DNA from: Ignisphaera cupida
GTDB lineage: Archaea; Thermoproteota; Thermoprotei_A; Sulfolobales; Ignisphaeraceae
Direction: 5' to 3'
NCBI RefSeq assembly: GCF_030186535.1
Contig: NZ_JASNVW010000003.1
Location: forward strand, 1-64,000
DNA: 64,000 bases
Under the pieces are notes generated by a model. That model did no database searches and was not told the origin of the DNA. It saw only the letters and a program-made list of their open reading frames with translations. Positions 1-64,000 of this stretch are shown here, piece by piece. The position numbers and the translations under genes are program-made. Every line of letters begins with the position of its first letter. Position 1 is the first letter of the stretch.

Positions 1-261
1 ATAGCAGGGTTATATATCCAGCTATCTGGCATTTTAACACCCCATTAGAAGAAGCCTTTTAGATTATGATCCACGACTTTTGTTTGCAATTTGTTTTAAT
101 TGATTGATATGCTTCTGTTTTTAGGAGACAAACTATGTAATTTAATTCCATTGGCGCATAGTTTCACCAAGAGGTAAAAACCTATTTGTAGAGGTATAAA
201 AGTTTTTAGAATCCTTGCTAATGAGCTGACATCTTCTAGTTATGAACTCAACTTAGTATGC
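1..261. other. AT-rich stretch with no recognised gene
   Basis: No coding frame, RNA-like GC-rich block or clear repeat was seen. It lies downstream of the minus-strand membrane protein gene, so it may hold that transcript's end, but I see no strong terminator. Confidence 0.5.
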
Positions 262-750
262 TTATGCGATTTTATAGTTTATGTAAAGTGCTAAAAGCAT
301 AATCGAAATTAGTGTTGTTAATCCATTTAACAACTTGTTATCGAATCTCATTTTTGTAAAAGCAAATCTCTTTTTTATAAATGGCCACATAAGCACTATT
401 CCATCAGCTGTTAGAGAATCTAGTAGCAAATGGGATAACCCAATGACAAGAGATATAACAAAAATTTTTTGAATAATTTGATGTGAAATAGCAATTTTTG
501 TGGAAAGAATCAATAGGTTTATCAGGATAGCAACGATGGTGGAAACTAGAAGTACACCAAGTAGTGAATGTGTATATGGTGTTCTCCTATATCTGTTGTG
601 ACCTCCTATCGAATCTATGAACCAGTTCACAAATGTTGATAGAGCAACTACAGTAATTGTGTTAACTATTAAATAGCTTGTTATGGGAAGAGCTTCTGCA
701 AGCCACAATCCAATGGCGAAACTAAAAATGTTATGAGTGCTTCTTTTCAT
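262..750 (-). CDS. YdjM-type membrane-bound metal-dependent hydrolase family protein
   Basis: A 162-residue integral membrane protein of the YdjM/DUF457 type (PF04307). Family hallmarks are visible: an N-terminal His segment (MKRSTHNIF), the RRTPYTHSLLG motif near residue 55 and GLSHLLLDSLTADG near residue 110, which carry the conserved His and Asp residues proposed to bind metal. Four or so hydrophobic helices surround them. No substrate is known for the family, so function is not assigned. I chose the ATG at 750 over one nine codons upstream because only the later start begins with the family N-terminus and it has AAAGG just before it. The gene follows the MscS channel gene by 38 nt on the same strand, so co-transcription is likely. 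Confidence 0.7.
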   Translation of the reverse strand: MKRSTHNIFSFAIGLWLAEALPITSYLIVNTITVVALSTFVNWFIDSIGGHNRYRRTPYTHSLLGVLLVSTIVAILINLLILSTKIAISHQIIQKIFVISLVIGLSHLLLDSLTADGIVLMWPFIKKRFAFTKMRFDNKLLNGLTTLISIMLLALYINYKIA

Positions 751-788
751 AGCAAAACCTTTGAGAATACAGTACAAAAATTAGCTTT

Positions 789-1700
789 TTACATACTTTG
801 ACAAATTCTTTCGTTGATAAGCTCTCTATGGGTTTTGATAAACTCTTTCAGAATTGCTGATCTAAATTCTCTTGTTTTTACCTTGGGAGGTGCTTCTGCT
901 ATCAATAAAACTATGTAGTATTGTTTATCTGTCTGCTCTTCTATGTATAGCCTATAATCTTTTAGAATTGCTGAAACTTTTTTGTGAAGTCTCATCAAAA
1001 CATCGTCGGGATTGCACATCACTGGAAACTCATATCTTACCTGTATAACTTTGCTTTCACTAGATTTCTCAATAACTATGCTACTACTAAAAAGCATGGT
1101 GTTTGGTATTTTAACTATTTGCCCATCAACATCAAGAATTTTTGTGTACATAAAGCCTATTTCTATTACCTGACCCTTTAAACTTGGAATTATATAATCT
1201 CTGCTAAAGAATTTATATGCTGGAAATGCTAAAAGTGATAATGGTATTGCACCAGCTATTCTAACCATTTGCCCAGGCTTCAAATAGCCAGACAAGAGTA
1301 TGAGAAGACCGGAGAAGAAGTTTGATAGAACTGGCTGTAAAGCAAGACCAAAAACAAGACCAGAGAATGTTGCACTTGCTAAAAGACCTTCTCCCCCAAT
1401 GCCAAGACTAGAAACAATTGCTATAGCAAGTAGAATATAGCCAACAACCAATATCACATTTCTAATGAAGTAAGCTTCTTTAAACCCTTTTAGCCATATC
1501 ATTGAAGCTGATGCAAAAAGCTGAATTATTATGATACCTGCTACAACAATAACTATAGAATTCAAAGCTCCTTTATAGTTTTGATAGAAGTTTGCAAATT
1601 CCTTTGGTAAATAGGTTATAGAAGCTTCGAAAACCTTAATCGCAATAGCAATTACTATTAGAATGACAAAAGCCATTACAACTCTTTTTCTAGCCTCCAT
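789..1700 (-). CDS. MscS-family small-conductance mechanosensitive channel
   Basis: A 303-residue membrane protein of the MscS family, expected to open under membrane tension and release solutes on osmotic downshock. The first ~130 residues contain three to four hydrophobic helices. The pore-helix region is the Gly/Ala-rich segment GLVFGLALQPVLSNFFSG near residue 115. A beta domain with VKIPNTMLFSS follows near residue 200, then a soluble alpha/beta tail. An insertion of about 15 residues (AIPLSLLAFPAYKFF) after the pore helix is longer than in E. coli MscS. ATG at 1700 is preferred over GTG at 1712 because a GGTG ribosome site precedes it. The gene is divergent from the B3/4-domain gene. Confidence 0.85.
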   Translation of the reverse strand: MEARKRVVMAFVILIVIAIAIKVFEASITYLPKEFANFYQNYKGALNSIVIVVAGIIIIQLFASASMIWLKGFKEAYFIRNVILVVGYILLAIAIVSSLGIGGEGLLASATFSGLVFGLALQPVLSNFFSGLLILLSGYLKPGQMVRIAGAIPLSLLAFPAYKFFSRDYIIPSLKGQVIEIGFMYTKILDVDGQIVKIPNTMLFSSSIVIEKSSESKVIQVRYEFPVMCNPDDVLMRLHKKVSAILKDYRLYIEEQTDKQYYIVLLIAEAPPKVKTREFRSAILKEFIKTHRELINERICQSM

Positions 1701-1788
1701 ATATTGAAGCACCGAAAAACTTTTGTGCTTACCTCATAACCTAAAACCATTTTTAAGCTGTGCTATAAGTGCTTTGTAGTGATGAAAA

Positions 1789-2487
1789 ATGGCTTCGAAT
1801 CTTTGTAGCGAACTGGGAAGAATTCTCCATGTTGATGATGATGCTAAAAAGCTTGGAATATTTGTTTCATATACCATTTCATGGCTTGTTGAGGAAAAGC
1901 CTTTTGCGTCGTACCCATTTGAAGATGATGTTAAAAATCTTTTGGATTATCTGAAAAACAGATATACATTGGATAGCCTGAAAAATGATGCTGTTGTTAG
2001 AGCATATAGAGACTTTTTCTGGAGAATAGGAATTGACCCTACAAAGGTTAGACCAGCTAGTGAAGCTCTTGTTAGAAGGGGTTTGAGAGGATCTTTTCCA
2101 AGAATAAGTCCTGTTGTTGATGCTGGCAACATAGCATCTGCTTATACAATGGTGCCAATAGGTATGTATGACTTGGCATATGCTTCTCCACCATTTAGAA
2201 TAACTATTAGTAGAGGTGGTGAGGTGTTTAAACCTATTGGTGGAGGTGAGGAGAGACTTGGAAAAGGTATACCAATATTTGTAGATTCAAAGAATTTGGT
2301 TATGCATATATATCCTCATAGGGATAGTGTAGAGACTATGATAAGAAACACAACAAGAGAAGTTCTTATTGTTGGTGCTGGTGTTCCAAACGTTGAAACA
2401 AATCTTGTTAAAAAAGCTGTTGAAATTGTTGCTCAGTTGCTTGAAAAAATTGGTTGGAGTTGGTGTCGCTACATAGAATTGAAGTAG
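1789..2487 (+). CDS. B3/4 (tRNA-binding-like) domain protein
   Basis: A 232-residue stand-alone B3/B4 domain protein (PF03483, COG3382), related to the editing domain of the phenylalanyl-tRNA synthetase beta chain. Diagnostic segments are the YRDFFWRIGIDPTKVRPASEAL motif around residues 80-100, VVDAGNIASAYTMVPIGMYDL around 112-130, and a C-terminal MIRNTTREVLIVGAG strand-turn. Family members are thought to act on mischarged aminoacyl-tRNA, but the amino acid specificity cannot be read here. The ATG at 1789 has GTGATG just upstream. It converges with adenylate kinase: only 2 nt separate the two stop codons. Confidence 0.8.
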   Translation: MASNLCSELGRILHVDDDAKKLGIFVSYTISWLVEEKPFASYPFEDDVKNLLDYLKNRYTLDSLKNDAVVRAYRDFFWRIGIDPTKVRPASEALVRRGLRGSFPRISPVVDAGNIASAYTMVPIGMYDLAYASPPFRITISRGGEVFKPIGGGEERLGKGIPIFVDSKNLVMHIYPHRDSVETMIRNTTREVLIVGAGVPNVETNLVKKAVEIVAQLLEKIGWSWCRYIELK

Positions 2488-2489
2488 AG

Positions 2490-3137
2490 CTACCCCTTCA
2501 ATATTCCCTTCTCCCTTAGTATACGTTCAATATCTGCAACAACAATTGTTGCATCTCTAGATGAGTCAATCTCTATCAGAATCCCCTTCCTTCTGTAATA
2601 CTCTATAACAGGTTGAAATGTTTGCTTATACACTTGATACCTTGTTCTAACAACCTCTGGCTCATCATCTTTTCTTCTAATAAGCTTGTGGCCACAAACA
2701 TCACATATTCCAGGAACCTTTGGAGGTTTCCACTTAATATTGTATATAGCACCACAGTTGGGGCATATGAGCCTGCCAGATACTCTCTCTATAATAACCT
2801 CTACAGGAGCTTCAAACAAGAATACAGCATCAATTGTTGTTATTTGATCTAGTGCCTCAGCTTGTTTAATTGTTCTTGGAAATCCATCAAGTATAAACCC
2901 CTTTCTACACTCAGGTCTTTGAAGAACACTTTTAACAACTTCTACAACAATTTCGTCAGGTACCAAAAGCCCTTTTTCCACATACTGCTTTATCTTCATG
3001 CCAAGCTCTGTGCCCTTGGAAATTTCCTCTCTGAATATATCACCTGTTGATATGTGTGGAATGCCATATTTTTGATTTAGCATCTTAGCATATGTTCCCT
3101 TCCCTATTCCAGGAGGTCCTATGAAAACTAGTTTCAT
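2490..3137 (-). CDS. adk: Adenylate kinase (zinc-type lid)
   Basis: A 215-residue adenylate kinase that interconverts ATP plus AMP and 2 ADP in the cytoplasm. The P-loop GPPGIGKGTY is at residues 7-16, the NMP-binding ISTGDIFR near 30, and DGFPRTIKQAEAL near 86. A lid holds two CxxC pairs (CPNCG and CDVCG), implying a structural zinc. This is the bacterial-type long-lid Adk, which many Thermoproteota carry, rather than the methanococcal short form. The start was set at 3137 because the P-loop fold begins there. An upstream in-frame Met would add 32 residues unlike the family. It relates functionally to the nearby acetate-forming enzymes through the ADP pool only by inference. Confidence 0.92.
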   Translation of the reverse strand: MKLVFIGPPGIGKGTYAKMLNQKYGIPHISTGDIFREEISKGTELGMKIKQYVEKGLLVPDEIVVEVVKSVLQRPECRKGFILDGFPRTIKQAEALDQITTIDAVFLFEAPVEVIIERVSGRLICPNCGAIYNIKWKPPKVPGICDVCGHKLIRRKDDEPEVVRTRYQVYKQTFQPVIEYYRRKGILIEIDSSRDATIVVADIERILREKGILKG

Positions 3138-3276
3138 GTTGCAGTCCCGTAGAGAAGTTGTAGCAATGTTCTGCAAATATATGTTTTGTATACTCTCTGT
3201 AGTATAGTTTGATAAATGCATATATATTTGCATGTTTATAAACTCTTAGCTATATGTTTAAACCTGGTTAAAACAC

Positions 3277-5397
3277 ATGAAGAATGATCTAGAATCACTA
3301 TTTAAACCAAAATCAGTAGCTGTAATAGGTGCTTCAAGAGATCCTAGTAAATTGGGTTATGCAGTACTAAAAAATATTGTTGATAGTGGGTACAGGGGAA
3401 GGGTTTATCCAGTAAATCCACAAGCAGATAACATAATGGGTTTGAAGGCATATAAATCTGTTTTGGATATTCCAGATGATGTTGATGTTGCTGTTTTTGT
3501 TATTCCTGCTCCCATTGTTCCAGAGGTTTTGGAGGAGTGTGGTAGGAAGGGTGTTAAATATGCTGTAATAATTTCTGCTGGTTTTAAGGAGGTTGGTGGT
3601 GAGGGTGTTGAGAGAGAGAAGAGAGTAGTTGAAATAGCGAAAAAGTATGGTGTAAGAGTTCTAGGGCCAAATATCCTTGGTTTAATAGATACTCATACAC
3701 CAATCAACGCATCTTTTGCTTATATGCCACCACGAGGAGGCATAGCATTTGTTTCTCAAAGTGGTGCCTATTTATCAGCTATAATTGATTGGTCGGTTAA
3801 AACTGGAATAGGTTTTTCAAAAATTGTTAGCTTGGGGAATAAGGCTGATCTTAATGAGGTTGACTTTATTGAGTATTTAGCAAATGATTCTGAAACAAAG
3901 GTCATACTACTATATTTAGAGTCTATAGCAAATCCGAGAAAGTTTATAGAAGTTGCCTCGGAAGCTGTTAGGAAGAAGCCTGTGATTCTTATTAAGGGTG
4001 GTATGACTGAGGCTGGGGCCAGGGCTGCACTAAGTCACACAGGATCTTTGGCTGGTGGTCCACAGATTGTTCAAGCAGCTATGAAGAAAGCTGGTATAGT
4101 GCTTGTTTCAGAGCCTACAGAATTCTTTGACTCGGCAATAGCATTCTCATTAACAAGTAGCTTACCTGGGGATAGAATTGCTATAGTGACTAATGCTGGA
4201 GGCCCAGGTGTTATGACAGCAGATTTAGTGGCTTTAGCGGGTTTGCGACTAGCTCAGCTAACACCTCAAACAATTAGCTATCTAAGATCAAAGTTACCAC
4301 CAATGGCTGCTCTCAACAACCCAATTGATGTTATTGGCGATGCTAAAGCTGATAGGTATGAAGTTGCTCTTGATGCTGTTTTAAACGATCCTAATGTAGA
4401 TGCTGCAATAGTGATATTCACACCCCAGGTTATTTCAGAACCTGAGAAAACAGCTGAGGTAATAATAGAGATGCAGAAAAAGTATCCACAGAAACCAATT
4501 CTTGCAGCTTTCATAGGTGGTCCAAGAGTTGAGAAAGCAATTGAGATACTGAAATCAGCTGGAATACCTGTGTATGAATCAAATGATAGGGTTGTAGCTG
4601 CCTTGGCTATAATGAATAGGTATAGAGTGATGAGGGAGAGGGTGATGAAAATGGCAGAGGCATTAAATGAATTATCTAGCTTGGCAAATGTTGATAAGAG
4701 GTGTGTAGAAGCAATAATAGATAGAGTGAGGAGTGATGGTAGAAGGGTTCTTCTAGAATCAGAAGCTAAGGATCTTGTTAAATGCTATGGAGTAGCAGTT
4801 GCTCCAACAAAACTTGCAAGAACTGAGGAAGAGGCTGTGAGAATTGCAAATGAGCTTGGATATCCAGTAGTCTTAAAGATTGCATCACCAGACATAACCC
4901 ATAAAACGGATGTTGGCGGAGTTATTATGAATGTTAAATCTGATTCTGAAGTTGAAGATGCTTTTAGAACAATTATTGCAAATGTTAGAAGATATGCACC
5001 ACAAGCAGCTATACATGGTGTTGTTGTTCAGAAAATGGTTCCAAAGGGAAGAGAAGTAATAATTGGTACAACTAAGGATCCTGAATTTGGCCATCTAATA
5101 ATGTTTGGCCTGGGTGGGATATACACTGAGCTATTTAGAGATGTGTCATTTAGGCTAGCTCCGCTATCTACATATGAAGCTAGGGAGATGATTGCTGAAA
5201 CAAAGGCTTATACACTACTCAAAGGCTTTAGAGGAGAGAAGCCAGCAGATATAGAGTCTATAGTTAATACCTTGCTTCGAGTAAGCAAACTTGTTATCGA
5301 TGTTCCGCAGATAGTAGAAATGGATATTAACCCGCTATTCGTATATGATGAAGGGGCTGGAAGCTTGGCAATAGATGTGAAAATAGTGATTGAGTAG
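3277..5397 (+). CDS. acdAB: ADP-forming acetyl-CoA synthetase, fused alpha-beta chain
   Basis: A 706-residue fused acyl-CoA synthetase (NDP-forming) converting acetyl-CoA, ADP and phosphate to acetate, CoA and ATP, the main acetate-forming energy step in archaea. Domain order: CoA-binding Rossmann domain (about 1-130, FKPKSVAVIGAS), succinyl-CoA-synthetase-like domain (about 145-290) with the phosphohistidine motif LSHTGSLAGG near residue 254, a ligase-CoA domain (about 300-455), and a C-terminal ATP-grasp domain (about 475-700, with GVVVQKMVPKGREVIIG and MDINPLF). Pyrococcus has separate alpha and beta chains, whereas fused forms are common in other archaea. Next to the CODH/ACS locus, it is the natural outlet for acetyl-CoA. 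Substrate range (acetyl versus branched acyl) is not determined. Confidence 0.92.
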   Translation: MKNDLESLFKPKSVAVIGASRDPSKLGYAVLKNIVDSGYRGRVYPVNPQADNIMGLKAYKSVLDIPDDVDVAVFVIPAPIVPEVLEECGRKGVKYAVIISAGFKEVGGEGVEREKRVVEIAKKYGVRVLGPNILGLIDTHTPINASFAYMPPRGGIAFVSQSGAYLSAIIDWSVKTGIGFSKIVSLGNKADLNEVDFIEYLANDSETKVILLYLESIANPRKFIEVASEAVRKKPVILIKGGMTEAGARAALSHTGSLAGGPQIVQAAMKKAGIVLVSEPTEFFDSAIAFSLTSSLPGDRIAIVTNAGGPGVMTADLVALAGLRLAQLTPQTISYLRSKLPPMAALNNPIDVIGDAKADRYEVALDAVLNDPNVDAAIVIFTPQVISEPEKTAEVIIEMQKKYPQKPILAAFIGGPRVEKAIEILKSAGIPVYESNDRVVAALAIMNRYRVMRERVMKMAEALNELSSLANVDKRCVEAIIDRVRSDGRRVLLESEAKDLVKCYGVAVAPTKLARTEEEAVRIANELGYPVVLKIASPDITHKTDVGGVIMNVKSDSEVEDAFRTIIANVRRYAPQAAIHGVVVQKMVPKGREVIIGTTKDPEFGHLIMFGLGGIYTELFRDVSFRLAPLSTYEAREMIAETKAYTLLKGFRGEKPADIESIVNTLLRVSKLVIDVPQIVEMDINPLFVYDEGAGSLAIDVKIVIE

Positions 5398-5406
5398 GTG
5401 ATGAAC

Positions 5407-6471
5407 ATGGTCAAATCCATATTTCTATTTGGTGAAAAGGGAAAGACTATAATTGCCTATGGAATTCTCAAAAAGCTGATTCTGGATGGATATAAAGGCT
5501 GTTACTTTAAGCCTATTGCCAAGGCTAGATATAGACTACCCTCGCTAAAATATGTTGATCCAGATGTTATTGCAGTTAAAGATGCTTTGGGGCTTCAAGA
5601 ACCAATAGAATATTTGAATCCAGTTACCATAACACGTAACATTATTGAGTTGAGGAGGGATTTAGACAATGTTAAAAAGATGATTATGGAGAGTTACAGC
5701 AAGATTTGCGAGGGAAGAGATGTTATTGTTATTGAGGGTTATCCAAATCCAGAGGCTCTATCAAGTATTGGTTTGTCTTCTGCTGAATTGGCTAAGATGC
5801 TAAATGCTAAAGCAGTTTTTCTTGTGAATGTGAAGGAGAGAGATGTTGTTGATGAACTTGCTGATAGAATTCAACTATATAAGTGCTTCTTTGAACATCA
5901 AGGCTATTCATTAAGTGGTGTAATATTGAATAATGTTCCCATGTACTATATTGAGAGAGTTAACGATGTTATTGTGCCGGTTCTTGAAGAAAAGGGGTTG
6001 AACATATATGGGATTATACCTGAGAAGCCAAGTCTCACAGCACCAACTGTGCGTGACATTGTCGAGGCTCTCAATGCCGAGGTTATTGAGAATAGGGATA
6101 GGTTAACAAACATAGTAGAGGATATTGTTGTTGGTGCCATGGCGCCTTCAGCAGCTCTTAGATGGTTTAGAAGAGCTGTTAACGCGGCTATAGTAACTGG
6201 TGGTGATAGAACTGATTTGATTATGGCTGCTCTCGAAACAAAGCCAAGTGTAATCATTTTAACAGGTAATCTCTATCCAGATATCTCGGTATTGACAAAG
6301 GCTAGGGAAGTTGGTGTTCCCATACTACTTGTGCCATACGATACATACACAACTGTCGAGAAGCTTAGAGAAGTGCAATCAATTACTACATCAGATTCTC
6401 TTAAAGCTAAGGAAAGTGAGCTAATTAGAACAATAAGCGAAAATCTGAATATGAAAAAACTTTTGGAGTAA
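5407..6471 (+). CDS. BioD-like P-loop plus DRTGG-domain protein (phosphotransacetylase N-terminal type)
   Basis: A 354-residue protein like the non-catalytic N-terminal half of long phosphotransacetylases (COG0857). The N-terminal ~210 residues are BioD-like (FLFGEKGKTIIAYGIL, then VIVIEGYPNP near 120). The C-terminal part has the DRTGG signature (VTGGDRTDLIMAAL near residue 262). The catalytic Pta domain is absent, so it is unlikely to be a phosphotransacetylase itself and more likely senses a nucleotide or metabolite. It follows the ADP-forming acetyl-CoA synthetase with almost no gap, so the two are surely co-transcribed and a regulatory role in acetate formation is inferred. The start at 5407 has GGTG six nt upstream; GTG at 5398 is an alternative. 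Confidence 0.78.
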   Translation: MVKSIFLFGEKGKTIIAYGILKKLILDGYKGCYFKPIAKARYRLPSLKYVDPDVIAVKDALGLQEPIEYLNPVTITRNIIELRRDLDNVKKMIMESYSKICEGRDVIVIEGYPNPEALSSIGLSSAELAKMLNAKAVFLVNVKERDVVDELADRIQLYKCFFEHQGYSLSGVILNNVPMYYIERVNDVIVPVLEEKGLNIYGIIPEKPSLTAPTVRDIVEALNAEVIENRDRLTNIVEDIVVGAMAPSAALRWFRRAVNAAIVTGGDRTDLIMAALETKPSVIILTGNLYPDISVLTKAREVGVPILLVPYDTYTTVEKLREVQSITTSDSLKAKESELIRTISENLNMKKLLE

Positions 6472-6491
6472 ACAATTCAATTTTTAAATAT

Positions 6492-7256
6492 TCACTTCTT
6501 TTTCAACTTGCTCAATCTTCTCAAAAGCTCTAAATCCCCTTGATAATCACCAGCACATGTTGCTATAATTCCATCCACAAGCCCTTCAAGCTTCTCTGCA
6601 TATGCAGCTGAATTATCTAAATCTGTTGTTGGAGCCCAGCCAATTCTAGCAAGTATTTCCGCATTCCTCGGTGTTTTAATCAAGAAATATGTGTATAGTG
6701 GAATATTGAGCTTCCTCATTTCTGTTGACAACTGCTCTAAAACTGGTAGTGTCTCATTTGTTAATCTCATGAAGAATGCGAAGTCCCACCCAGTTTTAAC
6801 CCTGTTGACCATGTCTTCAACACCAAACTGCTTCACCCCATACCTCTCTCTCCATGGACGTGGTGATAGAAGACAACCAAGCTTTACACGTCTTAGCTTA
6901 ATCTCATTTCTTAGAAAGTCTCTTGCATCCTCTGACTTCTTCCAGTATTTAGGTGCCAAAGGCTCTCCATACTTAGGCTCATCACCAAATGTTAAAACAA
7001 GACCATCTAATCCAACAGCATCAGCTGCAAGTGCAAGTGCCCCAACCTCTACAGGCCCCTTGTAATTCAGTATAAATATTGGCATAACAATTTTATCTGG
7101 ATACTTAACCTTTAAAACACATCCAACAGCAGTACCACTTGGAGCTGGTACACCAGCAGCACTATCAGTAATGTTCCATCCATCAACAAGATCCTTAGTT
7201 TCTTCAGCCATTTGAAGGAATTTTCTAGTTGGAACAAACTCGTGAAGTATTTTCAT
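6492..7256 (-). CDS. Methylene-tetrahydrofolate/methanopterin reductase-like protein (MetF family)
   Basis: A 254-residue TIM-barrel-type protein resembling the methylenetetrahydrofolate reductase family (PF02219). It contains an N-terminal EFVPTRK segment with Glu, DGWNITDSAAG near residue 26, LTFGDEPKYGE near 90 and a C-terminal barrel. In the Wood-Ljungdahl pathway this enzyme makes the methyl group used by the corrinoid protein. No MetV partner or F420-dependent Mer is next to it, so electron donor and pterin are unknown. The ATG at 7256 has GGTG six nt upstream and a strong TATA box near 7298, so it has its own short-leader transcript despite lying at the distal end of the cdh locus. It converges with the DRTGG gene. 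Family membership is fairly secure; the exact reaction is inferred. Confidence 0.7.
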   Translation of the reverse strand: MKILHEFVPTRKFLQMAEETKDLVDGWNITDSAAGVPAPSGTAVGCVLKVKYPDKIVMPIFILNYKGPVEVGALALAADAVGLDGLVLTFGDEPKYGEPLAPKYWKKSEDARDFLRNEIKLRRVKLGCLLSPRPWRERYGVKQFGVEDMVNRVKTGWDFAFFMRLTNETLPVLEQLSTEMRKLNIPLYTYFLIKTPRNAEILARIGWAPTTDLDNSAAYAEKLEGLVDGIIATCAGDYQGDLELLRRLSKLKKK

Positions 7257-7293
7257 ATATGTAGCACCACAATTAAGAGAAACAAGCCTACTA

Positions 7294-7302
7294 TTATATA
7301 AA
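7294..7302 (-). promoter_or_regulatory. TATA box for the MetF-like gene
   Basis: TTTATATAA on the minus strand, preceded by purine-rich AAAAG as a BRE-like element. Archaeal spacing would place the start of transcription near 7272, giving a leader of about 15 nt. This separates metF-like transcription from the structured RNA just upstream. Confidence 0.6.
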
Positions 7303-7349
7303 CTTTTGTATCTTCATAAAATTCATTGTTTAGCTACATTTAGCTACCC

Positions 7350-7580
7350 AATGGGTGCAGAGCGTTTCCCCGCTAACGGTACTTCTAATAAATACTTGTA
7401 AATATCTTTAGTTCCGTTAGCGGGGTTGGCCCTAGGCTTGGAGTCACCAGCTTCGCCCAAGCCGCATGGGGTCCTGTCGAGCCCAACGCCACGGGGCTCC
7501 CATCTGCTCTCACTTGGTTGTTTTCTGCTGCCCCTCAACGCAGTGCGAATCACTGGAGCAGCCCTCTGCCCCAACCAAGC
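7350..7580 (-). ncRNA. GC-rich structured RNA of unknown class
   Basis: About 230 nt of strongly GC-rich sequence in an AT-rich region with no credible protein. Paired segments seen (plus coordinates): 7513-7520 with 7572-7579 (8 bp); 7527-7534 with 7555-7562; 7541-7545 with 7551-7555; 7479-7484 with 7494-7499, extended by 7466-7469 with 7500-7503; 7435-7441 with 7457-7463; 7368-7379 with 7414-7425 (12 bp, perfect). GCAGAG at 7357-7362 can also pair with 7564-7569, closing the whole molecule or forming a pseudoknot. One helix position is a G-U wobble on the minus strand but A-C on the plus strand, favouring minus. A TATA box lies 20-26 nt upstream. I looked for RNase P (GAGGAAAGUCC type) and SRP (GGAAGG with GCAGC) core motifs and did not find them. 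Confidence 0.72.
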
Positions 7581-7598
7581 AATTATAGTGATAAGAGA

Positions 7599-7606
7599 TA
7601 TTTAAA
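7599..7606 (-). promoter_or_regulatory. TATA box for the structured RNA
   Basis: TTTAAATA on the minus strand, preceded by an A/T-rich BRE-like CGATAAA. It sits 20-26 nt before the first paired base of the GC-rich RNA, which is the normal archaeal TATA-to-start distance. This is the main argument that the RNA is an independent transcript on the minus strand. Confidence 0.6.
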
Positions 7607-7716
7607 TTTATCGCTAAACCGGCAACAGCCTATCTAAAGGAGTTTCTCCATGTTTTCGATTCTTAGAGAGGAATGGAACAGATGTATTTAATAGGTGATG
7701 CAAACATGTTTTGCTT

Positions 7717-8493
7717 TTAGTCAATTAATTCTATGTTTCTTGCTATTATTCTAGCTGATTCAACAGCTTTGCTGTGTTTAGGTAGGTCTAGCAGTGGCTT
7801 TCCCTCCATACTGTATTTCAGTATCAGATCATCATCTGGAATTGTGCCAGCATATTCATAGCCTAGTTTCTTCACATAGCTTTCAACTTCTGAAACAAGA
7901 TTTTGTGGTAGTCTATTTCCAACAGCATAGAATTTGTCTGGATTTATCTTCACCTCTTTGGCAATGTTAATAATTCTTTCAGCTGTTTTAATGCTCATTA
8001 CTGATGGATCTAAAACAACTATCATTGTGTTTACATGTCTATCAACTCTTCTATTCAAATGCTCAAGACCAGCTTCCATATCCATTAAAACAACGCTATA
8101 GTTCTTCACCAAACCAGTTAAGATAGTGGTTAAAACAGAGTTTACATAGCAATAGCATCCCTCGCCCTCACCTCTACCCATTGCGATAAAATCAAAAAAC
8201 TGAGACTCAAACAAACAGTCTCTCATAATCCAGTAGTTTAGCAGCGATATTTTGTCGAATCCAGATAGCGTGAATTCATCAATTCTCTTCCTAAATTCCT
8301 CAACAACATCACCAACTGTTTTAGCTATCTTTATCCCAAGAACATCTGGAAGATTTGTTGCAGGATCCGCATCAACTACAAGTATTGTGTCACTAATACT
8401 GCTCTCTATCAGAACTTTCAGTAGTAGTGCTGTCAAAGTTGTTTTTCCAACACCGCCCTTGCCAGAAATAGATGCTATGTAGGGTCTTTTCAA
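7717..8493 (-). CDS. cooC: CooC-like nickel-insertion ATPase (second copy)
   Basis: A 258-residue MinD/CooC-type P-loop ATPase. It has the deviant Walker A SGKGGVGKTTL near residue 10, DADPATNLPDVLGI near 41, a Cys-Tyr-Cys pair (EGCYCY near 111) matching the CXC nickel/zinc-binding motif of CooC, and VLMDMEAGLEHL as the Walker B region. CooC proteins load nickel into carbon monoxide dehydrogenase or, as AcsF, into acetyl-CoA synthase. A second copy at the far end of the cdh locus suggests one serves the CODH C-cluster and the other the ACS A-cluster, though which is which is inference. The TTG start has GGTG seven nt upstream. It follows the RACo-like gene by 18 nt. Confidence 0.85.
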   Translation of the reverse strand: MKRPYIASISGKGGVGKTTLTALLLKVLIESSISDTILVVDADPATNLPDVLGIKIAKTVGDVVEEFRKRIDEFTLSGFDKISLLNYWIMRDCLFESQFFDFIAMGRGEGEGCYCYVNSVLTTILTGLVKNYSVVLMDMEAGLEHLNRRVDRHVNTMIVVLDPSVMSIKTAERIINIAKEVKINPDKFYAVGNRLPQNLVSEVESYVKKLGYEYAGTIPDDDLILKYSMEGKPLLDLPKHSKAVESARIIARNIELID

Positions 8494-8511
8494 AGCTCTT
8501 CACCTAAACAC

Positions 8512-10362
8512 TTATTTTCTCATATGGCTCCAAGGCTTAATCTCCTTGCTTTTTCTCCACCATATTGGGAAAAGCTCTTGCTTTCCTGGAAGTATAAAAC
8601 CTGCTTCGTATTCCTCCATGAAATTTGGATCCAGCATTAGCTCTATACTTGCAGTGTTTTTTGCAACATTTTCTGCTGCTTGTACATAGCTTTTAGATAG
8701 TGTTGTTAGTATTGCTCCTCCAAGAGATCCATTTCCTATAAAACTTATTTCTGCATTTGGAAACTCTGGTATCATGCCAATGGCTATTGCACTATCAATG
8801 TTGAGATATCTTCCAAATGCTCCACATATAAAGACATGTTTTATTTTATGAACATCTAAATGCATTCTCTTCATAAGAATTGATATAGCTGCACAAACAG
8901 ATGATTTAGAGTCTATAACATTATATATGTCCTTTTCAGTAATAACAATATCTCTTCCAGTTCCAGACTCCTCAGCAGATGCAACAACATATTCATAGCC
9001 ATCAGGACCTCTTCTAATGTATGGAGACTCAATATCTCTATAGAACTTTCCCTGAGCATCTATAACACCATTTATAAAAAGCTGTGCAACAAGATCTATG
9101 TAGCCAGAGCCGCATATCCCTATAGGCTTAACATTTCCAATAACCCTGTACCTTGCTTTCAATGTGTTTGAATCTATTTCAACACTTTCTATAGCTCCCT
9201 GAACAGCTCTAACACCACATCTAAGCCCCCAACCCTCGAATGCTGGTCCAGCAGGTGCTGTTGTTCCCAGGAACCAGTTTCTACACCCAATAACAACCTC
9301 AGCATTCGTTCCTATGTCTATTAATAGTGCTGGCTCATCCATAAGGTGAAGACCAGCTGTTATTATATCCCCTACAACATCTCCACCAAGAAATCTTCCA
9401 GAACATGGCAATACATAGACAAGAGCATTTCTATTCACATCCAATCCTATATCAGAAGCTCTTAATATGTATGGTTTTGGACTTATTTTAACAGGTTGCT
9501 TAAATGATTGTATAAGAACATGGGGATTTGCACCAACAAATAGATAAGTCATTGCAGTATTTCCAGCTACTGAAACATGGTATATGCTCTTCTTGTCAAC
9601 ACCATGTTTTCTACACAAATCATTTACTAGAGCATTTACCACATCCACAACAGCTTTTTGAAGCTCCTTAAGCTTTTCATCATTTGTTGCATAGGATATT
9701 CTCGAAACAATGTCTTCTCCATACATCATCTGCTTGTTAAACTCTGACTCAACATCTATTACCTCACCAGATTGTGTATTCAGCAATGCAACAACAATTT
9801 TTGTTGTTCCAACATCTACTGCAACACCATAGTAAACCCCACTCTCCTTAACATCAACAACTGCATTGTGAAAAGGATCTACAAAAGCTATTGCCTTGCC
9901 ACGTCTCTCAACAAAATCCTCAGCTTTTCTTATTAAATCATCATCAACTCTGTAGAAAGAACTTAGCTTAACTATGTCAAAGTAATCTGAAATTGTTATT
10001 CTATTTAGAATAGGCTCTACTTCAATTTTTGGTAAGTTTACATATGACAGAAGCTTGGCTTTTCCAAACTGGCTTTCGGAAGGAATAAAAACCTCCACAT
10101 CACCAACCACTTTAGCTAAGCATGCTAGTACATAGCCTTTGCCAATTTCCTCATCTGAAATAATTGACTTATCGGCTAGTCTATGTTCAACCCCTCCCTT
10201 TACAAGCACTTTGCACTTGCCACATAACCCTTTACCACCGCAAACACTTCTAATTCCTATGTTTGCCTTGCGAGCCACATCCAAAATTGTTGAGCCTTTA
10301 GAAGCTTTTACAGCAATATTGAATTGTGGAAAGAAAACATTGACTGTGGCTTCATACTCTAT
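8512..10362 (-). CDS. RACo/RamA-like reductive activator of corrinoid proteins
   Basis: A roughly 616-residue ASKHA-type iron-sulfur protein (DUF4445, COG3894) that reduces inactive Co(II) corrinoid to Co(I) using ATP. The N-terminus is a plant-type 2Fe-2S ferredoxin domain, with Cys at about 41, 47, 50 and 81 (C-x5-C-x2-C-x30-C). A linker follows, then the actin-like ATPase (AVDVGTTKIVVALL, SVAGNTAMTYLF, DIGTNAEVVIG, GICGSGYIDLVAQL, ICGAFGRYL). The first canonical start is TTG at 10284, but that would cut into the ferredoxin fold. Homologous-looking coding continues upstream to an ATA codon at 10362, preceded by GGTG at seven nt, with an in-frame stop just beyond. I therefore extend the gene to ATA, a non-canonical start. 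It sits downstream of cdhE, whose corrinoid protein is the likely client. Confidence 0.85.
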   Translation of the reverse strand: MEYEATVNVFFPQFNIAVKASKGSTILDVARKANIGIRSVCGGKGLCGKCKVLVKGGVEHRLADKSIISDEEIGKGYVLACLAKVVGDVEVFIPSESQFGKAKLLSYVNLPKIEVEPILNRITISDYFDIVKLSSFYRVDDDLIRKAEDFVERRGKAIAFVDPFHNAVVDVKESGVYYGVAVDVGTTKIVVALLNTQSGEVIDVESEFNKQMMYGEDIVSRISYATNDEKLKELQKAVVDVVNALVNDLCRKHGVDKKSIYHVSVAGNTAMTYLFVGANPHVLIQSFKQPVKISPKPYILRASDIGLDVNRNALVYVLPCSGRFLGGDVVGDIITAGLHLMDEPALLIDIGTNAEVVIGCRNWFLGTTAPAGPAFEGWGLRCGVRAVQGAIESVEIDSNTLKARYRVIGNVKPIGICGSGYIDLVAQLFINGVIDAQGKFYRDIESPYIRRGPDGYEYVVASAEESGTGRDIVITEKDIYNVIDSKSSVCAAISILMKRMHLDVHKIKHVFICGAFGRYLNIDSAIAIGMIPEFPNAEISFIGNGSLGGAILTTLSKSYVQAAENVAKNTASIELMLDPNFMEEYEAGFILPGKQELFPIWWRKSKEIKPWSHMRK

Positions 10363-10399
10363 TGTTTATCACCAAAAACATAAAAAATTAACGAAACTC

Positions 10400-11842
10400 T
10401 CATTGACCGATCAACTCTTTTAATTTGTCCTCAGTCCACATCTTCTCAATGAACTTACCGATTTCGCTAGAATCCATTGGTCCAACAACTACTTTCCAGC
10501 CAGTAGCATCTTCTACATCTCCAGAAACTCTAGCAGCTTTGCCAGGTATTATGAGAACCTTGTACTTAACTTTCTTATCAAGTTCCGCAGCCTTTATAAC
10601 CTCTGCAACCTTCTCCCCAGTAAACTTTCTGCCAGCTACAGCAACATCAACTGCAAGCCCTTCTGTATCAACAACAACAAGCCATGCATTAACCTTGGCC
10701 TTTTCAACATCACTTAAAACAATGCTGTACGTCAATGCATAGTTTGTTGTTACCAAAACGGGTGATTTCTCATCTGGCTTTCCAATTTCTCTAACACCAG
10801 CTGGAACAGCAACTGGTTTTCTAGGATCTGTATACAGCTGAAATCTCCACATTACCTGTGGAAGCAGCACCCAGCCATCGAGTGAGTGCATAATGAGAAC
10901 ATCAGCATATCTGGTCATGAGCAGTGTAGCCATTATTGCTTCCCACCACATCTTATCCATAACATCCCCCTCGAGCTGTGTCCACACGGATATTGGTGTT
11001 CCGATGAGTGGATACCCAGCATATTTCCAAAGATCGTTAGCAGCTTTGTGTCTAAGCCACGTAAAGGCTTTTACAGTATATGCAAGCCCGTTTAAACCTA
11101 CAAATGTTCCGGGATCTAGAACAAGATCATTTAATCCAAGACCCTCGCTAAGTGTTGCAACAAGCGATACCAAAGTGTCTAAATCTCCTGGAGAGGCTAT
11201 GGCTAGTGGTGCATCAAATCTTTTCGAAAGCTCAGCCATATCTCTCCAATTATCTTTTGTGGCTGCATATATCAATGGCCTGTGCTCTTGTGGCAACACA
11301 TTGAAGCCAGCTTCAATAACTGTTGGATTTGTTGAACAAAGTATTAGGGGAAGCGACGAGTTTTCAGCCACAATCTGAACTGTTTTAGCAAATTGCTTAG
11401 GATCATTTGTTACTGATCTAACTGCTATCAAATCTAGCTTAAGTTTTCGACCAACATATTCATATTCAAACTTTTCTATGGTCTCAACACGTTTAAGAAT
11501 AGTGTCCTTATCCATGGAATCATCAACATCTATAGCTATCGCAGCTGGATTCATGTACCTTAGCTCATGTCTATACATAACATATTCTCCACCAATTTTC
11601 ACAACCCTCTTAGAGCTCTTCACAACAACTTCTCTAACTGGGGGAGATAGAAGTGCTCTTAGTTTTTGAAGACTTTCTGCATAGCTTTTATCCTCAACTA
11701 GAGGAGGACACTGCTCAACTGTAGCATCAAAATTCACAAGCTTAACAGCAAAAGCCATGCAGTTTGGCTCTCCACACTTTCCACAATTTGTTTTTGGCAA
11801 AAGCTGATAAACTTCTATTGGTGTTGGAGGTTTCCAGGGCAT
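10400..11842 (-). CDS. cdhE: CODH/ACS corrinoid iron-sulfur protein, large (gamma) subunit
   Basis: A 480-residue large subunit of the corrinoid iron-sulfur methyl carrier. Residues 1-55 form the 4Fe-4S domain with Cys 20, 23, 28 and 45 (C-x2-C-x4-C-x16-C), which shuttles electrons for cobalt reduction. A TIM barrel follows, and a C-terminal domain of about 110 residues should bind the B12 cofactor (DTEGLAVDVAVAGRKFTGEKVAEVIK region). It transfers the methyl group from the pterin carrier to the Ni-Ni-Fe4S4 site on CdhC. The ATG has GGTG seven nt upstream, inside the end of cdhD (4 nt gap). Length matches archaeal homologues. Confidence 0.93.
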   Translation of the reverse strand: MPWKPPTPIEVYQLLPKTNCGKCGEPNCMAFAVKLVNFDATVEQCPPLVEDKSYAESLQKLRALLSPPVREVVVKSSKRVVKIGGEYVMYRHELRYMNPAAIAIDVDDSMDKDTILKRVETIEKFEYEYVGRKLKLDLIAVRSVTNDPKQFAKTVQIVAENSSLPLILCSTNPTVIEAGFNVLPQEHRPLIYAATKDNWRDMAELSKRFDAPLAIASPGDLDTLVSLVATLSEGLGLNDLVLDPGTFVGLNGLAYTVKAFTWLRHKAANDLWKYAGYPLIGTPISVWTQLEGDVMDKMWWEAIMATLLMTRYADVLIMHSLDGWVLLPQVMWRFQLYTDPRKPVAVPAGVREIGKPDEKSPVLVTTNYALTYSIVLSDVEKAKVNAWLVVVDTEGLAVDVAVAGRKFTGEKVAEVIKAAELDKKVKYKVLIIPGKAARVSGDVEDATGWKVVVGPMDSSEIGKFIEKMWTEDKLKELIGQ

Positions 11843-11846
11843 TGAA

Positions 11847-13178
11847 TCACACCACTGGAAGTTTTGCCGAAAGCCAGGACAACGCCTTTTCAGGTTCCCT
11901 TGGCTTTGGTTCTGAAAACAGGTATTCTCTAAGACTTTTGAGAACCTTCATTGTAAGTGGGTGAAGAACCATGAAATAATCTGCACCTGCAAGTAGACAT
12001 ATAACACATGTTAGTGTTTCCCACAAAGGCCCTCTGATTTCTTTAGGCCCCCAGTACTGATCCATTGTCATCCAAGCTTCTCTAGCACCCCAAGCGTTTG
12101 CAGCTCCAACATTGAATGGGTGTTGAAGAAGATCGTTACCCATTAAAGCACCTAGTCTTGCACGCTCCATTGTTGTAAAGCCATATTCTGTGCCATAGCC
12201 TATTCCACCTATGTTCAAATCCAGTATTATTCTGTTTCTCGGTATCCATGTATATACCTTCCTGTTTATCTCCTCAGCTTTTTCAACACTCATAGGAGAG
12301 AAGTCTATTACAACAGCATTTGTTTTTGCTATATTTGGACAAACCTTCTCCAAATCCATATCCAAATTCAGGCTATTTATTACAAGTCCCTCACTTGGAA
12401 ATGCATTGGCCACAGCATTAAATACCGCAACGTCTTTCTCCGGATTGCCACTACCACCAACAACAATAGGCACCTTAACCACTTGCAAAATCTTATCAAC
12501 AGTTTTTACTGCCTCTTCTGGAGAGGCATTCTTTATTGTTGGATCTGTACTAACGAGGTGAATATCTATGGCCTCTGCACCAAATTTCTTAACCCATACC
12601 CTTGCCCACTCCTCGGGATTGTCAAGAGCATCGCCAAAAGCTTGCCTCACTGCTCTAGGCAAACCAATTCTCATATCGAAAGTGTCTCCTCCAAAAGCTG
12701 GTGGATGTGGGGGTTTATAGCCAGCTAGATAATAGTATGGTGGAAGCTCGTGACCACCCAAAACTATTACAGTATCTCTCGTACCACCATCACTTTTAGT
12801 AGCACCCATTCTAACCTCAACAACCTTTCCACCAAACTTTGCCTTTGGCTCTTCAAAAGACATTTTCATTAATTCAACAACTTTCTTAGCTATAACCTCA
12901 ACAGCTTTTGCAACTGCAACACCAGCTTGAATTTCTGGTTTTGCTTCAACAACTTTTTGTGGAGGAGGTGCCACGGCAATTGGTATAGGCAAAGCCTCTG
13001 CAACTGGTAGAGGCATTTTCAGCTCAACTTCATCAAGCTCCAACTCAATATTGTAAAGCTCCACAAAACCTTTTTCAAGAGCTTCAACAATTTTTGCTAA
13101 AAGACCAGCAACTTCAGCATAGCTTTTCGCACTTTTTTCATCATCTAAACGCTTTTTCTGCTGCCTCGACTCACTCAC
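11847..13178 (-). CDS. cdhD: CODH/ACS corrinoid protein, small (delta) subunit
   Basis: A 443-residue small subunit that pairs with CdhE. The N-terminal ~100 residues include a Val/Ala/Pro-rich stretch (AEALPIPIAVAPPPQK near residue 60) that looks like a flexible arm. The barrel follows (VIVLGGHELPPYYY near 137, FDMRIGLPRAVRQAF, GLVINSLNLD, VIDFSPMS, LDLNIGGIGYGTEYG). The C-terminal part has GAREAWMTMDQYWGP and CVICLLAGADYFMVLHP. No Cys cluster is expected or seen. The GTG start overlaps the cdhC stop region by 4 nt, implying translational coupling. Confidence 0.92.
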   Translation of the reverse strand: MSESRQQKKRLDDEKSAKSYAEVAGLLAKIVEALEKGFVELYNIELELDEVELKMPLPVAEALPIPIAVAPPPQKVVEAKPEIQAGVAVAKAVEVIAKKVVELMKMSFEEPKAKFGGKVVEVRMGATKSDGGTRDTVIVLGGHELPPYYYLAGYKPPHPPAFGGDTFDMRIGLPRAVRQAFGDALDNPEEWARVWVKKFGAEAIDIHLVSTDPTIKNASPEEAVKTVDKILQVVKVPIVVGGSGNPEKDVAVFNAVANAFPSEGLVINSLNLDMDLEKVCPNIAKTNAVVIDFSPMSVEKAEEINRKVYTWIPRNRIILDLNIGGIGYGTEYGFTTMERARLGALMGNDLLQHPFNVGAANAWGAREAWMTMDQYWGPKEIRGPLWETLTCVICLLAGADYFMVLHPLTMKVLKSLREYLFSEPKPREPEKALSWLSAKLPVV

Positions 13179-14818
13179 TTTTTCTCAACCTCTCCTCTTC
13201 TTATAACCATCTTCTCAATTTTTACTCTAACACCCTTCAAAACAATGCTTACAGAGGGTCCTTTTGGTTGGGTAAGAGCTGTTGGTATAGTTACGGAAAC
13301 TGTTATACCACCTGGCATTGGTATTGTCACAGCTTGTACACCAGCAGCAACAGGTGTTGGTGTCACAACCACTTGTTGCGGCGCAGCTACTGCTGGAGCT
13401 GGAGTTGGTTGCTGCAACACCTGCTGTGGTGGTGCTGTTGGTGGTTTTTGTAGTTGCTCCTCAGCTGCCTTTCTTTCTTCAACAGCTTTTTTCTCAACAG
13501 GCTTCTCCTTCTCAAGAATCTTCTTTGCTATTGGATGACCCTTTTCAATAACAAATTTTTTGAGCTCCTCAACTGATTTAACCTCCTTCTCTGTAGCTAT
13601 CTTATCTCTAAGCTCAGATGGTATAGCATCTAACACACGCTCCTTAAGCTCTGAAGGCATCCACACAATTCTTGTCCATCCACCATCTGCTTGAAACAGT
13701 TTTTTGCTTCTTAGATACAGCAATCCTATTCCCTGGAACCCTGGAACCTGCTTACCACCACCAACAGCATCAGCTATTTGACTAAACCTCAAACCAATTG
13801 GTGTTACACCTGCAAATCCTCTGTGAACAAGGCCAACAGCATCAAGCTCTGGTATGTAGAATGTAGCTATTTCGAAGCATCCACATATTGTTGGTGGATA
13901 CTCAAACAAGGAGTAGAGCTTAACTTTTTGTATAGCTCCGTTGGAGAACTTTTTAACAGCTTCGTTAACACCATCATACTCTCCCCCAATTGGATCCAGG
14001 CAATTACCTTTTGGCACAGGCTGTATAGGCCCCTTTGGATCTATTTGCGCAGCTACTCTTGCATCAAGCCATGATATTGCTCCACATGCAGATGGTCTTT
14101 CTGGTGTTATTATGCATACATGTGTTGGTGCAAATGATTGACACAATTTGCAGGCATAGAACATGTCTGCATCCTCGTCCCTAAGCCCCAGAGCCCTTCT
14201 ATCCCTTTCCTCATAAACCTTAATAGCTTGTGGATAAAGAGCTTCAACAACTTTTGCATCTGTTATGAAATATATTCTCAGCTTTTCCAGTATTGGGAAT
14301 GCTGATTTAAATAATCTATATAATGCTATTCCAATGTATTTGAACGAGTTTAGACCTTTTTGATAAGATCTTTTGCTAACTCTAAGCCATATCTCATACC
14401 TTTGATTTAAATGCATATACCCTTGAACATAGTTACTAAACTCATGTATTCGTCTCTCAAGAACACCCTCAGCCTGTGACTCAAGGCCCTTGCCAGCTCC
14501 CTCCAAAATAACTGCATACTCATAGCTCTTACCCTCGCTCAACTCATTCAAATCAGGTCCCACAACAACAATTTCCCCATCAACAACCTCATCAAGAGGC
14601 TTAACCAAGAACAACTCAAACTTATATTTAACTTTTGGTCCTCCAAGTTCAACAAACATTTCTGGTGCTCTAACCCTTTGACCTTCGTACTGAGGCCCAA
14701 CATCAACAGGTATATCAGAAAACACTCCCTTTGGCGGTGGTGGAGGAACCTTAAACACTTTCACAGATACATTTGCAGGAACCTCAAATTTTTCAATAAT
14801 TTTTAGCACAGCTGACAT
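13175..14818 (-). CDS. cdhC: Acetyl-CoA synthase (CODH/ACS beta subunit)
   Basis: A 547-residue acetyl-CoA synthase that joins methyl, CO and CoA. A-cluster ligands are visible: FYACKLCQSF, THVCII and SACGAIS near residues 218-245 for the Fe4S4 cube and proximal Ni, and the C-G-C of TICGCFEIA near 309 for the distal nickel. LVHRGFAGVTPIGLRFS follows. Like other archaeal forms it lacks the bacterial N-terminal CODH-binding domain. Unlike the usual ~470-residue archaeal protein it carries a long C-terminal extension. This has a charged coiled segment (EKPVEKKAVEERKAAEE), then about 50 residues rich in Pro, Ala, Gln and Val, then a short final beta-rich domain. It lies between cdhB and cdhD in one operon. 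Confidence 0.94.
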   Translation of the reverse strand: MSAVLKIIEKFEVPANVSVKVFKVPPPPPKGVFSDIPVDVGPQYEGQRVRAPEMFVELGGPKVKYKFELFLVKPLDEVVDGEIVVVGPDLNELSEGKSYEYAVILEGAGKGLESQAEGVLERRIHEFSNYVQGYMHLNQRYEIWLRVSKRSYQKGLNSFKYIGIALYRLFKSAFPILEKLRIYFITDAKVVEALYPQAIKVYEERDRRALGLRDEDADMFYACKLCQSFAPTHVCIITPERPSACGAISWLDARVAAQIDPKGPIQPVPKGNCLDPIGGEYDGVNEAVKKFSNGAIQKVKLYSLFEYPPTICGCFEIATFYIPELDAVGLVHRGFAGVTPIGLRFSQIADAVGGGKQVPGFQGIGLLYLRSKKLFQADGGWTRIVWMPSELKERVLDAIPSELRDKIATEKEVKSVEELKKFVIEKGHPIAKKILEKEKPVEKKAVEERKAAEEQLQKPPTAPPQQVLQQPTPAPAVAAPQQVVVTPTPVAAGVQAVTIPMPGGITVSVTIPTALTQPKGPSVSIVLKGVRVKIEKMVIRRGEVEKK

Positions 14819-14840
14819 AGATTCTCACACACATTTCTAT

Positions 14841-15380
14841 CTATTTTTGATTAAAAGTTTTAAGAGATTCAACAATATGGGTGAAGTTCTTGTACCACAC
14901 AACTAGGGGTAGCGATGGCAAAGTCCATGTAGCATTTGGCTGTGCATATGGGTCTAGGGATAGCGATTGCACATCGGGTCTGTAGTGCTTCAGGTAATTG
15001 AGTAAAAGCCATTCATAGGCATATCTAAACCCGATGAAGATTGCTAGTTTGCATGGAACAAGCCCTTTGGATATTTTTTGAATTGCCTCAAGTGGGAAAA
15101 GGATTTTGTAGCCTTTGAATCCCTTCTCATCAATTCTCTTAACAACATCAGAACTTGACACAATTACTGGTGCGTTTAAGGCTTTTGCCATTTCAATTAT
15201 ATGATCTATAACATTAATGTTTCCAGCAGCTTCAATCTCCTTAATGTTTGCACCTACAAGAATTGCTTCTTGACCAAGATACTTCCTAATAATTTCAACC
15301 ACCCTATTTACATCAGTAACCACAGTAGCCTTTACTGGTCCTGGCGGAATATCTCCCTTGAGCCAGTATTCAAGAGCCAT
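14841..15380 (-). CDS. cdhB: CODH/ACS epsilon subunit
   Basis: A 179-residue epsilon subunit, found only in archaeal CODH complexes, where it binds CdhA and may aid electron transfer with FAD. The start LEYWLKGDIPPGPVKA and the Rossmann-like (DHS-type) fold with EAILVGANIKEIEAAG near residue 40 are typical. The C-terminal half contains LAIFIGFRYAYEWLLLNYLKHY and the conserved SLDPYAQPNATWTLPSL. I prefer the ATG at 15380, which has GGTG six nt upstream, over the GTG at 15389. It directly follows cdhA, with the ribosome site overlapping the cdhA stop. Confidence 0.9.
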   Translation of the reverse strand: MALEYWLKGDIPPGPVKATVVTDVNRVVEIIRKYLGQEAILVGANIKEIEAAGNINVIDHIIEMAKALNAPVIVSSSDVVKRIDEKGFKGYKILFPLEAIQKISKGLVPCKLAIFIGFRYAYEWLLLNYLKHYRPDVQSLSLDPYAQPNATWTLPSLPLVVWYKNFTHIVESLKTFNQK

Positions 15381-15389
15381 GCTAACCAC

Positions 15390-17774
15390 CTATATTGCTA
15401 CTCCTTCCCTCCTCAGCTTGTACTTCTCCACAACATCTCTCAACAGTGTTGGATTTGGTGTTACAGATTTTTCTCTCCACCCAACCTCCTTCAAGTAGCT
15501 AATAACCTCATCTCGATATGTTATCGGTATATCGCCTTCTGTTCTTATATACAAGTGTATGTCTGGAGGCAATTTGTCATTGCCATAGAACTGCTTGTAA
15601 AGCGATATGTAGTTTGTTAACTTTATTGCTCTACCCTGTGGAGTATCGGCAGGTCTAATGCAAAGTTTTGGTATCATCACCATTGCTTCCTCAAGACTTT
15701 CAGCTGCGTAGAATAGATGCTGAGGTGCTGGATCTAGCTTCACTTTCTCACCACTCATTGCATCATAGCCAATCCAGCTCTCCTCATCTGTTTCATCACC
15801 TAAAAGCATTCTTCTGTACTTCAAGCCATGGGGACCAACTATAACAGGTACTCCCAGTCTCCAGAAACCAGATGCTATAGCAGCTGCTTTTTGGCTCATA
15901 GCACCCCATGCAACACCTACTGCACCAACTCTATTCAATATATAGTCAGCAATCTCGGCATAGTTTGCTCTTAGAGGAAGTTTTGCAAAAATGTTTGCAA
16001 TCTTTATTACAGCACCTGCAATATGTGAATTTGCAACGCATGAACCAACATTAACTATTCCACCCGCTTCGAAAATACCTGAGAACTCTTCATATGGTGT
16101 TTTACCCTCTTCATTTTTGTGCATAGCAATAGCCATTGCAGAACAGCCAGAGGCAACAACAATGTATCTTCTAGATGCGAACTCTTTAGCCATTAAAGCC
16201 ACGTCCTGAGCACCATCAGGCCAGTTAGCACAGCCAACAAATGCTACAACACCTGGTATAGTCCCCAAGACAATGTCTCTTCCAACTGCTCTTATCTCTG
16301 TATCTTGTATTGGTCCTCTCCCAACTCTACATCTATACCTCTCGCTTAGCACAATGCTCTTAGCTGATGAGAGAATCAGTGTAAGCACAGGTATGTTCCT
16401 TGGGCAATCATATTCGCATCTTCTACATGCAAAACATCTTTGGTAGAGAAATGCAAGCTTAGATAAATCACCTTTGGCAGCAGCAGCCATGGCAACTGAT
16501 ATCGGTAGATTCTGCGGACAGTTTCTCTCACACTCTCTACACAAGCTACACTTCTTGGCGTAGTCAATAATGTTTTGCTCATTGAGAAAACTAAGCTTGT
16601 ATTTCATTCGCATTGGTGCAAGCTTCAAAGCTGTTTTGACAGCTACCTGAGCAGCTTTATCCTCATCTAGTATGAGAGCCCCTGGTATTTTGCCGCTTAC
16701 AAGCTCTTCAACAACAGCATCTGGATCTGCATATGTTCTATCTGGCAACCCCCTCATAGCCTTATCAGATGTTGCTATTACAACAGCTCCAACATTTCTA
16801 GCCTCCTCAACAATGTTTGTGTATATGCATTGCTCATCAATTACAATAACATCTGGAACACCAGTTCTAATAAATCTTAGCTGCCAGGATATAGGCCCAA
16901 CAATCTTAGCTTTCTTCTTTTCATATCTTGTAAGGTCATGTGCTGTGCAGCAAAGACCACAAACCTCAACCTTGTCTCTAATGCCTGAAGCCTCTAGATA
17001 ATCAATTATTGCTGTTGATGGCAATACGTTATGTCCTATAACAAGTATTACTGGTTTAGAAGCATCTATAGTCCCTATTCCGAGATCAACTAGAGGAGCA
17101 TTTGGATCTGCTTTTGGCATACCCAAAGAAACTATTTGAACAACATCTGCAACCTCAAGCGCTATGTGATCAAGCATTCCAAGATGAAGAACCTTAGATT
17201 CATAATCCATCCAATTGCCTTCTTGACCAATTTGAACACTTGCAAGTGTTTGAACAATTTGCTTCTCAACATAATCCAAAACAATTTCCAAATCCTTAAT
17301 TGTTCTTGGCTTAACACCTGTAACAAGTCTTGTTATAGGCATTTCAACATATACTTCTCCACCAAGATCTATCGGGGTATCCTCACCATATTCTCTCTTT
17401 AGCTTCTCAAGAAGCTCTCTAGCATGACTAGCATGAGTTGCTGCACCAATAGCACAAACAAGTGTTACCAACCTGGATTGCTGCTCAGATAAGTTTAATC
17501 CACACGCCCCCCTTTTACCCCTAGACAAGTCACATCTTCCATAAGTACACAAACAGCACAAGTCACAATATGGAAGATAAAGAGGTTTATACCTCTTCAA
17601 AAGTGTGTGGTCCCAGTGACGCAATGTTGCTATTGATGGGAATGGTGTTGGCCCTGGAGGCTCTTCCCACTCCTCAACAACATAACCAATACTTATATCA
17701 ACACCCTTAGCCTCGCCCAAAGATGTTTTAAGCTCATCAATTCTGAATCTAACGTTTCTAAAAGGTATACTCAA
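15390..17774 (-). CDS. cdhA: Carbon monoxide dehydrogenase (CODH/ACS alpha subunit)
   Basis: A 794-residue archaeal Ni-Fe CO dehydrogenase that interconverts CO2 and CO for acetyl-CoA synthesis. The N-terminal CDLCCLCTYGRCDLSRGKRGACG (about 70-92, ten or so residues apart) supplies B- and D-cluster cysteines. Two ferredoxin motifs follow, CSLCRECERNCP near 403 and CFACRRCEYDCP near 445, which are specific to archaeal CdhA. C-cluster residues appear in CGLCCTAHD, DEQCIY, FVGCANWPDG, ASGCSAMAIA and NVGSCVANSHIAG. The start is TTG with GGTG eight nt upstream. The 60-nt gap behind cooC is very AT-rich and could hold an additional promoter for cdhABCDE. Confidence 0.95.
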   Translation of the reverse strand: MSIPFRNVRFRIDELKTSLGEAKGVDISIGYVVEEWEEPPGPTPFPSIATLRHWDHTLLKRYKPLYLPYCDLCCLCTYGRCDLSRGKRGACGLNLSEQQSRLVTLVCAIGAATHASHARELLEKLKREYGEDTPIDLGGEVYVEMPITRLVTGVKPRTIKDLEIVLDYVEKQIVQTLASVQIGQEGNWMDYESKVLHLGMLDHIALEVADVVQIVSLGMPKADPNAPLVDLGIGTIDASKPVILVIGHNVLPSTAIIDYLEASGIRDKVEVCGLCCTAHDLTRYEKKKAKIVGPISWQLRFIRTGVPDVIVIDEQCIYTNIVEEARNVGAVVIATSDKAMRGLPDRTYADPDAVVEELVSGKIPGALILDEDKAAQVAVKTALKLAPMRMKYKLSFLNEQNIIDYAKKCSLCRECERNCPQNLPISVAMAAAAKGDLSKLAFLYQRCFACRRCEYDCPRNIPVLTLILSSAKSIVLSERYRCRVGRGPIQDTEIRAVGRDIVLGTIPGVVAFVGCANWPDGAQDVALMAKEFASRRYIVVASGCSAMAIAMHKNEEGKTPYEEFSGIFEAGGIVNVGSCVANSHIAGAVIKIANIFAKLPLRANYAEIADYILNRVGAVGVAWGAMSQKAAAIASGFWRLGVPVIVGPHGLKYRRMLLGDETDEESWIGYDAMSGEKVKLDPAPQHLFYAAESLEEAMVMIPKLCIRPADTPQGRAIKLTNYISLYKQFYGNDKLPPDIHLYIRTEGDIPITYRDEVISYLKEVGWREKSVTPNPTLLRDVVEKYKLRREGVAI

Positions 17775-17834
17775 AACACATGCACCACTAAAATAAATAA
17801 TAATTTAATTTTCTAAAAAATAAATTTTATGACT

Positions 17835-18614
17835 TTATTTCCTATGTAGAAACTGTGCAACTATCTTGTTTTTCAACTCACTCAATGCTTTCACAGCTGG
17901 GGAAAGAGGCTTGTAATCCAATAGCGAAACACCATTATAGTCAGCCTCGAAAACAGCTTCATCAAATGGAATCCAATGAAACACCTCACTATTTATGTTC
18001 TTCTCAACAAACTCAACATCCCCAGAGCTTCTAACCTTGTTAACAACATATCTAAAGTTCTTCACACCAATATCTCTAGAGAGCTTCTCCATTTTAAGTG
18101 CAACATCCAGTGCTTTTATCGATGGCTCTACAACGCATAGAACAAGATCCACACCCCTAACAGCACCTCTACTCATGGGCTCTAAACCAGCAACCATGTC
18201 AATCACAACAACATCTCTTCTTCCAAGAACAAGATGAGATAGCAATGCTCTTAGAAATGCATATTCTGGACAGAGACACCTCGTACCTCCTTTTCTCACT
18301 TCGCCAAGCTTCAAAACAGTTACGTTGTCAGGTCCTTTAACACCAAACCTATCAACAATGTCATCAACTTTTGGATTCAAAACTAGAAAGCCATTTGGTA
18401 GCAGTGTTCTAGACTTTATAAACTCCTCTTCATCGAATAGAATGGGGGCTTTATCAGCAACATCACGAGGAATCCCAATAGCTGAAGCCAGATTAAGACT
18501 TGGATCAGCATCAACAGCTACTACACTAAAACCATCTCTACCCAAAAACCTGGCAAGAGCTGCTGCTATTGTTGTTTTTCCCACACCACCTTTTCCAACA
18601 ACAACAATTTTCAT
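17835..18614 (-). CDS. cooC: CooC nickel-insertion ATPase
   Basis: A 259-residue MinD-type ATPase for CODH maturation. It has the Walker A GKGGVGKTTIAAAL at the N-terminus, DADPSLNLASAIGI near residue 38, the metal-binding CXC motif in GGTRCLCPEYAF near 110, and VVVIDMVAGLEPMSRG near 137. It lies immediately upstream of cdhA and downstream of CooT by 23 nt, so it is probably the copy dedicated to the CODH C-cluster. It differs clearly from the second CooC at 7717-8493. ATG start. Confidence 0.88.
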   Translation of the reverse strand: MKIVVVGKGGVGKTTIAAALARFLGRDGFSVVAVDADPSLNLASAIGIPRDVADKAPILFDEEEFIKSRTLLPNGFLVLNPKVDDIVDRFGVKGPDNVTVLKLGEVRKGGTRCLCPEYAFLRALLSHLVLGRRDVVVIDMVAGLEPMSRGAVRGVDLVLCVVEPSIKALDVALKMEKLSRDIGVKNFRYVVNKVRSSGDVEFVEKNINSEVFHWIPFDEAVFEADYNGVSLLDYKPLSPAVKALSELKNKIVAQFLHRK

Positions 18615-18637
18615 GGAAAACCCGCTTTTGGCTATGC

Positions 18638-18838
18638 CTAGTCTTTTTGAATCTTTCTAAGTATGACCTTGTGCCCTATGAAATCAATGCTTTCAATAAC
18701 AACATCATCTATTTCATACTTTCTTCCAGCTATATCAACAAATATGTATCCATTGCTTTTTGGAATCATTGAAACAGCTTCCTCAATAACCAATCTGGTT
18801 TCTGAACCCTCTTTCACATAAACCTTTGACTCGCACAT
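18638..18838 (-). CDS. cooT: CooT-family small nickel-binding protein
   Basis: A 66-residue protein beginning Met-Cys, the hallmark of the CooT family (PF10133), in which Cys2 of each monomer binds nickel in a homodimer. The rest fits the small beta-barrel (VYVKEGSETRLV, GRKYEIDDVVIESIDFIGHKVIL). CooT assists nickel delivery to CODH. As first gene of the cooT-cooC-cdh run, it supports a nickel-maturation module. The ATG has a GGGGTG ribosome site about ten nt upstream, and the promoter lies in the divergent gap toward the ATP-grasp gene. Confidence 0.8.
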   Translation of the reverse strand: MCESKVYVKEGSETRLVIEEAVSMIPKSNGYIFVDIAGRKYEIDDVVIESIDFIGHKVILRKIQKD

Positions 18839-18919
18839 AAAACTTGTTCACCCCTTTTCTTGTTACATTGCAAAGAGCTTTATTAGCTTATGCACAAGCT
18901 TTAGTTGTTGTGAAACTAT
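18839..18919. promoter_or_regulatory. Divergent promoter region between cooT and the MfnD-like gene
   Basis: An 81-nt AT-rich gap separates the two divergent starts. CTTTATTAG near 18880-18888 can serve as TATA for the plus-strand gene, and its complement for the minus-strand cdh operon. The small size makes coordinated control of the CODH and cofactor genes plausible. Confidence 0.45.
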
Positions 18920-20062
18920 ATGGTTTCCATTCTTGTAACTGAATATGTTGTTAGCACCTGTTCACAGGAAAAATGCTACAGATCCTTGCTTAGCGAAGCA
19001 TATGGAATGGTTTTAGCAGTTACAGAAGCATTGGCTAGAGCAGGTGCAAATGTTTTTGTTACTGTTTCGAAATATGTTGCAAACTGTTTTGAGAATATGA
19101 ATAGGATTGTTGTTGAGAATAGCTATATGGATTTTGTTGAGGAAATGAGTAAGCATGTTGATTATGTAATTGCTATTGCTCCTCCACTAGAACTTGTTGA
19201 AATAGTTGGGAGAATAGGAAAAAAGTTTTTAGGGCCCTCATACAAGCTTGTAAAAATATTTTCAAATAAATATGAAACCACCTCAACACTAAGCAAATGC
19301 AGTGTTAAAACTCCTTACACAAAGCTTTTGAGTAGAGAAGACAATGTAAAAAATGCCTTAAAGGATTTTGAAATGCCTATTGTTATAAAACCTGCTATGT
19401 CAGCTGGTTCTGAATGTAATTACATTGTTAATAATGTTGATGAGGCAATTAAATATGTTGAGAAGGCTTTTGGCTGTGACCCCCTTGGACATGTGGTTCT
19501 GCAGGAATATGTTGAGGGTGTTCATGGAAGCATATCATCTGTTTTCAATGGTGAAAAACTTGTGTTTTATAGTTTGAATCTTCAGCTAGTGTCTTTGGAT
19601 GGAAACAGATTTGTTTACAGAGGTAATGTTCTTCCAATTAGAAACCAAAGATATGTGCAATGGGCTAGAAACATTCTTGAATCAATGTCTAGTTGTTTAA
19701 ATGGTCTTGGGGGGTATATAGGTGTTGATGTTGTTTGGAATGATAGTGGAATGTATGTTGTTGAGGTTAATCCAAGAATTACAACATCCGCTATAGGCAT
19801 TGCAAATATCTATAAAGACTTTGGGCATGTTCTTTTGAAAACCAAAAGCAATGGTATTTTCCTAGGTGATGTTGTGAATGGCTATGCATATGTGGTTAAA
19901 GCATCAAAAATACTTAGAGAATGCTTGTTTACATGTTCCGAAATTAGTGAAGAGATTTGCAAATTGGTAGTTGGCAAGGCGAGTAGTTTGAAAGAGGTTT
20001 TTGATATAATTGGGGAAGAGACTAGGAACATTATTTATAGAGTTGACGAGGATCTATTTTAA
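18920..20062 (+). CDS. ATP-grasp ligase, MfnD-like (tyramine-glutamate ligase type)
   Basis: A 380-residue ATP-grasp protein of the COG1821 type. The N-terminal ~100 residues form the pre-ATP-grasp domain (LVTEYVVSTCS). ATP-binding segments are PIVIKPAMSAGSECNYIV near residue 155, VVLQEYVEGVHGSISSVF near 192, and the metal site GYIGVDVVWND followed by YVVEVNPRITTS near 270-290. The best-studied relative, MfnD, adds glutamate to tyramine in methanofuran synthesis. The neighbouring CofE-, MptN- and HisA-like genes and the CODH operon support a C1-carrier cofactor role, but the substrate is inferred. Its 3' end overlaps the convergent CofE-like gene by 32 nt. Confidence 0.65.
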   Translation: MVSILVTEYVVSTCSQEKCYRSLLSEAYGMVLAVTEALARAGANVFVTVSKYVANCFENMNRIVVENSYMDFVEEMSKHVDYVIAIAPPLELVEIVGRIGKKFLGPSYKLVKIFSNKYETTSTLSKCSVKTPYTKLLSREDNVKNALKDFEMPIVIKPAMSAGSECNYIVNNVDEAIKYVEKAFGCDPLGHVVLQEYVEGVHGSISSVFNGEKLVFYSLNLQLVSLDGNRFVYRGNVLPIRNQRYVQWARNILESMSSCLNGLGGYIGVDVVWNDSGMYVVEVNPRITTSAIGIANIYKDFGHVLLKTKSNGIFLGDVVNGYAYVVKASKILRECLFTCSEISEEICKLVVGKASSLKEVFDIIGEETRNIIYRVDEDLF

Positions 20063-20942
20063 TGCATTCACCACTTTCTCTACACAACATGATTTTTACT
20101 AAAATCGCTGGATAGTGCTTTGAAGTGTTCATATCAGCCCATTTCACATCACAAAAGCTTTTCTTACCCAAGTTCTCAAGCATTTCAAAAGCGTTTCTCC
20201 CAAGACCAAAGCCTCTATACCTTTCCACAACCCTCGATATAAGCAAAACAAGAGGTAAACCAATGTTGTGGCTACAGGCCACTGGTGTTGGATACTCTTT
20301 GAACAAGTCGGCAAATTTTCTGCCAATGAAATAGCTTATTGCACCAAAGTCGAAAACACCTCTAATTTTTGAATATCTGGTTGAGAATGCTATTCCCCCT
20401 AGCCCCTTTGGCTTGTAACACTTATCTGTATCAACTACTAGCACAACAATGGATTTGCCCAATTTCCTATAGATTTTTGTGGAAATTTCTTCAGCAATTC
20501 TATTTGCATTTTTTAGTGGTAGAGAAACATAGGTGTATGGAAGATTCGAAGTGTCTATACCAGCTTCAGACAATGGCTTGAAAAAGTGCTTTACACCTCC
20601 AAAGCGAAGTGCAAGCTTTTTGTGTGCTGCAGCAACCTCCAACGGTGTGTTTGTGAGTAGATTTATGGTTTGTTGGGATTGAAACATGTTTCTAAATGCT
20701 TTAAGCCAAATAAAATTGCATAGTCTTGTCATTGCAATTGAAAATCTGTCTGCTTTCACCATTTTCTCGTCATATACATTTCCAAGTGCTATGGATATTG
20801 CTTTCTCTGAAATTGCAAGAACATCACCATTATCTATATGAGCTTCAAATCTTTTGATTATATCATTCACAAAGTCTGTTCCTGGATACCAATAGCTAAA
20901 AGGTTTTTTCAAAACCCTTAGCACTATCCTATATCTCGACAA
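20031..20942 (-). CDS. CofE-like F420-0:glutamate ligase family protein
   Basis: A 303-residue protein resembling coenzyme F420-0:gamma-glutamyl ligase (PF01996). It shows NGDVLAISEKAISIALG near residue 38, VVLVVDTDKCYKPKGLGGIAFSTR near 165-188, and ACSHNIGLPLVLLISRV near 222, corresponding to the metal- and phosphate-binding core. At 303 residues it is longer than standard CofE (about 250) and somewhat divergent, with an inserted segment around 70-130. It may therefore act on another cofactor in the same cluster. TTG start, 8 nt after the MptN-like stop, so co-transcribed. The real substrate is not shown by sequence. Confidence 0.62.
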   Translation of the reverse strand: MSRYRIVLRVLKKPFSYWYPGTDFVNDIIKRFEAHIDNGDVLAISEKAISIALGNVYDEKMVKADRFSIAMTRLCNFIWLKAFRNMFQSQQTINLLTNTPLEVAAAHKKLALRFGGVKHFFKPLSEAGIDTSNLPYTYVSLPLKNANRIAEEISTKIYRKLGKSIVVLVVDTDKCYKPKGLGGIAFSTRYSKIRGVFDFGAISYFIGRKFADLFKEYPTPVACSHNIGLPLVLLISRVVERYRGFGLGRNAFEMLENLGKKSFCDVKWADMNTSKHYPAILVKIMLCRESGECIKIDPRQLYK

Positions 20943-20950
20943 TGAAAAAG

Positions 20951-21853
20951 CTACCTTCTAGCTTTTTCAATAACGTACTTAGCAATTTCCTTAGCTATAT
21001 CGATTTCTGGATGTGCTTCCTGAAGACCTCTCCACCCAGGCTGGCTATTAACCTCCAAAACATAGAGAGAATCAGGTAAACGAACTATGTCAACACCAGC
21101 TATTTCACATTCAAGTATTTTCGCAGCTTTTATAGCAATGTTCTCTACATCAGAATCTAGTTTTTCTATCTTCACAGCTTTTCCACCTCTAGCAATATTT
21201 GTTTTCCATTCAGTAGGTGGTGCACGTCTATACATTGCAGCCAACACCCTTTCCCCCAGCACAAAAACCCTTATATCCTCTCCTCCATGAGGCAAAAACT
21301 CCTGGAGATATGCAACATGTCTAACAAATGTTACTGATCTTACAACATCCCAGAGAACATCCCTATCCCTAATTCTTATTCTTGTACTTCCATGGCCTCT
21401 AGAGCCAAACATTGGTTTAAAGACAACGTCTTTGCTTTTAAGCATTTCAACGCTTCTCATAGCTAGTGAACTTCTCTCCGTTGCTATTGTTCTTGGTACT
21501 GGAACTCCATGCATTTTCAAAGTGTAAAGAGATCTAAACTTGTCAACGCATTTCTCTATAGCTGATGGCTTGTTGAATACAGGTAGCCCAAGTTCTTGAA
21601 GAGCATAGAGAATATCTATTCTGAAAATTGCTTGATCCAAACTAACACGTCCAAATGGTCTAACAACAACTGCTGAAAGCCTATCAACAATATTTATGTT
21701 GTTTACATAAAACTTTGGCTTATCAACATCTATATGCGCAACAACATCGCTAAATCTGAATGTGTGAACGGAGCATCCAAAACTTTGAAAAGCTTCTATC
21801 AAATGTGATGAGCTCCAACTCCTCGGATTTCTAGTTATGATTCCTATCTCCAT
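20951..21853 (-). CDS. RimK-type ATP-grasp glutamate ligase, MptN/CofF-like
   Basis: A 300-residue RimK-family ATP-grasp enzyme. Motifs: VVVRPFGRVSLDQAI near residue 63, PVFNKPSAIEKCVDKFRSLYTL near 95, DVVFKPMFGSRGHGSTRI near 140, YLQEFLPHGGEDIRVFVLG near 184, and EIAGVDIVRLPDSLYVLEVNSQPGW near 255-280 with the Mg-binding EVN. Known close relatives are MptN (adds glutamate to tetrahydromethanopterin, giving tetrahydrosarcinapterin) and CofF (caps F420). Either fits. Placement with MfnD-, CofE- and HisA-like genes favours a role in C1-carrier tailoring. Confidence 0.68.
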   Translation of the reverse strand: MEIGIITRNPRSWSSSHLIEAFQSFGCSVHTFRFSDVVAHIDVDKPKFYVNNINIVDRLSAVVVRPFGRVSLDQAIFRIDILYALQELGLPVFNKPSAIEKCVDKFRSLYTLKMHGVPVPRTIATERSSLAMRSVEMLKSKDVVFKPMFGSRGHGSTRIRIRDRDVLWDVVRSVTFVRHVAYLQEFLPHGGEDIRVFVLGERVLAAMYRRAPPTEWKTNIARGGKAVKIEKLDSDVENIAIKAAKILECEIAGVDIVRLPDSLYVLEVNSQPGWRGLQEAHPEIDIAKEIAKYVIEKARR

Positions 21854-21871
21854 GGAAACACCACAAAATTA

Positions 21872-22555
21872 TCAAAACTCGCACTTGTCTACTAAGCCTC
21901 TGTGAATAGCTGTTGCAACAAATGCATATTTAACTCCAAGACTTTTCAAAATGCTTATCTCATTCAACTCCCTCAAACCACCACCAACACCAATGTCAAC
22001 ACCCTTGCAAACATCAACAACACTTTTCAAAATCTCAACATCTATTCCCATAGATGTTCCAACTCTATCAAGAAACAAAACAACAACCATCTTAACACCA
22101 CTTCCACAAACCTCTTTAGCAGCTTGCACAACCCCAATCTCAACATTTTTGAATTGCGTCATACGATTCTTTGTATCCAAGCTAACAACTCTATTTCTCA
22201 ACAAACCAAGTTCACTGGGGTAAACAAGATACTCCGTACCAATAACATAGGCAATTCTCTCGTTATCCCTTATAGAAATGCCTTCTCTACCAACATCAGC
22301 AAAAACCTTGAATCCAAGAGACAAGGCAGTTTCTATAACATGTCTATTTCCACCTCTACCCATTATAGCATCTAGATCAGCTATGTAAACATTTCTACAT
22401 CCAAGTCTCGAAAAACCATTCAAAACATCTACTGGATTCGGAGAATTTGCCACAACACTTTTAGAAAGAGGCTTATACTCGTTTCTCTTACCAGCTACAG
22501 CATGAACAACAACACCATTCATAACATCTAGCACAGGAATTATTGTCAAACTCAT
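21872..22555 (-). CDS. HisA-like TIM-barrel protein of the cofactor cluster
   Basis: A 227-residue (beta/alpha)8 protein resembling HisA (COG1411). It opens with IIPVLDVMNGVVVHAVAG, has VYIADLDAIMGRGGN near residue 70 and IGVGGGLRELNEISILKSLG near 190, the two half-barrel phosphate-binding regions. True HisA lies in his operons, while this subtype is repeatedly linked to methanopterin or methanofuran loci in methanogens and methylotrophs. No other his gene is here, so a cofactor role is inferred. The ATG has GGTG eight nt upstream, and a long AT-rich gap upstream holds its promoter. It heads the HisA-MptN-CofE-like transcription unit. Confidence 0.65.
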   Translation of the reverse strand: MSLTIIPVLDVMNGVVVHAVAGKRNEYKPLSKSVVANSPNPVDVLNGFSRLGCRNVYIADLDAIMGRGGNRHVIETALSLGFKVFADVGREGISIRDNERIAYVIGTEYLVYPSELGLLRNRVVSLDTKNRMTQFKNVEIGVVQAAKEVCGSGVKMVVVLFLDRVGTSMGIDVEILKSVVDVCKGVDIGVGGGLRELNEISILKSLGVKYAFVATAIHRGLVDKCEF

Positions 22556-22680
22556 TTTTGTAGCACCAAATGAATAATAATGATGTAGTAAAAAGAAAAA
22601 TATTTTATTTTCGATTTACAATAAATTTGTTAGTTAATGTAAATGTAACATCCACAACATAAAAATATGAACACATAGTT

Positions 22681-23964
22681 TTAATATGTACCATATTTAA
22701 GAGCTGCGTTGATATATGCACGTACATTTTCTGGAGGTGTTCCAGCAGGTAGTTCGCCTATCGATGGTGATATTATAAATCCTCCTTCGGGTTTTATTTT
22801 GTTTAGTAAGTTTTTTACATATTCATCTATTTGTTGTGGTGTTCCACTAGCTAGTAGTGTTGTTGGAACTCCACCCATTACTATTGTATGCCCCTTAAGC
22901 TTTTCCCAAATCTTTATAAAATCTTTTGGTCTTTCAAACCAGCCTATTCCCCAACCCTTTGGAAGCTCAAGTAATGTATCAACATGTGGTGAATGATCAC
23001 CTTCGAAAATTACAAAGCCTTTGTATCCTTTGCTAACAAGTGTTTCAATTATTCTCTTTAAATATGGCCAGTAAAACTCGTTATAAAGCTTTGGAGGAAG
23101 CATCTCATTAAGATGCAAAGGTATGAAGAATAGTGGTACTGGTGGTGTTGGAGGTACAGCTGTTGCAACTTTGAGTATTGGATCAACAAGAGCCTCGCAA
23201 GCAGCTTTGAAATTGTCTGGATACCTTCTTATATCTAGCATAGCTCCTGTTGGATGTCTCAGAAAGTCTCCTATAACATCGGCAGGTGCATATGCATTTG
23301 TTCCCAATGGAATTATTGGATAACCAGCTTTAGCAATAGCTGTGAAAAGATTTATTTGAAATGCAATCACCTTTTGCATAGCAATACCAGCTCTAATCCA
23401 AGCACCATTCCATTTTGATGAACCTGGTTTTCCAAGACCTTCACATACTCTTGGCAAAATAACTTGGTTCATAAACTCAACTGGATTGTCTATTAGCTGC
23501 TTATATTCCTCAGGCTTCATAAACTCTCCTCCAAGAAATTGTGGATGCATATTATCTCTTAGTTCTCTACCAGGCCACTTACTCCATTTGTCCTTCAAAA
23601 CATCATGCAAAGGCCCTGTTAGAAATCTGATGATGTTTGAAAAGTCTGGGAACTCAGCAAATGCTAGAGCAAGTGCAAAACCTTCTAGCATCATTGGCAC
23701 AAGCAGTATTGGCCAATCACTTGGAAAATCATGTACAAATTTAAGTACAGCATTTTCGACCTTGTCCGTTAGGCTATAGGATAACTCATACCAGGTAATG
23801 CCTGTGTAGGAGCAGAGAAAATCTCCTGCTGCACCAGCAATAGGAACTCTGTCAGGAACCTTAAGCTCTACAGCTTTTAGAAACCTGTTAAGCTTCTCTT
23901 TAGCTACTTCCTCAGGCTCTTTCTCATGCCTTTTAATCCACTCATCTATTGGCTCCATAGCCAT
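22681..23964 (-). CDS. Uroporphyrinogen-decarboxylase-family methyltransferase
   Basis: A 427-residue protein of the URO-D superfamily (PF01208), which includes MtaA/MtbA-type methylcobamide:coenzyme methyltransferases and some demethylases. DRVPIAGAAGDFLCSYTG near residue 38, LGTNAYAPADVIGDFLRHPTGAMLD near 225, FYWPYLKRIIETLVSKGYKGFVIFEGDHSPHVD near 300-332 and GGVPTTLLASGTPQQIDEYV near 370 follow family layout. The zinc motif His-X-Cys of MtaA/MtbA is not at the expected strand end; the segment reads GDHSPHVDTL instead. It begins 7 nt after the corrinoid protein gene stop, so the two surely work together, but donor and acceptor are unknown. It is not a haem enzyme in this context. Confidence 0.75.
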   Translation of the reverse strand: MAMEPIDEWIKRHEKEPEEVAKEKLNRFLKAVELKVPDRVPIAGAAGDFLCSYTGITWYELSYSLTDKVENAVLKFVHDFPSDWPILLVPMMLEGFALALAFAEFPDFSNIIRFLTGPLHDVLKDKWSKWPGRELRDNMHPQFLGGEFMKPEEYKQLIDNPVEFMNQVILPRVCEGLGKPGSSKWNGAWIRAGIAMQKVIAFQINLFTAIAKAGYPIIPLGTNAYAPADVIGDFLRHPTGAMLDIRRYPDNFKAACEALVDPILKVATAVPPTPPVPLFFIPLHLNEMLPPKLYNEFYWPYLKRIIETLVSKGYKGFVIFEGDHSPHVDTLLELPKGWGIGWFERPKDFIKIWEKLKGHTIVMGGVPTTLLASGTPQQIDEYVKNLLNKIKPEGGFIISPSIGELPAGTPPENVRAYINAALKYGTY

Positions 23965-23971
23965 TTCATGC

Positions 23972-24619
23972 TCACCTCATCTTTTTATCCTCTATCCACT
24001 TAAGCATTATTTTTACTCCCTCAGCTGCGCTATTTGTCCACGCATCTGCCCCAACATACTCACACGCATATTTGTCTACTCTACCACCACCAATAATTAT
24101 CTTCACTTTATCTCTTAGCCCAGCTTCTTTAATAGCATCAACTGTTTTCTTCATCGAATCTATTGCTAGTGTTAAAAGCCCTGACATTCCAACTATGTCT
24201 GGGTTGTACTGCTTTATTGCATCAACAAATTTTTGTGGAGGTACATCAACACCAAGATCAATAACCTCAAAACCAGCTGCCTCAGCCATTGTAATAACAA
24301 TGTTTTTGCCAATATCATGAATATCTCCCTCAACAGTTCCAATAACAAACCTTCCTATAACCTCTCTTCTCTTTCCCAATGCCTTGAGCTTCTCCCTAGC
24401 CATATCAGATACTGCCTTCAGAATCTCACCAGCCATGACAAGATCTGCTATGAAGAACTCGCCCTTCTCATACTTTTCACCAATAATATTAGCAGCTTTT
24501 GTAAGATCATTCAGAATGTTTAGAGGATCCTCAACCTCAAGCCTCTTCCTAGCCAACTCAACAGCTTTTCCCTCATCAAGTTCAACAATAGCCTTAACAA
24601 GCTCTTCCGACATGGACAT
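23972..24619 (-). CDS. Corrinoid (B12-binding) methyl-carrier protein
   Basis: A 215-residue dimethylamine/methanol-type corrinoid protein (MtaC/MtbC-like). Residues 1-88 are the helical B12-binding cap domain (DPLNILNDLTKAANIIGEKYEKGEFFIADLVMAGE). The Rossmann-like domain follows, with the cobalt-ligand motif GDIHDIGKNIV near residue 98 (D-x-H-x-x-G), MSGLLTLAIDSM near 147 and IIGGGRV near 173. It carries a methyl group between a substrate methyltransferase and the partner gene just downstream. No MttB-, MtmB- or MtaB-type substrate gene lies adjacent. The ATG has GGTGATG upstream, and the promoter carries an inverted repeat. The RACo-like protein in this window could reactivate it. Confidence 0.9.
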   Translation of the reverse strand: MSMSEELVKAIVELDEGKAVELARKRLEVEDPLNILNDLTKAANIIGEKYEKGEFFIADLVMAGEILKAVSDMAREKLKALGKRREVIGRFVIGTVEGDIHDIGKNIVITMAEAAGFEVIDLGVDVPPQKFVDAIKQYNPDIVGMSGLLTLAIDSMKKTVDAIKEAGLRDKVKIIIGGGRVDKYACEYVGADAWTNSAAEGVKIMLKWIEDKKMR

Positions 24620-24648
24620 AGATACATCACCAAAAATTAAAACTAGAG

Positions 24649-24669
24649 CAGAAAGATAAAACCTTTCTG
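24649..24669 (-). promoter_or_regulatory. Inverted repeat overlapping the promoter of the corrinoid-methyltransferase operon
   Basis: CAGAAAG and CTTTCTG form a perfect 7-bp inverted repeat around a 7-nt A/T-rich centre. On the minus strand that centre and right arm include GGTTTTATC, a TATA-like element about 36-44 nt before the ATG at 24619. A regulator bound here would block TBP access. An RNA stem-loop is less likely because the repeat should lie upstream of the transcription start. Confidence 0.4.
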
Positions 24670-24828
24670 ATTATATGGCTGTTCTAGCCACGTGTACGAT
24701 ATTGGAACTAGATTCAACAAATCATGTCGTAAATTCCAGTGATTAAATCTCAATTACTTGTAGCAACAAACATTTTTGAGTTTAAAAATAGTGGATTTTG
24801 TAAATGAAATTTGCTGTTTGAGTTATCT

Positions 24829-25539
24829 CTAAGCAGGTGTAATGATTGGTATGACCTCTACTCCCAATCTTTTTGCAAGTGAGTGTGTGTCTGGATCTAT
24901 AAACCCAGCTATTATTACTAGTTTTGGCTTAACCCCTTCTCTCCTCTCATATAACAAGCCTATTTTGTGAAGCTCTGAAACATCTGCTTTTGATGCTCTA
25001 GACTTTACCTCTATTAAAATATGCTCCCTGTCTTTGATGGCCACATCAACTTCAACAATTGATGGATATCCATAGACAAAACCATCATCATCTCTATAAA
25101 CCCACTTCTCAACTTTTGCAACCCCAAGAACATCTTCAACAACATACTTCATGGCTTGTCTAAAAGACTCTTCACTTATAACACCAAATCTATGAGCAAT
25201 GATAACAACAACCCTTCTGGTTTCTCTCAGTTCCTCCTCGATCCTGGCAAACCTGTTTTCAAGTTCTAAAAACCTTTTCTCTAAATCAGCAAACCTCTCC
25301 TCTAATTTCAACATTCTCTCCTCCAACTTCGATACTCTCTCCTCTAATTTAGTAAACCTCTCCTCTAAATCAGCAAATCTCTCCTCAAGTTTAGCGAATC
25401 TCTCCTCAAGTTTTGTAACTCTATCAAGAATTTCGCTAAAGCCAAGCAAACCCATTAAGGCATAGCGAAACTCTTTATCAACTTCAAGAGTTTTTAAAAT
25501 CCTCTCCTTCTCCTCTGGAGATAGAGTAGGTGAGGCCAC
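24829..25539 (-). CDS. DUF3782 coiled-coil protein with PD-(D/E)XK nuclease-like domain
   Basis: A 236-residue protein. Residues 1-40 are a helical head. Residues 42-104 are nine near-identical heptads (consensus KLEERFA) forming a long coiled coil. From about 105 a restriction-endonuclease-like fold follows: helical FGVISEESFRQAM, then D165 (VEVDVAIKD) and E177-x-K179 (ILIEVKSR), the PD-(D/E)XK active-site pattern. DUF3782 proteins are numerous in Thermoproteota and their role is unknown. Nucleic-acid cleavage or binding is inferred. It is a stand-alone gene, with no methyltransferase partner nearby. Confidence 0.75.
   Translation of the reverse strand: MASPTLSPEEKERILKTLEVDKEFRYALMGLLGFSEILDRVTKLEERFAKLEERFADLEERFTKLEERVSKLEERMLKLEERFADLEKRFLELENRFARIEEELRETRRVVVIIAHRFGVISEESFRQAMKYVVEDVLGVAKVEKWVYRDDDGFVYGYPSIVEVDVAIKDREHILIEVKSRASKADVSELHKIGLLYERREGVKPKLVIIAGFIDPDTHSLAKRLGVEVIPIITPA
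25228..25416 (-). repeat. Nine tandem 21-bp units coding a heptad coiled coil
   Basis: Each 21-bp unit encodes a heptad such as TKLEERF, AKLEERF or ADLEERF. The units keep high DNA similarity (repeated ctctcctc runs on the plus strand), which suggests repeat expansion or slippage. Unit number probably varies between relatives. Confidence 0.8.
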
Positions 25540-25655
25540 TTCAGATACCCATCTACTTTTCTATACATTAACCCAATTCATTAAATTCACAGTAACTATA
25601 TTGCTACATAGTTAATAAGCTTTGTCTAGGATTAATCTATATGTGTTGAACTCTT

Positions 25656-26579
25656 CTAATGTTTTGAGTATCTCCAGCAATACACATACCTATCACCTAT
25701 CATTGTTTTTGGTGGATATAGCTTTGAGCATATCTCTTGTCTCCATGGGCACCAACTGCGAATTGGGCATAGTTCATCATCTAGAAGCTTCATTTCCTCT
25801 GGTGCTTTGCTAGGTTCTAGAAGCATTGATGTGTATGGGTGTAGAGGTTCTGTGAGAACCTTGTCAACATTTCCTTCTTCAAGTATTCTTCCAGAGGCCA
25901 TGACAGCTATTCTATTTGCTACATAGCTTACAACATCTATGTCATGTGAAACAAATATATAGGTTAGATTCAGCTTTTGCTTAAGATCTATCAACATGTT
26001 GAGTATTTGTGCTTGAATCGATATGTCTAAATTGCTTGTTGGCTCATCGAGTAGAACAAGAGATGGTCTTGTTATAATTGCTCTTGCAATTGCTATTCTC
26101 TGAAGCATTCCACCACTAAGCTCCTTAGCAAACATGTTTCTAATACTTGGATCAAGATCAAGTACTTCAAGAACACTGTAAACTCTGTGCTCAACCTCAT
26201 CCACGGAAAGCTTAAGTGGTTTCAGAGGCTCTGCAACCACATCATATACTCTCATCTTCGGATTTATTGACTGGCTCGGCTCTTGAGGAACATAGCTTAT
26301 CTCTCTTGAAATAACACGTCTCTCTCTACCTTTTAGCTTTGCAATATCAAAACCCCTAAACAATATCCTGCCTCTCTCGGGTTTCACAAAACCTAGAATA
26401 GCTTTTAGTATTGTTGACTTTCCACTACCACTACCACCAACAATGCCAAGCGCAATACCATGTGGAACATCCATATCAACTCCCTTAACAGCCCATATCT
26501 TTCTATAGCCATATCTCAAATGGCCCAAGGGAATTTTGTAGCTAACATACAGATTCTCTATTCTTAGAATGCTACTCAT
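25656..26579 (-). CDS. oppF: Oligopeptide ABC transporter ATPase (OppF type)
   Basis: A 307-residue ABC ATPase powering peptide uptake. Walker A GGSGSGKSTILKAI near residue 48, Q-loop SYVPQEPSQSINPKM near 95, signature ELSGGMLQRIAIARAI near 160, Walker B LVLLDEPTSNLD and the switch His in IFVSHDIDVV. The C-terminal oligopeptide-transporter extension has Cys-containing CPIRSWCPWRQEICS, typical of Opp/Dpp ATPases that bind an iron-sulfur cluster. It is the last gene of oppABCDF and overlaps oppD by 8 nt. Confidence 0.92.
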   Translation of the reverse strand: MSSILRIENLYVSYKIPLGHLRYGYRKIWAVKGVDMDVPHGIALGIVGGSGSGKSTILKAILGFVKPERGRILFRGFDIAKLKGRERRVISREISYVPQEPSQSINPKMRVYDVVAEPLKPLKLSVDEVEHRVYSVLEVLDLDPSIRNMFAKELSGGMLQRIAIARAIITRPSLVLLDEPTSNLDISIQAQILNMLIDLKQKLNLTYIFVSHDIDVVSYVANRIAVMASGRILEEGNVDKVLTEPLHPYTSMLLEPSKAPEEMKLLDDELCPIRSWCPWRQEICSKLYPPKTMIGDRYVYCWRYSKH

Positions 26580-27528
26580 AGTATTTCCAACACCTAACAG
26601 CTTCGCTATCCAGCTTTTTCAGTAAAGGCTCAAGCAATCTGCATTTGTCAAAAACATATGGGCATCTTGGATGAAACTTGCATCCAGATGGGTATTTTCC
26701 TGGTGGTGGAGGCATGCCAGGTATATCAACAAGTCTTTCCCTCGACAATCTTCTAGGTATTGCCATAAGCAGCAACTCTGTATATGGATGCATTGGCTTG
26801 TTCAAAACCTTGCTAGCTTCCCCCAACTCAACAACTCTACCAGCATAGATAACAGCAATTGAATCACAAACATGGCGAGCAATTGAAACATCATGTGTTA
26901 TGAAAACCAGTGTCAACTCCCACTCTTTCTGAAGCTTTTTAAGCAGATTGGCTATTGAGATACGGAGATATGCGTCAAGAGCTGATGTAGGCTCGTCAGC
27001 AACAAGTATTCTAGGCTCAGAAGCAAGTGCTAATGCGATTGCAGCTCTTTGCTTCATTCCACCACTAAGTTGGTGGGGGTAGAGATCAAAAACATTTTTC
27101 TCAAGCTTAACATCCTCTAGAAGCTCAAAAACCTTGTTTTTAACATCTCCATTTCCTAGCTTTGGATAGTAATGTTTTATTGCTAGTGATAACTGTTCGC
27201 CAATGGTCATAAACGGATTTAGAGAAGATGCTGGATCCTGGGGGATCTTAACAACAACTCTACCTCTAACACCATTAAATCTTCTTGAATCACCATCTAT
27301 AACTGTGTGGCCAAAGATTGAGAGTTTTCCCTTGGTTCTTGCATATGGTGGTAAAAGACCTGCTACAGCATTTCCAATTGTTGATTTTCCACAGCCTGAC
27401 TCCCCTATTAGGCAAAATGTTGTGCCATGTTCTATCTCAAGACTCAAATCCTCTACAACCCACAGAATCAGATTCTCTTCAGATTCATAGCCTATGTAGA
27501 GATTATTGCTTTCTATTGCTAGAACCAT
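26572..27528 (-). CDS. oppD: Oligopeptide ABC transporter ATPase (OppD type)
   Basis: A 318-residue ABC ATPase. Walker A IGESGCGKSTIGNAV near residue 42, Q-loop KIPQDPASSLNPFM near 95, signature QLSGGMKQRAAIALAL near 155, Walker B ILVADEPTSALD, and the His-containing FITHDVSIARH. The C-terminal GCKFHPRCPYVFDKC is the usual Opp cysteine motif. ATG at 27528 is preferred because GGTG stands six nt upstream. It overlaps oppC by 10 nt. Confidence 0.92.
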   Translation of the reverse strand: MVLAIESNNLYIGYESEENLILWVVEDLSLEIEHGTTFCLIGESGCGKSTIGNAVAGLLPPYARTKGKLSIFGHTVIDGDSRRFNGVRGRVVVKIPQDPASSLNPFMTIGEQLSLAIKHYYPKLGNGDVKNKVFELLEDVKLEKNVFDLYPHQLSGGMKQRAAIALALASEPRILVADEPTSALDAYLRISIANLLKKLQKEWELTLVFITHDVSIARHVCDSIAVIYAGRVVELGEASKVLNKPMHPYTELLLMAIPRRLSRERLVDIPGMPPPPGKYPSGCKFHPRCPYVFDKCRLLEPLLKKLDSEAVRCWKYYE

Positions 27529-28421
27529 AGCCACCACCTCTTCCTCAAAACTGGGTGATACTCCTCATAAATTACTTCACCAAATAATGTGAAGGATATT
27601 GCTATGAGTGCTAGTATCGATGCTGGTGCTAGAAACGTCCATGGGGCAGTAGTTACATCTCTAAGGCTATAAGCTATCATCACGCCTAGATCAGGTTCCT
27701 CAATAGATTTAATACCTATTCCAAAGAGAAATGTTATTGCTGAAATCTCCAAAGCCACGCTGCCAATATCGCTTAGAGCCTCTATAATCATTGGAGCAAC
27801 TATGTTTGGAGCTATGTGCTTAGTAACTATGTACCACTTGGACAAGCCATAGTACATTGGTATTTTAACAAAGTCAAGTTCTCTCAACCCCCTTGCTTGA
27901 ACATAAGCTATTCTGGCATACCATGGAAACCAGGTAACAATTAAAGCAATTAAAACTGCTTCATATGTACCACCAAAAAGTATTGCTAGAAGAGCTGATA
28001 GCAAAACCGATGGAAGAGCTAAGAGAAGCTCTGTGAGGTAAGACACTATTGCCTCAACTGGTTTAGAGCTTATAGCAGCAAAAGATCCTAGAAACAAGCC
28101 TATAACCAAACTCAAAACAACTACAAAAACACATGAAGCCAGGGCTCTGTTCAACGCAAACAAGATTCTGCTCAAAACATCTCTACCAAGACTATCAGTT
28201 CCAAGAAAATGCTCAAGCGATGGAGGCTTAAATGCCCTAGCCCTATCTATTTCAATTCCCATTCCCTGCCTTGGATAAGGAGCTATGTAGGGACCTAGAA
28301 TAGCTAGAAAAGCCAATGCAAATATCAACAATGTTGCAACTCTAAACAAGTATCTTCTTCTCCACGTTTTTCTAGCCATGGAAAAAGCTTCTTGAAGAAC
28401 ACTACTCACATAGGATATCAT
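27519..28421 (-). CDS. oppC: Oligopeptide ABC transporter permease (OppC type)
   Basis: A 300-residue inner-membrane permease with about six helices. The N-terminal helix is at ~25-45, and LEHFLGTDSLGRDVLSRIL near residue 70 is the classic DppC/OppC motif. The EAA loop (YVQARGLRELDFVKIPMYYGLSKWYIVTKHIAPNI) near 175-205 contacts the ATPases. Its ATG overlaps the oppB stop by 4 nt. Confidence 0.92.
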   Translation of the reverse strand: MISYVSSVLQEAFSMARKTWRRRYLFRVATLLIFALAFLAILGPYIAPYPRQGMGIEIDRARAFKPPSLEHFLGTDSLGRDVLSRILFALNRALASCVFVVVLSLVIGLFLGSFAAISSKPVEAIVSYLTELLLALPSVLLSALLAILFGGTYEAVLIALIVTWFPWYARIAYVQARGLRELDFVKIPMYYGLSKWYIVTKHIAPNIVAPMIIEALSDIGSVALEISAITFLFGIGIKSIEEPDLGVMIAYSLRDVTTAPWTFLAPASILALIAISFTLFGEVIYEEYHPVLRKRWWLWF

Positions 28422-29434
28422 AGCTGAACCCTTGGATTTGTAACTGCTTGAACTATGTCAGCTATGGTATTCGCCACTATCAAAACAATTGATGTGAAAA
28501 CAGTTGCCCCTATAACCACTGGATAGTCAGAAGCTACAATTGCTCTAGATGTGAGTGTTCCCAAACCCTCTCTAGAAAAAACATTTTCAATAACCATTGT
28601 CTCTAGAAGCATGTAGGAGAATAGAAGTCCTGTTAGCTGAGCAACAACAGAAACTATGTTTGGATATGCATATCTTCTAACAATTACTTTTCTTGGCAGC
28701 CCAATCGATATAGCTTGTCTAACATACTCCTCTTCAAATGTTTCTGAAAGCGATACTCTAACAACTCTTGTTATAACACCCATTGGGTAAGTTGCTAATG
28801 CAATTGATGCTGGAATCAACCTGAGAAAAGCATCAAGAAATATGTCTAGTCTTCCAGCAATCAAGCTATCTACAGTTATCATACCTGTTAAACCCGAGAA
28901 TGTTGTGTATTTTGGGGATACTCTCAAACCTAGATATCCATAGCCAAAAAGATACAGCATCAAAAAAATTAGAACTGCTACTAAAAATCTTGGCATCCCA
29001 GCCAAAACAACGGATAGAAAGTATATTGTCTTATCGCCTAAACCACCTCTTGAAAGCGCTGCCCTTGTTCCAAGCCAAAGAGAAAGAGGAACTGCTACAG
29101 CAAAAGCATAGACAACTATTTCAAGAGATGCCATAAAGTTTCTTACAACAAGATGAAAGACAGGTTGCTTAAACTCTACAGACAAACCCCAATCACCCAT
29201 GAGAAACTTGTACATGTAGAGAGCTAGTCTTTGATAAAGCGGCAGGTTAAGACCCAGATACTCTCTTGCTCTAGCTATGGCGGCAGTTGCTCCAGGACCT
29301 CTTGGCTTTCCAGCCCAAATAATAGCTGGGTCTCCTGGTGTAAGCTGAATCATTAGAAATGTCAATATCACTATTCCAAAAATTAGAAGTGTTGAGATAA
29401 CAATTCTTTTAGCTATGTAGTTTAGTGTTAGCAT
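28418..29434 (-). CDS. oppB: Oligopeptide ABC transporter permease (OppB type)
   Basis: A 338-residue permease. The N-terminus matches the DppB/OppB pattern (helix, then MIQLTPGDPAIIWAG near residue 28). LPLYQRLALYMYKFLMGDWGLS follows near 60, then transmembrane helices, with the EAA-type loop VRVSLSETFEEEYVRQAISIGLPRKVIVRRYAYPN near 225-260. It is second in the operon after oppA, with a gap of 9 nt. Confidence 0.92.
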   Translation of the reverse strand: MLTLNYIAKRIVISTLLIFGIVILTFLMIQLTPGDPAIIWAGKPRGPGATAAIARAREYLGLNLPLYQRLALYMYKFLMGDWGLSVEFKQPVFHLVVRNFMASLEIVVYAFAVAVPLSLWLGTRAALSRGGLGDKTIYFLSVVLAGMPRFLVAVLIFLMLYLFGYGYLGLRVSPKYTTFSGLTGMITVDSLIAGRLDIFLDAFLRLIPASIALATYPMGVITRVVRVSLSETFEEEYVRQAISIGLPRKVIVRRYAYPNIVSVVAQLTGLLFSYMLLETMVIENVFSREGLGTLTSRAIVASDYPVVIGATVFTSIVLIVANTIADIVQAVTNPRVQL

Positions 29435-29443
29435 TTCCTATTC

Positions 29444-31090
29444 CTATTTCAGTACCTCAACATATTGGAAGAATACTGTGTATGTGTATAGAGAATTGAA
29501 TGCTCCATCTCTAAACCTTATCCTCTGCTGGTTATACACATAAATGTGTTGCATATCCCAAAGATTCACAGCAGGCATATCATCAAACACTATTTTCTGA
29601 ACCTCTTCATAAAGAGGCAAAGACTCTTCGAGACTCTCCAAAGACTTCTCATATGCTTTTGACAAAACCTCGTCAAATTCCTTGTTGCAGTAGCCAGCCC
29701 AATTCCAATAGTTTATAACCCCCTTCTCAGGCTCTAAACACTCCAACAAGCTGAAGTAATCATATGGTATTAGATATGTGGGCCACCAATCATTTATTAT
29801 TAGATGTGGAGCCTCCTCAGGTTTTTCCCAAACACTTTGGCCCAAACTTTTCATCTGTTCCCATGGCAAAGCCTTTATCTCCAAATCCACACCTATCTTC
29901 TGAAGCTCTGCTTTAAGTAGTTTTGCAAATGCCTCTTCCTCTTCATAGCCCTGGGTAATAACCATCTCTAATCTGAGCTCGCAAGGAGCATTGGCTTTGC
30001 TTAGCAGTTGCCTAGCTTTATCCAAATCTTGTTTCAAAGCCCATTTACTGCTATAGCCTGGGAACCCATATGGTATTAAGCCACTTCCCTTTTTCCCATA
30101 GCCCATGAGGCTCTGCTCAACGATTGAATCCCATGGAATTGCATATGCTATAGCCTTTCTAACATCTGTGATGTTTGTTGGACATCTCCTTGTGTTGAAC
30201 ATTAGTATGAAATTGTGAAATGTATCAGCAACTACTACACCAAATCCACTATCCTTAAGTACTTTAATTGATGATCTTGGAACACTAGAAGCAATATCTA
30301 TGCCACCAGATCTAAGCAGTCTTTCCTGTTCACCAGGATCCTCAACAATTTTAATAATGATTGTGTCTGGAGCATTTGGATTGTTTATCTCCTTCCAACC
30401 CCACCAATCACTAAACTTCTCAAGAACAACCTCATTCTCAGGTTCATACTTCACAATTTTGTATGGGCCTGAACCAAGCTCATTGCCTTTGTTAAACCAT
30501 GTTATAAGCTCTTCAGAAACAATATCACTGATTCCGCTAAGCTTCAACACATTTTTGCTGTATATGAAAGCTCCATAGGCAGCTGCTAAAGTGGGTCTGA
30601 TGTCGCATGGATAGGAGGTTACTATTTCAATGGTTTTATCATCCAAAACCTTTGTGCTGTTAACACACTCCCATATGTAGCCCAGCCCTCTTCCAAGCTC
30701 TTCATAAACTAGCTTCGTTCTCCAAATACTGAAATTCACATCATATGCTGTTACAGGTGAGCCATCATGAAATCTTGCATCATCTCTTAACACAATTCTC
30801 CAAACAGTATCATTCACCTTCTCAACGCTTTTTGCAAGAACATAACTATACCCCCCAGTTTTTGGATCATATCTAAGAAGAGTTTCATAAACAAGGTGAA
30901 GAATCATTATACCTGTGTCATCCTCAACACTTGGATCAACACCAGTTATAGCATCTCTATAAGCATAGGTAACAACTCTCTTCGTAGTTGCAGGTCCTGT
31001 CAATGGTTTAAATACAAGAAATGTTAAAGCTACTACTACAACAGCTATTGCCAATACCGCAACTAGTAAATATGTTCTTTTGCCCAACAT
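29444..31090 (-). CDS. oppA: Peptide-binding protein of the Opp transporter
   Basis: A 548-residue family-5 extracellular solute-binding protein. An N-terminal hydrophobic segment (TYLLVAVLAIAVVVVALTFLVF) acts as signal anchor, with no lipobox Cys. The binding domain has VWRIVLRDDARFHDGSPVTAYDVNFS near residue 100, GSGPYKIVKYEPENEVVLEKF near 205, and VRKAIAYAIPWDSIVEQSLMGYGKKGSGLIP near 315. The ATG at 31090 is preferred over a start 27 nt upstream because a TATA box at about 31119-31130 places transcription close to it. It is first in the operon. Ligand unknown: peptides or oligosaccharides are both possible for this family in archaea. Confidence 0.9.
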   Translation of the reverse strand: MLGKRTYLLVAVLAIAVVVVALTFLVFKPLTGPATTKRVVTYAYRDAITGVDPSVEDDTGIMILHLVYETLLRYDPKTGGYSYVLAKSVEKVNDTVWRIVLRDDARFHDGSPVTAYDVNFSIWRTKLVYEELGRGLGYIWECVNSTKVLDDKTIEIVTSYPCDIRPTLAAAYGAFIYSKNVLKLSGISDIVSEELITWFNKGNELGSGPYKIVKYEPENEVVLEKFSDWWGWKEINNPNAPDTIIIKIVEDPGEQERLLRSGGIDIASSVPRSSIKVLKDSGFGVVVADTFHNFILMFNTRRCPTNITDVRKAIAYAIPWDSIVEQSLMGYGKKGSGLIPYGFPGYSSKWALKQDLDKARQLLSKANAPCELRLEMVITQGYEEEEAFAKLLKAELQKIGVDLEIKALPWEQMKSLGQSVWEKPEEAPHLIINDWWPTYLIPYDYFSLLECLEPEKGVINYWNWAGYCNKEFDEVLSKAYEKSLESLEESLPLYEEVQKIVFDDMPAVNLWDMQHIYVYNQQRIRFRDGAFNSLYTYTVFFQYVEVLK

Positions 31091-31162
31091 TTTTATCGGA
31101 AGTTGATATGAGCCCAAGCTTTATAAATTTTAAACATCTTCGCCCATACCACTTAATCCAAT

Positions 31163-31690
31163 CTATTCTTTCACATTACCAGATTCAACCACAGACTTTT
31201 TCACTGCCTTTACTTTCAAAACACCATTTCTATACAACGTTTTAATCGTTTTTGGATCAATTTTTGCTGGCAACTCAACCTCTCTCCTATACCTAGCCCC
31301 ACTCCCAGGATCAACAACATCAATTAAAATATGACTATCATCCAAAGCCACAACACCCACATTCTTCTCGCTAACCACTGGAACCTCTGCCACCACTTCT
31401 ATAGCACTACCATCATCATATATGTCTATAAGCTGCTTACCACTCTCCCCACCCTCATCAACTACCACAACCCTGGGACTTTCCTTCTCAAACTCTTCAC
31501 CACCAATTCTATAGATTCTTGGATTACCATCAGGCCCCACCTCTATCCTCAATCCAAAGAACCTTTCACTACCTGAACCATTTTCAATGCTTGCTAAAAA
31601 CTCCTCAAAATCTTTGATAAACTCACTGAAAAACTTATTCATAAGCTCTTTCACAATTCTGTTGATATCGTTCCAATCATCTTCCTCCAT
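31163..31690 (-). CDS. Hsp20/alpha-crystallin family small heat-shock protein
   Basis: A 175-residue protein. An acidic N-terminal helical region (about 1-60) is followed by a beta-sandwich: LIDIYDDGSAIEVVAEVPVVSEKNVGVVALDDSHILIDV near residue 95-130, then RYRREVELPAKIDPKTIKTLYRNGVLKVKAVK, which is the classic end of the alpha-crystallin domain (VLKV). Such proteins hold unfolding clients. The domain is somewhat divergent, with an extra PDGNPRIYRIGGEEF segment as in archaeal Hsp20-like proteins. ATG at 31690 has GAGG upstream. It precedes oppA by about 70 nt on the same strand but oppA has its own promoter. Confidence 0.82.
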   Translation of the reverse strand: MEEDDWNDINRIVKELMNKFFSEFIKDFEEFLASIENGSGSERFFGLRIEVGPDGNPRIYRIGGEEFEKESPRVVVVDEGGESGKQLIDIYDDGSAIEVVAEVPVVSEKNVGVVALDDSHILIDVVDPGSGARYRREVELPAKIDPKTIKTLYRNGVLKVKAVKKSVVESGNVKE

Positions 31691-31931
31691 AAACAAGCCT
31701 CAAAAACACTTTACTGTGGAAATAAGAATATAAGCTTAGTGCTTGTGAAAAAGTTTTTGCATAATTGAATTCTTTAGCTTATCAAATACTATTCTAGTGA
31801 TGCTCATATCCAAGAATGTTTCAACAGCTGAACAGCTTTTAGAGAAGCTACATGAAATAACTGTGTTTTCAGCAAAAACATTATTTGAAGTGTTTTGCTG
31901 TATTCACACTATTCAACTGTATACCTTTGTG

Positions 31932-32912
31932 CTATACAGAGAATCTTATTTTAAATGGAAGCAAATCTGTCATTAGATGTAGACCTGGCGAAAGTTTGTG
32001 TATCTTTTCTGCAACGTTTAGAATCACTGCATCTGTTCCTGGATCTCCTGGTGTTCCACTGCTTCTCCATGTAACAGCATAGTCTTTTCCCACAACTATT
32101 ATTTCCTCATATTCTGGTGCTTTTGCATATGCTTGGAGCTCTACTCTAACAACCTCTTTGTCTCCTAGATAGCCTGCTCCATAGCCTTTAACTCCTTTGC
32201 AAAGCCCCTTATCTATTCTAGTACCCCTTTCCTCAATAGTTTCATCAGCAATAACAGGCTCCTGCCCCTCAACAACTCTTGTCAACTGCAAGTCACCGGC
32301 GTGGGCAATTAGATACACAGATTCCGCATAGCCAACATGACCTGTTAACTCACCTCTCCTCATTTTATCCTCAAATGTTTTTGTGTCTAGACCAAGACCG
32401 ATTTTCCTCTTGAAAGACTCTCTTCTCTTCAAAGCATCAACACTTCTAACAGCCTTGACATACCTTATCCGAGTTACTGATGAGGCTACAACAGCTACTA
32501 ATGTGTCTAGCAAAAACCCAGGGTTTATACCAGTACCAACAATAACTGCACCGCTATCCCTAGCAAGCTCATTTAGTCTAATAGCTAGTACAGGATACCT
32601 GTAATAGGGATATGCAAGCGTTTCACAAGTTGATACAACATCTACACCCATACTCAAAACCGATGCAATCTGATTATACACTCTATCTAGGTAAGAACCA
32701 GTTGCATGTATAACAACATCAGCATCAACTAAAACACTAACATCCCTAGACACCTCAACTCCTATACTACCAACACCAAGCACCTCACCAACATCTCTAC
32801 CAACAACACTTTCATCAATATCAACAACACCAACAACCTCATGACCTCTCTCAATAGCTTCTCTAGCCACTAACCTACCTATAGACCCAAAATCATATAT
32901 CCCAACAAGCAT
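31932..32912 (-). CDS. Dihydrodipicolinate-reductase-like / 2,4-diaminopentanoate-dehydrogenase-like oxidoreductase
   Basis: A 326-residue NAD(P)-dependent oxidoreductase. N-terminal Rossmann domain: VGIYDFGSIGRLVAREAIERGHEVVGVVDIDE near residues 2-32, ADVVIHATGSYLDRV near 68, VVSTCETLAYPYYRYP near 92. The second domain begins with IVGTGINPGFLLDTLV near 123 and matches the 2,4-diaminopentanoate dehydrogenase group (COG3804), best known from ornithine fermentation. No ornithine-fermentation partners are here, so the substrate is unknown. The ATG has GGTG seven nt upstream. Confidence 0.7.
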   Translation of the reverse strand: MLVGIYDFGSIGRLVAREAIERGHEVVGVVDIDESVVGRDVGEVLGVGSIGVEVSRDVSVLVDADVVIHATGSYLDRVYNQIASVLSMGVDVVSTCETLAYPYYRYPVLAIRLNELARDSGAVIVGTGINPGFLLDTLVAVVASSVTRIRYVKAVRSVDALKRRESFKRKIGLGLDTKTFEDKMRRGELTGHVGYAESVYLIAHAGDLQLTRVVEGQEPVIADETIEERGTRIDKGLCKGVKGYGAGYLGDKEVVRVELQAYAKAPEYEEIIVVGKDYAVTWRSSGTPGDPGTDAVILNVAEKIHKLSPGLHLMTDLLPFKIRFSV

Positions 32913-33163
32913 TACCTTCCACCAAACACCAAATCAGTGAAACACAGCTAAAATAATATAAAGCTTTTGCTTAACAAGACCTAGAAAACTTGAAACAAAA
33001 CACGAGAAGAAATTGCTAATGAAAAGGTTAAGGGTTGTAACAATGCATGTAGCATTTAGAATTGCAGTACATTTCTAATTTATTTTTATCCTCAACTCTA
33101 TTGATCATACAAAGTAGGTGAGGGCATAGATAAAAGTATAAAAACATTGTTTATGCATTAACA

Positions 33164-33449
33164 TGTTAGTAAGTGATTTGCAGCCTCTGTCAATTTTAGT
33201 GTTAGAATTCCTAGAGAGCTTTACGAGAAGATGAAGCTGTTTAGAGAGGTTAACTGGAGTGAAGTTGTTAGAAAGGCTATCGAGGAATATATTAGGAGGT
33301 TAGAGGAGGGTGAGAAGATTGTGCCAGCAGAAGCTCTTATGGAGGAAATAATGAGGATGGGTGTTTCACCATCAGATCTAGAGCCGATGTCTGGAGAACT
33401 GAGGAACATTTATATAGATCCCTTAGGGAGAAGGAGTGGAGGAGAGTAG
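33164..33449 (+). pseudogene. vapB-like antitoxin, 5' frame broken
   Basis: Residues SVRIPRELYEKMKLF followed by WSEVVRKAIEEYIRRLEEGEKI are a ribbon-helix-helix VapB antitoxin. Coding similarity continues upstream of the first Met (33231), but that frame hits TGA at 33174 without a start codon. A TATA box (TATAAAA near 33136) and a leaderless ATG at 33164 are in another frame, so a one-base frameshift has separated start and RHH domain. A truncated protein could still begin at 33231, but it would lack the first DNA-contacting strand. Confidence 0.65.
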
Positions 33450-33774
33450 AATCTACGATACAAGCATAATCATTGACATGGTTAAAAGAGGTTCAAAGAC
33501 AAGAGTACCACATGTGTCAATTATAACAGTTGTGGAATACCCACCTGCAATAACATTTGCAGAAAACATTTTGTATCCAACAAGAAAGGACTAGGTATTG
33601 GCAATTGCTTGGCAAGTAGAGTTAAGAAAAATGGGAAACCCTTTACCAGTCACAGACTTGATAATAGCTGCACAAGCACTAAACAATAACCTAACACTGG
33701 TGGCAAAAGATAGAGACTTTAAAATGCTGAAAGATAAAATTGCTAAGAAGCTTAAACTAGAGTTCATAGAATAA
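33436..33774 (+). pseudogene. vapC-like PIN-domain toxin with internal stop
   Basis: Starting at GTG 33436, which overlaps the vapB stop by 14 nt, the frame reads RIYDTSIIIDMVKRG, then VSIITVVEYPPA, then an in-frame TAG at 33592, then LPVTDLIIAAQALNNN and LVAKDRDFKML. These contain all four acidic residues of the PIN RNase active site. Apart from the nonsense codon the reading frame is intact, so inactivation seems recent. With vapB broken as well, this is a decayed type II toxin-antitoxin pair. Confidence 0.75.
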
Positions 33775-33915
33775 ACATTAAACCAGCAAAATACCTTCTA
33801 CTCTCTTCGGAGTTTCATGAGAAAAATTGAATGGAAATATTCAAAAAAGATTGAAAACACTAACAATAAAATTGAATAATAGCTCAGTAAAGCTCTTGAG
33901 TTGGGGGTAGAGGGA

Positions 33916-34797
33916 TTATTTTCCTTCTGTTTTCGCCTTTTTTGCTAGTTCTATGAAGTATTTTGCTATTTGTGGATAGTCCTTGTCTCTATACTCTGTT
34001 GTGCTGGCCATCATGTATAGTGTTGATAAGGCTTCTGCAATTGTTGATGGTATTCTCTTTTCTTTTAGTGCTGATGCTATGCACCAATAATCTTTTCCTG
34101 CCATCCATGTTTTGAATCTTGGTGGTGTTTCCTCAAATACTCTTCTCCAATACCTTTCAACTACTTGCCCAAACCACAGGTTTTTTGATGCTTCTCTAAA
34201 GATTTGCAAATCAACATCCCAAGCTGTTAGAAGAGCAAAGACCTCTGCCAATATACCTGGTATTGCAAGTCCGATGTGGTTTAGAGCTAGTTTAAGAGCC
34301 ATTGCCTTTGGCACTTCACCAACATACATAACCTTTTGGCTGTAAACCTCTATAAACTTCTTGTTTTTCTCGAAAATATCCTTGTCTCCTCCAACCATTG
34401 AAAACAGTTTGCATTCCCTAGCCTCGTCACCACTTCCATAAACAGGAGACTCAAGATAGTTTAGACCAGCACTTCTCAAAATGTTCATAGCTACAATGCT
34501 TGTTGTTGGAGTAACTGTGCTTGCGTTTAAAACAAGCCCTTTATCTAATTTGCCTCCAGAAACAATGTTGTTTATAACATCTAGAACAGCTTTATCATCT
34601 GTAACAAAAATTACCACAGCATCACTATCCTCAACAAGCTTTCTAGCATTTTCATAAGCTTTTCCACCAACTTCTGAAGCAATTTCCAAAGCATTTTCAT
34701 ATCTTCTGCTGTAAACACCAACGGAAATACCTTTTGATGATAGGCATTTAGCCAGGTTTGAACCCATTATCCCAGTTCCAACAACTCCAATCTTCAT
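33916..34797 (-). CDS. 3-hydroxyisobutyrate-dehydrogenase/6-phosphogluconate-dehydrogenase-like oxidoreductase
   Basis: A 293-residue beta-hydroxyacid dehydrogenase. The NAD(P) site IGVVGTGIMGSNLAKCLSSKG is at the N-terminus. YSRR after the second strand suggests NADP preference. The substrate-binding motif appears as YLESPVYGSGDEA near residue 115 and the catalytic Lys lies in MALKLALNHIG near 165. It could be a succinic-semialdehyde, glyoxylate or 3-hydroxyisobutyrate reductase; context does not decide. The ATG has GGTG upstream. Confidence 0.8.
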   Translation of the reverse strand: MKIGVVGTGIMGSNLAKCLSSKGISVGVYSRRYENALEIASEVGGKAYENARKLVEDSDAVVIFVTDDKAVLDVINNIVSGGKLDKGLVLNASTVTPTTSIVAMNILRSAGLNYLESPVYGSGDEARECKLFSMVGGDKDIFEKNKKFIEVYSQKVMYVGEVPKAMALKLALNHIGLAIPGILAEVFALLTAWDVDLQIFREASKNLWFGQVVERYWRRVFEETPPRFKTWMAGKDYWCIASALKEKRIPSTIAEALSTLYMMASTTEYRDKDYPQIAKYFIELAKKAKTEGK

Positions 34798-34915
34798 AAA
34801 AACACCTAGAGCAAATCCACTTGGATATAGAGATCACTCAACAAAATAAAAGTTTTTCAAATGTGCTGATGGCAACAAAAAATGTTTTGAAAAATTGTTG
34901 CTTAATTGCTTTGTG

Positions 34916-35437
34916 CTAAATCTCTGGCATTTCCCACGGGTTTCCAAAGAGGTTTAGAGATGCGATATCTCTTAACTGTTTGCGTGGTCTTGGCGGGGGA
35001 GACTCTGCTGGTACACCAACAGGTATTAGCGCAACCACTCTATACTTATCTGGTATGTTTAGAATCTTCTTAACCTCAGCCTCATCAAATGCCCCAATCC
35101 AGCATGTTCCATAGCCAAGCTCTGTAGCCTCTAAAACTATGTGCTCCAAAGCAATTGTTGTATCAACAACTGCCCACTTTGGCGATGCCTCAACATTTGC
35201 AAGACCAACGATAATAGCTCCAGCATCTGCAATGAATTGCTGGTTTCTACATGCTGGAACAAGCTTCTCCTTAAGCTCGTCATCAATCACAACAATGAAG
35301 TGCCATGGCTGTCTATTTCCTGCGCTAGGAGCCCATCTAGCAGCTTCAAGAATTTTTTCAAGATCCTCTCTCTTTATTGGTTCACGCTTATATGCTCTAA
35401 TGCTTCGTCTAGACAATATAGTTTCATAGACACCCAA
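34916..35437 (-). CDS. Nitroreductase-family flavoprotein
   Basis: A 173-residue FMN-dependent oxidoreductase. N-terminal RRSIRAYKREPIKREDLEKILEAARWAPSAGNRQPWHFIVV contains the Arg and Ser/Asn residues that bind FMN. LGYGTCWIGAFDEAEVKKILNIPDKYRVVALIPVGVP near residue 110-150 is the second flavin segment. Physiological substrate unknown. I chose TTG at 35437, which has GGTG six nt upstream and leaves the family-like start GVYETILSRRSIR. It stands alone, divergent from the TatD-like gene. Confidence 0.82.
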   Translation of the reverse strand: MGVYETILSRRSIRAYKREPIKREDLEKILEAARWAPSAGNRQPWHFIVVIDDELKEKLVPACRNQQFIADAGAIIVGLANVEASPKWAVVDTTIALEHIVLEATELGYGTCWIGAFDEAEVKKILNIPDKYRVVALIPVGVPAESPPPRPRKQLRDIASLNLFGNPWEMPEI

Positions 35438-35533
35438 AGCAAACACCAAAACATTTTAAACATGGTTCAAAATAAAAGTTTTGAATAATTTAAAACTTTT
35501 TGTTGCTTTAGTAACTATCCTCAGTGGTGTTCA

Positions 35534-36394
35534 ATGGAAAAACTGGTTTTTGCTGATGGGCATATGCATAGCAATCCTGTTAAGGGTCTTGGAATTGAAA
35601 ATATAGCCAAGAGGTTTTCCAGTGCTGGTGGATGGTTCATAGCACTTGTCTCCCTACCTCCTCACCACTTTGGTTTTGACAACAGCTTTGATGGCTATGT
35701 AAAATCAGTTGATGTTTTGATTAGAGAGTGTAGAGCTGGTAAGGAACTTGGTTTGAAGATGAGGTGTTTTGCAGGTGTTCACCCAGCTGCTGTAGAGGAT
35801 GAGATTTCGAAAAACCCAAAGCAAAGCATGAAGATATTGGAAAAAGCCTTGATGGTTATAGACCACATAGCTAAGCTTGTGAAAAACGGTTTGATTGATG
35901 GCTTTGGCGAGGTGGGGAGACCACACTACAAATCATTACCAGAAGCATTCATTGCAAACACAATCATTTTAAAACACACCTTAACACTTGCCAAAGACCT
36001 TGGGGCCTGGATTCATCTACATCTCGAGCAAGGTGGTGAGATAACAGCTTTCGACATAAGCGAAACAGTTAAAGCGATTAGCATAGACAAGAAGCTTACC
36101 ATTCTACACCACCTGGACATAGCAACAGCTAGGCATGCCCAGCAACACCAGCTAATATTTACAGTACCTGGAAAAATACAGATTTTGAAAGAGGCATTCA
36201 AATCCCTAAAACCTATGTACATGGTTGAAAGCGACTTCATAGACGATCCAAAAAGACCAGGAGTTTCTTCATACCCATGGGATATTGTTGATAATCAGAA
36301 GAAACTGCTTTTAGATGGTATTGTCGATGAGAATTACCTTTATAAATTAAATGTTGACATGGTTTCCAAAATCTATGATGTTGAACCTCCATAG
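35534..36394 (+). CDS. TatD-like metal-dependent hydrolase
   Basis: A 286-residue TIM-barrel amidohydrolase of the archaeal TatD-related group (COG1099). Metal ligands visible: DGHMHSNP near residue 8, a Glu in DGFGEVGRP near 124, IHLHLEQGG near 160, ILHHLDIA near 193, and the Asp in VESDFIDDP near 237. Substrate unknown; nuclease or deacetylase activity is possible. ATG with GGTG a few nt upstream. Confidence 0.8.
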   Translation: MEKLVFADGHMHSNPVKGLGIENIAKRFSSAGGWFIALVSLPPHHFGFDNSFDGYVKSVDVLIRECRAGKELGLKMRCFAGVHPAAVEDEISKNPKQSMKILEKALMVIDHIAKLVKNGLIDGFGEVGRPHYKSLPEAFIANTIILKHTLTLAKDLGAWIHLHLEQGGEITAFDISETVKAISIDKKLTILHHLDIATARHAQQHQLIFTVPGKIQILKEAFKSLKPMYMVESDFIDDPKRPGVSSYPWDIVDNQKKLLLDGIVDENYLYKLNVDMVSKIYDVEPP

Positions 36395-36526
36395 CCTTTA
36401 GCTACAGCAGCTAATGTATCTTCTTGTCAAATGCTACAAGGTTTTTAGCTAGCTGAAAACCATAAAAATGTGTAATTATTAAGTGCTGCTGTAGAGAAGC
36501 AAGGTGCTTTGCTGTGGTGATTTGAA

Positions 36527-37405
36527 GTGAATTCACAGAGTAGTTTATTGCTTGAAATGTGTAGAGATGAGTTTGAGTCTCACAAGATATACAGGGTTTT
36601 GGCAAGGCTTCCACTAGTCAATGAAAGAATTAGAGTGGCTTTGCTGAAGGCTTCTGAAGATGAGTATAGGCATTATCTTTTCTGGAGAGGTGTTGTTGGT
36701 GAGTGCAAATCCAGTGTTTCCATGCTCAAGATTTTTGCATTTGTTGCAATGTTCTATTTGTTTGGTTTAACGGTTTTGCTAAAGTTTCTAGAGTCTAAGG
36801 AGTCAATGTCGATTAAGATTTATGGAGATGTTTCATGGCCTGGCCCAGGCTATGAGAAGGAACTATCAAGAATTATAGATGATGAGGAGAGGCATGAGGA
36901 GGAGTTTGCAGCATCAATAAGTGAAGCCAGGGTTAGGTACATAAGCTTCATAACACTTGGAATATCAGATGCATTGGTGGAGTTAACAGGTATTTACACA
37001 GGTGCTTTGGGGGCATTCGAGAACAGTGTGAAAGCTGGTTTAACAGGTTTTTTAGCAGGTGTTGCAGCAGCAATATCAATGGCTATCGCAGCCTATTCCC
37101 AAGCAAAACACGAGGCTGGGAAAAGCCCTGGGTACTCAGCTCTATACACATTCATTGCCTACATAGCCACATCAATTCTCCTAGCACTGCCATATTTCCT
37201 CATACAAAACCTTTACACAGCATTTACAATAATGCTTGTATTGGCAATAGCCATAGTTGCTTACATGACATTCTATGCTTCCGTGCTCCAAAAAGTTAAC
37301 TACTTAAGGGAATTTGCATTAACAACAGCACTAATTCTAGGGGTGTCGCTACTGCTATACATTCTCGGATCAACACTGAGAAAATTCCTTGGCATAGAGA
37401 TATAG
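36527..37405 (+). CDS. Erythrin-vacuolar iron transport (EVIT) protein: di-iron domain fused to VIT1/CCC1
   Basis: A 292-residue membrane protein. Residues 1-130 are a rubrerythrin-like four-helix di-iron domain, with Glu/His in RDEFESHKIYRVLARL, SEDEYRHYLFWRG and DDEERHEEEF. A hydrophobic helix interrupts it around 65-85. Residues 135-292 are VIT1/CCC1-like: RVRYISFITLGISDALVELTGIYTGA, then about four helices. Family members export or sequester iron and manganese. A ferritin gene lies 19 kb away. GTG start with GGTG seven nt upstream. Confidence 0.85.
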   Translation: MNSQSSLLLEMCRDEFESHKIYRVLARLPLVNERIRVALLKASEDEYRHYLFWRGVVGECKSSVSMLKIFAFVAMFYLFGLTVLLKFLESKESMSIKIYGDVSWPGPGYEKELSRIIDDEERHEEEFAASISEARVRYISFITLGISDALVELTGIYTGALGAFENSVKAGLTGFLAGVAAAISMAIAAYSQAKHEAGKSPGYSALYTFIAYIATSILLALPYFLIQNLYTAFTIMLVLAIAIVAYMTFYASVLQKVNYLREFALTTALILGVSLLLYILGSTLRKFLGIEI

Positions 37406-37450
37406 AGTTGCTTAACATTTATTTATAGAAACCATGTTAGTCAAATATAT

Positions 37451-38469
37451 TTGAGAAAATTTAACCTTTTTGGGATGTTCGCCATGGTGTCTTTGTTGAA
37501 GAGGTTTTCGCTTTACTCAATAGCCATAGCCATTACAGGTTTTGTCGTCAGACTGCTAATAGCTTTGGAGGGTGTTCATGGAACAGACATACTGTTTCAT
37601 GTTGAGGGTGTTAAAAGCCTTCTCTCCTCAGAATCCCCCTACTGCCTAGCCAAATACAACTACCCACCTCTATATGCATATATTCAGCTCATTGGCATTG
37701 CTGTTTTTGGTTGGAATCCCCTTGGATACAAATTCTCTTCAATACTCTTCGACACACTGCTAGCTTTGTTATTATACCATGTGCTGAAATCCCTTGGGGT
37801 AGGGGAGAAACACTCTCTTCTCGTTGAAGCTATTTGGTGCTTCAACCCACTAGCCATTGCGGCATCTGCTTGGTATGGTCTTTTCGACTCTATACCAACT
37901 TTCTTCGTAGTTCTAGCCATACACCTTCTGAATAAGAGTAGAGAATATCCATCCTCTGTTTTTCTAGCTCTTGGTGTTTTAACTAAAGTGTTTCCACTTA
38001 TTCTACTACCAACAACTCTACTTGCCATAGCTACTTCGAGAAATGTTGGCAAAGCTTCAAAAATCTTGGCATATATAATCATATTTGCTTTTGCTGTTCT
38101 AGTTGTTGAAGCTGTAGCATCATTTAAATGTGTAAATAGCTCTTTCGAAAATCAGATAATGTTTCACATTAGTCGAGAGGATAAGGGCTTGTCCCCAATA
38201 CCCCAGTACCCATATTCCCAAATAGCTTCCGCGCTGTAGCCATGCTCACACATCTTATAGCATCAGCAAGAATTGATTTAGAGAAAAGGAGCATCTACAT
38301 TGTTTCAGCAACTGCTTTAGAGCTTCTTGTTCTTCTAAACCTGTTTGTGTATCCCCACTACATACTCTGGTTTCTACCCTTTGCACTAGTATCCATAGCA
38401 ACAATACTGTTGGCATGGAGATCAACCTCCCAACCACCTCTCCTAAGCTCAGAAACAACATCAGCATAA
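37451..38469 (+). pseudogene. GT87/DUF2029-like membrane glycosyltransferase, broken
   Basis: A polyprenol-phosphate-sugar-dependent glycosyltransferase with many helices. The first 262 codons carry the expected loop motif (GTDILFHVEGVKSLL, SPYCLAKYNYPPLYAYIQ, NPLAIAASAWYGLFDS). The frame stops at TAG 38237. Coding resumes at about 38242 in another frame with helices ending in FVYPHYILWFLPFAL, a typical C-terminal motif of this family, and runs out near 38415, where the sequence becomes a reversed fragment of another gene. Length (about 330 codons in total) is shorter than intact relatives. Frameshift plus 3' rearrangement is the simplest reading. Confidence 0.7.
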
Positions 38470-38700
38470 AGCTCAACAGAAATACCATCATCATAAAAAG
38501 GCCTAAAGAAAAAAGTTGATCTAAAACCCTGTCTCTGCTCAAACTCCATAACCAGAGATATTCCATAATGAAGATTCTACCTCAAACCAAAAAACCTAGC
38601 CCTATCCCACAAATCAAACCTATAAAGCCTATCAATAACATGAATATCTGGAGAACCCCCATGACCCCCAGTCAACATCATGAGTAACAACAAGCAGCAT
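38410..38700 (-). pseudogene. Polysaccharide-deacetylase-like gene fragment
   Basis: On the minus strand the sequence starts MLLVVTHDVDWG, shifts frame, then continues as HGGSPDIHVIDRLYRFDLW, hits TAG near 38579, and continues FEQRQGFRSTFFFRPFYDDG and VVSELRRGGWEVDLHAN before the match stops near 38415. These match the N-terminal half of a polysaccharide-deacetylase-type (NodB-like) enzyme: HDVDW supplies the Asp, and EVDLHAN the later His. The gene is cut off where the GT87-like pseudogene tail begins, so the two broken genes meet tail to tail. Confidence 0.6.
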
Positions 38701-38864
38701 TCACATCACATAAACTGATATCTTACCAAAGTTTCTGAAACTAAAAATCATAAATTTTTACGGTGTTATTAGCATAGAGAAGCTATTAAATATTAATGCT
38801 TATGCCTCACTTAACTTATTTTATTAACTGTCATGAACTTTTCCATGTATTAGTTATTTTATAA
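38701..38864. other. AT-rich gap with no recognised gene
   Basis: Lies between the deacetylase fragment and the stop of the next minus-strand glycosyltransferase. No coding or RNA signal seen. Confidence 0.4.
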
Positions 38865-39878
38865 TTATATGGTGCAACATCGAATGAAATGATCTATTTT
38901 TGAACAAAGCTTTTTGTAGTATCTAGGTGTTATGTTCTGTGCCAAGCCTTTAATAAATTCATATGCAATTCCTATGCTTCTGTACATGAGCAACCCTCTT
39001 GCAATGAAGCAAATCTTTGGATTTCTAACCCTGTTTGCTATATCAATGACATGTCTTTTGATGTAATTCCAGTAAACATCTGCGTATTCCCACCATGCTA
39101 AAAACCAGTCCCTGGATAAACCAAGCTCTTCAGGAAGAAAGTAATTAACGTTGTTATAAATAGTTTTTGTACAAGATTCTGTACTTCTAGACATGGTAAA
39201 TGAAGATGAAATGATCATCTCAATTACAGTTCTTAAATCAACTACTTTACGTCTATACAAAATCTCTGCAGGCGTTAGTTTGCAATTCATGAAATTATCT
39301 ATTGTATTTTTAAACAGTTTAAATGGAATATAGAATTTGCTTTTCACATACCTATACTCACCATAGCTTCTAAAACCCTTTTTCAAATTCAGAGAAAATG
39401 GGGGCACCAAAGGTGTTTGCACCTTAACACCTCTTCTAATGGCTCTAGCAACTAGCTCCCCATCCTCACCATGATTCATGTTTTTCCAACCCCCTATTCT
39501 CTCCATAGTTCTCCTAGTTGTTAAACCATAGTAATTCCAGAACACCCCATCTTCAGTCAAGTTAAGCAACCTCTTTACAACATGTCCCCAGCGAGAATCA
39601 AATACGGTATCCATGTCTATATAGAGAACAAACCTTCCACTAGTTTTCTCAAACGCTATTTGCCTACCCAATCCCCGAGAACATCTATATCTAAAAACCT
39701 TAACTGGGTATACATGACTCAAATCAACAAGAATTTCATATGTACCATCACTAGAATAGTTATCCACAACCACAAGCTCATCAATATCAGGCAAAGCTCT
39801 AAACAAAGACTCTACACAATCCTTAACAACATAAGCGTTATTATAAACAGTTGCATAAACACTTATTTCTAGGTCCAA
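38865..39878 (-). CDS. Family 2 glycosyltransferase
   Basis: A 337-residue GT-A fold glycosyltransferase. N-terminal VYATVYNNAYVVKDCVESLFR, ELVVVDNYSSDGTYEIL near residue 34, RYRCSRGLGRQIAFEKTSGRFVLYIDMDTVFD near 62-92 with the DMD variant of the metal-binding DXD. There is no C-terminal membrane helix, so it is probably cytoplasmic and membrane-associated. It likely acts in surface-glycan or N-glycan assembly, with sugar donor unknown. TTG start with GGTG nine nt upstream and a TATA-like TTTTTAATATAGG before it. Confidence 0.8.
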   Translation of the reverse strand: MDLEISVYATVYNNAYVVKDCVESLFRALPDIDELVVVDNYSSDGTYEILVDLSHVYPVKVFRYRCSRGLGRQIAFEKTSGRFVLYIDMDTVFDSRWGHVVKRLLNLTEDGVFWNYYGLTTRRTMERIGGWKNMNHGEDGELVARAIRRGVKVQTPLVPPFSLNLKKGFRSYGEYRYVKSKFYIPFKLFKNTIDNFMNCKLTPAEILYRRKVVDLRTVIEMIISSSFTMSRSTESCTKTIYNNVNYFLPEELGLSRDWFLAWWEYADVYWNYIKRHVIDIANRVRNPKICFIARGLLMYRSIGIAYEFIKGLAQNITPRYYKKLCSKIDHFIRCCTI

Positions 39879-40261
39879 GGCTTATTACACCTTTCTATAA
39901 TTCATGTAGTAGAACCTATATTAAAAATTTTAAAGATTTCTTATTCAAAGACTAGACATCAATTTACTAATATCATAAATCTTCTTATGTTTTTCTCAAG
40001 ATCTTATTAAAAAACCTCTACTCTAAATTTAAAACATTATTTAATTGTAATGAGAATGAAACTTTTTTGGTTAGATTCCTGCAAGAATTTATTGTTGTGT
40101 ATAGATGATATATTAGGTTCATTATTAAATTTGTTGTGAGGAGAAGGCATTAAAATTGAATTCTTAATTTTAGAGTAAGATAGAGAGGATTTATAGAGTT
40201 ATGATAATATTTGGTAAATACTAAGAAAATACAAGAGTAGATAGTTAATAGCTCAAAGTTT
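39879..40261. other. AT-rich intergenic stretch
   Basis: About 380 nt, extremely AT-rich, with no start-to-stop frame of note. It contains the promoter of the upstream-facing glycosyltransferase near 39900 and nothing else I can support. Confidence 0.5.
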
Positions 40262-41191
40262 TTAAATTTTAGTTATTAATCCATATAATGTAGCAAGAAA
40301 TCTTGGCACTATTTTCTTTCTTGACATAATCACTAAAGCTAAAATGTATCTTGAGGTTGAAACATTTGCTCCTAACTTTCTTAGTCTCCAAAACATGGCA
40401 ACTCTATCATAGTGCAACCAAAATTCGTGCCAAAAACCTTTTCCTCTAGTTAATGATGAAGAATGTTCAATATGCCACACAATTGGCGAAATCTCTTTAT
40501 TTATTACCTCATAGGTTTTGAAGCCTTTCTTGACACACCAATAAGCCATTATTTTTTCAAACCAAAAACCTTTTCTACTCTTTCTATAGAGGACAGATAG
40601 TTTAAGATCCTTAATAAGAGATGTTCTAAAACCCATGTTAACACCTGAAAACAAGACTGATCTGCATAAATCATAATAACAAGGTTTTTCACCCATAATA
40701 CCTGATGTAGAGATATATCCAAAGTAGTTCTTGAGTTCAGGTAAAGGTCTTCGGTGAGGCCCTCCTCTAGCTAGCTCCTTTGAGTAAAAAGGTTCGCTAG
40801 TTTTAATCAAGGATCCATTATTTAAATAAGCCTTGTATGTAAGTCCCGTAAACCCTGCTGCATCAATATTCTCGTTAAATAACCTTTCATATCTTAGTAT
40901 CCACTCATCATGAGCTATAGCATCATCATCTAAAAATAATATCACGTCTCCAGAAGCATTAAGATAACCTAGCTCATATGCGTTCACTACATTACCACTG
41001 GAATTCTGATATATTATTTTAAGTGGTAACAAGTTCTCGAATCTCGAAATAACTTTCTCGCTTTCATCACTACAAGGTTTTATAACTATCAAAACTTCGT
41101 CAGGCAATCTCTTCTGATTTACTAAACTAGAAAGTGAATATTGCAAAGCCCAATCTCTGCAATACGTTGTTATCAGTACGGAAATTTTCAT
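40262..41191 (-). CDS. Family 2 glycosyltransferase
   Basis: A 309-residue GT-A glycosyltransferase. ISVLITTYCRDWALQYSLSSLVNQKRLPDEVLIVIK at the N-terminus, YQNSSGNVVNAYELGYLNASGDVILFLDDDAIAHDEW near residue 65-100 with the DDD metal motif, and GVNMGFRTSLIKDL near 185 as in rhamnosyl- and mannosyl-type enzymes. The ATG at 41191 has GGTG nine nt upstream; a GTG start at 41203 is possible. Part of the glycan-synthesis zone; acceptor unknown. Confidence 0.8.
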   Translation of the reverse strand: MKISVLITTYCRDWALQYSLSSLVNQKRLPDEVLIVIKPCSDESEKVISRFENLLPLKIIYQNSSGNVVNAYELGYLNASGDVILFLDDDAIAHDEWILRYERLFNENIDAAGFTGLTYKAYLNNGSLIKTSEPFYSKELARGGPHRRPLPELKNYFGYISTSGIMGEKPCYYDLCRSVLFSGVNMGFRTSLIKDLKLSVLYRKSRKGFWFEKIMAYWCVKKGFKTYEVINKEISPIVWHIEHSSSLTRGKGFWHEFWLHYDRVAMFWRLRKLGANVSTSRYILALVIMSRKKIVPRFLATLYGLITKI

Positions 41192-41491
41192 ATTTGAAAA
41201 CACCCTTGTGTAGAGGTTATATTGAATAGGGATTTTATGACTTTACCCTATATATCCTTATGTTAGCGATGAAACGAAAACATACTTAAATCACAACACT
41301 TATTCCTTAATCTGTTTAATTTAGTTCCATAATGTTATATCCTCTTATTAGGATCATAGTTATAGTGTCTAAAGAGCTTAGGCAACTTGAGTTGATTGTC
41401 TTCTTTAAGAGCTGCAGCTGTAAAATGGGCTATAACCATTTTCATTCTTGTTCACTCTATTTTACTTCATTTATCACAAAGCTAGAGAATT
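41192..41491. other. AT-rich gap without a supported gene
   Basis: A 64-codon open frame on the plus strand (41332-41526) overlaps the end of the GT4 gene and lacks any recognisable family or ribosome site, so I do not call it. The rest shows only promoter-like AT tracts. Confidence 0.45.
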
Positions 41492-42748
41492 CTAGAGAAT
41501 TTTTGCTAGTAGCCTGGATAGGTTAATCACGAAGTTTTCTAGTGTTAGGTTCTTTGATTTTTCAATAGATTTTCTAGAGTATATTCTCCAGCTATTATTT
41601 TCATTTGTTAGCAAATTGAGTATTGCACTAACTGCTTCCTCAGCATTGGTGTATCCTAGTCCATATGCACCTTCTTCTACTAGATCACTCCATGCACCAC
41701 CTGACTTGTGTACAACAACTGGTAATCCCCTGGCCATTGCCTCTGCTACTGCTATGCCCCAGTGCTCGTTTATTGTTGCATGGAGAAATGCTTTGGATTT
41801 ATCCATGACATGATTAATTAGGTTTCTAGGTGCATCTGGTACTAGATACACATCAGCATCTACATTAACATCTCTAGATGTTTTGAAGCCTTTTCTAGAT
41901 GCCAAATCCTCGAGTCTTTTTAAGTATTCCATGCTTGTTTTTGTTCTTGCACCACCAAATATATAGAGTTTTGTATTTGGTGCTTCTCTTCTTATTTTTG
42001 GTAGAACCTCTTCTATGACCCAGTGATACCTTTTTTCCTCAGAGAATCTTCCAAGCATAACAACGCTATTCTCTCTCTCGTCAAAACTCTTTGGATTGGA
42101 AACAATCTCGACATTGGGGGCTATTGGGGGGTTTAGAACCTCTGGTTTTTCGCCATATACTTGCTTAGCGAGTTCAGCTGTCCACTTAGAGTTTGCTAAA
42201 ACAAGTTTTGCTATTTCAAATGGGTTTTTCCTCAAGTACCTTGGTAAAAGCTTTGTGTATAACCACCAATACATGTTCATTGGAAATTTCGAGTATCTCT
42301 CAAGAATGTATGGGTCTTCGCCATAATAAAGACCTGTGCCCCTAAACCTTTCATCTATTGAAATCTCTATTGGAAAATGTATATACTCAACAAGTGCTAT
42401 GCCTCTATTTTCTACAAAATTCTTTATAGGTCCATATGTAGACTCATCAGTAAACACAATCTGAGCTCCATACTCATTAACAGCCTTTTCAATTGCTTTC
42501 CAAATAAACAACCTAAGATATATACCAAAAGACCTCAACCTAAAACCATAGAGCGAAAACTTTGGATATTTACTCAAATCTATTCCAAACCAATCAACAT
42601 ACTTATCAACTTCAACCTTTGTAACAGATGCTAAAACAGGTTCATAGCCAATAACATTAAATGCATACGAAGCTGCAGCGCAAACAATCTGGCCTCCACC
42701 AGGCCTACCCCAAAAATGATGAGCTACAACAACATGTTTGCTACTCAA
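41492..42748 (-). CDS. Family 4 (GT-B) glycosyltransferase
   Basis: A 418-residue GT4 enzyme. N-terminal donor/acceptor domain: VVVAHHFWGRPGGGQIVCAAASYAF with the Gly-rich loop near residue 12. C-terminal domain: VVMLGRFSEEKRYHWVIEEVL near 225, LYIFGGARTK, FLHATINEHWGIAVAEAMARGLPVVVHKSGGAWSDLVEEG near 325-360 containing the conserved E-x7-E. Likely a hexosyltransferase in glycan assembly (ALG11-like organisation). TTG start with GAGGTAG upstream. Confidence 0.85.
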   Translation of the reverse strand: MSSKHVVVAHHFWGRPGGGQIVCAAASYAFNVIGYEPVLASVTKVEVDKYVDWFGIDLSKYPKFSLYGFRLRSFGIYLRLFIWKAIEKAVNEYGAQIVFTDESTYGPIKNFVENRGIALVEYIHFPIEISIDERFRGTGLYYGEDPYILERYSKFPMNMYWWLYTKLLPRYLRKNPFEIAKLVLANSKWTAELAKQVYGEKPEVLNPPIAPNVEIVSNPKSFDERENSVVMLGRFSEEKRYHWVIEEVLPKIRREAPNTKLYIFGGARTKTSMEYLKRLEDLASRKGFKTSRDVNVDADVYLVPDAPRNLINHVMDKSKAFLHATINEHWGIAVAEAMARGLPVVVHKSGGAWSDLVEEGAYGLGYTNAEEAVSAILNLLTNENNSWRIYSRKSIEKSKNLTLENFVINLSRLLAKIL

Positions 42749-43116
42749 ATGTTTCTACCTCAAAAATTTGAAACAATGCCTAGTTTAAAAAAGCAATTTG
42801 TTTTCAAAGTCCAAACATTTAGAAAAAGACTTCGAGATATTCAGAGACTTTAATGTGAATATAACGACAATAAGAAATAATGGTAAATCTTTAAAGATGC
42901 TATAAGCAAAAGGCTCTAAACCTTTATAGTTAACGAACTTATTCAAACAATGATCAAGATCTTAATGAATCTATGGAATCATTATTGCAATTCGTATCTT
43001 AAATAAAAACAATGTAAAAACTTTGAGTAGTGATTAATGAACAAATAATGATGATTCTTACTCAATAATTTTTATTTACAACACCATAGCTATTTACATG
43101 TTAAGTGGGGATTTTG
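42749..43116. other. AT-rich intergenic stretch
   Basis: About 370 nt with no coding frame, RNA-like block or clear repeat. It separates an intact GT4 gene from a GT4 pseudogene on the opposite strand. Confidence 0.5.
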
Positions 43117-44423
43117 ATGAATAAAATAAACAAGGTGTTATGTATATCTAATCCATTTAATTCTAATTAATCCTAACCCATCAACTGATGGTGGTTTAAG
43201 GGCTTTAAGGTCATTAAAGGAGTGTGTAAAGCATTTTTGAGACTTATTTGCTTGTTCCCTGGGGTATTCAAGTAGATCGTAATTTTGTTGTTCACCTTAG
43301 AGAGTTGATTAGATGTGGTGTTAAGCTTGCTGGGTGTAGCACAGCACCAGAAATGTTGAGGAAAATAGATAATGTGTTTAGAACTAAGTTGTTTTAACGT
43401 CTTGCCCCCTTAATGATTCCTCAGCTTGTTAAGGTAAGATTATTTGAAGCAATGTCTGCTGGTTATAATGCTATTGTTGTTCATCATGAGGTTTTTGATG
43501 CTGTTTATACTGGGTATGTTGTTGGTAAAACCATAAATGTGCCAAAGATAGTGTTTTTGTAGCTTCCACCATTTTACGGCTCTAAGAAGAGGTTTGAGAA
43601 TATATTAAGATCTTCGATTATGTGGCGTAGACTTGTTGCTACCTCCACCATATATGAAAGCCTCTATAGTGTAGAGGCTATTGCTAGGTATAGGGTTTTG
43701 CATGAACTGAATAAGAGAAGGGTTGAGGATTTGCTAAGACGATATGATGTTGTTGTTGCTATTTCTAAGTCTATACCATATGAGATGGGTGGTGAGTGGG
43801 TTGATAGAGTTGTTTCAATGGATTCTGGGGTTTCTCTTGATGAGGATGATATTAATTTGATTAAAGCTGTGAGGAGCAGGGTTAGGGAGAAGGAAAATTA
43901 TATTGTTTTTGGTGGTAGACCAACAGCTGATAAGGGTTTGGCTGAGGCAATCATATTGATTAGTCTTGTTGCAAAAAGGTTTAGTGGTTTGAAGCTTGTT
44001 GTATCAGGTAGGGTAAGTAGTGTGTTGCTTTATAGACTGAGAAGGGCTTGTAGGAGACTTGGTGTGGAGAATAATGTTGTTTTCACTGGGTTTCTACCTA
44101 GGGAGAAGAGGTTTGAGGTTGTTGCAAAGGCTAGGTTAATGCTTTACCCAAGCCACATTGATTCGTTCTCCTATGCTGTTCTGGAGTCTCTATATCTTGG
44201 AACACCTGTTGTTGGGTATAGGATACCAGCTCTAGAAATTTACTATGGGAGAAACCCTGGTGTGAAACTTGTTGAGGAAGGTGATGTAGAAGCTTTGACT
44301 GTTGAAGTTTTGAATGTTCTTGAGAAGGGTGTGGATGGTGTGGAGCCTCCGAAAATAAGAAGCTGGAGAGAAATCATGGACGAGGAGATATCAATAATAA
44401 AAAGAGCTATTTCTATAAGCTAG
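43117..44423 (+). pseudogene. Family 4 glycosyltransferase, broken in its N-terminal half
   Basis: The start MNKINKVLCISNPF is followed by an early stop. Then a shifted segment STDGGLRALRSLKECVKHF is recognisable, then PWGIQVDRNFVVHLRELIRCGVKLAG in another frame, with in-frame nonsense codons TAA at 43395 and TAG at 43560. From 43620 the frame is open to the end: VVVAISKSIPYEMGG, NYIVFGGRPTADKGLAEAI, VVFTGFLPREKRFEVVAKARLMLYPSHIDSFSYAVLESLYLGTPVVG, with the GT4 E-x7-E region. The open 3' part (267 codons) is a GT-B C-terminal domain that could be translated but would lack the acceptor domain. Several independent lesions mean an old pseudogene. Confidence 0.8.
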
Positions 44424-44580
44424 ACCTCAACAAAATTGCTAATGAATTACTTAAAGCAAAACTATTCACACAGTTATTTAATGTTTGAGCAGTACCTATA
44501 CTTATGACCTGCTTCACAAGATGATTCATGCACAGCTAAATCCTATGCCAAAAATTTCACAAGCTAAGTGAAGACTGTTA

Positions 44581-44633
44581 TGCTAAATACTAAGCATCAA
44601 GGTGTTTTGCCACATTTTTGATGATGTTTAGCA
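44581..44633. repeat. Interrupted inverted repeat between convergent genes
   Basis: TGCTAAA pairs with TTTAGCA at the outer ends and CATCAA with TTGATG inside, leaving a 17-nt loop. It lies between the GT4 pseudogene and the convergent ATPase gene. It may form an RNA hairpin that ends transcription or protects a 3' end; no T-tract follows on either strand. Confidence 0.35.
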
Positions 44634-44726
44634 GGTGTTGAATTGTTGGATTAGTATTTATGGCTTTGCACAAGTTGCTATAGCAACGTTTCTTCCTTGC
44701 ACATTATTCTTAAAGACAATGTGTTA

Positions 44727-45743
44727 CTAATTGAATATTTCTAGAGCTTTTTTCACAGCTTCTCTGTGTAGTGGTGTTTGCCATGCAACGTATTTTCCTA
44801 TGCCAAGCTCTAGATCTTTTTCTGGTGGTGGGGTGTCTATCCATAGAAACTCTTCTCTAGGTGGAATATCATCAATTATTAGATTTAGTTTAACTAGCTC
44901 ATCCTTTAAACTCATTCTACTTCTTGTGTATAGGGTGTCTGGATCCTCGATTGCCTCCACTAGCCATTTCCTCTCCTCTGCACCTAGTCTAGCTATAAAG
45001 TCTCTTAGCCTCTTTCTGGAAACAATCTCCTTAACAACTCTATCAATACTCAAATTATTTTTATAGAGATTCTCCAACACGCTTGGGTTTCCACCAGTTG
45101 CTCTCCAAACCTCTTCAAAATCTGGTTTTGGACTTGGCAACTGGTTGTAGAGTTCCTCGAAACCATTTTTCGATAGATTCCACATGGGCAGTAGATTCGC
45201 CCATCTATGCCTGCCAATCTCAAATCTTGATAGACCCTCACTTGTTGTAGCAACAACAACTATTTTTTCATAGGCTTTTGGCGGATACTCCAACACCCCG
45301 AGAAGCCCCTTAACATAGATAGCTGCTTTGTCTAAGCCAATAACCTGAAAAGCATCATCCACTAGTATAGCCAGTTTTTTGGAGCCATGCGCAATAGCCT
45401 TCTTGGCAAAGTCTATTAGCCTCCAAGCAACACCTGCAAAAGCATTGATTTTCGCAGCCTCCTCAACAATGCTTAGAAACTCCTTCCTCAAATCAGAAAA
45501 TCCAATTTCAAACAAAAACTCTTTCTCAACAGGGTTAAAGTAAAGAACATCGAATCCAAGCTCCTTCAAAAACACAGCACTTTGCCTAAGCCACGCTGTT
45601 TTCCCACAGCCCTCAGGACCAAAAACAACTTGAACAGGGTAAGTGCTTTTCTCAGCCCACTCCTCAACTCTTCTAATAGCCAAATCCCTATCAACAAACA
45701 AAACCTCAAAGCTTGATGCAAACAACAGCTTAATTCTCTTCAT
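44727..45743 (-). CDS. Archaeal P-loop ATPase (PF01637-like)
   Basis: A 338-residue STAND/AAA-type ATPase of the archaeal ATPase family. DRDLAIRRVEEWAEKS leads into Walker A FGPEGCGKTAWLRQ near residue 40, Walker B KLAILVDDAFQVI near 118, and VVATTSEGLSRFEIGRHRW near 165 (sensor region). A winged-helix-like C-terminus carries DIPPREEFLWIDTPPPEK. These ATPases are abundant in Thermoproteota and often belong to mobile or stress-related clusters. No partner is evident. ATG at 45743 has GAGG seven nt upstream. Confidence 0.75.
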   Translation of the reverse strand: MKRIKLLFASSFEVLFVDRDLAIRRVEEWAEKSTYPVQVVFGPEGCGKTAWLRQSAVFLKELGFDVLYFNPVEKEFLFEIGFSDLRKEFLSIVEEAAKINAFAGVAWRLIDFAKKAIAHGSKKLAILVDDAFQVIGLDKAAIYVKGLLGVLEYPPKAYEKIVVVATTSEGLSRFEIGRHRWANLLPMWNLSKNGFEELYNQLPSPKPDFEEVWRATGGNPSVLENLYKNNLSIDRVVKEIVSRKRLRDFIARLGAEERKWLVEAIEDPDTLYTRSRMSLKDELVKLNLIIDDIPPREEFLWIDTPPPEKDLELGIGKYVAWQTPLHREAVKKALEIFN

Positions 45744-45769
45744 ATACATTCCTCAACTTTACTTAATCA

Positions 45770-46085
45770 CTTAAACACAGACATTAATTTATATACTATT
45801 GAATAACACATCTTAAAGCTAAAGTTCTTAGCCACTCTAAAAAAGTGTAATACTGAAGCTGAAAATCGTAATGCCATTTCAACAATTTCACACAAAAATT
45901 TTAATAATGTATTAGATGCTTTAACCCTTAAGTGCTTGTTACGACAACGAATCCTGTTAAAGTATGGCAGCATAGCATCAACAACTTCCTGTGAAACAAA
46001 CCCACTGTTTTCTAAACAAAATAAACCTCTCTCGGCGGATTCCATGGGATTTGAGCAGTTCTTTAACCTTGTTAGCCATGGACAT
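45770..46085 (-). pseudogene. Cysteine-desulfurase-like gene remnant
   Basis: An ATG at 46085 with GGTG six nt upstream begins MSMANKVKELLKSHGI, then stops after a frameshift. In the neighbouring frame ENSGFVSQEVVDAMLPYFNRI is close to the N-terminal region of IscS/NifS-type class V aminotransferases (the family has a DNA..T..EV..AMLPYF pattern). Everything after about 45 residues is unrecognisable; the PLP lysine and catalytic Cys regions are gone. Its position 9 nt after the TusA-like gene and behind IscU makes a desulfurase the expected third gene. Confidence 0.5.
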
Positions 46086-46094
46086 GCTGATCAC

Positions 46095-46346
46095 CTACCA
46101 CCTTTCTTTTTTAGCTATGATTAGTCTAGAGTTGTTGTCCAAAACCTTTATCTCTTCAATAGAGTATCTGTGTTTAGATAGAAAGAATTTTACAACATTC
46201 TCGGGAATATCGCTTACATTAAAATATATTTTAACCACATCAATATCTTCTTTAGCTAAATAAGATAATGCATTAGCCAATACCATAACTGGATGTGATG
46301 TGCATGATGTTGGCACATTTCTTACATCAATTTCTTTTTCCTTCAT
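46095..46346 (-). CDS. TusA/SirA-like sulfur-carrier protein
   Basis: An 83-residue protein with the TusA pattern: IDVRNVPTSCTSHPVMVLANALSYL, in which Cys near residue 15 sits before the first helix with Pro after it, then a two-strand, two-helix remainder. TusA proteins carry a persulfide from a cysteine desulfurase. The motif is SCTSHPV rather than the usual C-P-x-P, so it is divergent. Its ATG overlaps the IscU-like stop by 4 nt, implying coupled translation. Confidence 0.65.
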   Translation of the reverse strand: MKEKEIDVRNVPTSCTSHPVMVLANALSYLAKEDIDVVKIYFNVSDIPENVVKFFLSKHRYSIEEIKVLDNNSRLIIAKKERW

Positions 46347-46855
46347 CTAAACTCGCCCAAGCTTTTCATAGCCTTGTAGTATCTCTCCATCATCTCCTCC
46401 TCAAACACCTGCTTCTCTTCAGTAGTCAAATCTTTTGGAAACCACTGTTGATGCTCATTAATCTTCTTGTAACAAGCTCTTATACCTCTCTTCAAAGCAC
46501 CAACAGCAAGAATACTACAGTGATATCTTATTGAGGAAAGTCCGCCAAGCTCATCAGATATCTGCTTCCACATTATTTTCCAAGCATCCTCGAGTTTCTT
46601 ACCAATAATCATATCAGTTAAAATACTTGCAGCAGCAATACTTGGTGCACATCCATAGCTTTCAAAAGAAGCTTTCTCAACGTAGTCCCCATCCTCTTTA
46701 CGAACAATCTTAAGATAAAGCCTTATCATATCACCACAAGCAGGGCTTCCAGCAGCTTCAACAACAGTAGCGTCTTCAAGAGGCCTCAAATTTCTTGGAT
46801 TTCTAAATACCTCCAAAACATTTGGACTATACGGCAAGGGAATTCTAGTACTCAA
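46343..46855 (-). CDS. iscU: IscU/NifU-N-type iron-sulfur scaffold protein
   Basis: A 170-residue scaffold for Fe-S cluster assembly. Three conserved cysteines are visible: EAAGSPACGDMIRL near residue 35, SFESYGCAPSIAAAS near 65, and SSIRYHCSILAVGAL near 110, with IGKKLEDAWKI between. The C-terminal extension (about 130-170, rich in Glu and Lys) is unusual. The TTG at 46855 is chosen because GGTG stands six nt upstream and the IscU fold starts there (LPYSPNVLEVFRNPRN). A longer frame reaching 47035 adds only a low-complexity hydrophobic N-terminus from AT-rich DNA. First gene of the IscU-TusA-desulfurase unit. Confidence 0.8.
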   Translation of the reverse strand: MSTRIPLPYSPNVLEVFRNPRNLRPLEDATVVEAAGSPACGDMIRLYLKIVRKEDGDYVEKASFESYGCAPSIAAASILTDMIIGKKLEDAWKIMWKQISDELGGLSSIRYHCSILAVGALKRGIRACYKKINEHQQWFPKDLTTEEKQVFEEEMMERYYKAMKSLGEFR

Positions 46856-47066
46856 TCTTAACACCAATAACAATATTATTTTAGCTCTCCTAAGAAGTGT
46901 AAATAATACTGTTAAAGATACTGTTAAAGTAAAAGTCATCTTCAGCAACATAACCATTTTTAGCCTCAACAACAAACTCAAACATGCACATTCAACTGTT
47001 TCAGGCTTTGAGTTATTGAATAAAACCTGTTTCACATAATAAGCGTCTTCATTTGATGTATTTGAT

Positions 47067-48416
47067 TTAGCTTGGCCTCATAGACTCTATTAGAGAAACT
47101 ATGATTTGTGGTATGTGCTCTGCTCCAACAGCTATGACCTTTGCTCCTCTGCTTCTCAGTTTTTTAACGAATTCCAGCTCTTTTTTCGTTCTTTCAAATA
47201 CTTTTAGTCTATATATTGCCTGTCCCCATTGAGGAACTCCCTTCACTTCAAATGTTGTTGTTATTGGTATTACTAGAAACACCTCGTTTCCTAGAAGACT
47301 TAGTTTTGTTGCTATTCCAACCAGAGTTTCCAGATATTCTTCATCTCCATGGGATGTGAATATAAACACTATGCTTTTCTCTCTTGGCAAAATCTCAAGA
47401 GCTTTCTCAAATGCTTTAAGCACTGAGTTTCTTCTTGTAAACTTCTCAACTTTGCTTGTATTTGCTTCTTCGAATCTGTATCTAGAGATTGTTTCTAGCA
47501 ATCTCATATAGCCTTTTCTTCCCCTGTCAAGTGATGGCATAAATAGCAATTCGTTGTTGCTTGCTATGATAATGCCCATGTAGTCTCCTCTGTAAGACAA
47601 GTACCTGGCTATGGAAGCAACAGTTCTTATGCTGTGTTCAAATGGTGTTTGTGCATATGGACCTGAAATCATTTCGCTTGTTCCATCAACTATGAAAAGT
47701 ATTCTATTCATAGTCTCTAGCTCAAGCTCCTTAACAACTAGTCTTCTCTTCGATGCGAAATATTTCCAAACTATTCTCCTCACATCATCTCCTTCCCTGT
47801 ACTCTCTAACACCAAAAAACTCTGTTCCATAGCCACTTCTCCTAGACCTTGTCAAACCAGTTGATCTTGTAAATAGAAGCAACCTCCTAATCTCAGCCTC
47901 GGAAACTCTTGGAACACCTCTTAAAAATCCTTCAAAGCCAAAGCTTTTTCTAAATCTGTACAAACCAAGCAAATCCCTTGCAACAACATCAACAGGGCCT
48001 ATTCTATGCATACCAATTCTTGCTAAGAAGCACATTCTAATTGCTGCAAAACTTCTTGGGGGAATAGCTATGAGAGCTGCTCTAACACCTTCGACAAGTT
48101 TTAAAAAACTTGAGTATCTAATTGAAACCTCTGCAAATGCTATTGGGATAAGCGTTGGGTTTTTAAACAAGATTTCAACACAAATCCTCTCACCTTCAAC
48201 AGAAGCTATTGCTGGTATTTCCACAGAGCACTTCTCCAAGGCCATGGCCACAACAAGCATATAGCTTCTTACACATGCCAAGAACACTAGAATTGCTATA
48301 CCAGCTGAGATCATTTCATAGTTTTGCAAAACACCAAAAGCTATTAGAATAGCTGATAAGATTAGAAATGCTCTTGCTCTAGGTGTTGTCTCTATAGCTG
48401 AAACCTCGACAACCAC
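47067..48416 (-). CDS. DUF58-family membrane protein (vWA-like)
   Basis: A 449-residue protein with two N-terminal helices (about 14-50), then a beta-rich region, then the DUF58 signature FGVREYREGDDVRRIVWKYFASKRRLVVKELE near residue 200-230, leading into a von Willebrand A-like fold with FIVDGTSEM near 243 (DxTxS-type MIDAS) and IVFIFTSHGD. DUF58 proteins accompany MoxR ATPases and are thought to be their membrane or metal-binding partners. It is the last gene of the six-gene moxR operon, 7 nt after the preceding stop. Confidence 0.85.
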   Translation of the reverse strand: MVVEVSAIETTPRARAFLILSAILIAFGVLQNYEMISAGIAILVFLACVRSYMLVVAMALEKCSVEIPAIASVEGERICVEILFKNPTLIPIAFAEVSIRYSSFLKLVEGVRAALIAIPPRSFAAIRMCFLARIGMHRIGPVDVVARDLLGLYRFRKSFGFEGFLRGVPRVSEAEIRRLLLFTRSTGLTRSRRSGYGTEFFGVREYREGDDVRRIVWKYFASKRRLVVKELELETMNRILFIVDGTSEMISGPYAQTPFEHSIRTVASIARYLSYRGDYMGIIIASNNELLFMPSLDRGRKGYMRLLETISRYRFEEANTSKVEKFTRRNSVLKAFEKALEILPREKSIVFIFTSHGDEEYLETLVGIATKLSLLGNEVFLVIPITTTFEVKGVPQWGQAIYRLKVFERTKKELEFVKKLRSRGAKVIAVGAEHIPQIIVSLIESMRPS

Positions 48417-48423
48417 AAACCCC

Positions 48424-49818
48424 CTACCTCATTAAGAGATACTCAAAGCCTTTTTCACCAGCTATGCTTTGACCAAGAAGAGATAGAAACTCCTCGCTTT
48501 CTCTAACCATTTTAGCTGTTGTTCTACTCCATGAGAAGACTATTGGTAGAAAACCACCTTCAGAAGCCTTTTTACGCAGTTTACACATTCTATTCACATA
48601 CCTTTTCACATATTCTCTACTAGGAATTAGCTCAAAAAGCCTTGGGTTACACAACTCAACACCGTAGACTAGCTGGGTAACTGTGTTAACAATTGTGAAG
48701 AGATTTAGAAAATCTTGCTTACCCAACTTTATTTTCCCTTTAAGAATAGCCTCTCTAACATCGCCAGTTGCAAAAACCTCTACCTCTCTCTGCTCATCAA
48801 GTCTACGATCATCAACAATAACCATTCTATGCTCCAAGAAAATGTATATAGAGCCTGACAATGCAGCTAGTATAGCTATGAAGAGGTTGTACATAGATGC
48901 AATGTTTTTGAAGAAACTGTTTAGAAATTCTATTGCTGGCAAAAGCCATGTTGATGGATGCAAAAGCCTTGTTGCAAACGCTGCTGCAAATGCTATTGGA
49001 TCAGCATATACAAGCATGTTCTTGTTTTCCAATGCTTTATCCAGTGAATATCCTGGATATCGACTCCCATCAACAACAATTTTGCATCCACCATCATATC
49101 TACACAAGTAGTTCACAAGGTCTATGGCAAAATCCTTGTACACAGTTTTGTTGGATTCGAGCACCTGGTTTAGAAATATTGAGCCATCGCCTAAAACAAA
49201 AACGTGTACACCAAGTGGGCTAAGCTCCTCAGCAGCAACAACATCTCCTGTATCAGCATATCCAACAGGTTTTGCCTTGGAGAACTCTAGTTTAAGCTGT
49301 GATGCTATATCTAGTTGCAGGTAATAGACTTTGTGTGTAGAAGCGTTTGGCTGTATAGAGATATATGCATAAATATATGGGCCGTTGACAGCATCTATAA
49401 TGATTTTTCCATTGACTCGAATAGATGTTTCTAAGGTTTCTAGCAATGCATTAGATGTTGTTGATTCATCAGCTACTAAAATTGATGCGTATTTGCATTT
49501 GGAGAGAGCATCGCCAACTGTTTCTGCATCACTTTTGCTGTAGCCCACTTCAGGCGAAACTGCTATGAATAAACATGTTCCACTGGTGAAGATTTTTCTT
49601 AGTTCGCTAAGAGATGAAATAACATAAACCATTGAATATCTTGTTCTAAGCATTTCAACAAATTTGAATGTTCCTATAAGACCTGTGTTAAATGGGGATG
49701 CACCTACAAAGATCTGTATTTGTGAAGGACCTTTCTCAGCAACTGCAATAAGGCCTATCGCTAAGAGAGCAAGTATCGTTGATATTGCTACAGCTGCTAC
49801 TGTCTTCAATTTATTCAC
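48424..49818 (-). CDS. DUF4350-like membrane protein of the MoxR operon
   Basis: A 464-residue protein with an N-terminal anchor helix (LKTVAAVAISTILALLAIGLIAV). An extracytoplasmic domain of about 270 residues opens with SPFNTGLIGTFKFVEMLRTRY and contains the nucleotide-free Rossmann-like ADESTTSNALLETL segment, as in DUF4350. A second helix near 305-325 and a cytoplasmic helical tail of about 130 residues follow. Function unknown. I set the start at GTG 49818 because GGAGGAG lies four nt upstream; an ATG at 49848 would put a poly-Arg segment first. It overlaps the upstream gene by 8 nt. Confidence 0.65.
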   Translation of the reverse strand: MNKLKTVAAVAISTILALLAIGLIAVAEKGPSQIQIFVGASPFNTGLIGTFKFVEMLRTRYSMVYVISSLSELRKIFTSGTCLFIAVSPEVGYSKSDAETVGDALSKCKYASILVADESTTSNALLETLETSIRVNGKIIIDAVNGPYIYAYISIQPNASTHKVYYLQLDIASQLKLEFSKAKPVGYADTGDVVAAEELSPLGVHVFVLGDGSIFLNQVLESNKTVYKDFAIDLVNYLCRYDGGCKIVVDGSRYPGYSLDKALENKNMLVYADPIAFAAAFATRLLHPSTWLLPAIEFLNSFFKNIASMYNLFIAILAALSGSIYIFLEHRMVIVDDRRLDEQREVEVFATGDVREAILKGKIKLGKQDFLNLFTIVNTVTQLVYGVELCNPRLFELIPSREYVKRYVNRMCKLRKKASEGGFLPIVFSWSRTTAKMVRESEEFLSLLGQSIAGEKGFEYLLMR

Positions 49819-50059
49819 GTTTCTCCTCCTTCTCAACAGCATAGACATAGGCTGAGAGTCTTAGAACATACAGTGATGCTGATAAGAGTGTGAAGCCTAT
49901 TAGTGCTGATATAAGCGATGTTCCAACATATGCTCTTTCCATGTACCCAACAGACCAAAGCATAAATAGAATTGAGATTGCTGCAAGAAAAATACCTGTA
50001 GCTAGATAAGCAATGAACTGTGCTTTTCTTATTTTTGGAGATGGAGCTTTTTCACTCAT
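49811..50059 (-). CDS. Small two- to three-helix membrane protein
   Basis: An 82-residue protein with a charged N-terminus, hydrophobic segments at about 13-35 and 43-65, and a Lys/Glu-rich tail. No family recognised. Overlaps with both neighbours (ATGA with the upstream gene, 8 nt downstream) make it an obligate member of the moxR operon. It may assist assembly of the two larger membrane proteins. Confidence 0.7.
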   Translation of the reverse strand: MSEKAPSPKIRKAQFIAYLATGIFLAAISILFMLWSVGYMERAYVGTSLISALIGFTLLSASLYVLRLSAYVYAVEKEEKRE

Positions 50060-51117
50060 GGAGTAACACCAAAAAGCTTTGCAAGCTCATCGAAAAGTAG
50101 TATGATGTCTGAGTAGAAGCTTGTATACATGTTTGCAACTCTGCTCATTATTGTTGATATCGATGGCTTTATCAAAGCATCCAACACATTTTTGTATATT
50201 TCCATAGATACTGCAACACCTCCAATGTATATAGCTATAAGCATCGATGTGGATAAGACTAAAACAGTTTTTGGCTCTATAACAACAACTCTCTCCAGCC
50301 TATACATGAAATAGCCAATAACTATGAATATAGCTGATGCCACAACCCCTCTCAAAATGTTTAAGTCTATTGGAAAGAGAGTAACTATGGAGTATATTGG
50401 TGGTGTGAAAAGAGCTGAAAACACAATGCTTTTAACCATTGTTAGTGGAGTCTCCATAACTATATCCACATCTCTTTTGCTTTTAAGAACCATTAGAGCA
50501 GCGCTTCTGGATCCACCAACATAAAATGCTATAACCTCCGCCAACACAGTTACAATTCTGTATAGAGCCACACCAATTGCTAGTGATATTGATAGTATAA
50601 AGAAGGGATTTGAGGCAATAGCTACTAAGAAGGTGTTTCCATATTTGCTAACAGATGTTTGCAGATACTGTATAAGTGTTTTCAGATATGTTGTTGCAAA
50701 TAGTGGCGCAGAAACAATAATGGCCATGGTCACAGCAAGTGAAAGCACAATGCCCAGGTATCCCATTTTCCCAATTTTCACAAACCTCTCCTGACCACTT
50801 CGATAAAAGCTTTTAACATGATCTACAACAGCCAAAGCACCAATGGATAATAGTGCTGCTGGTGTTAGAAAAGAAACTCTGAATCTAGTTGCTATAGAGT
50901 ATGATACAAGGGCAAAAACGTATGCTATGGGCGTTGGAATAATGAGTGAAACCAAGGCCAGAGCAAATGAGATTGTTAGCGCAATTGTTTCTACAGGTGC
51001 TTGCTTCATGATCAAAAAGATGTTTTTTGTGGCTAAGGCATATACATCTCCAGCTATATTTATTAAAAGCATGGCTGCTATTATTCTTGGCAAAACCTCT
51101 AGAACAGCTCTAATCAT
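50056..51117 (-). CDS. Polytopic membrane protein of the MoxR operon
   Basis: A 353-residue protein with about eight hydrophobic segments spread along the chain and a soluble stretch around 210-225 (LKSKRDVDIVMETP). The topology is otherwise featureless: no catalytic motif seen. Other MoxR operons often contain polytopic proteins of unknown function here. Its start overlaps the stop of the DUF4129-like gene by 4 nt. Confidence 0.7.
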   Translation of the reverse strand: MIRAVLEVLPRIIAAMLLINIAGDVYALATKNIFLIMKQAPVETIALTISFALALVSLIIPTPIAYVFALVSYSIATRFRVSFLTPAALLSIGALAVVDHVKSFYRSGQERFVKIGKMGYLGIVLSLAVTMAIIVSAPLFATTYLKTLIQYLQTSVSKYGNTFLVAIASNPFFILSISLAIGVALYRIVTVLAEVIAFYVGGSRSAALMVLKSKRDVDIVMETPLTMVKSIVFSALFTPPIYSIVTLFPIDLNILRGVVASAIFIVIGYFMYRLERVVVIEPKTVLVLSTSMLIAIYIGGVAVSMEIYKNVLDALIKPSISTIMSRVANMYTSFYSDIILLFDELAKLFGVTP

Positions 51118-52157
51118 TTTCTTGCACCAACAAGTTTACTCAAATACTCACTGCTTTTCTCATCTACATCGCCACTAGGTTCATGAGCATATCTAGCAGC
51201 TTCATACAAACTAGTTATCTCTTTGAATGTGCTGCTCAAAAGCTCAGCTCTCTTCTCAACACTATCTAGATACTCTCGATGAGTCATCCAATCCTCTTTC
51301 CTAATCCTATAAACTCTTTCAATGTATGTAACAGCTTTCCAATAGTTTAGAATAGCTTTTCTGATTTGCCACCCAATCATCTTCCCCAGGTTCTTATCCA
51401 CAGAATCAATGCTTTTACGAACCATGAAACCTCTAACAGCGTTAATAACGCTGTTTCTATAGGCTATGAAAATAGAAGTTATTGCTGCTATAATAAGCAA
51501 TGCAAAAACTGTTCTCAAATCAATGGACATCAACATTGATGGTAGTTGCATACCTGATTCAGAAAAAATTGGGAGTGGTGATATAGGTTTCGGCATAGAT
51601 TCCAGTACTTGAAGAAGACTAGGCAAAGCAGTTTGTGATGATCGAGAAGAGCTGCTTTGAGAGCTTGTGAATCGTGTTTCTTTTGAGACGTTCTGAAGCA
51701 TAGCTAAAATGCTTTCACCTAATTTGGCAATGTTTTGATACCCACTTGCTCGAGCCAACATATTTACAGCACTAAGAAACAATGCAATATCATTTAAGCT
51801 AGCATTTGATGCTAGAGCCATTTGAATTGCCTTTGCAAGCTCATCTCTACTTAAAGAACCGTTGACCAGATATTTGCTTCCCATGTTCACAAGCTCTTTT
51901 CTAAGCTTTTCATCACTAATTTGGTTAGATACATATGAAAGATACTGCCAAACACTTTCTTTTTCAGCACCTGTTGATGTGTTTGCAATGTTTTTGCCAA
52001 GTGATTCAATCACCTTTAAAATGTTTTGAATTGACATATTTAGTGGGAATCCTGGTGTGTGTCTCTCAATCACATCAAGAGATGCATAAACAATGCTATG
52101 TGCTTGAATAGTAAGTAAAGCAATAAGCAATATGAATACCTCTAATAGATGCTTCAA
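51114..52157 (-). CDS. DUF4129-like single-span membrane protein
   Basis: A 347-residue protein with an N-terminal signal helix (LLEVFILLIALLTIQAHSIVYA), an extracytoplasmic helical region of about 170 residues with a Ser-rich stretch (SSQSSSSRSSQT near 190), one membrane helix near 225-245, and a cytoplasmic C-terminal domain. That domain has VRKSIDSVDKNLGKMIGWQIRKAILNYWKAVTYIERV and the EDWMTHREYLDSV motif typical of DUF4129, found next to transglutaminase and MoxR genes. No transglutaminase domain is present. Overlaps moxR and its downstream gene by 4 nt each. Confidence 0.7.
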   Translation of the reverse strand: MKHLLEVFILLIALLTIQAHSIVYASLDVIERHTPGFPLNMSIQNILKVIESLGKNIANTSTGAEKESVWQYLSYVSNQISDEKLRKELVNMGSKYLVNGSLSRDELAKAIQMALASNASLNDIALFLSAVNMLARASGYQNIAKLGESILAMLQNVSKETRFTSSQSSSSRSSQTALPSLLQVLESMPKPISPLPIFSESGMQLPSMLMSIDLRTVFALLIIAAITSIFIAYRNSVINAVRGFMVRKSIDSVDKNLGKMIGWQIRKAILNYWKAVTYIERVYRIRKEDWMTHREYLDSVEKRAELLSSTFKEITSLYEAARYAHEPSGDVDEKSSEYLSKLVGARK

Positions 52158-53086
52158 GGCTTTGGCACCGCAACCTTCTTCAGAATCTCTTCAACAATTT
52201 TCGTCCCTGTAACACCCTCAACCTCGTACTCAGGCTTCACAATTATTCTATGGGATAAAGCTGGAGCTGCAACAGCTTTAACATCATCTGGAATCACATA
52301 GCTTCTACCATCTATTAATGCCCATGCCTTTGCCAGTCTAAGAATTGCTATACCTGCTCTTGGAGATCCACCAAGCTTTACTGCTGGGTGTCTCCTAGTC
52401 TCCTCAACAATGGAAACTATATAGTCGTATATGGAGTCATCAACTAAAACCCTCTTAGCTTGCTCCATAGCATTTAAAACATCATCTCTTGATAGAACTG
52501 GCTGCAGAGATTCAATGCCTTGCTCAATTTCATCAATTCTTTTAAGCAACTCCTTAAAACCTTTTGACGATGGGTAGCCAGTTTCTATCTTGGCTAAAAA
52601 CCTATCTATTTGCGCTTCTGGAAGTGGGAAAACACCCTCCATCTCAATAGGGTTTTGAGTAGCAATAACAATGAATGGCTCTTCAAGCTTTCTGGTAACT
52701 CCCTCAATGGTTACCTGCCTTTCCTGCATAGCCTCAAGCAAAGCTGATTGAGTTCTTGGAGAAGCTCTGTTAATCTCATCAACAAGAAGAATATTTGTAA
52801 ATATTGGCCCCTCTCTAAAGATAAAATCACCAGTTTTCTGATCATATATATACGTACCTAGAATATCCATTGGAAGAAGATCAGGAGTCATCTGAACCCT
52901 TCTAAACTTAAGTCCAAGAAGCTTAGCAATTGCTTTAGCCATAGATGTTTTTGCAACACCTGGAACACCTTCGAGAAGAACATGACCCTTTGAAAGCATA
53001 CAAGCAAGAACCATTCTAACCTCAAACTCTTTCTCAATAAGCAAACCAGAAAAAACAAGCTTATCTAAAACCACTTTAAAAACCAT
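52154..53086 (-). CDS. MoxR-family AAA+ ATPase
   Basis: A 310-residue MoxR ATPase (RavA/MoxR clade). Walker A LLEGVPGVAKTSMAKAI near residue 38, Walker B NILLVDEINRASPRTQSALLEAMQERQVT near 97-125, sensor 1 IVIATQNPIEMEG, arginine finger in ALPEAQIDRFLAKI-type segment (PLPEAQIDRF), and sensor 2 GGSPRAGIAILRLAKAWAL near 240. MoxR proteins act as chaperones that insert metals or activate vWA-containing complexes. It heads the operon; the promoter is just upstream of 53086. Confidence 0.92.
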   Translation of the reverse strand: MVFKVVLDKLVFSGLLIEKEFEVRMVLACMLSKGHVLLEGVPGVAKTSMAKAIAKLLGLKFRRVQMTPDLLPMDILGTYIYDQKTGDFIFREGPIFTNILLVDEINRASPRTQSALLEAMQERQVTIEGVTRKLEEPFIVIATQNPIEMEGVFPLPEAQIDRFLAKIETGYPSSKGFKELLKRIDEIEQGIESLQPVLSRDDVLNAMEQAKRVLVDDSIYDYIVSIVEETRRHPAVKLGGSPRAGIAILRLAKAWALIDGRSYVIPDDVKAVAAPALSHRIIVKPEYEVEGVTGTKIVEEILKKVAVPKP

Positions 53087-53443
53087 AAAACTGTCACAGT
53101 ACTAGTGAAAAGCTTACAAGTATATAAACGCTATTCAATATATTCATTCAATACATCCATTTTCTAACCAAGAGCTTTGCCTTTTAGAGTAAGAGTGAAG
53201 GAGTAAGAGCGAAGATTTGTACCCTATACTCTTTAGCAATGATAAGTGGTAATAGCATTTAATGATGTGCCACCCCAAGAACTCAACAAGGAATTAGTAA
53301 CCAAAAGAAAAATTTAAATAGGTAAACCTTTAATTACCTTAATCATTCAACAAATAACAAATATAAACATGGATAGATGCTAAGAACCAATAAGTGGTTT
53401 AGAAACCCTTATCCTCTATAATGGAAGGAGATCAGAAAGACTT
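53087..53443. other. Intergenic region without a called gene
   Basis: About 360 nt. It contains the moxR promoter, short imperfect direct repeats (agtaagagtgaag and agtaagagcgaag near 53187-53215) and AT-rich sequence. No credible coding frame. Confidence 0.45.
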
Positions 53444-53483
53444 ATTACACCACATAAACATATAATGTAATATGTGGTGTAAT
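53444..53483. promoter_or_regulatory. 12-bp perfect inverted repeat spanning a TATA-like core
   Basis: ATTACACCACAT at 53444-53455 and its exact complement ATGTGGTGTAAT at 53472-53483 flank a 16-nt A/T-rich centre (with ACATATAATG) directly before the start of the small membrane protein gene. A TATA box there fits a leaderless transcript starting at the GTG/ATG. This is the classic layout for an archaeal operator, though an RNA hairpin cannot be excluded. Confidence 0.55.
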
Positions 53484-53487
53484 TGTG

Positions 53488-53700
53488 ATGGCTGAGGAAA
53501 CTGTTGAGAAAATGTTGAAGAAGTATCTTGGAATTAGTGCACCAAGAATTGTTATAGGAATATTGATGGTCATATTTGGCATATTAATTATTGTAATGCC
53601 TTATCTCGTTGCATTGTTAATAGGTTTATACCTACTTATCTCAGGTATTCTAACAATATATGATGAGGTTTCAAAAGGAAAGAAGGTTAGTAAGTCATAG
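53488..53700 (+). CDS. Small DUF308-type membrane protein
   Basis: A 70-residue protein with a charged N-terminus (AEETVEKMLKKYLGI) and two helices (about 22-42 and 44-58) linked by a short turn, followed by a basic tail. The hydrophobic part resembles one repeat of DUF308/HdeD proteins. Function unknown. GTG at 53485 directly precedes the ATG, and either could be used. The 12-bp inverted repeat ends 2 nt before the GTG, suggesting tight regulation. Confidence 0.6.
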   Translation: MAEETVEKMLKKYLGISAPRIVIGILMVIFGILIIVMPYLVALLIGLYLLISGILTIYDEVSKGKKVSKS

Positions 53701-53845
53701 ACAAAAATACTATTATCTACTAAATCAAAAACATTTTTAAATTAACCATTGGTTTACACAAATTGTATTTTTCAATGATTAGCAGTTGTAGTTAATAAAA
53801 CCTTTTATTCTCACACCATTTTCATCTAGCAAAATGTGAAGCGCT

Positions 53846-54343
53846 ATGAAGTCTATAGATGTTTTTGAAGCTCTTGACCTGGTTCCACACCCACTTGTTA
53901 TTGTTACTGCGGGTGATCCTGAAAAGCCTGGTAGAAGAGGTGGTATGACAGCTGCTTGGGTGTCTAGAGTCTCGTGGGATCCTCCACTAATAGCTGTTGC
54001 AATGTCTCCGAAGAGATACACCTATTCGCTTATTAAAGAGTTCAAGGCTTTTGCAGTAAACCTAGTTTCTAAAGAGCTTGAGAATGCTGCCATGAATATT
54101 TTTGGTAATTTAAGTGGGCGAGAAGTTGACAAGTTTGAGAAAGCTGGTATAAAGCCTTTGAAAGCAGAAAAAGTTGTTGCACCACTAATACCCAGTGCAC
54201 CACTGATACTTGAATGTAAACTTGTTGCAGAATACCCAGCAGGGGACCACATCATAGTTGTTGGAGAGGTTGTGAAGGCGTATAAAGCTTCGAACTCCCC
54301 ACCTATGCTGTGGCATGAGTCTCAAGCGAAACAACTTAAATAG
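53846..54343 (+). CDS. Flavin-reductase-like FMN-binding split-barrel protein
   Basis: A 165-residue flavoprotein (PF01613). PHPLVIVTAGDPEKPGRRGGMTAAWVSRVSWDPPLIAVAMSPKRYTYSLIKEFKAFAVNLVS contains the FMN-phosphate-binding segment, and AEYPAGDHIIVVGEVVKAY near 130 is the usual His-containing strand. The family includes flavin reductases and small flavin-electron carriers. A partner oxygenase is not nearby. Start ATG 53846; a TATA-like element lies about 40 nt before it. Confidence 0.8.
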   Translation: MKSIDVFEALDLVPHPLVIVTAGDPEKPGRRGGMTAAWVSRVSWDPPLIAVAMSPKRYTYSLIKEFKAFAVNLVSKELENAAMNIFGNLSGREVDKFEKAGIKPLKAEKVVAPLIPSAPLILECKLVAEYPAGDHIIVVGEVVKAYKASNSPPMLWHESQAKQLK

Positions 54344-54376
54344 ATAACATGGAGTAGGTTCTTTTTTGTGGTGTAA

Positions 54377-54430
54377 ATGGCTTGCAAGAGGAAGAAAGAG
54401 GCTAAGCAGGAGGATAAAAAGAAGAAATAA
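54377..54430 (+). CDS. Possible 17-residue Lys/Glu-rich micropeptide
   Basis: ATG at 54377, with GGTG about four nt upstream, opens MACKRKKEAKQEDKKKK and then TAA. Composition (nine Lys or Arg of 17, one Cys) is not random for AT-rich non-coding DNA, but the length is tiny and there is no homology to judge. It could be a short basic peptide or chance. Confidence 0.3.
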   Translation: MACKRKKEAKQEDKKKK

Positions 54431-54586
54431 GAATTAATCTGCTCATATAAAAACCATTTAATTCTTTTTATTAAACATTTATATTCAACTCTAAATCAAT
54501 CTTGTTCTATCACATAATATTTAACAAGCATTTAAAATCTCGTTTTTAATTGTTTGCTTTTCATGATATGTAGTTGGTGGTTTTGT

Positions 54587-56107
54587 TTGCTGCAAAAGAT
54601 TTTTGAATATACTTTGAGTGGTTTGATAGAAAGTGGTGTTAAGGCTTATACTGATTTTGTTGAAGTTTCATTTAATGTTGAAAGTGATGTTGACATGATT
54701 TTTCTTAGGCTTAAACCATCGTGTAGAATTGGTTTTGGTGTTGTTGATTCAGCTGGTGTTATTAGAGGGTGGGGTGCTGATAGAAGATACTCTGTATACA
54801 TAGCCAAAACATCTGCAACACCAGGCTTTGTTCCAGGCCCTATTGTAAAAGGTGTTTGGAAGGTTCTTCTAAGAATTGATAAATCAGCTGGTGACTGCAG
54901 CTACAGTTTGGAGATTAAAGGATTTAAAATGCTTAGTGATGTAACAAGCTTTAGCGATATTCTAGAGTTTTTGTCTCATGTTGCTAGATCATGGAATTTG
55001 CTTGAAACTATTTCCAAGAATATTGATGTTGTGTCGTTGATTGTGTATAAGTATCCATGTAGAGATTTTCTAAATACTCAGAAAGTTTCCAAGGTTAATG
55101 GCTGGTTTAGAGGAGACCTCCACACACATACTATTCACAGCGATGGAAGAAACACTGTTTGTGAATTGTTGGCACTTGCAAGAAGCAGAGGTCTTGACTT
55201 CATTGCTTTAACAGATCACAACACTGTTAGTCAAAACCATGAAGCTGGTTTAGTAGAGGAAGATGGAAATCCAATTGTTATTCCAGGTACTGAGGTAACA
55301 ACTTTCTATGGACACATAAACATTTTCAACATTGGGAAATGCCCAGATTTTAGAATAAGATCGAAAGAGGATTTTGAAAAACTAATAGATGAAGCGCATA
55401 GAAACAACGCCTTGGTTTCTGTAAATCACCCTAGTAGATACATGGAGGTTTTGTGTCCAGACTGCCCATTTATCCACAAGGATGTTAGGGGTTTTGATGC
55501 TATAGAGATTTGGAATGGTCCTTGGTACATTCAAAACAGTGAAGCTCTTCGGTGGTGGCACAACATTTTGGTTGAGGGTCACAGGGTTACTGCTGTTGGT
55601 GGAAGTGATTTTCATGGTGGTGTTGAAGGGGATGTTACTCAACTTGGGGAGCCAACAACATGGGTTTACGCAAAGAAGCTAGATCCTCAGAGCATTGTTG
55701 ATGGCATTAAAAGAGGCTGGGTTTACATAACATACAAACCAAACAGGCCTGTTATAAGTATTGATTTTAGAAAAAGTGGTGAGGAGCAGGTGTATATGTT
55801 TGGAGATGCAATAAGTGTTGGTGATAAGAGAAGCGAGGTTATAGAAATTGTTGCTAGAATTGAGAATGCGAAAAAGTCTATGCTGAGAATAATTAGTTCA
55901 GAATCTGTGTTGAGAACAATACCTGTAGAGGAAAACATATTTATACATAGAGAAGCTGTAACAGCCTTTGATATATGTTCTGAAAAGAGTCGTGGCAAGT
56001 TTATACGAATCGAGGTTGGTGGATATGCAAATCCCCACAAACTGGTTCCAGAGAACAATGATGATATGTTTGCCATTACAAATCCTGTTTATGTAAAATG
56101 CTCATAG
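54587..56107 (+). CDS. PHP-domain metallophosphoesterase (CehA/McbA-like)
   Basis: A 506-residue protein. An N-terminal beta-rich domain (about 1-165) precedes the PHP domain: FRGDLHTHTIHSDGRNT near residue 178, DFIALTDHNTVSQ near 205, PGTEVTTFYGHINIF near 235, VNHPSRYMEV near 280, AVGGSDFHGGVEGD near 345. All metal-binding His, Asp and Glu are present. The architecture with an N-terminal domain and C-terminal beta segment is that of CehA/McbA family hydrolases. Substrate unknown. TTG at 54587 has GGTGG seven nt upstream; TTG at 54554 and ATG at 54563 are alternatives. Confidence 0.8.
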   Translation: MLQKIFEYTLSGLIESGVKAYTDFVEVSFNVESDVDMIFLRLKPSCRIGFGVVDSAGVIRGWGADRRYSVYIAKTSATPGFVPGPIVKGVWKVLLRIDKSAGDCSYSLEIKGFKMLSDVTSFSDILEFLSHVARSWNLLETISKNIDVVSLIVYKYPCRDFLNTQKVSKVNGWFRGDLHTHTIHSDGRNTVCELLALARSRGLDFIALTDHNTVSQNHEAGLVEEDGNPIVIPGTEVTTFYGHINIFNIGKCPDFRIRSKEDFEKLIDEAHRNNALVSVNHPSRYMEVLCPDCPFIHKDVRGFDAIEIWNGPWYIQNSEALRWWHNILVEGHRVTAVGGSDFHGGVEGDVTQLGEPTTWVYAKKLDPQSIVDGIKRGWVYITYKPNRPVISIDFRKSGEEQVYMFGDAISVGDKRSEVIEIVARIENAKKSMLRIISSESVLRTIPVEENIFIHREAVTAFDICSEKSRGKFIRIEVGGYANPHKLVPENNDDMFAITNPVYVKCS

Positions 56108-56226
56108 AGTTTTGAAAACATAATTTGCTATATAATGTAGCTGTAGACTAGAAACATGCTCATTGTTATCACCCATATATTTATTAACTACTTCCAACTA
56201 CTTTTTCTTGTGAGTAGGTGGGTTGG

Positions 56227-56715
56227 TTGCTAGATAAGGAGGTTTTGGATGCTCTAAATAAGCAGTTGAATCAGGAGCTACAAAATGCTTACCTGTACCT
56301 CTCAATAGCAAGCTACTTTGATGCATTGAGCTTCACAGGCTTTGCGCATTACTTTAAGGTTCAGGCTAGGGAGGAGCTTGAACATGCAATGAAGATTTAT
56401 AGCTATATTACTGATAGAGGTGGGAAGGTGGAGCTTTTCGATATTCCAAAGCCAAGAGCTGAGTGGAGTAGTATTGTTGATGCTGTTGAAGGCTTTTATA
56501 GAGCTGAAGTCGAGAATACTAAAAGGATTTGGGACTTGGCTGAATTGGCTAGAAGAAAAGGTGATAAAGCAACTGAGTCATTTCTTAAATGGTTTATAGA
56601 TGAGCAAGTTGAGGAGGAGAAGAATGCTAGCGAGTTATTGGCAAAGGTAAAGCTTGTTAAAGACACTCCAGCAGCTCTTCTAGCTCTTGACAATGTCCTT
56701 GCCCAAAGAAAGTAA
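56227..56715 (+). CDS. ftn: Ferritin (FtnA-like)
   Basis: A 162-residue non-haem ferritin storing iron in a 24-mer. Ferroxidase residues are visible: Glu in LNQELQNAYLYL near 17, EELEHAMKI (E, E, H) near 50, EVENTKRIWDLAE near 95, and EQVEEEKNASELL near 127. There is no haem-ligand Met, so it is not a bacterioferritin. TTG at 56227 is preferred since GGTG lies six nt upstream, the spacing used across this window; GTG at 56218 would add three residues. A TATA-like ATATATTTATTAAC near 56173 supports its own promoter. Confidence 0.92.
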   Translation: MLDKEVLDALNKQLNQELQNAYLYLSIASYFDALSFTGFAHYFKVQAREELEHAMKIYSYITDRGGKVELFDIPKPRAEWSSIVDAVEGFYRAEVENTKRIWDLAELARRKGDKATESFLKWFIDEQVEEEKNASELLAKVKLVKDTPAALLALDNVLAQRK

Positions 56716-56827
56716 TGAAAACATATTATTTTCCATTTTTTTAACTCAATACTGCTCAAAACGGTTTAGAGCAAAAACTTTATATATTGCTAAAGCAAAG
56801 ACTATTATTTTGAAATAGGAGAGTGTT

Positions 56828-57049
56828 GTGCTTGGGCTACTAGCATTTATAGGTTTTTTAATAGGTTTTGTCTATGGGCTTTTTGTTAAGAAGAGTATTG
56901 GCAAGGCTATTCTATATGCAATTCTATTTGCTATACTTCTTCCAATAGCAGCAATATTAGCTCTAATATCAATAGCATTCATTATGCTCCTAATAATATT
57001 TGTTGTTATAGCTCTTTTCATGTTGCCCTTCACAATCTTTAAAATATAG
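56828..57049 (+). CDS. Small hydrophobic membrane protein
   Basis: A 73-residue protein, nearly all hydrophobic, with two or three helices and a short KKSIGK turn near residue 23. No family recognised. GTG start with GGAG about seven nt upstream and a TATA box (TTTATATA near 56778) at suitable distance, so it is probably expressed. Confidence 0.6.
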   Translation: MLGLLAFIGFLIGFVYGLFVKKSIGKAILYAILFAILLPIAAILALISIAFIMLLIIFVVIALFMLPFTIFKI

Positions 57050-57063
57050 CCTATGTAACATGT

Positions 57064-57807
57064 TTAAATGTTTGTTTCGCAACAACTTAAATCGATTGGT
57101 AGGTCGAGATCTCCGTAGACAATACCCTTCTTCTCTACATCAAGGTATATGTTTATTGATTTGAATTGAACACCACTTCTCAAAGCATTTAGCACATGTT
57201 TGCAGATACTTTTATCCGCATCGCAGTAAAGACTAAAGCCTTTTGCATGGGGTATAGCAGCAACAAAGACTATGTATGCAAGGCCCATGTTATTACTAAC
57301 GTACTTAGCCAATGAATCTAAATGCTTTTTTCCACGCTGGGTTGGGGCGTCTGGATAACCTGCAAAACCATTTTGAAATCTCATAACAGCACTTTTAATT
57401 TCTATCAACACTTTTTTGTCTTTGCATCTAGCTTCATAATCAATTCTACTGTTATACACAAAAACATTTCTTCTTGTTAAAACGCAGTTTTCAAGCCATG
57501 GAACAATGTTTTTGCTTAGCAAAACCTCAAACGATTTCTCATGAAGTTTTGTATCCACAATAGCAGCATACCCATTGTCCTCAACACCAACAAGTCTATA
57601 CTCCAAACCAGATCTAGTTCTAGCTATTGGAATGCAAAAACCTTTTTTACCACTAGCCAAGTAGTCTTTAAGCCTACCTGTATTAATTAAATGAGCTTTC
57701 TTCACCTCATTACCAATGCTAACAACAACTGTGAACAAGGATTCTCTGTAGACTATGGTACATTCAACAATATTGCTTAGAGTAATTAAATCCAATTCTC
57801 TTCCCAA
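57064..57807 (-). CDS. sfsA: SfsA-family protein
   Basis: A 247-residue SfsA homologue. HLINTGRLKDYLASGKKGFCIP near residue 39 is the OB-like N-terminal region. The C-terminal nuclease-like domain has SRIDYEARCKDKKVLIEIKSAVMRFQNGFAGYPDAPTQRGKKHLDSL near 118-165, with D, E-x-K and the conserved PDAxxxRGxxHL motif. SfsA was named for sugar fermentation stimulation; its fold is nuclease-like, and its archaeal role is unknown. TTG start, probably near-leaderless. Confidence 0.9.
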   Translation of the reverse strand: MGRELDLITLSNIVECTIVYRESLFTVVVSIGNEVKKAHLINTGRLKDYLASGKKGFCIPIARTRSGLEYRLVGVEDNGYAAIVDTKLHEKSFEVLLSKNIVPWLENCVLTRRNVFVYNSRIDYEARCKDKKVLIEIKSAVMRFQNGFAGYPDAPTQRGKKHLDSLAKYVSNNMGLAYIVFVAAIPHAKGFSLYCDADKSICKHVLNALRSGVQFKSINIYLDVEKKGIVYGDLDLPIDLSCCETNI

Positions 57808-57888
57808 AAATAATTAGTTTTGCTGTGTTTTAGAAATATTAGGTTTGGCACAGCATTGCTTATTGTTTGAAAATGTGGTGAAGCTGAA

Positions 57889-58338
57889 GTGGTTTTTGAA
57901 AGAAGCTTTTGCCTATACTGCGCAAAGTGTTGTGCACCAACAGAAATGATTTTGTTTAGAGAAGATATTGAGAGAATTTCTTCTCATGGCGAAAAAGACT
58001 TTGTGGTTTTTAGAAATGGTTTCTATAGACTGAGAAATGTTGGTGAAAGGTGCATTTTTCTTGATGAAGAAAACAGATGTAGAATATATAGCATTAGACC
58101 TATTGGATGCAGAGTATATCCACTTGTCTACAGCTTTGACAAAGGACCTTTGCTAGATCCAGAATGTCCACTGAGTCAACAAGTTGTTTATACATGCGAA
58201 GAAGTTGAAGAGGGTTTGAAAATACTTGAAAAAGTCTTGAAAATGCTGGAGAGTGAATATAGGATTAAAATCAATTGGAGTGTGTTTAGTGTTGGAAAAA
58301 GAGATTTGTTAATGAGATACTGCAACAAGTTTGAGTAG
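57889..58338 (+). CDS. YkgJ-type zinc/iron-chelating domain protein
   Basis: A 149-residue protein of PF03692. The eight or so Cys are arranged as FCLYCAKCCAPTE near residue 5-17, GERCIFLDEENRCRIYSIRPIGCRVYP near 56-83, and LDPECPLSQQVVYTC. Family members are predicted to bind zinc or an Fe-S cluster. Some methylate flagellin lysines (FliB), but the core function is unresolved. The C-terminal helix (EGLKILEKVLKMLESEY) may dimerise. GTG start with GGTG eight nt upstream. Confidence 0.8.
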   Translation: MVFERSFCLYCAKCCAPTEMILFREDIERISSHGEKDFVVFRNGFYRLRNVGERCIFLDEENRCRIYSIRPIGCRVYPLVYSFDKGPLLDPECPLSQQVVYTCEEVEEGLKILEKVLKMLESEYRIKINWSVFSVGKRDLLMRYCNKFE

Positions 58339-58419
58339 CTGATTTTAAGCAAAAATGAAGTGCTAAAACATATATTCTCTGGGTTTATCCACATTATCTA
58401 CACTTGGTAGGTGTGCTCC

Positions 58420-59328
58420 ATGTCTAGAGTTAATCTTGCATGGCTCTATGCCATAACCAAGTATGGTTATCCACCATCGATAGGGGATATGTACAAGGCT
58501 GTTGATGATGCTGCAAGACTTGGTTTTAAGGCGATAGAGCTTGAGGTTTTTGGTGAGAAAAATCTTGTTGAGGTAGAGGAGCATAAGAAGGTTTTGAGGG
58601 ATTATATAGAGAGCAAAGGTCTTAAGGTTGTTAATGTTGCTGCAATATTTCCTGAGCTTCTATCTGCCGATGAGAGAACTAGGGAGAGGGGGCTGGAATA
58701 TTTCAGAAGAACAGCTAAGCTAGCAACATACTTCAATGCCCTAATGACGCAAACAGATACCTTCACTCCTCCAATAGAGTTTATTGAGAGAAAACCGTAT
58801 AGTACTACAATAGCTTTTGGTGAGAGGTACAGGGTTAGGATCCCAGCGAATTTCTCATGGCGAAGCTTCTGGAAAATGCTTGTAGATGTTATGAAGAGAT
58901 GTGCTCTAATAGCTAAGGACCATGGGCTTCTACTTGCTGTAGAACCCAGAGTTGGTGAAACTGTAAGCAATTCAGATGCTATGCTTAGACTTCTTGATGA
59001 GGTAAACGAGGATAATTTTGGAGCAGTGCTAGACACTGGTCATTTGCATGCTGCTAAAGAGCTTATACCACTATCCATAGAGAAACTGGGAAATAAAATA
59101 ATCTATGTACACATATCAGATAATGATGGTAGAGATAACTACCACTGGGCACCGGGCAAGGGAACAATAGACTGGGACTCTGTTTTCGAAGGTTTGAAGA
59201 AATATGGGTATAGTGGATACATAGCCATAGATGTTGGAGGACCGGATATCAAAGATAGGCTAGATGATGAAGTACTTATTGCAAAAAAGTTTGTTGAGGA
59301 AATGGGTAGAAAACATGGTCTTTGGTAA
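58420..59328 (+). CDS. Sugar phosphate isomerase/epimerase-like TIM-barrel protein
   Basis: A 302-residue xylose-isomerase-like TIM barrel (AP endonuclease family 2, PF01261). Metal-binding residues appear at LLLAVEPRVGETVSNSDAMLRLLDEV near residue 165 (Glu), GAVLDTGHLHAAKE near 200 (Asp, His), KIIYVHISDNDGRDNYHWAPGKGTIDWDSVF near 228-255 (His, Asp, His, Gly-rich loop). It could epimerise or isomerise a ketose or inositol-derived substrate. ATG at 58420 has GGTG seven nt upstream. Confidence 0.82.
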   Translation: MSRVNLAWLYAITKYGYPPSIGDMYKAVDDAARLGFKAIELEVFGEKNLVEVEEHKKVLRDYIESKGLKVVNVAAIFPELLSADERTRERGLEYFRRTAKLATYFNALMTQTDTFTPPIEFIERKPYSTTIAFGERYRVRIPANFSWRSFWKMLVDVMKRCALIAKDHGLLLAVEPRVGETVSNSDAMLRLLDEVNEDNFGAVLDTGHLHAAKELIPLSIEKLGNKIIYVHISDNDGRDNYHWAPGKGTIDWDSVFEGLKKYGYSGYIAIDVGGPDIKDRLDDEVLIAKKFVEEMGRKHGLW

Positions 59329-59410
59329 CAACACTTAAACCTTGAATGCTTACTCTATCTTAAACAATGATTTAAAACTTAAAACACCTTTCATAATTAA
59401 CTTATATTCT

Positions 59411-59470
59411 AGCATATGATGAACTTTTGGTCGCAATGAATGATGATTGATATTCCTCCCGCTGATGCTA
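59411..59470 (+). ncRNA. Possible C/D-box sRNA
   Basis: ATGATGA at 59416-59422 (box C) and ATGATGA at 59440-59446 (box C'), with CTGA at 59462-59465 (box D) and a weak ATGA at 59436-59439 in the D' position. Flanks TAGCA and TGCTA can form a short terminal stem. Guides would be 13 and 15 nt. The spacing between D' and C' is shorter than usual, and I cannot place the targets, so this is tentative. It overlaps the 3' end of the HTH gene by a few bases on the other strand. Confidence 0.3.
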
Positions 59471-60037
59471 TGCTGAAAAACATTTTCTTATCTTTTCCAG
59501 CAGCTTCTCAACCTCATTCACTATTGAATCCAACGAGTTCTGATCTCCTACTCTAACAGCTTCTAAACCCATTTTCAAAAACTCTAAAGCCTCATAAACC
59601 TCTTCACATTTCAATGAGTAGTTGGTTTCGTTTTTGCTATGCAAAATCCTTTTCAATTCCTCAACATCTTTCTCCAACACAACAATTCTCTTCTCCAACT
59701 CCTCAATCCTAGCAATAAGTTTCTCAAAAACAGTTTCCTCAACAACTCCAAGTCTTTGATTTTTCTGCAAAACATCTTTCTTCTCAACCTCTTTCTCAAC
59801 ACCAGCATCCACTTTCTCACTACCAATTCTAAGCGAATACCCCTTCTCAGTACGAACAACAACACCCTTTGACCTAAGCCTAGCTAGCACAACTCTAACT
59901 ATTCTAGGATTAACACCTAGAAAATCCGCAATCTCAGATGGTTTTGCATTTGGATGCCAACGAAGATACTCAACAACTCTATCAACAAGCTCTTTGTTAC
60001 TCAATTTGCTGTCACCAAAATCTGTTCTGCTTTTCAC
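59468..60037 (-). CDS. Winged-helix transcription regulator with coiled coil
   Basis: A 189-residue protein. Residues 14-70 are a helix-turn-helix (NKELVDRVVEYLRWHPNAKPSEIADFLGVNPRIVRVVLARLRSKGVVVRTEKGYSL), a winged-helix DNA-binding domain of the Lrp/MarR-like fold. A linker and a coiled coil (about 103-130, LIARIEELEKRIVVLEKDVEELKRIL) follow, then a helical C-terminal domain. It is divergent from the dpp transporter and its promoter contains a perfect inverted repeat, so autoregulation and control of the transporter are likely but inferred. GTG start with GGTAG upstream. Confidence 0.75.
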   Translation of the reverse strand: MKSRTDFGDSKLSNKELVDRVVEYLRWHPNAKPSEIADFLGVNPRIVRVVLARLRSKGVVVRTEKGYSLRIGSEKVDAGVEKEVEKKDVLQKNQRLGVVEETVFEKLIARIEELEKRIVVLEKDVEELKRILHSKNETNYSLKCEEVYEALEFLKMGLEAVRVGDQNSLDSIVNEVEKLLEKIRKCFSA

Positions 60038-60041
60038 TAAT

Positions 60042-60058
60042 GTTTACTACCTGTAAAC
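60042..60058. promoter_or_regulatory. Inverted repeat in the HTH regulator promoter
   Basis: GTTTAC and GTAAAC form a perfect 6-bp inverted repeat with a 5-nt spacer. On the minus strand it lies between the TATA-like TATTATTTAG and the expected start of transcription of the HTH gene, exactly where a repressor would act. Confidence 0.5.
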
Positions 60059-60147
60059 TAAATAATATGTAGTAGCACAACAACAATTTATTTAATAGTA
60101 TTACAATTTTCATAAAGATTTTTATAGCTAGAAACATGTTGTTGCAT

Positions 60148-62592
60148 ATGGAAAGGTGCATTTGGTTGATAAACAGATACGTTACTTCTATACTAATAGT
60201 AATAGCAATAGTTTTAGCATCTCTACAAATACTCAATATCCAAAATCTAAATGCACAATTTGCGCTACCTCCAGGAGTCAAGAGAGAAGAAACAGTTATT
60301 CTCGATGTTCAGATAAGTAGTGTTGCTAACCCGGATAACTTCAACCCATGGGTCATAGGTTCACAAGCTCCTGTTATAGGTGTTAACCAGGTTTGTTTCT
60401 CAGTACTATACTACACAGATTACAAGGATGGTATTACAAAGCCTTGGGTTGCGGAAGACCTTCCTCAGTACAGTCCAGATTACACAACACTAACAATAAA
60501 GATTAGAAAAGGTATGTATTGGAGCAATGGCGACCCATTAACAGCTTGGGATATTGTCTACGCTATAAATGTTTCCAAGGCAAATGCCAAGCTAGGTGCT
60601 TATGCTGCTCTAAATGTATGGGTTGATTATGCAAAAGTTGTTGATGATTATACCCTTGTTATAAAGCTCAAAAAGCCTAACCCATACTTCCACTACATGG
60701 CATTTACTTTAATTGGTCCTGGAATATACAATTTCATGATGCCAAAGCGCTACCTAGAATCCAAGGGTATTACCCCAGAGAATATCCATACCTTCCTCTA
60801 CAACCCACCAGTTTGCACAGGACCATATGTGCTACATTCATATGATCCTGGAGGCACATGGTTCTTGTGGAAAAGAAGAGATGATTGGGATAGGTCAACT
60901 ATTAAACCTCTCTACGAACAGAAAATAATTCTGTGGCCCGGCCCCAAATACGTTATGTTCAGAGTGTTTAAGACCGAGACTGATAAAGTCTTGGCAATGT
61001 CTAGAGGAGAACTGGACTGGATATTCGATGCAACTTGGCAGGCCTGGGAATCACTAAGAAGAATACTTGGTGATAGGGTTCAGGCATGGATTCCATACTA
61101 CCCATACTTCTGGGGCTATGACACTACTGTTAGAGGTATATACTTCAACAACATGAAGTATCCATACAATATAACAATGGTTAGATGGGCACTGGCACTA
61201 GCAATAAACATGACAGAGGTTATGACAATAGGATACAAAGGTGTTCAAAGAATGACTGTGGTGCCTGGCGCTGCTGCATGGCCTGCTGAAGCATTTCTAA
61301 CATATAACCTCCTCCTAGATGATTTACTGAACATGGAGCTTACATTACCAAATGGTTCAAAGATAAAGGTCTATGATCCTTCAATACCATTAAAGGTTTA
61401 TCAATGGGCCAGAGCATCAGGCTTACTAACAAAAGACTTGACAGAACCTGAGATTAGATGGACGTGGGGAGCTGGTTGGTGGAGATACGCACCAGATGCT
61501 GCTGAGCAAATACTAAAAAGCTTAGGTTTTAAGAGAGGTGCAGATGGTAAATGGCTACTTCCAGATGGAAGACCATGGAAAATGAAACTCAATATACCTG
61601 CAGGCTTTGAGTATGACGCTATAGATCTTGGGCTTGCTGTTGCAGAACAATGGAGAAAGTTTGGAATAGATGTAGAGGTGGTACCACTAGAAGCTGCAGC
61701 ATTTTGGACTCCTCAGCTTAACTATGGAGCATTTGAAGTAGGCTCATACTGGGGTATAAGTGGAAACGACCCCAATGCCCTACCCATACACTTTGAGAGT
61801 TGGAGATGTGAATATGTAAAGCCCATAGGAAACTACTCACCCAATGGTGCAAGGTATTGTAATCCCAAATTCGATGAAGCATTGCTAAAAGCATTATCAA
61901 GCCCACCTGGATCTCCAGAAGCAATAAGTGCTTTAAAGCAAGCAATTTTAACAATGATTAAGGATATGCCGGTTATATGGGCTGGAGATTGCAAGAAACT
62001 ACTACCAGTACTAACAGATTACTGGACTAACTGGCCTTCAGCATACAACTTCTATACAGGAATCAAGCTATGGGGTAATCAAATGGCTCAGCAAGTAATA
62101 GGTAATCTAATACCAGTCAAATCAAGTATAGACACACCAACAAGCAGACCACCAACTGAGCCACCACCAGGAACAATAACATTCCCAACACTACCAACAG
62201 AAGCTCTAAAGAAGCTACAAGCAGCAATGGCAACACCAACTCCAACACCTAAGCCCACTCCTACACCGACTCCTACTCCTACTCCAACGCCTACACCTAC
62301 ACCAACTCCAACTCCGACTCCCACACCAACTCCTAAGCCAACACCATCTCCAACACCAACACCTACAACAGCACCTGGTGTTGTAGTAACTATTACAACT
62401 GTTGTTACTCAAACAATTGAGAAAACAGTTACAACAATATCAACAGCATTATCAACAATTGTCTCAACAAAACTATCAACAACAACATCAACTGTTACAC
62501 AAACAGTAACAGAATGGACAACAACAATAGCAATAGCAATAGTACTATTCATAATTGGATTCGCAATAGCATGGACAATAAAAAGAAAATAA
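60148..62592 (+). CDS. dppA: Peptide/oligosaccharide ABC transporter substrate-binding protein, surface anchored
   Basis: An 814-residue family-5 solute-binding protein. N-terminal signal segment (about 9-30). Binding domain (about 45-680) with GTTLTIKIRKGMYWSNGDPLTAWDIVYAIN-type motif (YTTLTIKIRKGMYWSNGDPLTAW), GPYVLHSYDPGGTWFLWKRRDDWD and FNYGAFEVGSYWGISGND-type segments. Then a Thr-Pro repeat linker (about 693-745), a Thr-rich stretch, and a C-terminal membrane helix ending in WTIKRK. This is the archaeal layout in which the binding protein is tethered to the membrane by a stalk. ATG 60148 is probably the start, close to a TATA element near 60116; ATG 60136 is an alternative. Confidence 0.9.
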   Translation: MERCIWLINRYVTSILIVIAIVLASLQILNIQNLNAQFALPPGVKREETVILDVQISSVANPDNFNPWVIGSQAPVIGVNQVCFSVLYYTDYKDGITKPWVAEDLPQYSPDYTTLTIKIRKGMYWSNGDPLTAWDIVYAINVSKANAKLGAYAALNVWVDYAKVVDDYTLVIKLKKPNPYFHYMAFTLIGPGIYNFMMPKRYLESKGITPENIHTFLYNPPVCTGPYVLHSYDPGGTWFLWKRRDDWDRSTIKPLYEQKIILWPGPKYVMFRVFKTETDKVLAMSRGELDWIFDATWQAWESLRRILGDRVQAWIPYYPYFWGYDTTVRGIYFNNMKYPYNITMVRWALALAINMTEVMTIGYKGVQRMTVVPGAAAWPAEAFLTYNLLLDDLLNMELTLPNGSKIKVYDPSIPLKVYQWARASGLLTKDLTEPEIRWTWGAGWWRYAPDAAEQILKSLGFKRGADGKWLLPDGRPWKMKLNIPAGFEYDAIDLGLAVAEQWRKFGIDVEVVPLEAAAFWTPQLNYGAFEVGSYWGISGNDPNALPIHFESWRCEYVKPIGNYSPNGARYCNPKFDEALLKALSSPPGSPEAISALKQAILTMIKDMPVIWAGDCKKLLPVLTDYWTNWPSAYNFYTGIKLWGNQMAQQVIGNLIPVKSSIDTPTSRPPTEPPPGTITFPTLPTEALKKLQAAMATPTPTPKPTPTPTPTPTPTPTPTPTPTPTPTPTPKPTPSPTPTPTTAPGVVVTITTVVTQTIEKTVTTISTALSTIVSTKLSTTTSTVTQTVTEWTTTIAIAIVLFIIGFAIAWTIKRK
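62229..62370 (+). repeat. Thr-Pro repeat linker coding region
   Basis: About 45 codons of alternating Thr and Pro with occasional Lys or Ser. Codons for Thr (ACA, ACT, ACC, ACG) and Pro (CCA, CCT, CCC, CCG) vary throughout, so the protein repeat is kept while the DNA is not a simple microsatellite. A rigid, probably glycosylated stalk is expected. Confidence 0.85.
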
Positions 62593-62733
62593 GATAATTA
62601 ATAAAACAAATTTTATTTTTTATTTCTTAACTTTAATGTGATTATCGTTTAAAAACTAAAAATTTTTAAACTCTAAAACAATTATCGATAGGTGTTATTA
62701 ACATAAAAAATTGTTTGTTGGGTGGACAAGTTT

Positions 62734-63741
62734 ATGCATCCAATTGTGAGATATATTCTGCAGAGAGGTTTGCTAGCTATTTTGGTTATATGGATTGGGT
62801 TGACAATAGCATTTGTGTTATCCAGGTTAATGCCTTTTAATGCTGCTGAATTGTTTGTAAATAGATTGTTGTCTCAGGGTTCTACTCTTACTGGAGAGGA
62901 GATAGAGAAGTTGAAGAGACAACTTTTGCAGCTTTATGGTCTTGATAAACCAGTTTTTGAGCAGTATCTAATCTTTTTGAGAAACTATTTAATAACTGGT
63001 GAAATGGGTCCTTCTTTTGCATTCTTCCCAACAAGTGCTAAGGATGTTATTGCAAAGGCTCTTCCATGGTCTTTAACACTGTTGTTGCTAGCATCTGTTA
63101 TTAGCTGGCTTATAGGTAATGCTGTAGGTGCTTTAGCTGCTTTGACTAAGCATAGAAGGATTTCAAGTGTTTTAGAGAATGTAGCTATAGCTTTTCAGCC
63201 TATACCATTTGCTGTACTAGCCATATCATTTCTGGTTTTCTATGTACTTGTTCTTAAATTGCCTATACCAAGTGGAGGTTATGTTGCTGGAGGTTCATCT
63301 ATAGAAATATTTATCTACATGTTGAGAAGAGCAATGTTTCCACTAATGGTTTTAGTGATGTTTGGTTGGTTTGGAAGCTTTGTTAGTATGAAGGCTATTG
63401 CTCTTAAAATGCGTGAAGAGGATTTCATAGTCTACTCGTTTTTGCAGGGAGCTTCAACAAACACTATTAGGTCTATGGTGTTTAGAAACTCTATACTACC
63501 ACAATTCACATCCCTAGTTCTAGGTCTTTCAAGAGTTTTTGTGGGGTCTCTTCTCGTAGAGTACATATTTAACTATCCAGGTATAGGATATATTTTACAA
63601 AGTGCTATAGCAAATGCCGACTACAACTTAATGCTTGGCATATTATTTTTTGCCACAGTCGCTACAGCTGTAGCTACTTTTATGCTAGATCTCATATACC
63701 CATTGCTAGACCCTAGAATTAGGTATCCTGGACAAGAGTGA
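62734..63741 (+). CDS. dppB: ABC transporter permease (DppB type)
   Basis: A 335-residue permease with about six helices. The N-terminus LQRGLLAILVIWIGLTIAFVLSRLMPFNAA is typical of DppB; LYGLDKPVFEQYLIFLRNYLITGEMGPS follows near residue 73, and the EAA-type loop KMREEDFIVYSFLQGASTNTIRSMVFRNSILPQ near 225-260 contacts the ATPase. ATG at 62734 is preferred because GGTGG lies eight nt upstream, over a GTG at 62722. A 140-nt gap after dppA contains a T-rich possible terminator. Confidence 0.9.
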   Translation: MHPIVRYILQRGLLAILVIWIGLTIAFVLSRLMPFNAAELFVNRLLSQGSTLTGEEIEKLKRQLLQLYGLDKPVFEQYLIFLRNYLITGEMGPSFAFFPTSAKDVIAKALPWSLTLLLLASVISWLIGNAVGALAALTKHRRISSVLENVAIAFQPIPFAVLAISFLVFYVLVLKLPIPSGGYVAGGSSIEIFIYMLRRAMFPLMVLVMFGWFGSFVSMKAIALKMREEDFIVYSFLQGASTNTIRSMVFRNSILPQFTSLVLGLSRVFVGSLLVEYIFNYPGIGYILQSAIANADYNLMLGILFFATVATAVATFMLDLIYPLLDPRIRYPGQE

Positions 63742-63746
63742 TAGCA

Positions 63747-64000
63747 ATGGCCTATGTATATACATTTAAGGAACTTGCACTAAGACCAAAGTTTCTAGTA
63801 CCACTAGCAACCTTCATAGGTTTGCTGCTATACGCATTCATTTTCCCAGCTACACTAACAACAAATCCTGGAAGATGGTATTATGCACCACCTGCACAAC
63901 CACCAAGCCCTTCATACCCATTTGGCACAACTACTATGGGCCAAGACCTATTCTTGTTAGTACCACTAGCACTCAGAAACAGTATAGTCATAAGCTTTGT
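63747..64000 (+). CDS. dppC: ABC transporter permease (DppC type), truncated by the window end
   Basis: The open frame starts at ATG 63747, 5 nt after dppB, and runs off the end. It reads YTFKELALRPKFLVPLATFIGLLLYAF (first helix), then PSYPFGTTTMGQDLFLLVPLALRNSIVISF. The G-T-T-x-G-x-D motif is the DppC hallmark. The ATPases presumably follow beyond the window. Confidence 0.88.
   Translation, partial: MAYVYTFKELALRPKFLVPLATFIGLLLYAFIFPATLTTNPGRWYYAPPAQPPSPSYPFGTTTMGQDLFLLVPLALRNSIVISF

What the first reader, a model, noticed from the sequence alone, without database searches (positions are those of the whole stretch)
7350..7606. Unclassified structured RNA with its own promoter inside a CODH/ACS locus
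A 230-nt GC-rich block on the minus strand, with at least six stems, one long-range pairing (7357-7362 with 7564-7569) that could close the molecule or form a pseudoknot, and a TATA box at the right distance. A G-U wobble on the minus strand versus A-C on the plus strand supports its orientation. I saw no RNase P or SRP core motifs. It lies between a CooC gene and a MetF-like gene, so it could be an RNA regulator of the C1 pathway or a conserved housekeeping RNA.
Basis: seen in the sequence. Interest (0 to 1): 0.7.

Follow-up and report, generated by a model that had tools for sequence, protein, structure and literature searches.

The report
Mobile element carrying orphan guide RNA
The structured RNA is a tiny non-autonomous transposon (a 269-nt IS607 derivative) that kept only the guide-RNA scaffold of its parent's TnpB nuclease; it is one of about a dozen copies in this Ignisphaera genome and is absent from the same spot in relatives, so it is a selfish element and not a regulator of the neighbouring C1 genes.

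Summary
The block is real, structured and on the minus strand, but it is neither a single-copy riboregulator nor a housekeeping RNA. Window 7362-7630(-) is a 269-nt miniature transposon (MITE) of the IS607/TnpB kind. There are about a dozen copies in this Ignisphaera genome and more in half of the sampled genomes of its order; syntenic gaps in two congeners are empty.

It has three retained pieces: a left end with a TATA-like box, a 36-nt kink-turn-like hairpin, and a 147-nt block with the 3' end of tnpB and the right-end palindrome. Autonomous relatives encode an IS607 serine recombinase plus a divergent TnpB (no zinc-finger cysteines, RuvC-II glutamate relocated). Rfam has no match, yet the stems covary strongly. 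At least three MITE lineages independently deleted the RuvC-III codons but kept hairpin and 3' block, suggesting that what survived is an omega-RNA/reRNA scaffold working in trans with a TnpB encoded elsewhere. The guide would be the flank 7361-7342, which matches only its own site.

IS607-linked MITEs were published for Staphylothermus (2009). New here: the guide-RNA reading, the k-turn inside tnpB, the convergent deletions. Transcription, TnpB loading and L7Ae binding are untested.

The parts
7362..7630 (-). Whole element: IS607-derived MITE (GGCTGTT...GGGGAAACGC), 269 nt
   Evidence: Dispersed repeat in own genome, in 13 of 31 genomes searched (own plus 30 relatives) by BLAST and 76 of 147 genomes of the order by covariance model; absent from the syntenic gap in G003 and G005; boundaries
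7573..7633 (-). Left end (LE) with AGGCTGTT start
   Evidence: 84% identical to the left end of the tnpB-bearing copy L011; conserved in sibling copies
7600..7606 (-). TATA-like box TTTAAAT inside the LE; predicted transcript start about 7577 (inferred)
   Evidence: Conserved in nearly all copies; no transcript data
7527..7562 (-). Kink-turn-like hairpin GCUGCUCC-AGU-GA-U-UCGC-ACU-GCGU-U-GA-GGGGCAGC, derived from tnpB codons (P)xVIRxA(V/L)(R/K)G
   Evidence: Present in most MITEs and in most tnpB genes examined; 7 of 8 outer-stem pairs show compensatory changes, 91% of cells paired against 78% in shuffles
7508..7526 (-). Deletion junction: about 90 nt of tnpB (RuvC-III codons DRDxxGAxNI) missing compared with tnpB-bearing copies
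   Evidence: Hairpin-to-core distance 47 nt here against 136-139 nt in most tnpB copies
7361..7507 (-). 3' scaffold block: tnpB 3' end plus right end
   Evidence: 82% identical to the tnpB copy L011; covariance model match 163.6 bits, E = 4e-45, though the window is one of the 26 training sequences
7479..7499 (-). Helix H1 (7499-7495 with 7483-7479)
   Evidence: 95% of cells paired
7429..7472 (-). Helices H4 (7472-7469 with 7432-7429, outermost pair broken in the window copy) enclosing H3 (7462-7455 with 7443-7436)
   Evidence: Compensatory changes at 5 pairs
7368..7425 (-). Right-end palindrome, 12-bp stem CCCCGCUAACGG / CCGUUAGCGGGG
   Evidence: Fold z = -5.3; compensatory changes at 4 pairs
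7342..7361 (-). Putative guide segment (host flank beyond the right end)
   Evidence: By analogy with omega-RNAs/reRNAs (PMC10278001, PMC11061315); first 16 nt have an exact match only at this site in the genome

Best explanation
Window 7362-7630(-) is a non-autonomous miniature element derived from a crenarchaeal IS607-family insertion sequence that encodes a serine recombinase TnpA and a divergent TnpB with a relocated RuvC-II glutamate and no zinc-finger cysteines. It kept the two ends needed for mobilisation and the guide-RNA scaffold of TnpB: a kink-turn-like hairpin plus the 3' block with the right-end palindrome. It lost tnpA and nearly all of tnpB. Most likely mechanism: transcription from the LE TATA box (about 7577) gives an RNA running through the right end into host flank. 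A TnpB encoded elsewhere in the genome (nearest: the intact 430-aa protein at contig C1:452612-453901) binds the scaffold and uses about 20 nt of flank as guide. It then cuts the element-free version of this site, helping the element persist. Shown here: family, mobility, covarying structure, recurrent retention of the scaffold, and a possible partner protein. Inferred: transcription, processing, TnpB loading and cleavage, and any L7Ae binding to the kink-turn.
For: Multicopy in own genome and across the order, 76 of 147 genomes. Sibling copies carry tnpB with the RuvC-III motif. Autonomous relatives have tnpA of the IS607 type ('YKLSEFARVLGVSRSAVIKW...YARVSGGTQRDDLERQV') directly upstream of tnpB. 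The TnpB hits TIGR01766 above its curated cut-off and is 36% identical (E = 8e-45) to a canonical TnpB of the same genome that is Pfam-positive. Blastn shows three retained blocks against the parental elements. The MITEs are polyphyletic on a core-block tree: window groups with L011-tnpB, L009-L016 with L017-tnpB, the G004-type with L173-L178-tnpB; no support values were inspected. Covariation: 0 of 500 shuffles reach the covariation score. Empty syntenic sites in G003 and G005. Invariant D190, E324 and D377, with G279 at the canonical glutamate position.
Against: No RNA-seq: transcription is not shown. No test of TnpB activity was possible. The TnpB scores only 51.6 bits against a cut-off of 100 for the curated guided_TnpB model, matches no Pfam family and has no significant solved homologue by sequence, so RNA-guided cleavage by this subfamily is unproven. 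Several congeners (G002, G005, G009, G010) hold model matches but no tnpB hit at 1e-20, so many copies may be dead relics. The RuvC-II reassignment rests on sequence alignment only.
Confidence: 0.86

Rival explanations
1. Dead MITE: the element is mobilised (or was) by IS607 TnpA through its DNA ends, and the internal RNA-like structure is only a fossil of tnpB and the right end, with no RNA function now.
For: No transcript data; some genomes have copies but no resident TnpB of this family; MITEs need only their ends for transposition in trans (established knowledge).
Against: At least three lineages deleted the RuvC-III codons yet kept the hairpin about 150 nt inside the right end; stems covary between MITEs, which no longer encode TnpB; the window hairpin keeps a full 8-bp outer stem with a sequence different from its parent's (GCUGCUCC/GGGGCAGC against GCCCCCUC/GAGGGGGU).
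Confidence: 0.25
2. Domesticated guide RNA that silences or regulates a gene (TldR-like), perhaps in the CODH/ACS cluster.
For: Position between two C1-pathway genes on the same strand.
Against: Empty orthologous sites; 16 nt of the guide match only their own site, other matches have 3 mismatches; the metF-like gene has its own TATA-like TTTATATA that is also present in relatives without the element; the TnpB keeps D, alternative E and D, so it need not be nuclease-dead.
Confidence: 0.03
3. Independent housekeeping or regulatory RNA of the C1 locus, as proposed by the first reader.
For: Strong folding, no Rfam match.
Against: Dispersed repeat with tnpB-bearing parents; not conserved at the locus.
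Confidence: 0.01

Closest known systems
IS607-linked MITEs of Staphylothermus marinus (14 copies of about 260 nt; PMC2678158, 2009)
   Same: Same size, related crenarchaeote, non-coding, associated with IS607-family elements; the model finds copies across the order
   Different: There described only as inverted-repeat MITEs similar to sequence upstream of transposase genes; no RNA, no tnpB 3' scaffold, no kink-turn. Direct homology to this element was not tested on the named record
IS607 TnpB reRNA (RAGATH-18-derived RNA; ISFba1, PMC11061315)
   Same: Guide RNA scaffold of an IS607 TnpB with the guide at its 3' end; RAGATH-18 is also described as containing a possible kink-turn; AG-rich TAM beside LE
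   Different: RAGATH-18 reRNA lies wholly outside the tnpB coding sequence; here both hairpin and 3' block overlap tnpB codons, and no RAGATH-18 (or any other relevant) Rfam model matches
IS200/IS605 omega-RNA (ISDra2 type; PMC10278001, PMC8612924)
   Same: Scaffold overlaps the 3' end of tnpB and ends at the transposon right end, followed by the guide
   Different: Transposase here is an IS607 serine recombinase, not the Y1 HUH enzyme; the scaffold seems to include a hairpin upstream of the RuvC-III codons
Ealt TnpBs / Fanzor-like RuvC organisation (PMC10711439)
   Same: Canonical RuvC-II glutamate missing (G279), invariant glutamate E324 seven positions before the place of the first zinc-finger cysteine
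   Different: No CxxC zinc finger and no DPG motif at RuvC-I (mostly D-V/I-N here)
PATEs (palindrome-associated transposable elements of IS200/IS605; named in PMC7290912, PMC3119063)
   Same: Non-autonomous derivatives of TnpB-bearing elements that keep palindromic ends
   Different: Parent here is IS607

Membership tests
IS607-family MITE | Multicopy non-coding element sharing both ends with an autonomous IS607 element | tested here: met
   Left and right ends match tnpB-bearing elements
IS607-family MITE | Parent encodes IS607 serine recombinase (N-terminal HTH, then YARVS catalytic motif) | tested here: met
   ORFs upstream of tnpB in L169, L170, L173-L176, read by motif, not scanned against a profile library; N-terminal part also in L017 of the own genome
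IS607-family MITE | Insertion polymorphism (empty site) in relatives | tested here: met
   Gap 125 and 181 nt in G003 and G005 against 464 nt
TnpB omega-RNA / reRNA | Overlaps or adjoins the tnpB 3' end, same strand, ends at the right end | tested here: met
TnpB omega-RNA / reRNA | Conserved RNA secondary structure | tested here: met
   Covariation
TnpB omega-RNA / reRNA | Expressed, bound by TnpB, guides DNA cleavage | not testable with these tools
   Needs RNA-seq, RNP purification, cleavage assay
RAGATH-18 (Rfam) | Match to the Rfam covariance model | tested here: not met
   No Rfam family matches in window or in tnpB-bearing parents apart from an unrelated tRNA
Kink-turn (k-turn) | Canonical stem, 3-nt bulge, tandem G-A/A-G, non-canonical stem | tested here: met
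   Sequence pattern in window, most MITEs and most tnpB genes examined; weaker outer stem in G004-type MITEs; 3D kink and L7Ae binding not tested
TnpB nuclease (partner L011) | RuvC D-E-D triad | tested here: inconclusive
   D190 and D377 invariant; canonical E replaced by G279; E324 invariant at the alternative site; geometry not modelled
TnpB nuclease (partner L011) | Curated family score | tested here: inconclusive
   TIGR01766 49.3 over its cut-off 32; NF040570 51.6 under its cut-off 100; no Pfam match
Housekeeping RNA (RNase P, SRP) | Rfam match | tested here: not met

The most novel reading that the evidence does not exclude
Crenarchaeal IS607 elements use a kink-turn-containing guide RNA, encoded partly inside tnpB, that recruits the host protein L7Ae as a cofactor. 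Repeatedly, the guide RNA has broken free as stand-alone MITEs, giving the cell a dispersed set of trans-acting TnpB guides that each defend their own insertion site.
Probability: 0.3. Interest if true: 0.7.

Novelty: new variant of a known kind. Interest (0 to 1): 0.45.

Why it matters
It removes a false lead (a C1-pathway riboregulator) and replaces it with a widespread RNA family that Rfam does not hold: guide-RNA-only IS607 MITEs and their parents, with matches in about half of the sampled genomes of the order. The recurrent deletion of RuvC-III codons with retention of the kink-turn and the 3' block is a natural experiment that outlines the minimal guide RNA of a divergent, glutamate-relocated TnpB clade, and it makes a possible role of L7Ae in TnpB biology directly testable.

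Tried and rejected
Rfam with gathering and E-value thresholds, including on tnpB-bearing parents: nothing relevant. Rejected the long-range closing pair: most of its 3' arm is host flank. Rejected orientation from folding energy: both strands fold about equally well. Sigma-70 promoter or intrinsic terminator scan: none found, and an archaeon would not be expected to show sigma-70 sites. RNAalifold on a looser 37-sequence set gave a poor consensus; the tighter 26-sequence set worked. The genome-contig search found only distant TnpBs. The PDB sequence search gave no significant homologue. L7Ae RIP-Seq (PMC5539422) and the archaeal circular omega-RNA paper (PMC12558985) contain no transposase/mobile-element or no L7Ae/kink-turn/MITE text respectively by term search. 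No structure prediction was run for the L011 TnpB because loci fetched by the genome search and the fetch from genomes are not on the tool's list of permitted sources. A second empty-site comparison (copy at C6:53324) was compatible with absence in G005 and G006 but not clean.

Full report
What is there. On the minus strand between the CooC-type ATPase gene (7717-8493) and the gene at 6492-7256 lies a GC-rich block that folds better than 200 shuffles (z = -3.4). The plus strand does as well, so energy alone does not orient it. No Rfam family matches, even at E = 10.

It is a repeat. Searching the window's own genome (1.74 Mb, 14 contigs) gives about ten further copies matching 140-150 nt at 75-83% identity, plus partial matches and left-end matches. 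Copies occur in 13 of the 31 genomes searched by BLAST, the own genome included, and by covariance model in 76 of 147 genomes sampled from the order.

It is a mobile element. In G003 and G005 the orthologous cooC-metF gap is 125 and 181 nt and holds no element, against 464 nt here. In all three species a TTTATATA-like box stands just upstream of the metF-like gene, so that gene probably has its own promoter and the insertion is likely harmless.

Its parents are IS607 elements with tnpB. Two own-genome copies carry, between the conserved blocks, the TnpB RuvC-III motif. Autonomous relatives in the order encode a serine recombinase with the N-terminal HTH and YARVS motif typical of IS607 TnpA, followed by tnpB. 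The TnpB passes TIGR01766 but not the stricter guided_TnpB cut-off, and has no Pfam match. It is 36% identical to a canonical, Pfam-positive TnpB of the same genome. Across ten members D190, E324 and D377 are invariant and the canonical glutamate position is G279; the zinc-finger cysteines are missing. This resembles the relocated-glutamate (Ealt) organisation described in PMC10711439. That catalysis survives is an inference.

Anatomy. Compared with parental elements, the MITE keeps three blocks: the left end (7633-7573) with TTTAAAT at 7606-7600; a short piece of tnpB (7553-7523) around the hairpin 7562-7527; and the 147-nt 3' block (7507-7361). The element runs GGCTGTT (7630) to AAACGC (7362); most copies with a clear left end have A before GG.

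The hairpin has the form of a kink-turn: stem, 3-nt bulge, GA, U, short stem, loop, short stem, U, GA, stem. It occurs in most MITEs and in most tnpB genes examined, where it is encoded by codons for (P)xVIRxA(V/L)(R/K)G. Its outer stem is rebuilt with different sequences: 7 of 8 pairs have compensatory changes, and 0 of 500 shuffles and no slid control reach the covariation score. In the G004-type MITEs the outer stem is weaker. The window copy has a full 8-bp stem unlike its parent's.

The 3' block covaries too: 10 pairs with changes on both sides among 26 MITEs, 94% of cells paired, 0 of 500 shuffles reaching the covariation score. Relatedness inflates such shuffle tests, but slid controls drop to at most 0.07 from 0.28.

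Convergence. On a tree of the 3' block, the window MITE sits with the tnpB copy L011, the main own-genome MITEs with L017, and the G004-type MITEs with L173-L178 (short alignment, no support values inspected). In most tnpB copies the hairpin starts 136-139 nt before the block; in MITEs mostly 29-47 nt. Thus at least three lineages removed the RuvC-III codons but kept hairpin and block. Together with covariation in copies that no longer code for protein, this is the main argument that an RNA function was preserved and that this RNA is the TnpB scaffold.

Mechanism proposed. The LE TATA drives an RNA that continues through the right end into host flank; TnpB supplied in trans uses the flank (7361-7342) as guide, as established for omega-RNAs and IS607 reRNAs (PMC10278001, PMC11061315). 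The first 16 nt of that guide have only their own exact match in the genome, as expected for an element guarding its own site and against a gene-regulatory target. In G002, G005, G009 and G010, model matches exist without a tnpB hit at 1e-20, so many copies may be relics.

Relation to what is known. IS607-linked MITEs of about 260 nt were reported in Staphylothermus marinus in 2009 (PMC2678158), without an RNA interpretation. IS607 reRNA in bacteria is RAGATH-18-based, with a possible kink-turn, and lies outside the coding sequence (PMC11061315). The present RNA overlaps tnpB and matches no Rfam model. The one search for TnpB with kink-turn or L7Ae listed no paper joining them among the ten shown, but the library omits most subscription journals. 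I therefore rate it a new variant of a known kind.

Limits. No transcript, binding or cleavage data; hairpin called a kink-turn from sequence pattern only; tree without support values; E-values of the home-made model are rough and the window was in its training set.

Noticed in passing
G000 C3:84406-84703, C1:503699-503985, C1:505882, C1:112739, C1:73968, C1:127585, C2:226604 (L019-L025): A second TnpB element family in the same genome, with canonical Pfam-positive TnpB and a different right end (...CTAGGGACAAACGG), also with several copies that appear to lack an intact tnpB upstream: a parallel MITE family.
   Followed up: partly
L011 (G000 C1:452586-452731): The apical loop of the right-end palindrome is the reverse complement of that in the window copy, as if the loop had flipped by recombination across the palindrome.
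   Followed up: no
L015 (G000 C1:101836-101988): One MITE copy ends within a few bases of a tRNA-like start (GGCCGGTAGCTCAGCTGG), so it may sit just upstream of a tRNA gene.
   Followed up: no
window 6492-7256 (-): The 'MetF-like' gene has no Pfam or NCBIfam match at 1e-3 although it is 75-88% identical in seven congeners; its annotation as MetF-like is unproven.
   Followed up: partly
window 25524-25616 (-): Very weak second match to the RNA model (11.8 bits, E = 0.075), probably chance.
   Followed up: no
G009, G005, G010, G002: Genomes with model matches but no tnpB hit of this family at 1e-20: orphan guide RNAs without a resident partner, or relics.
   Followed up: partly
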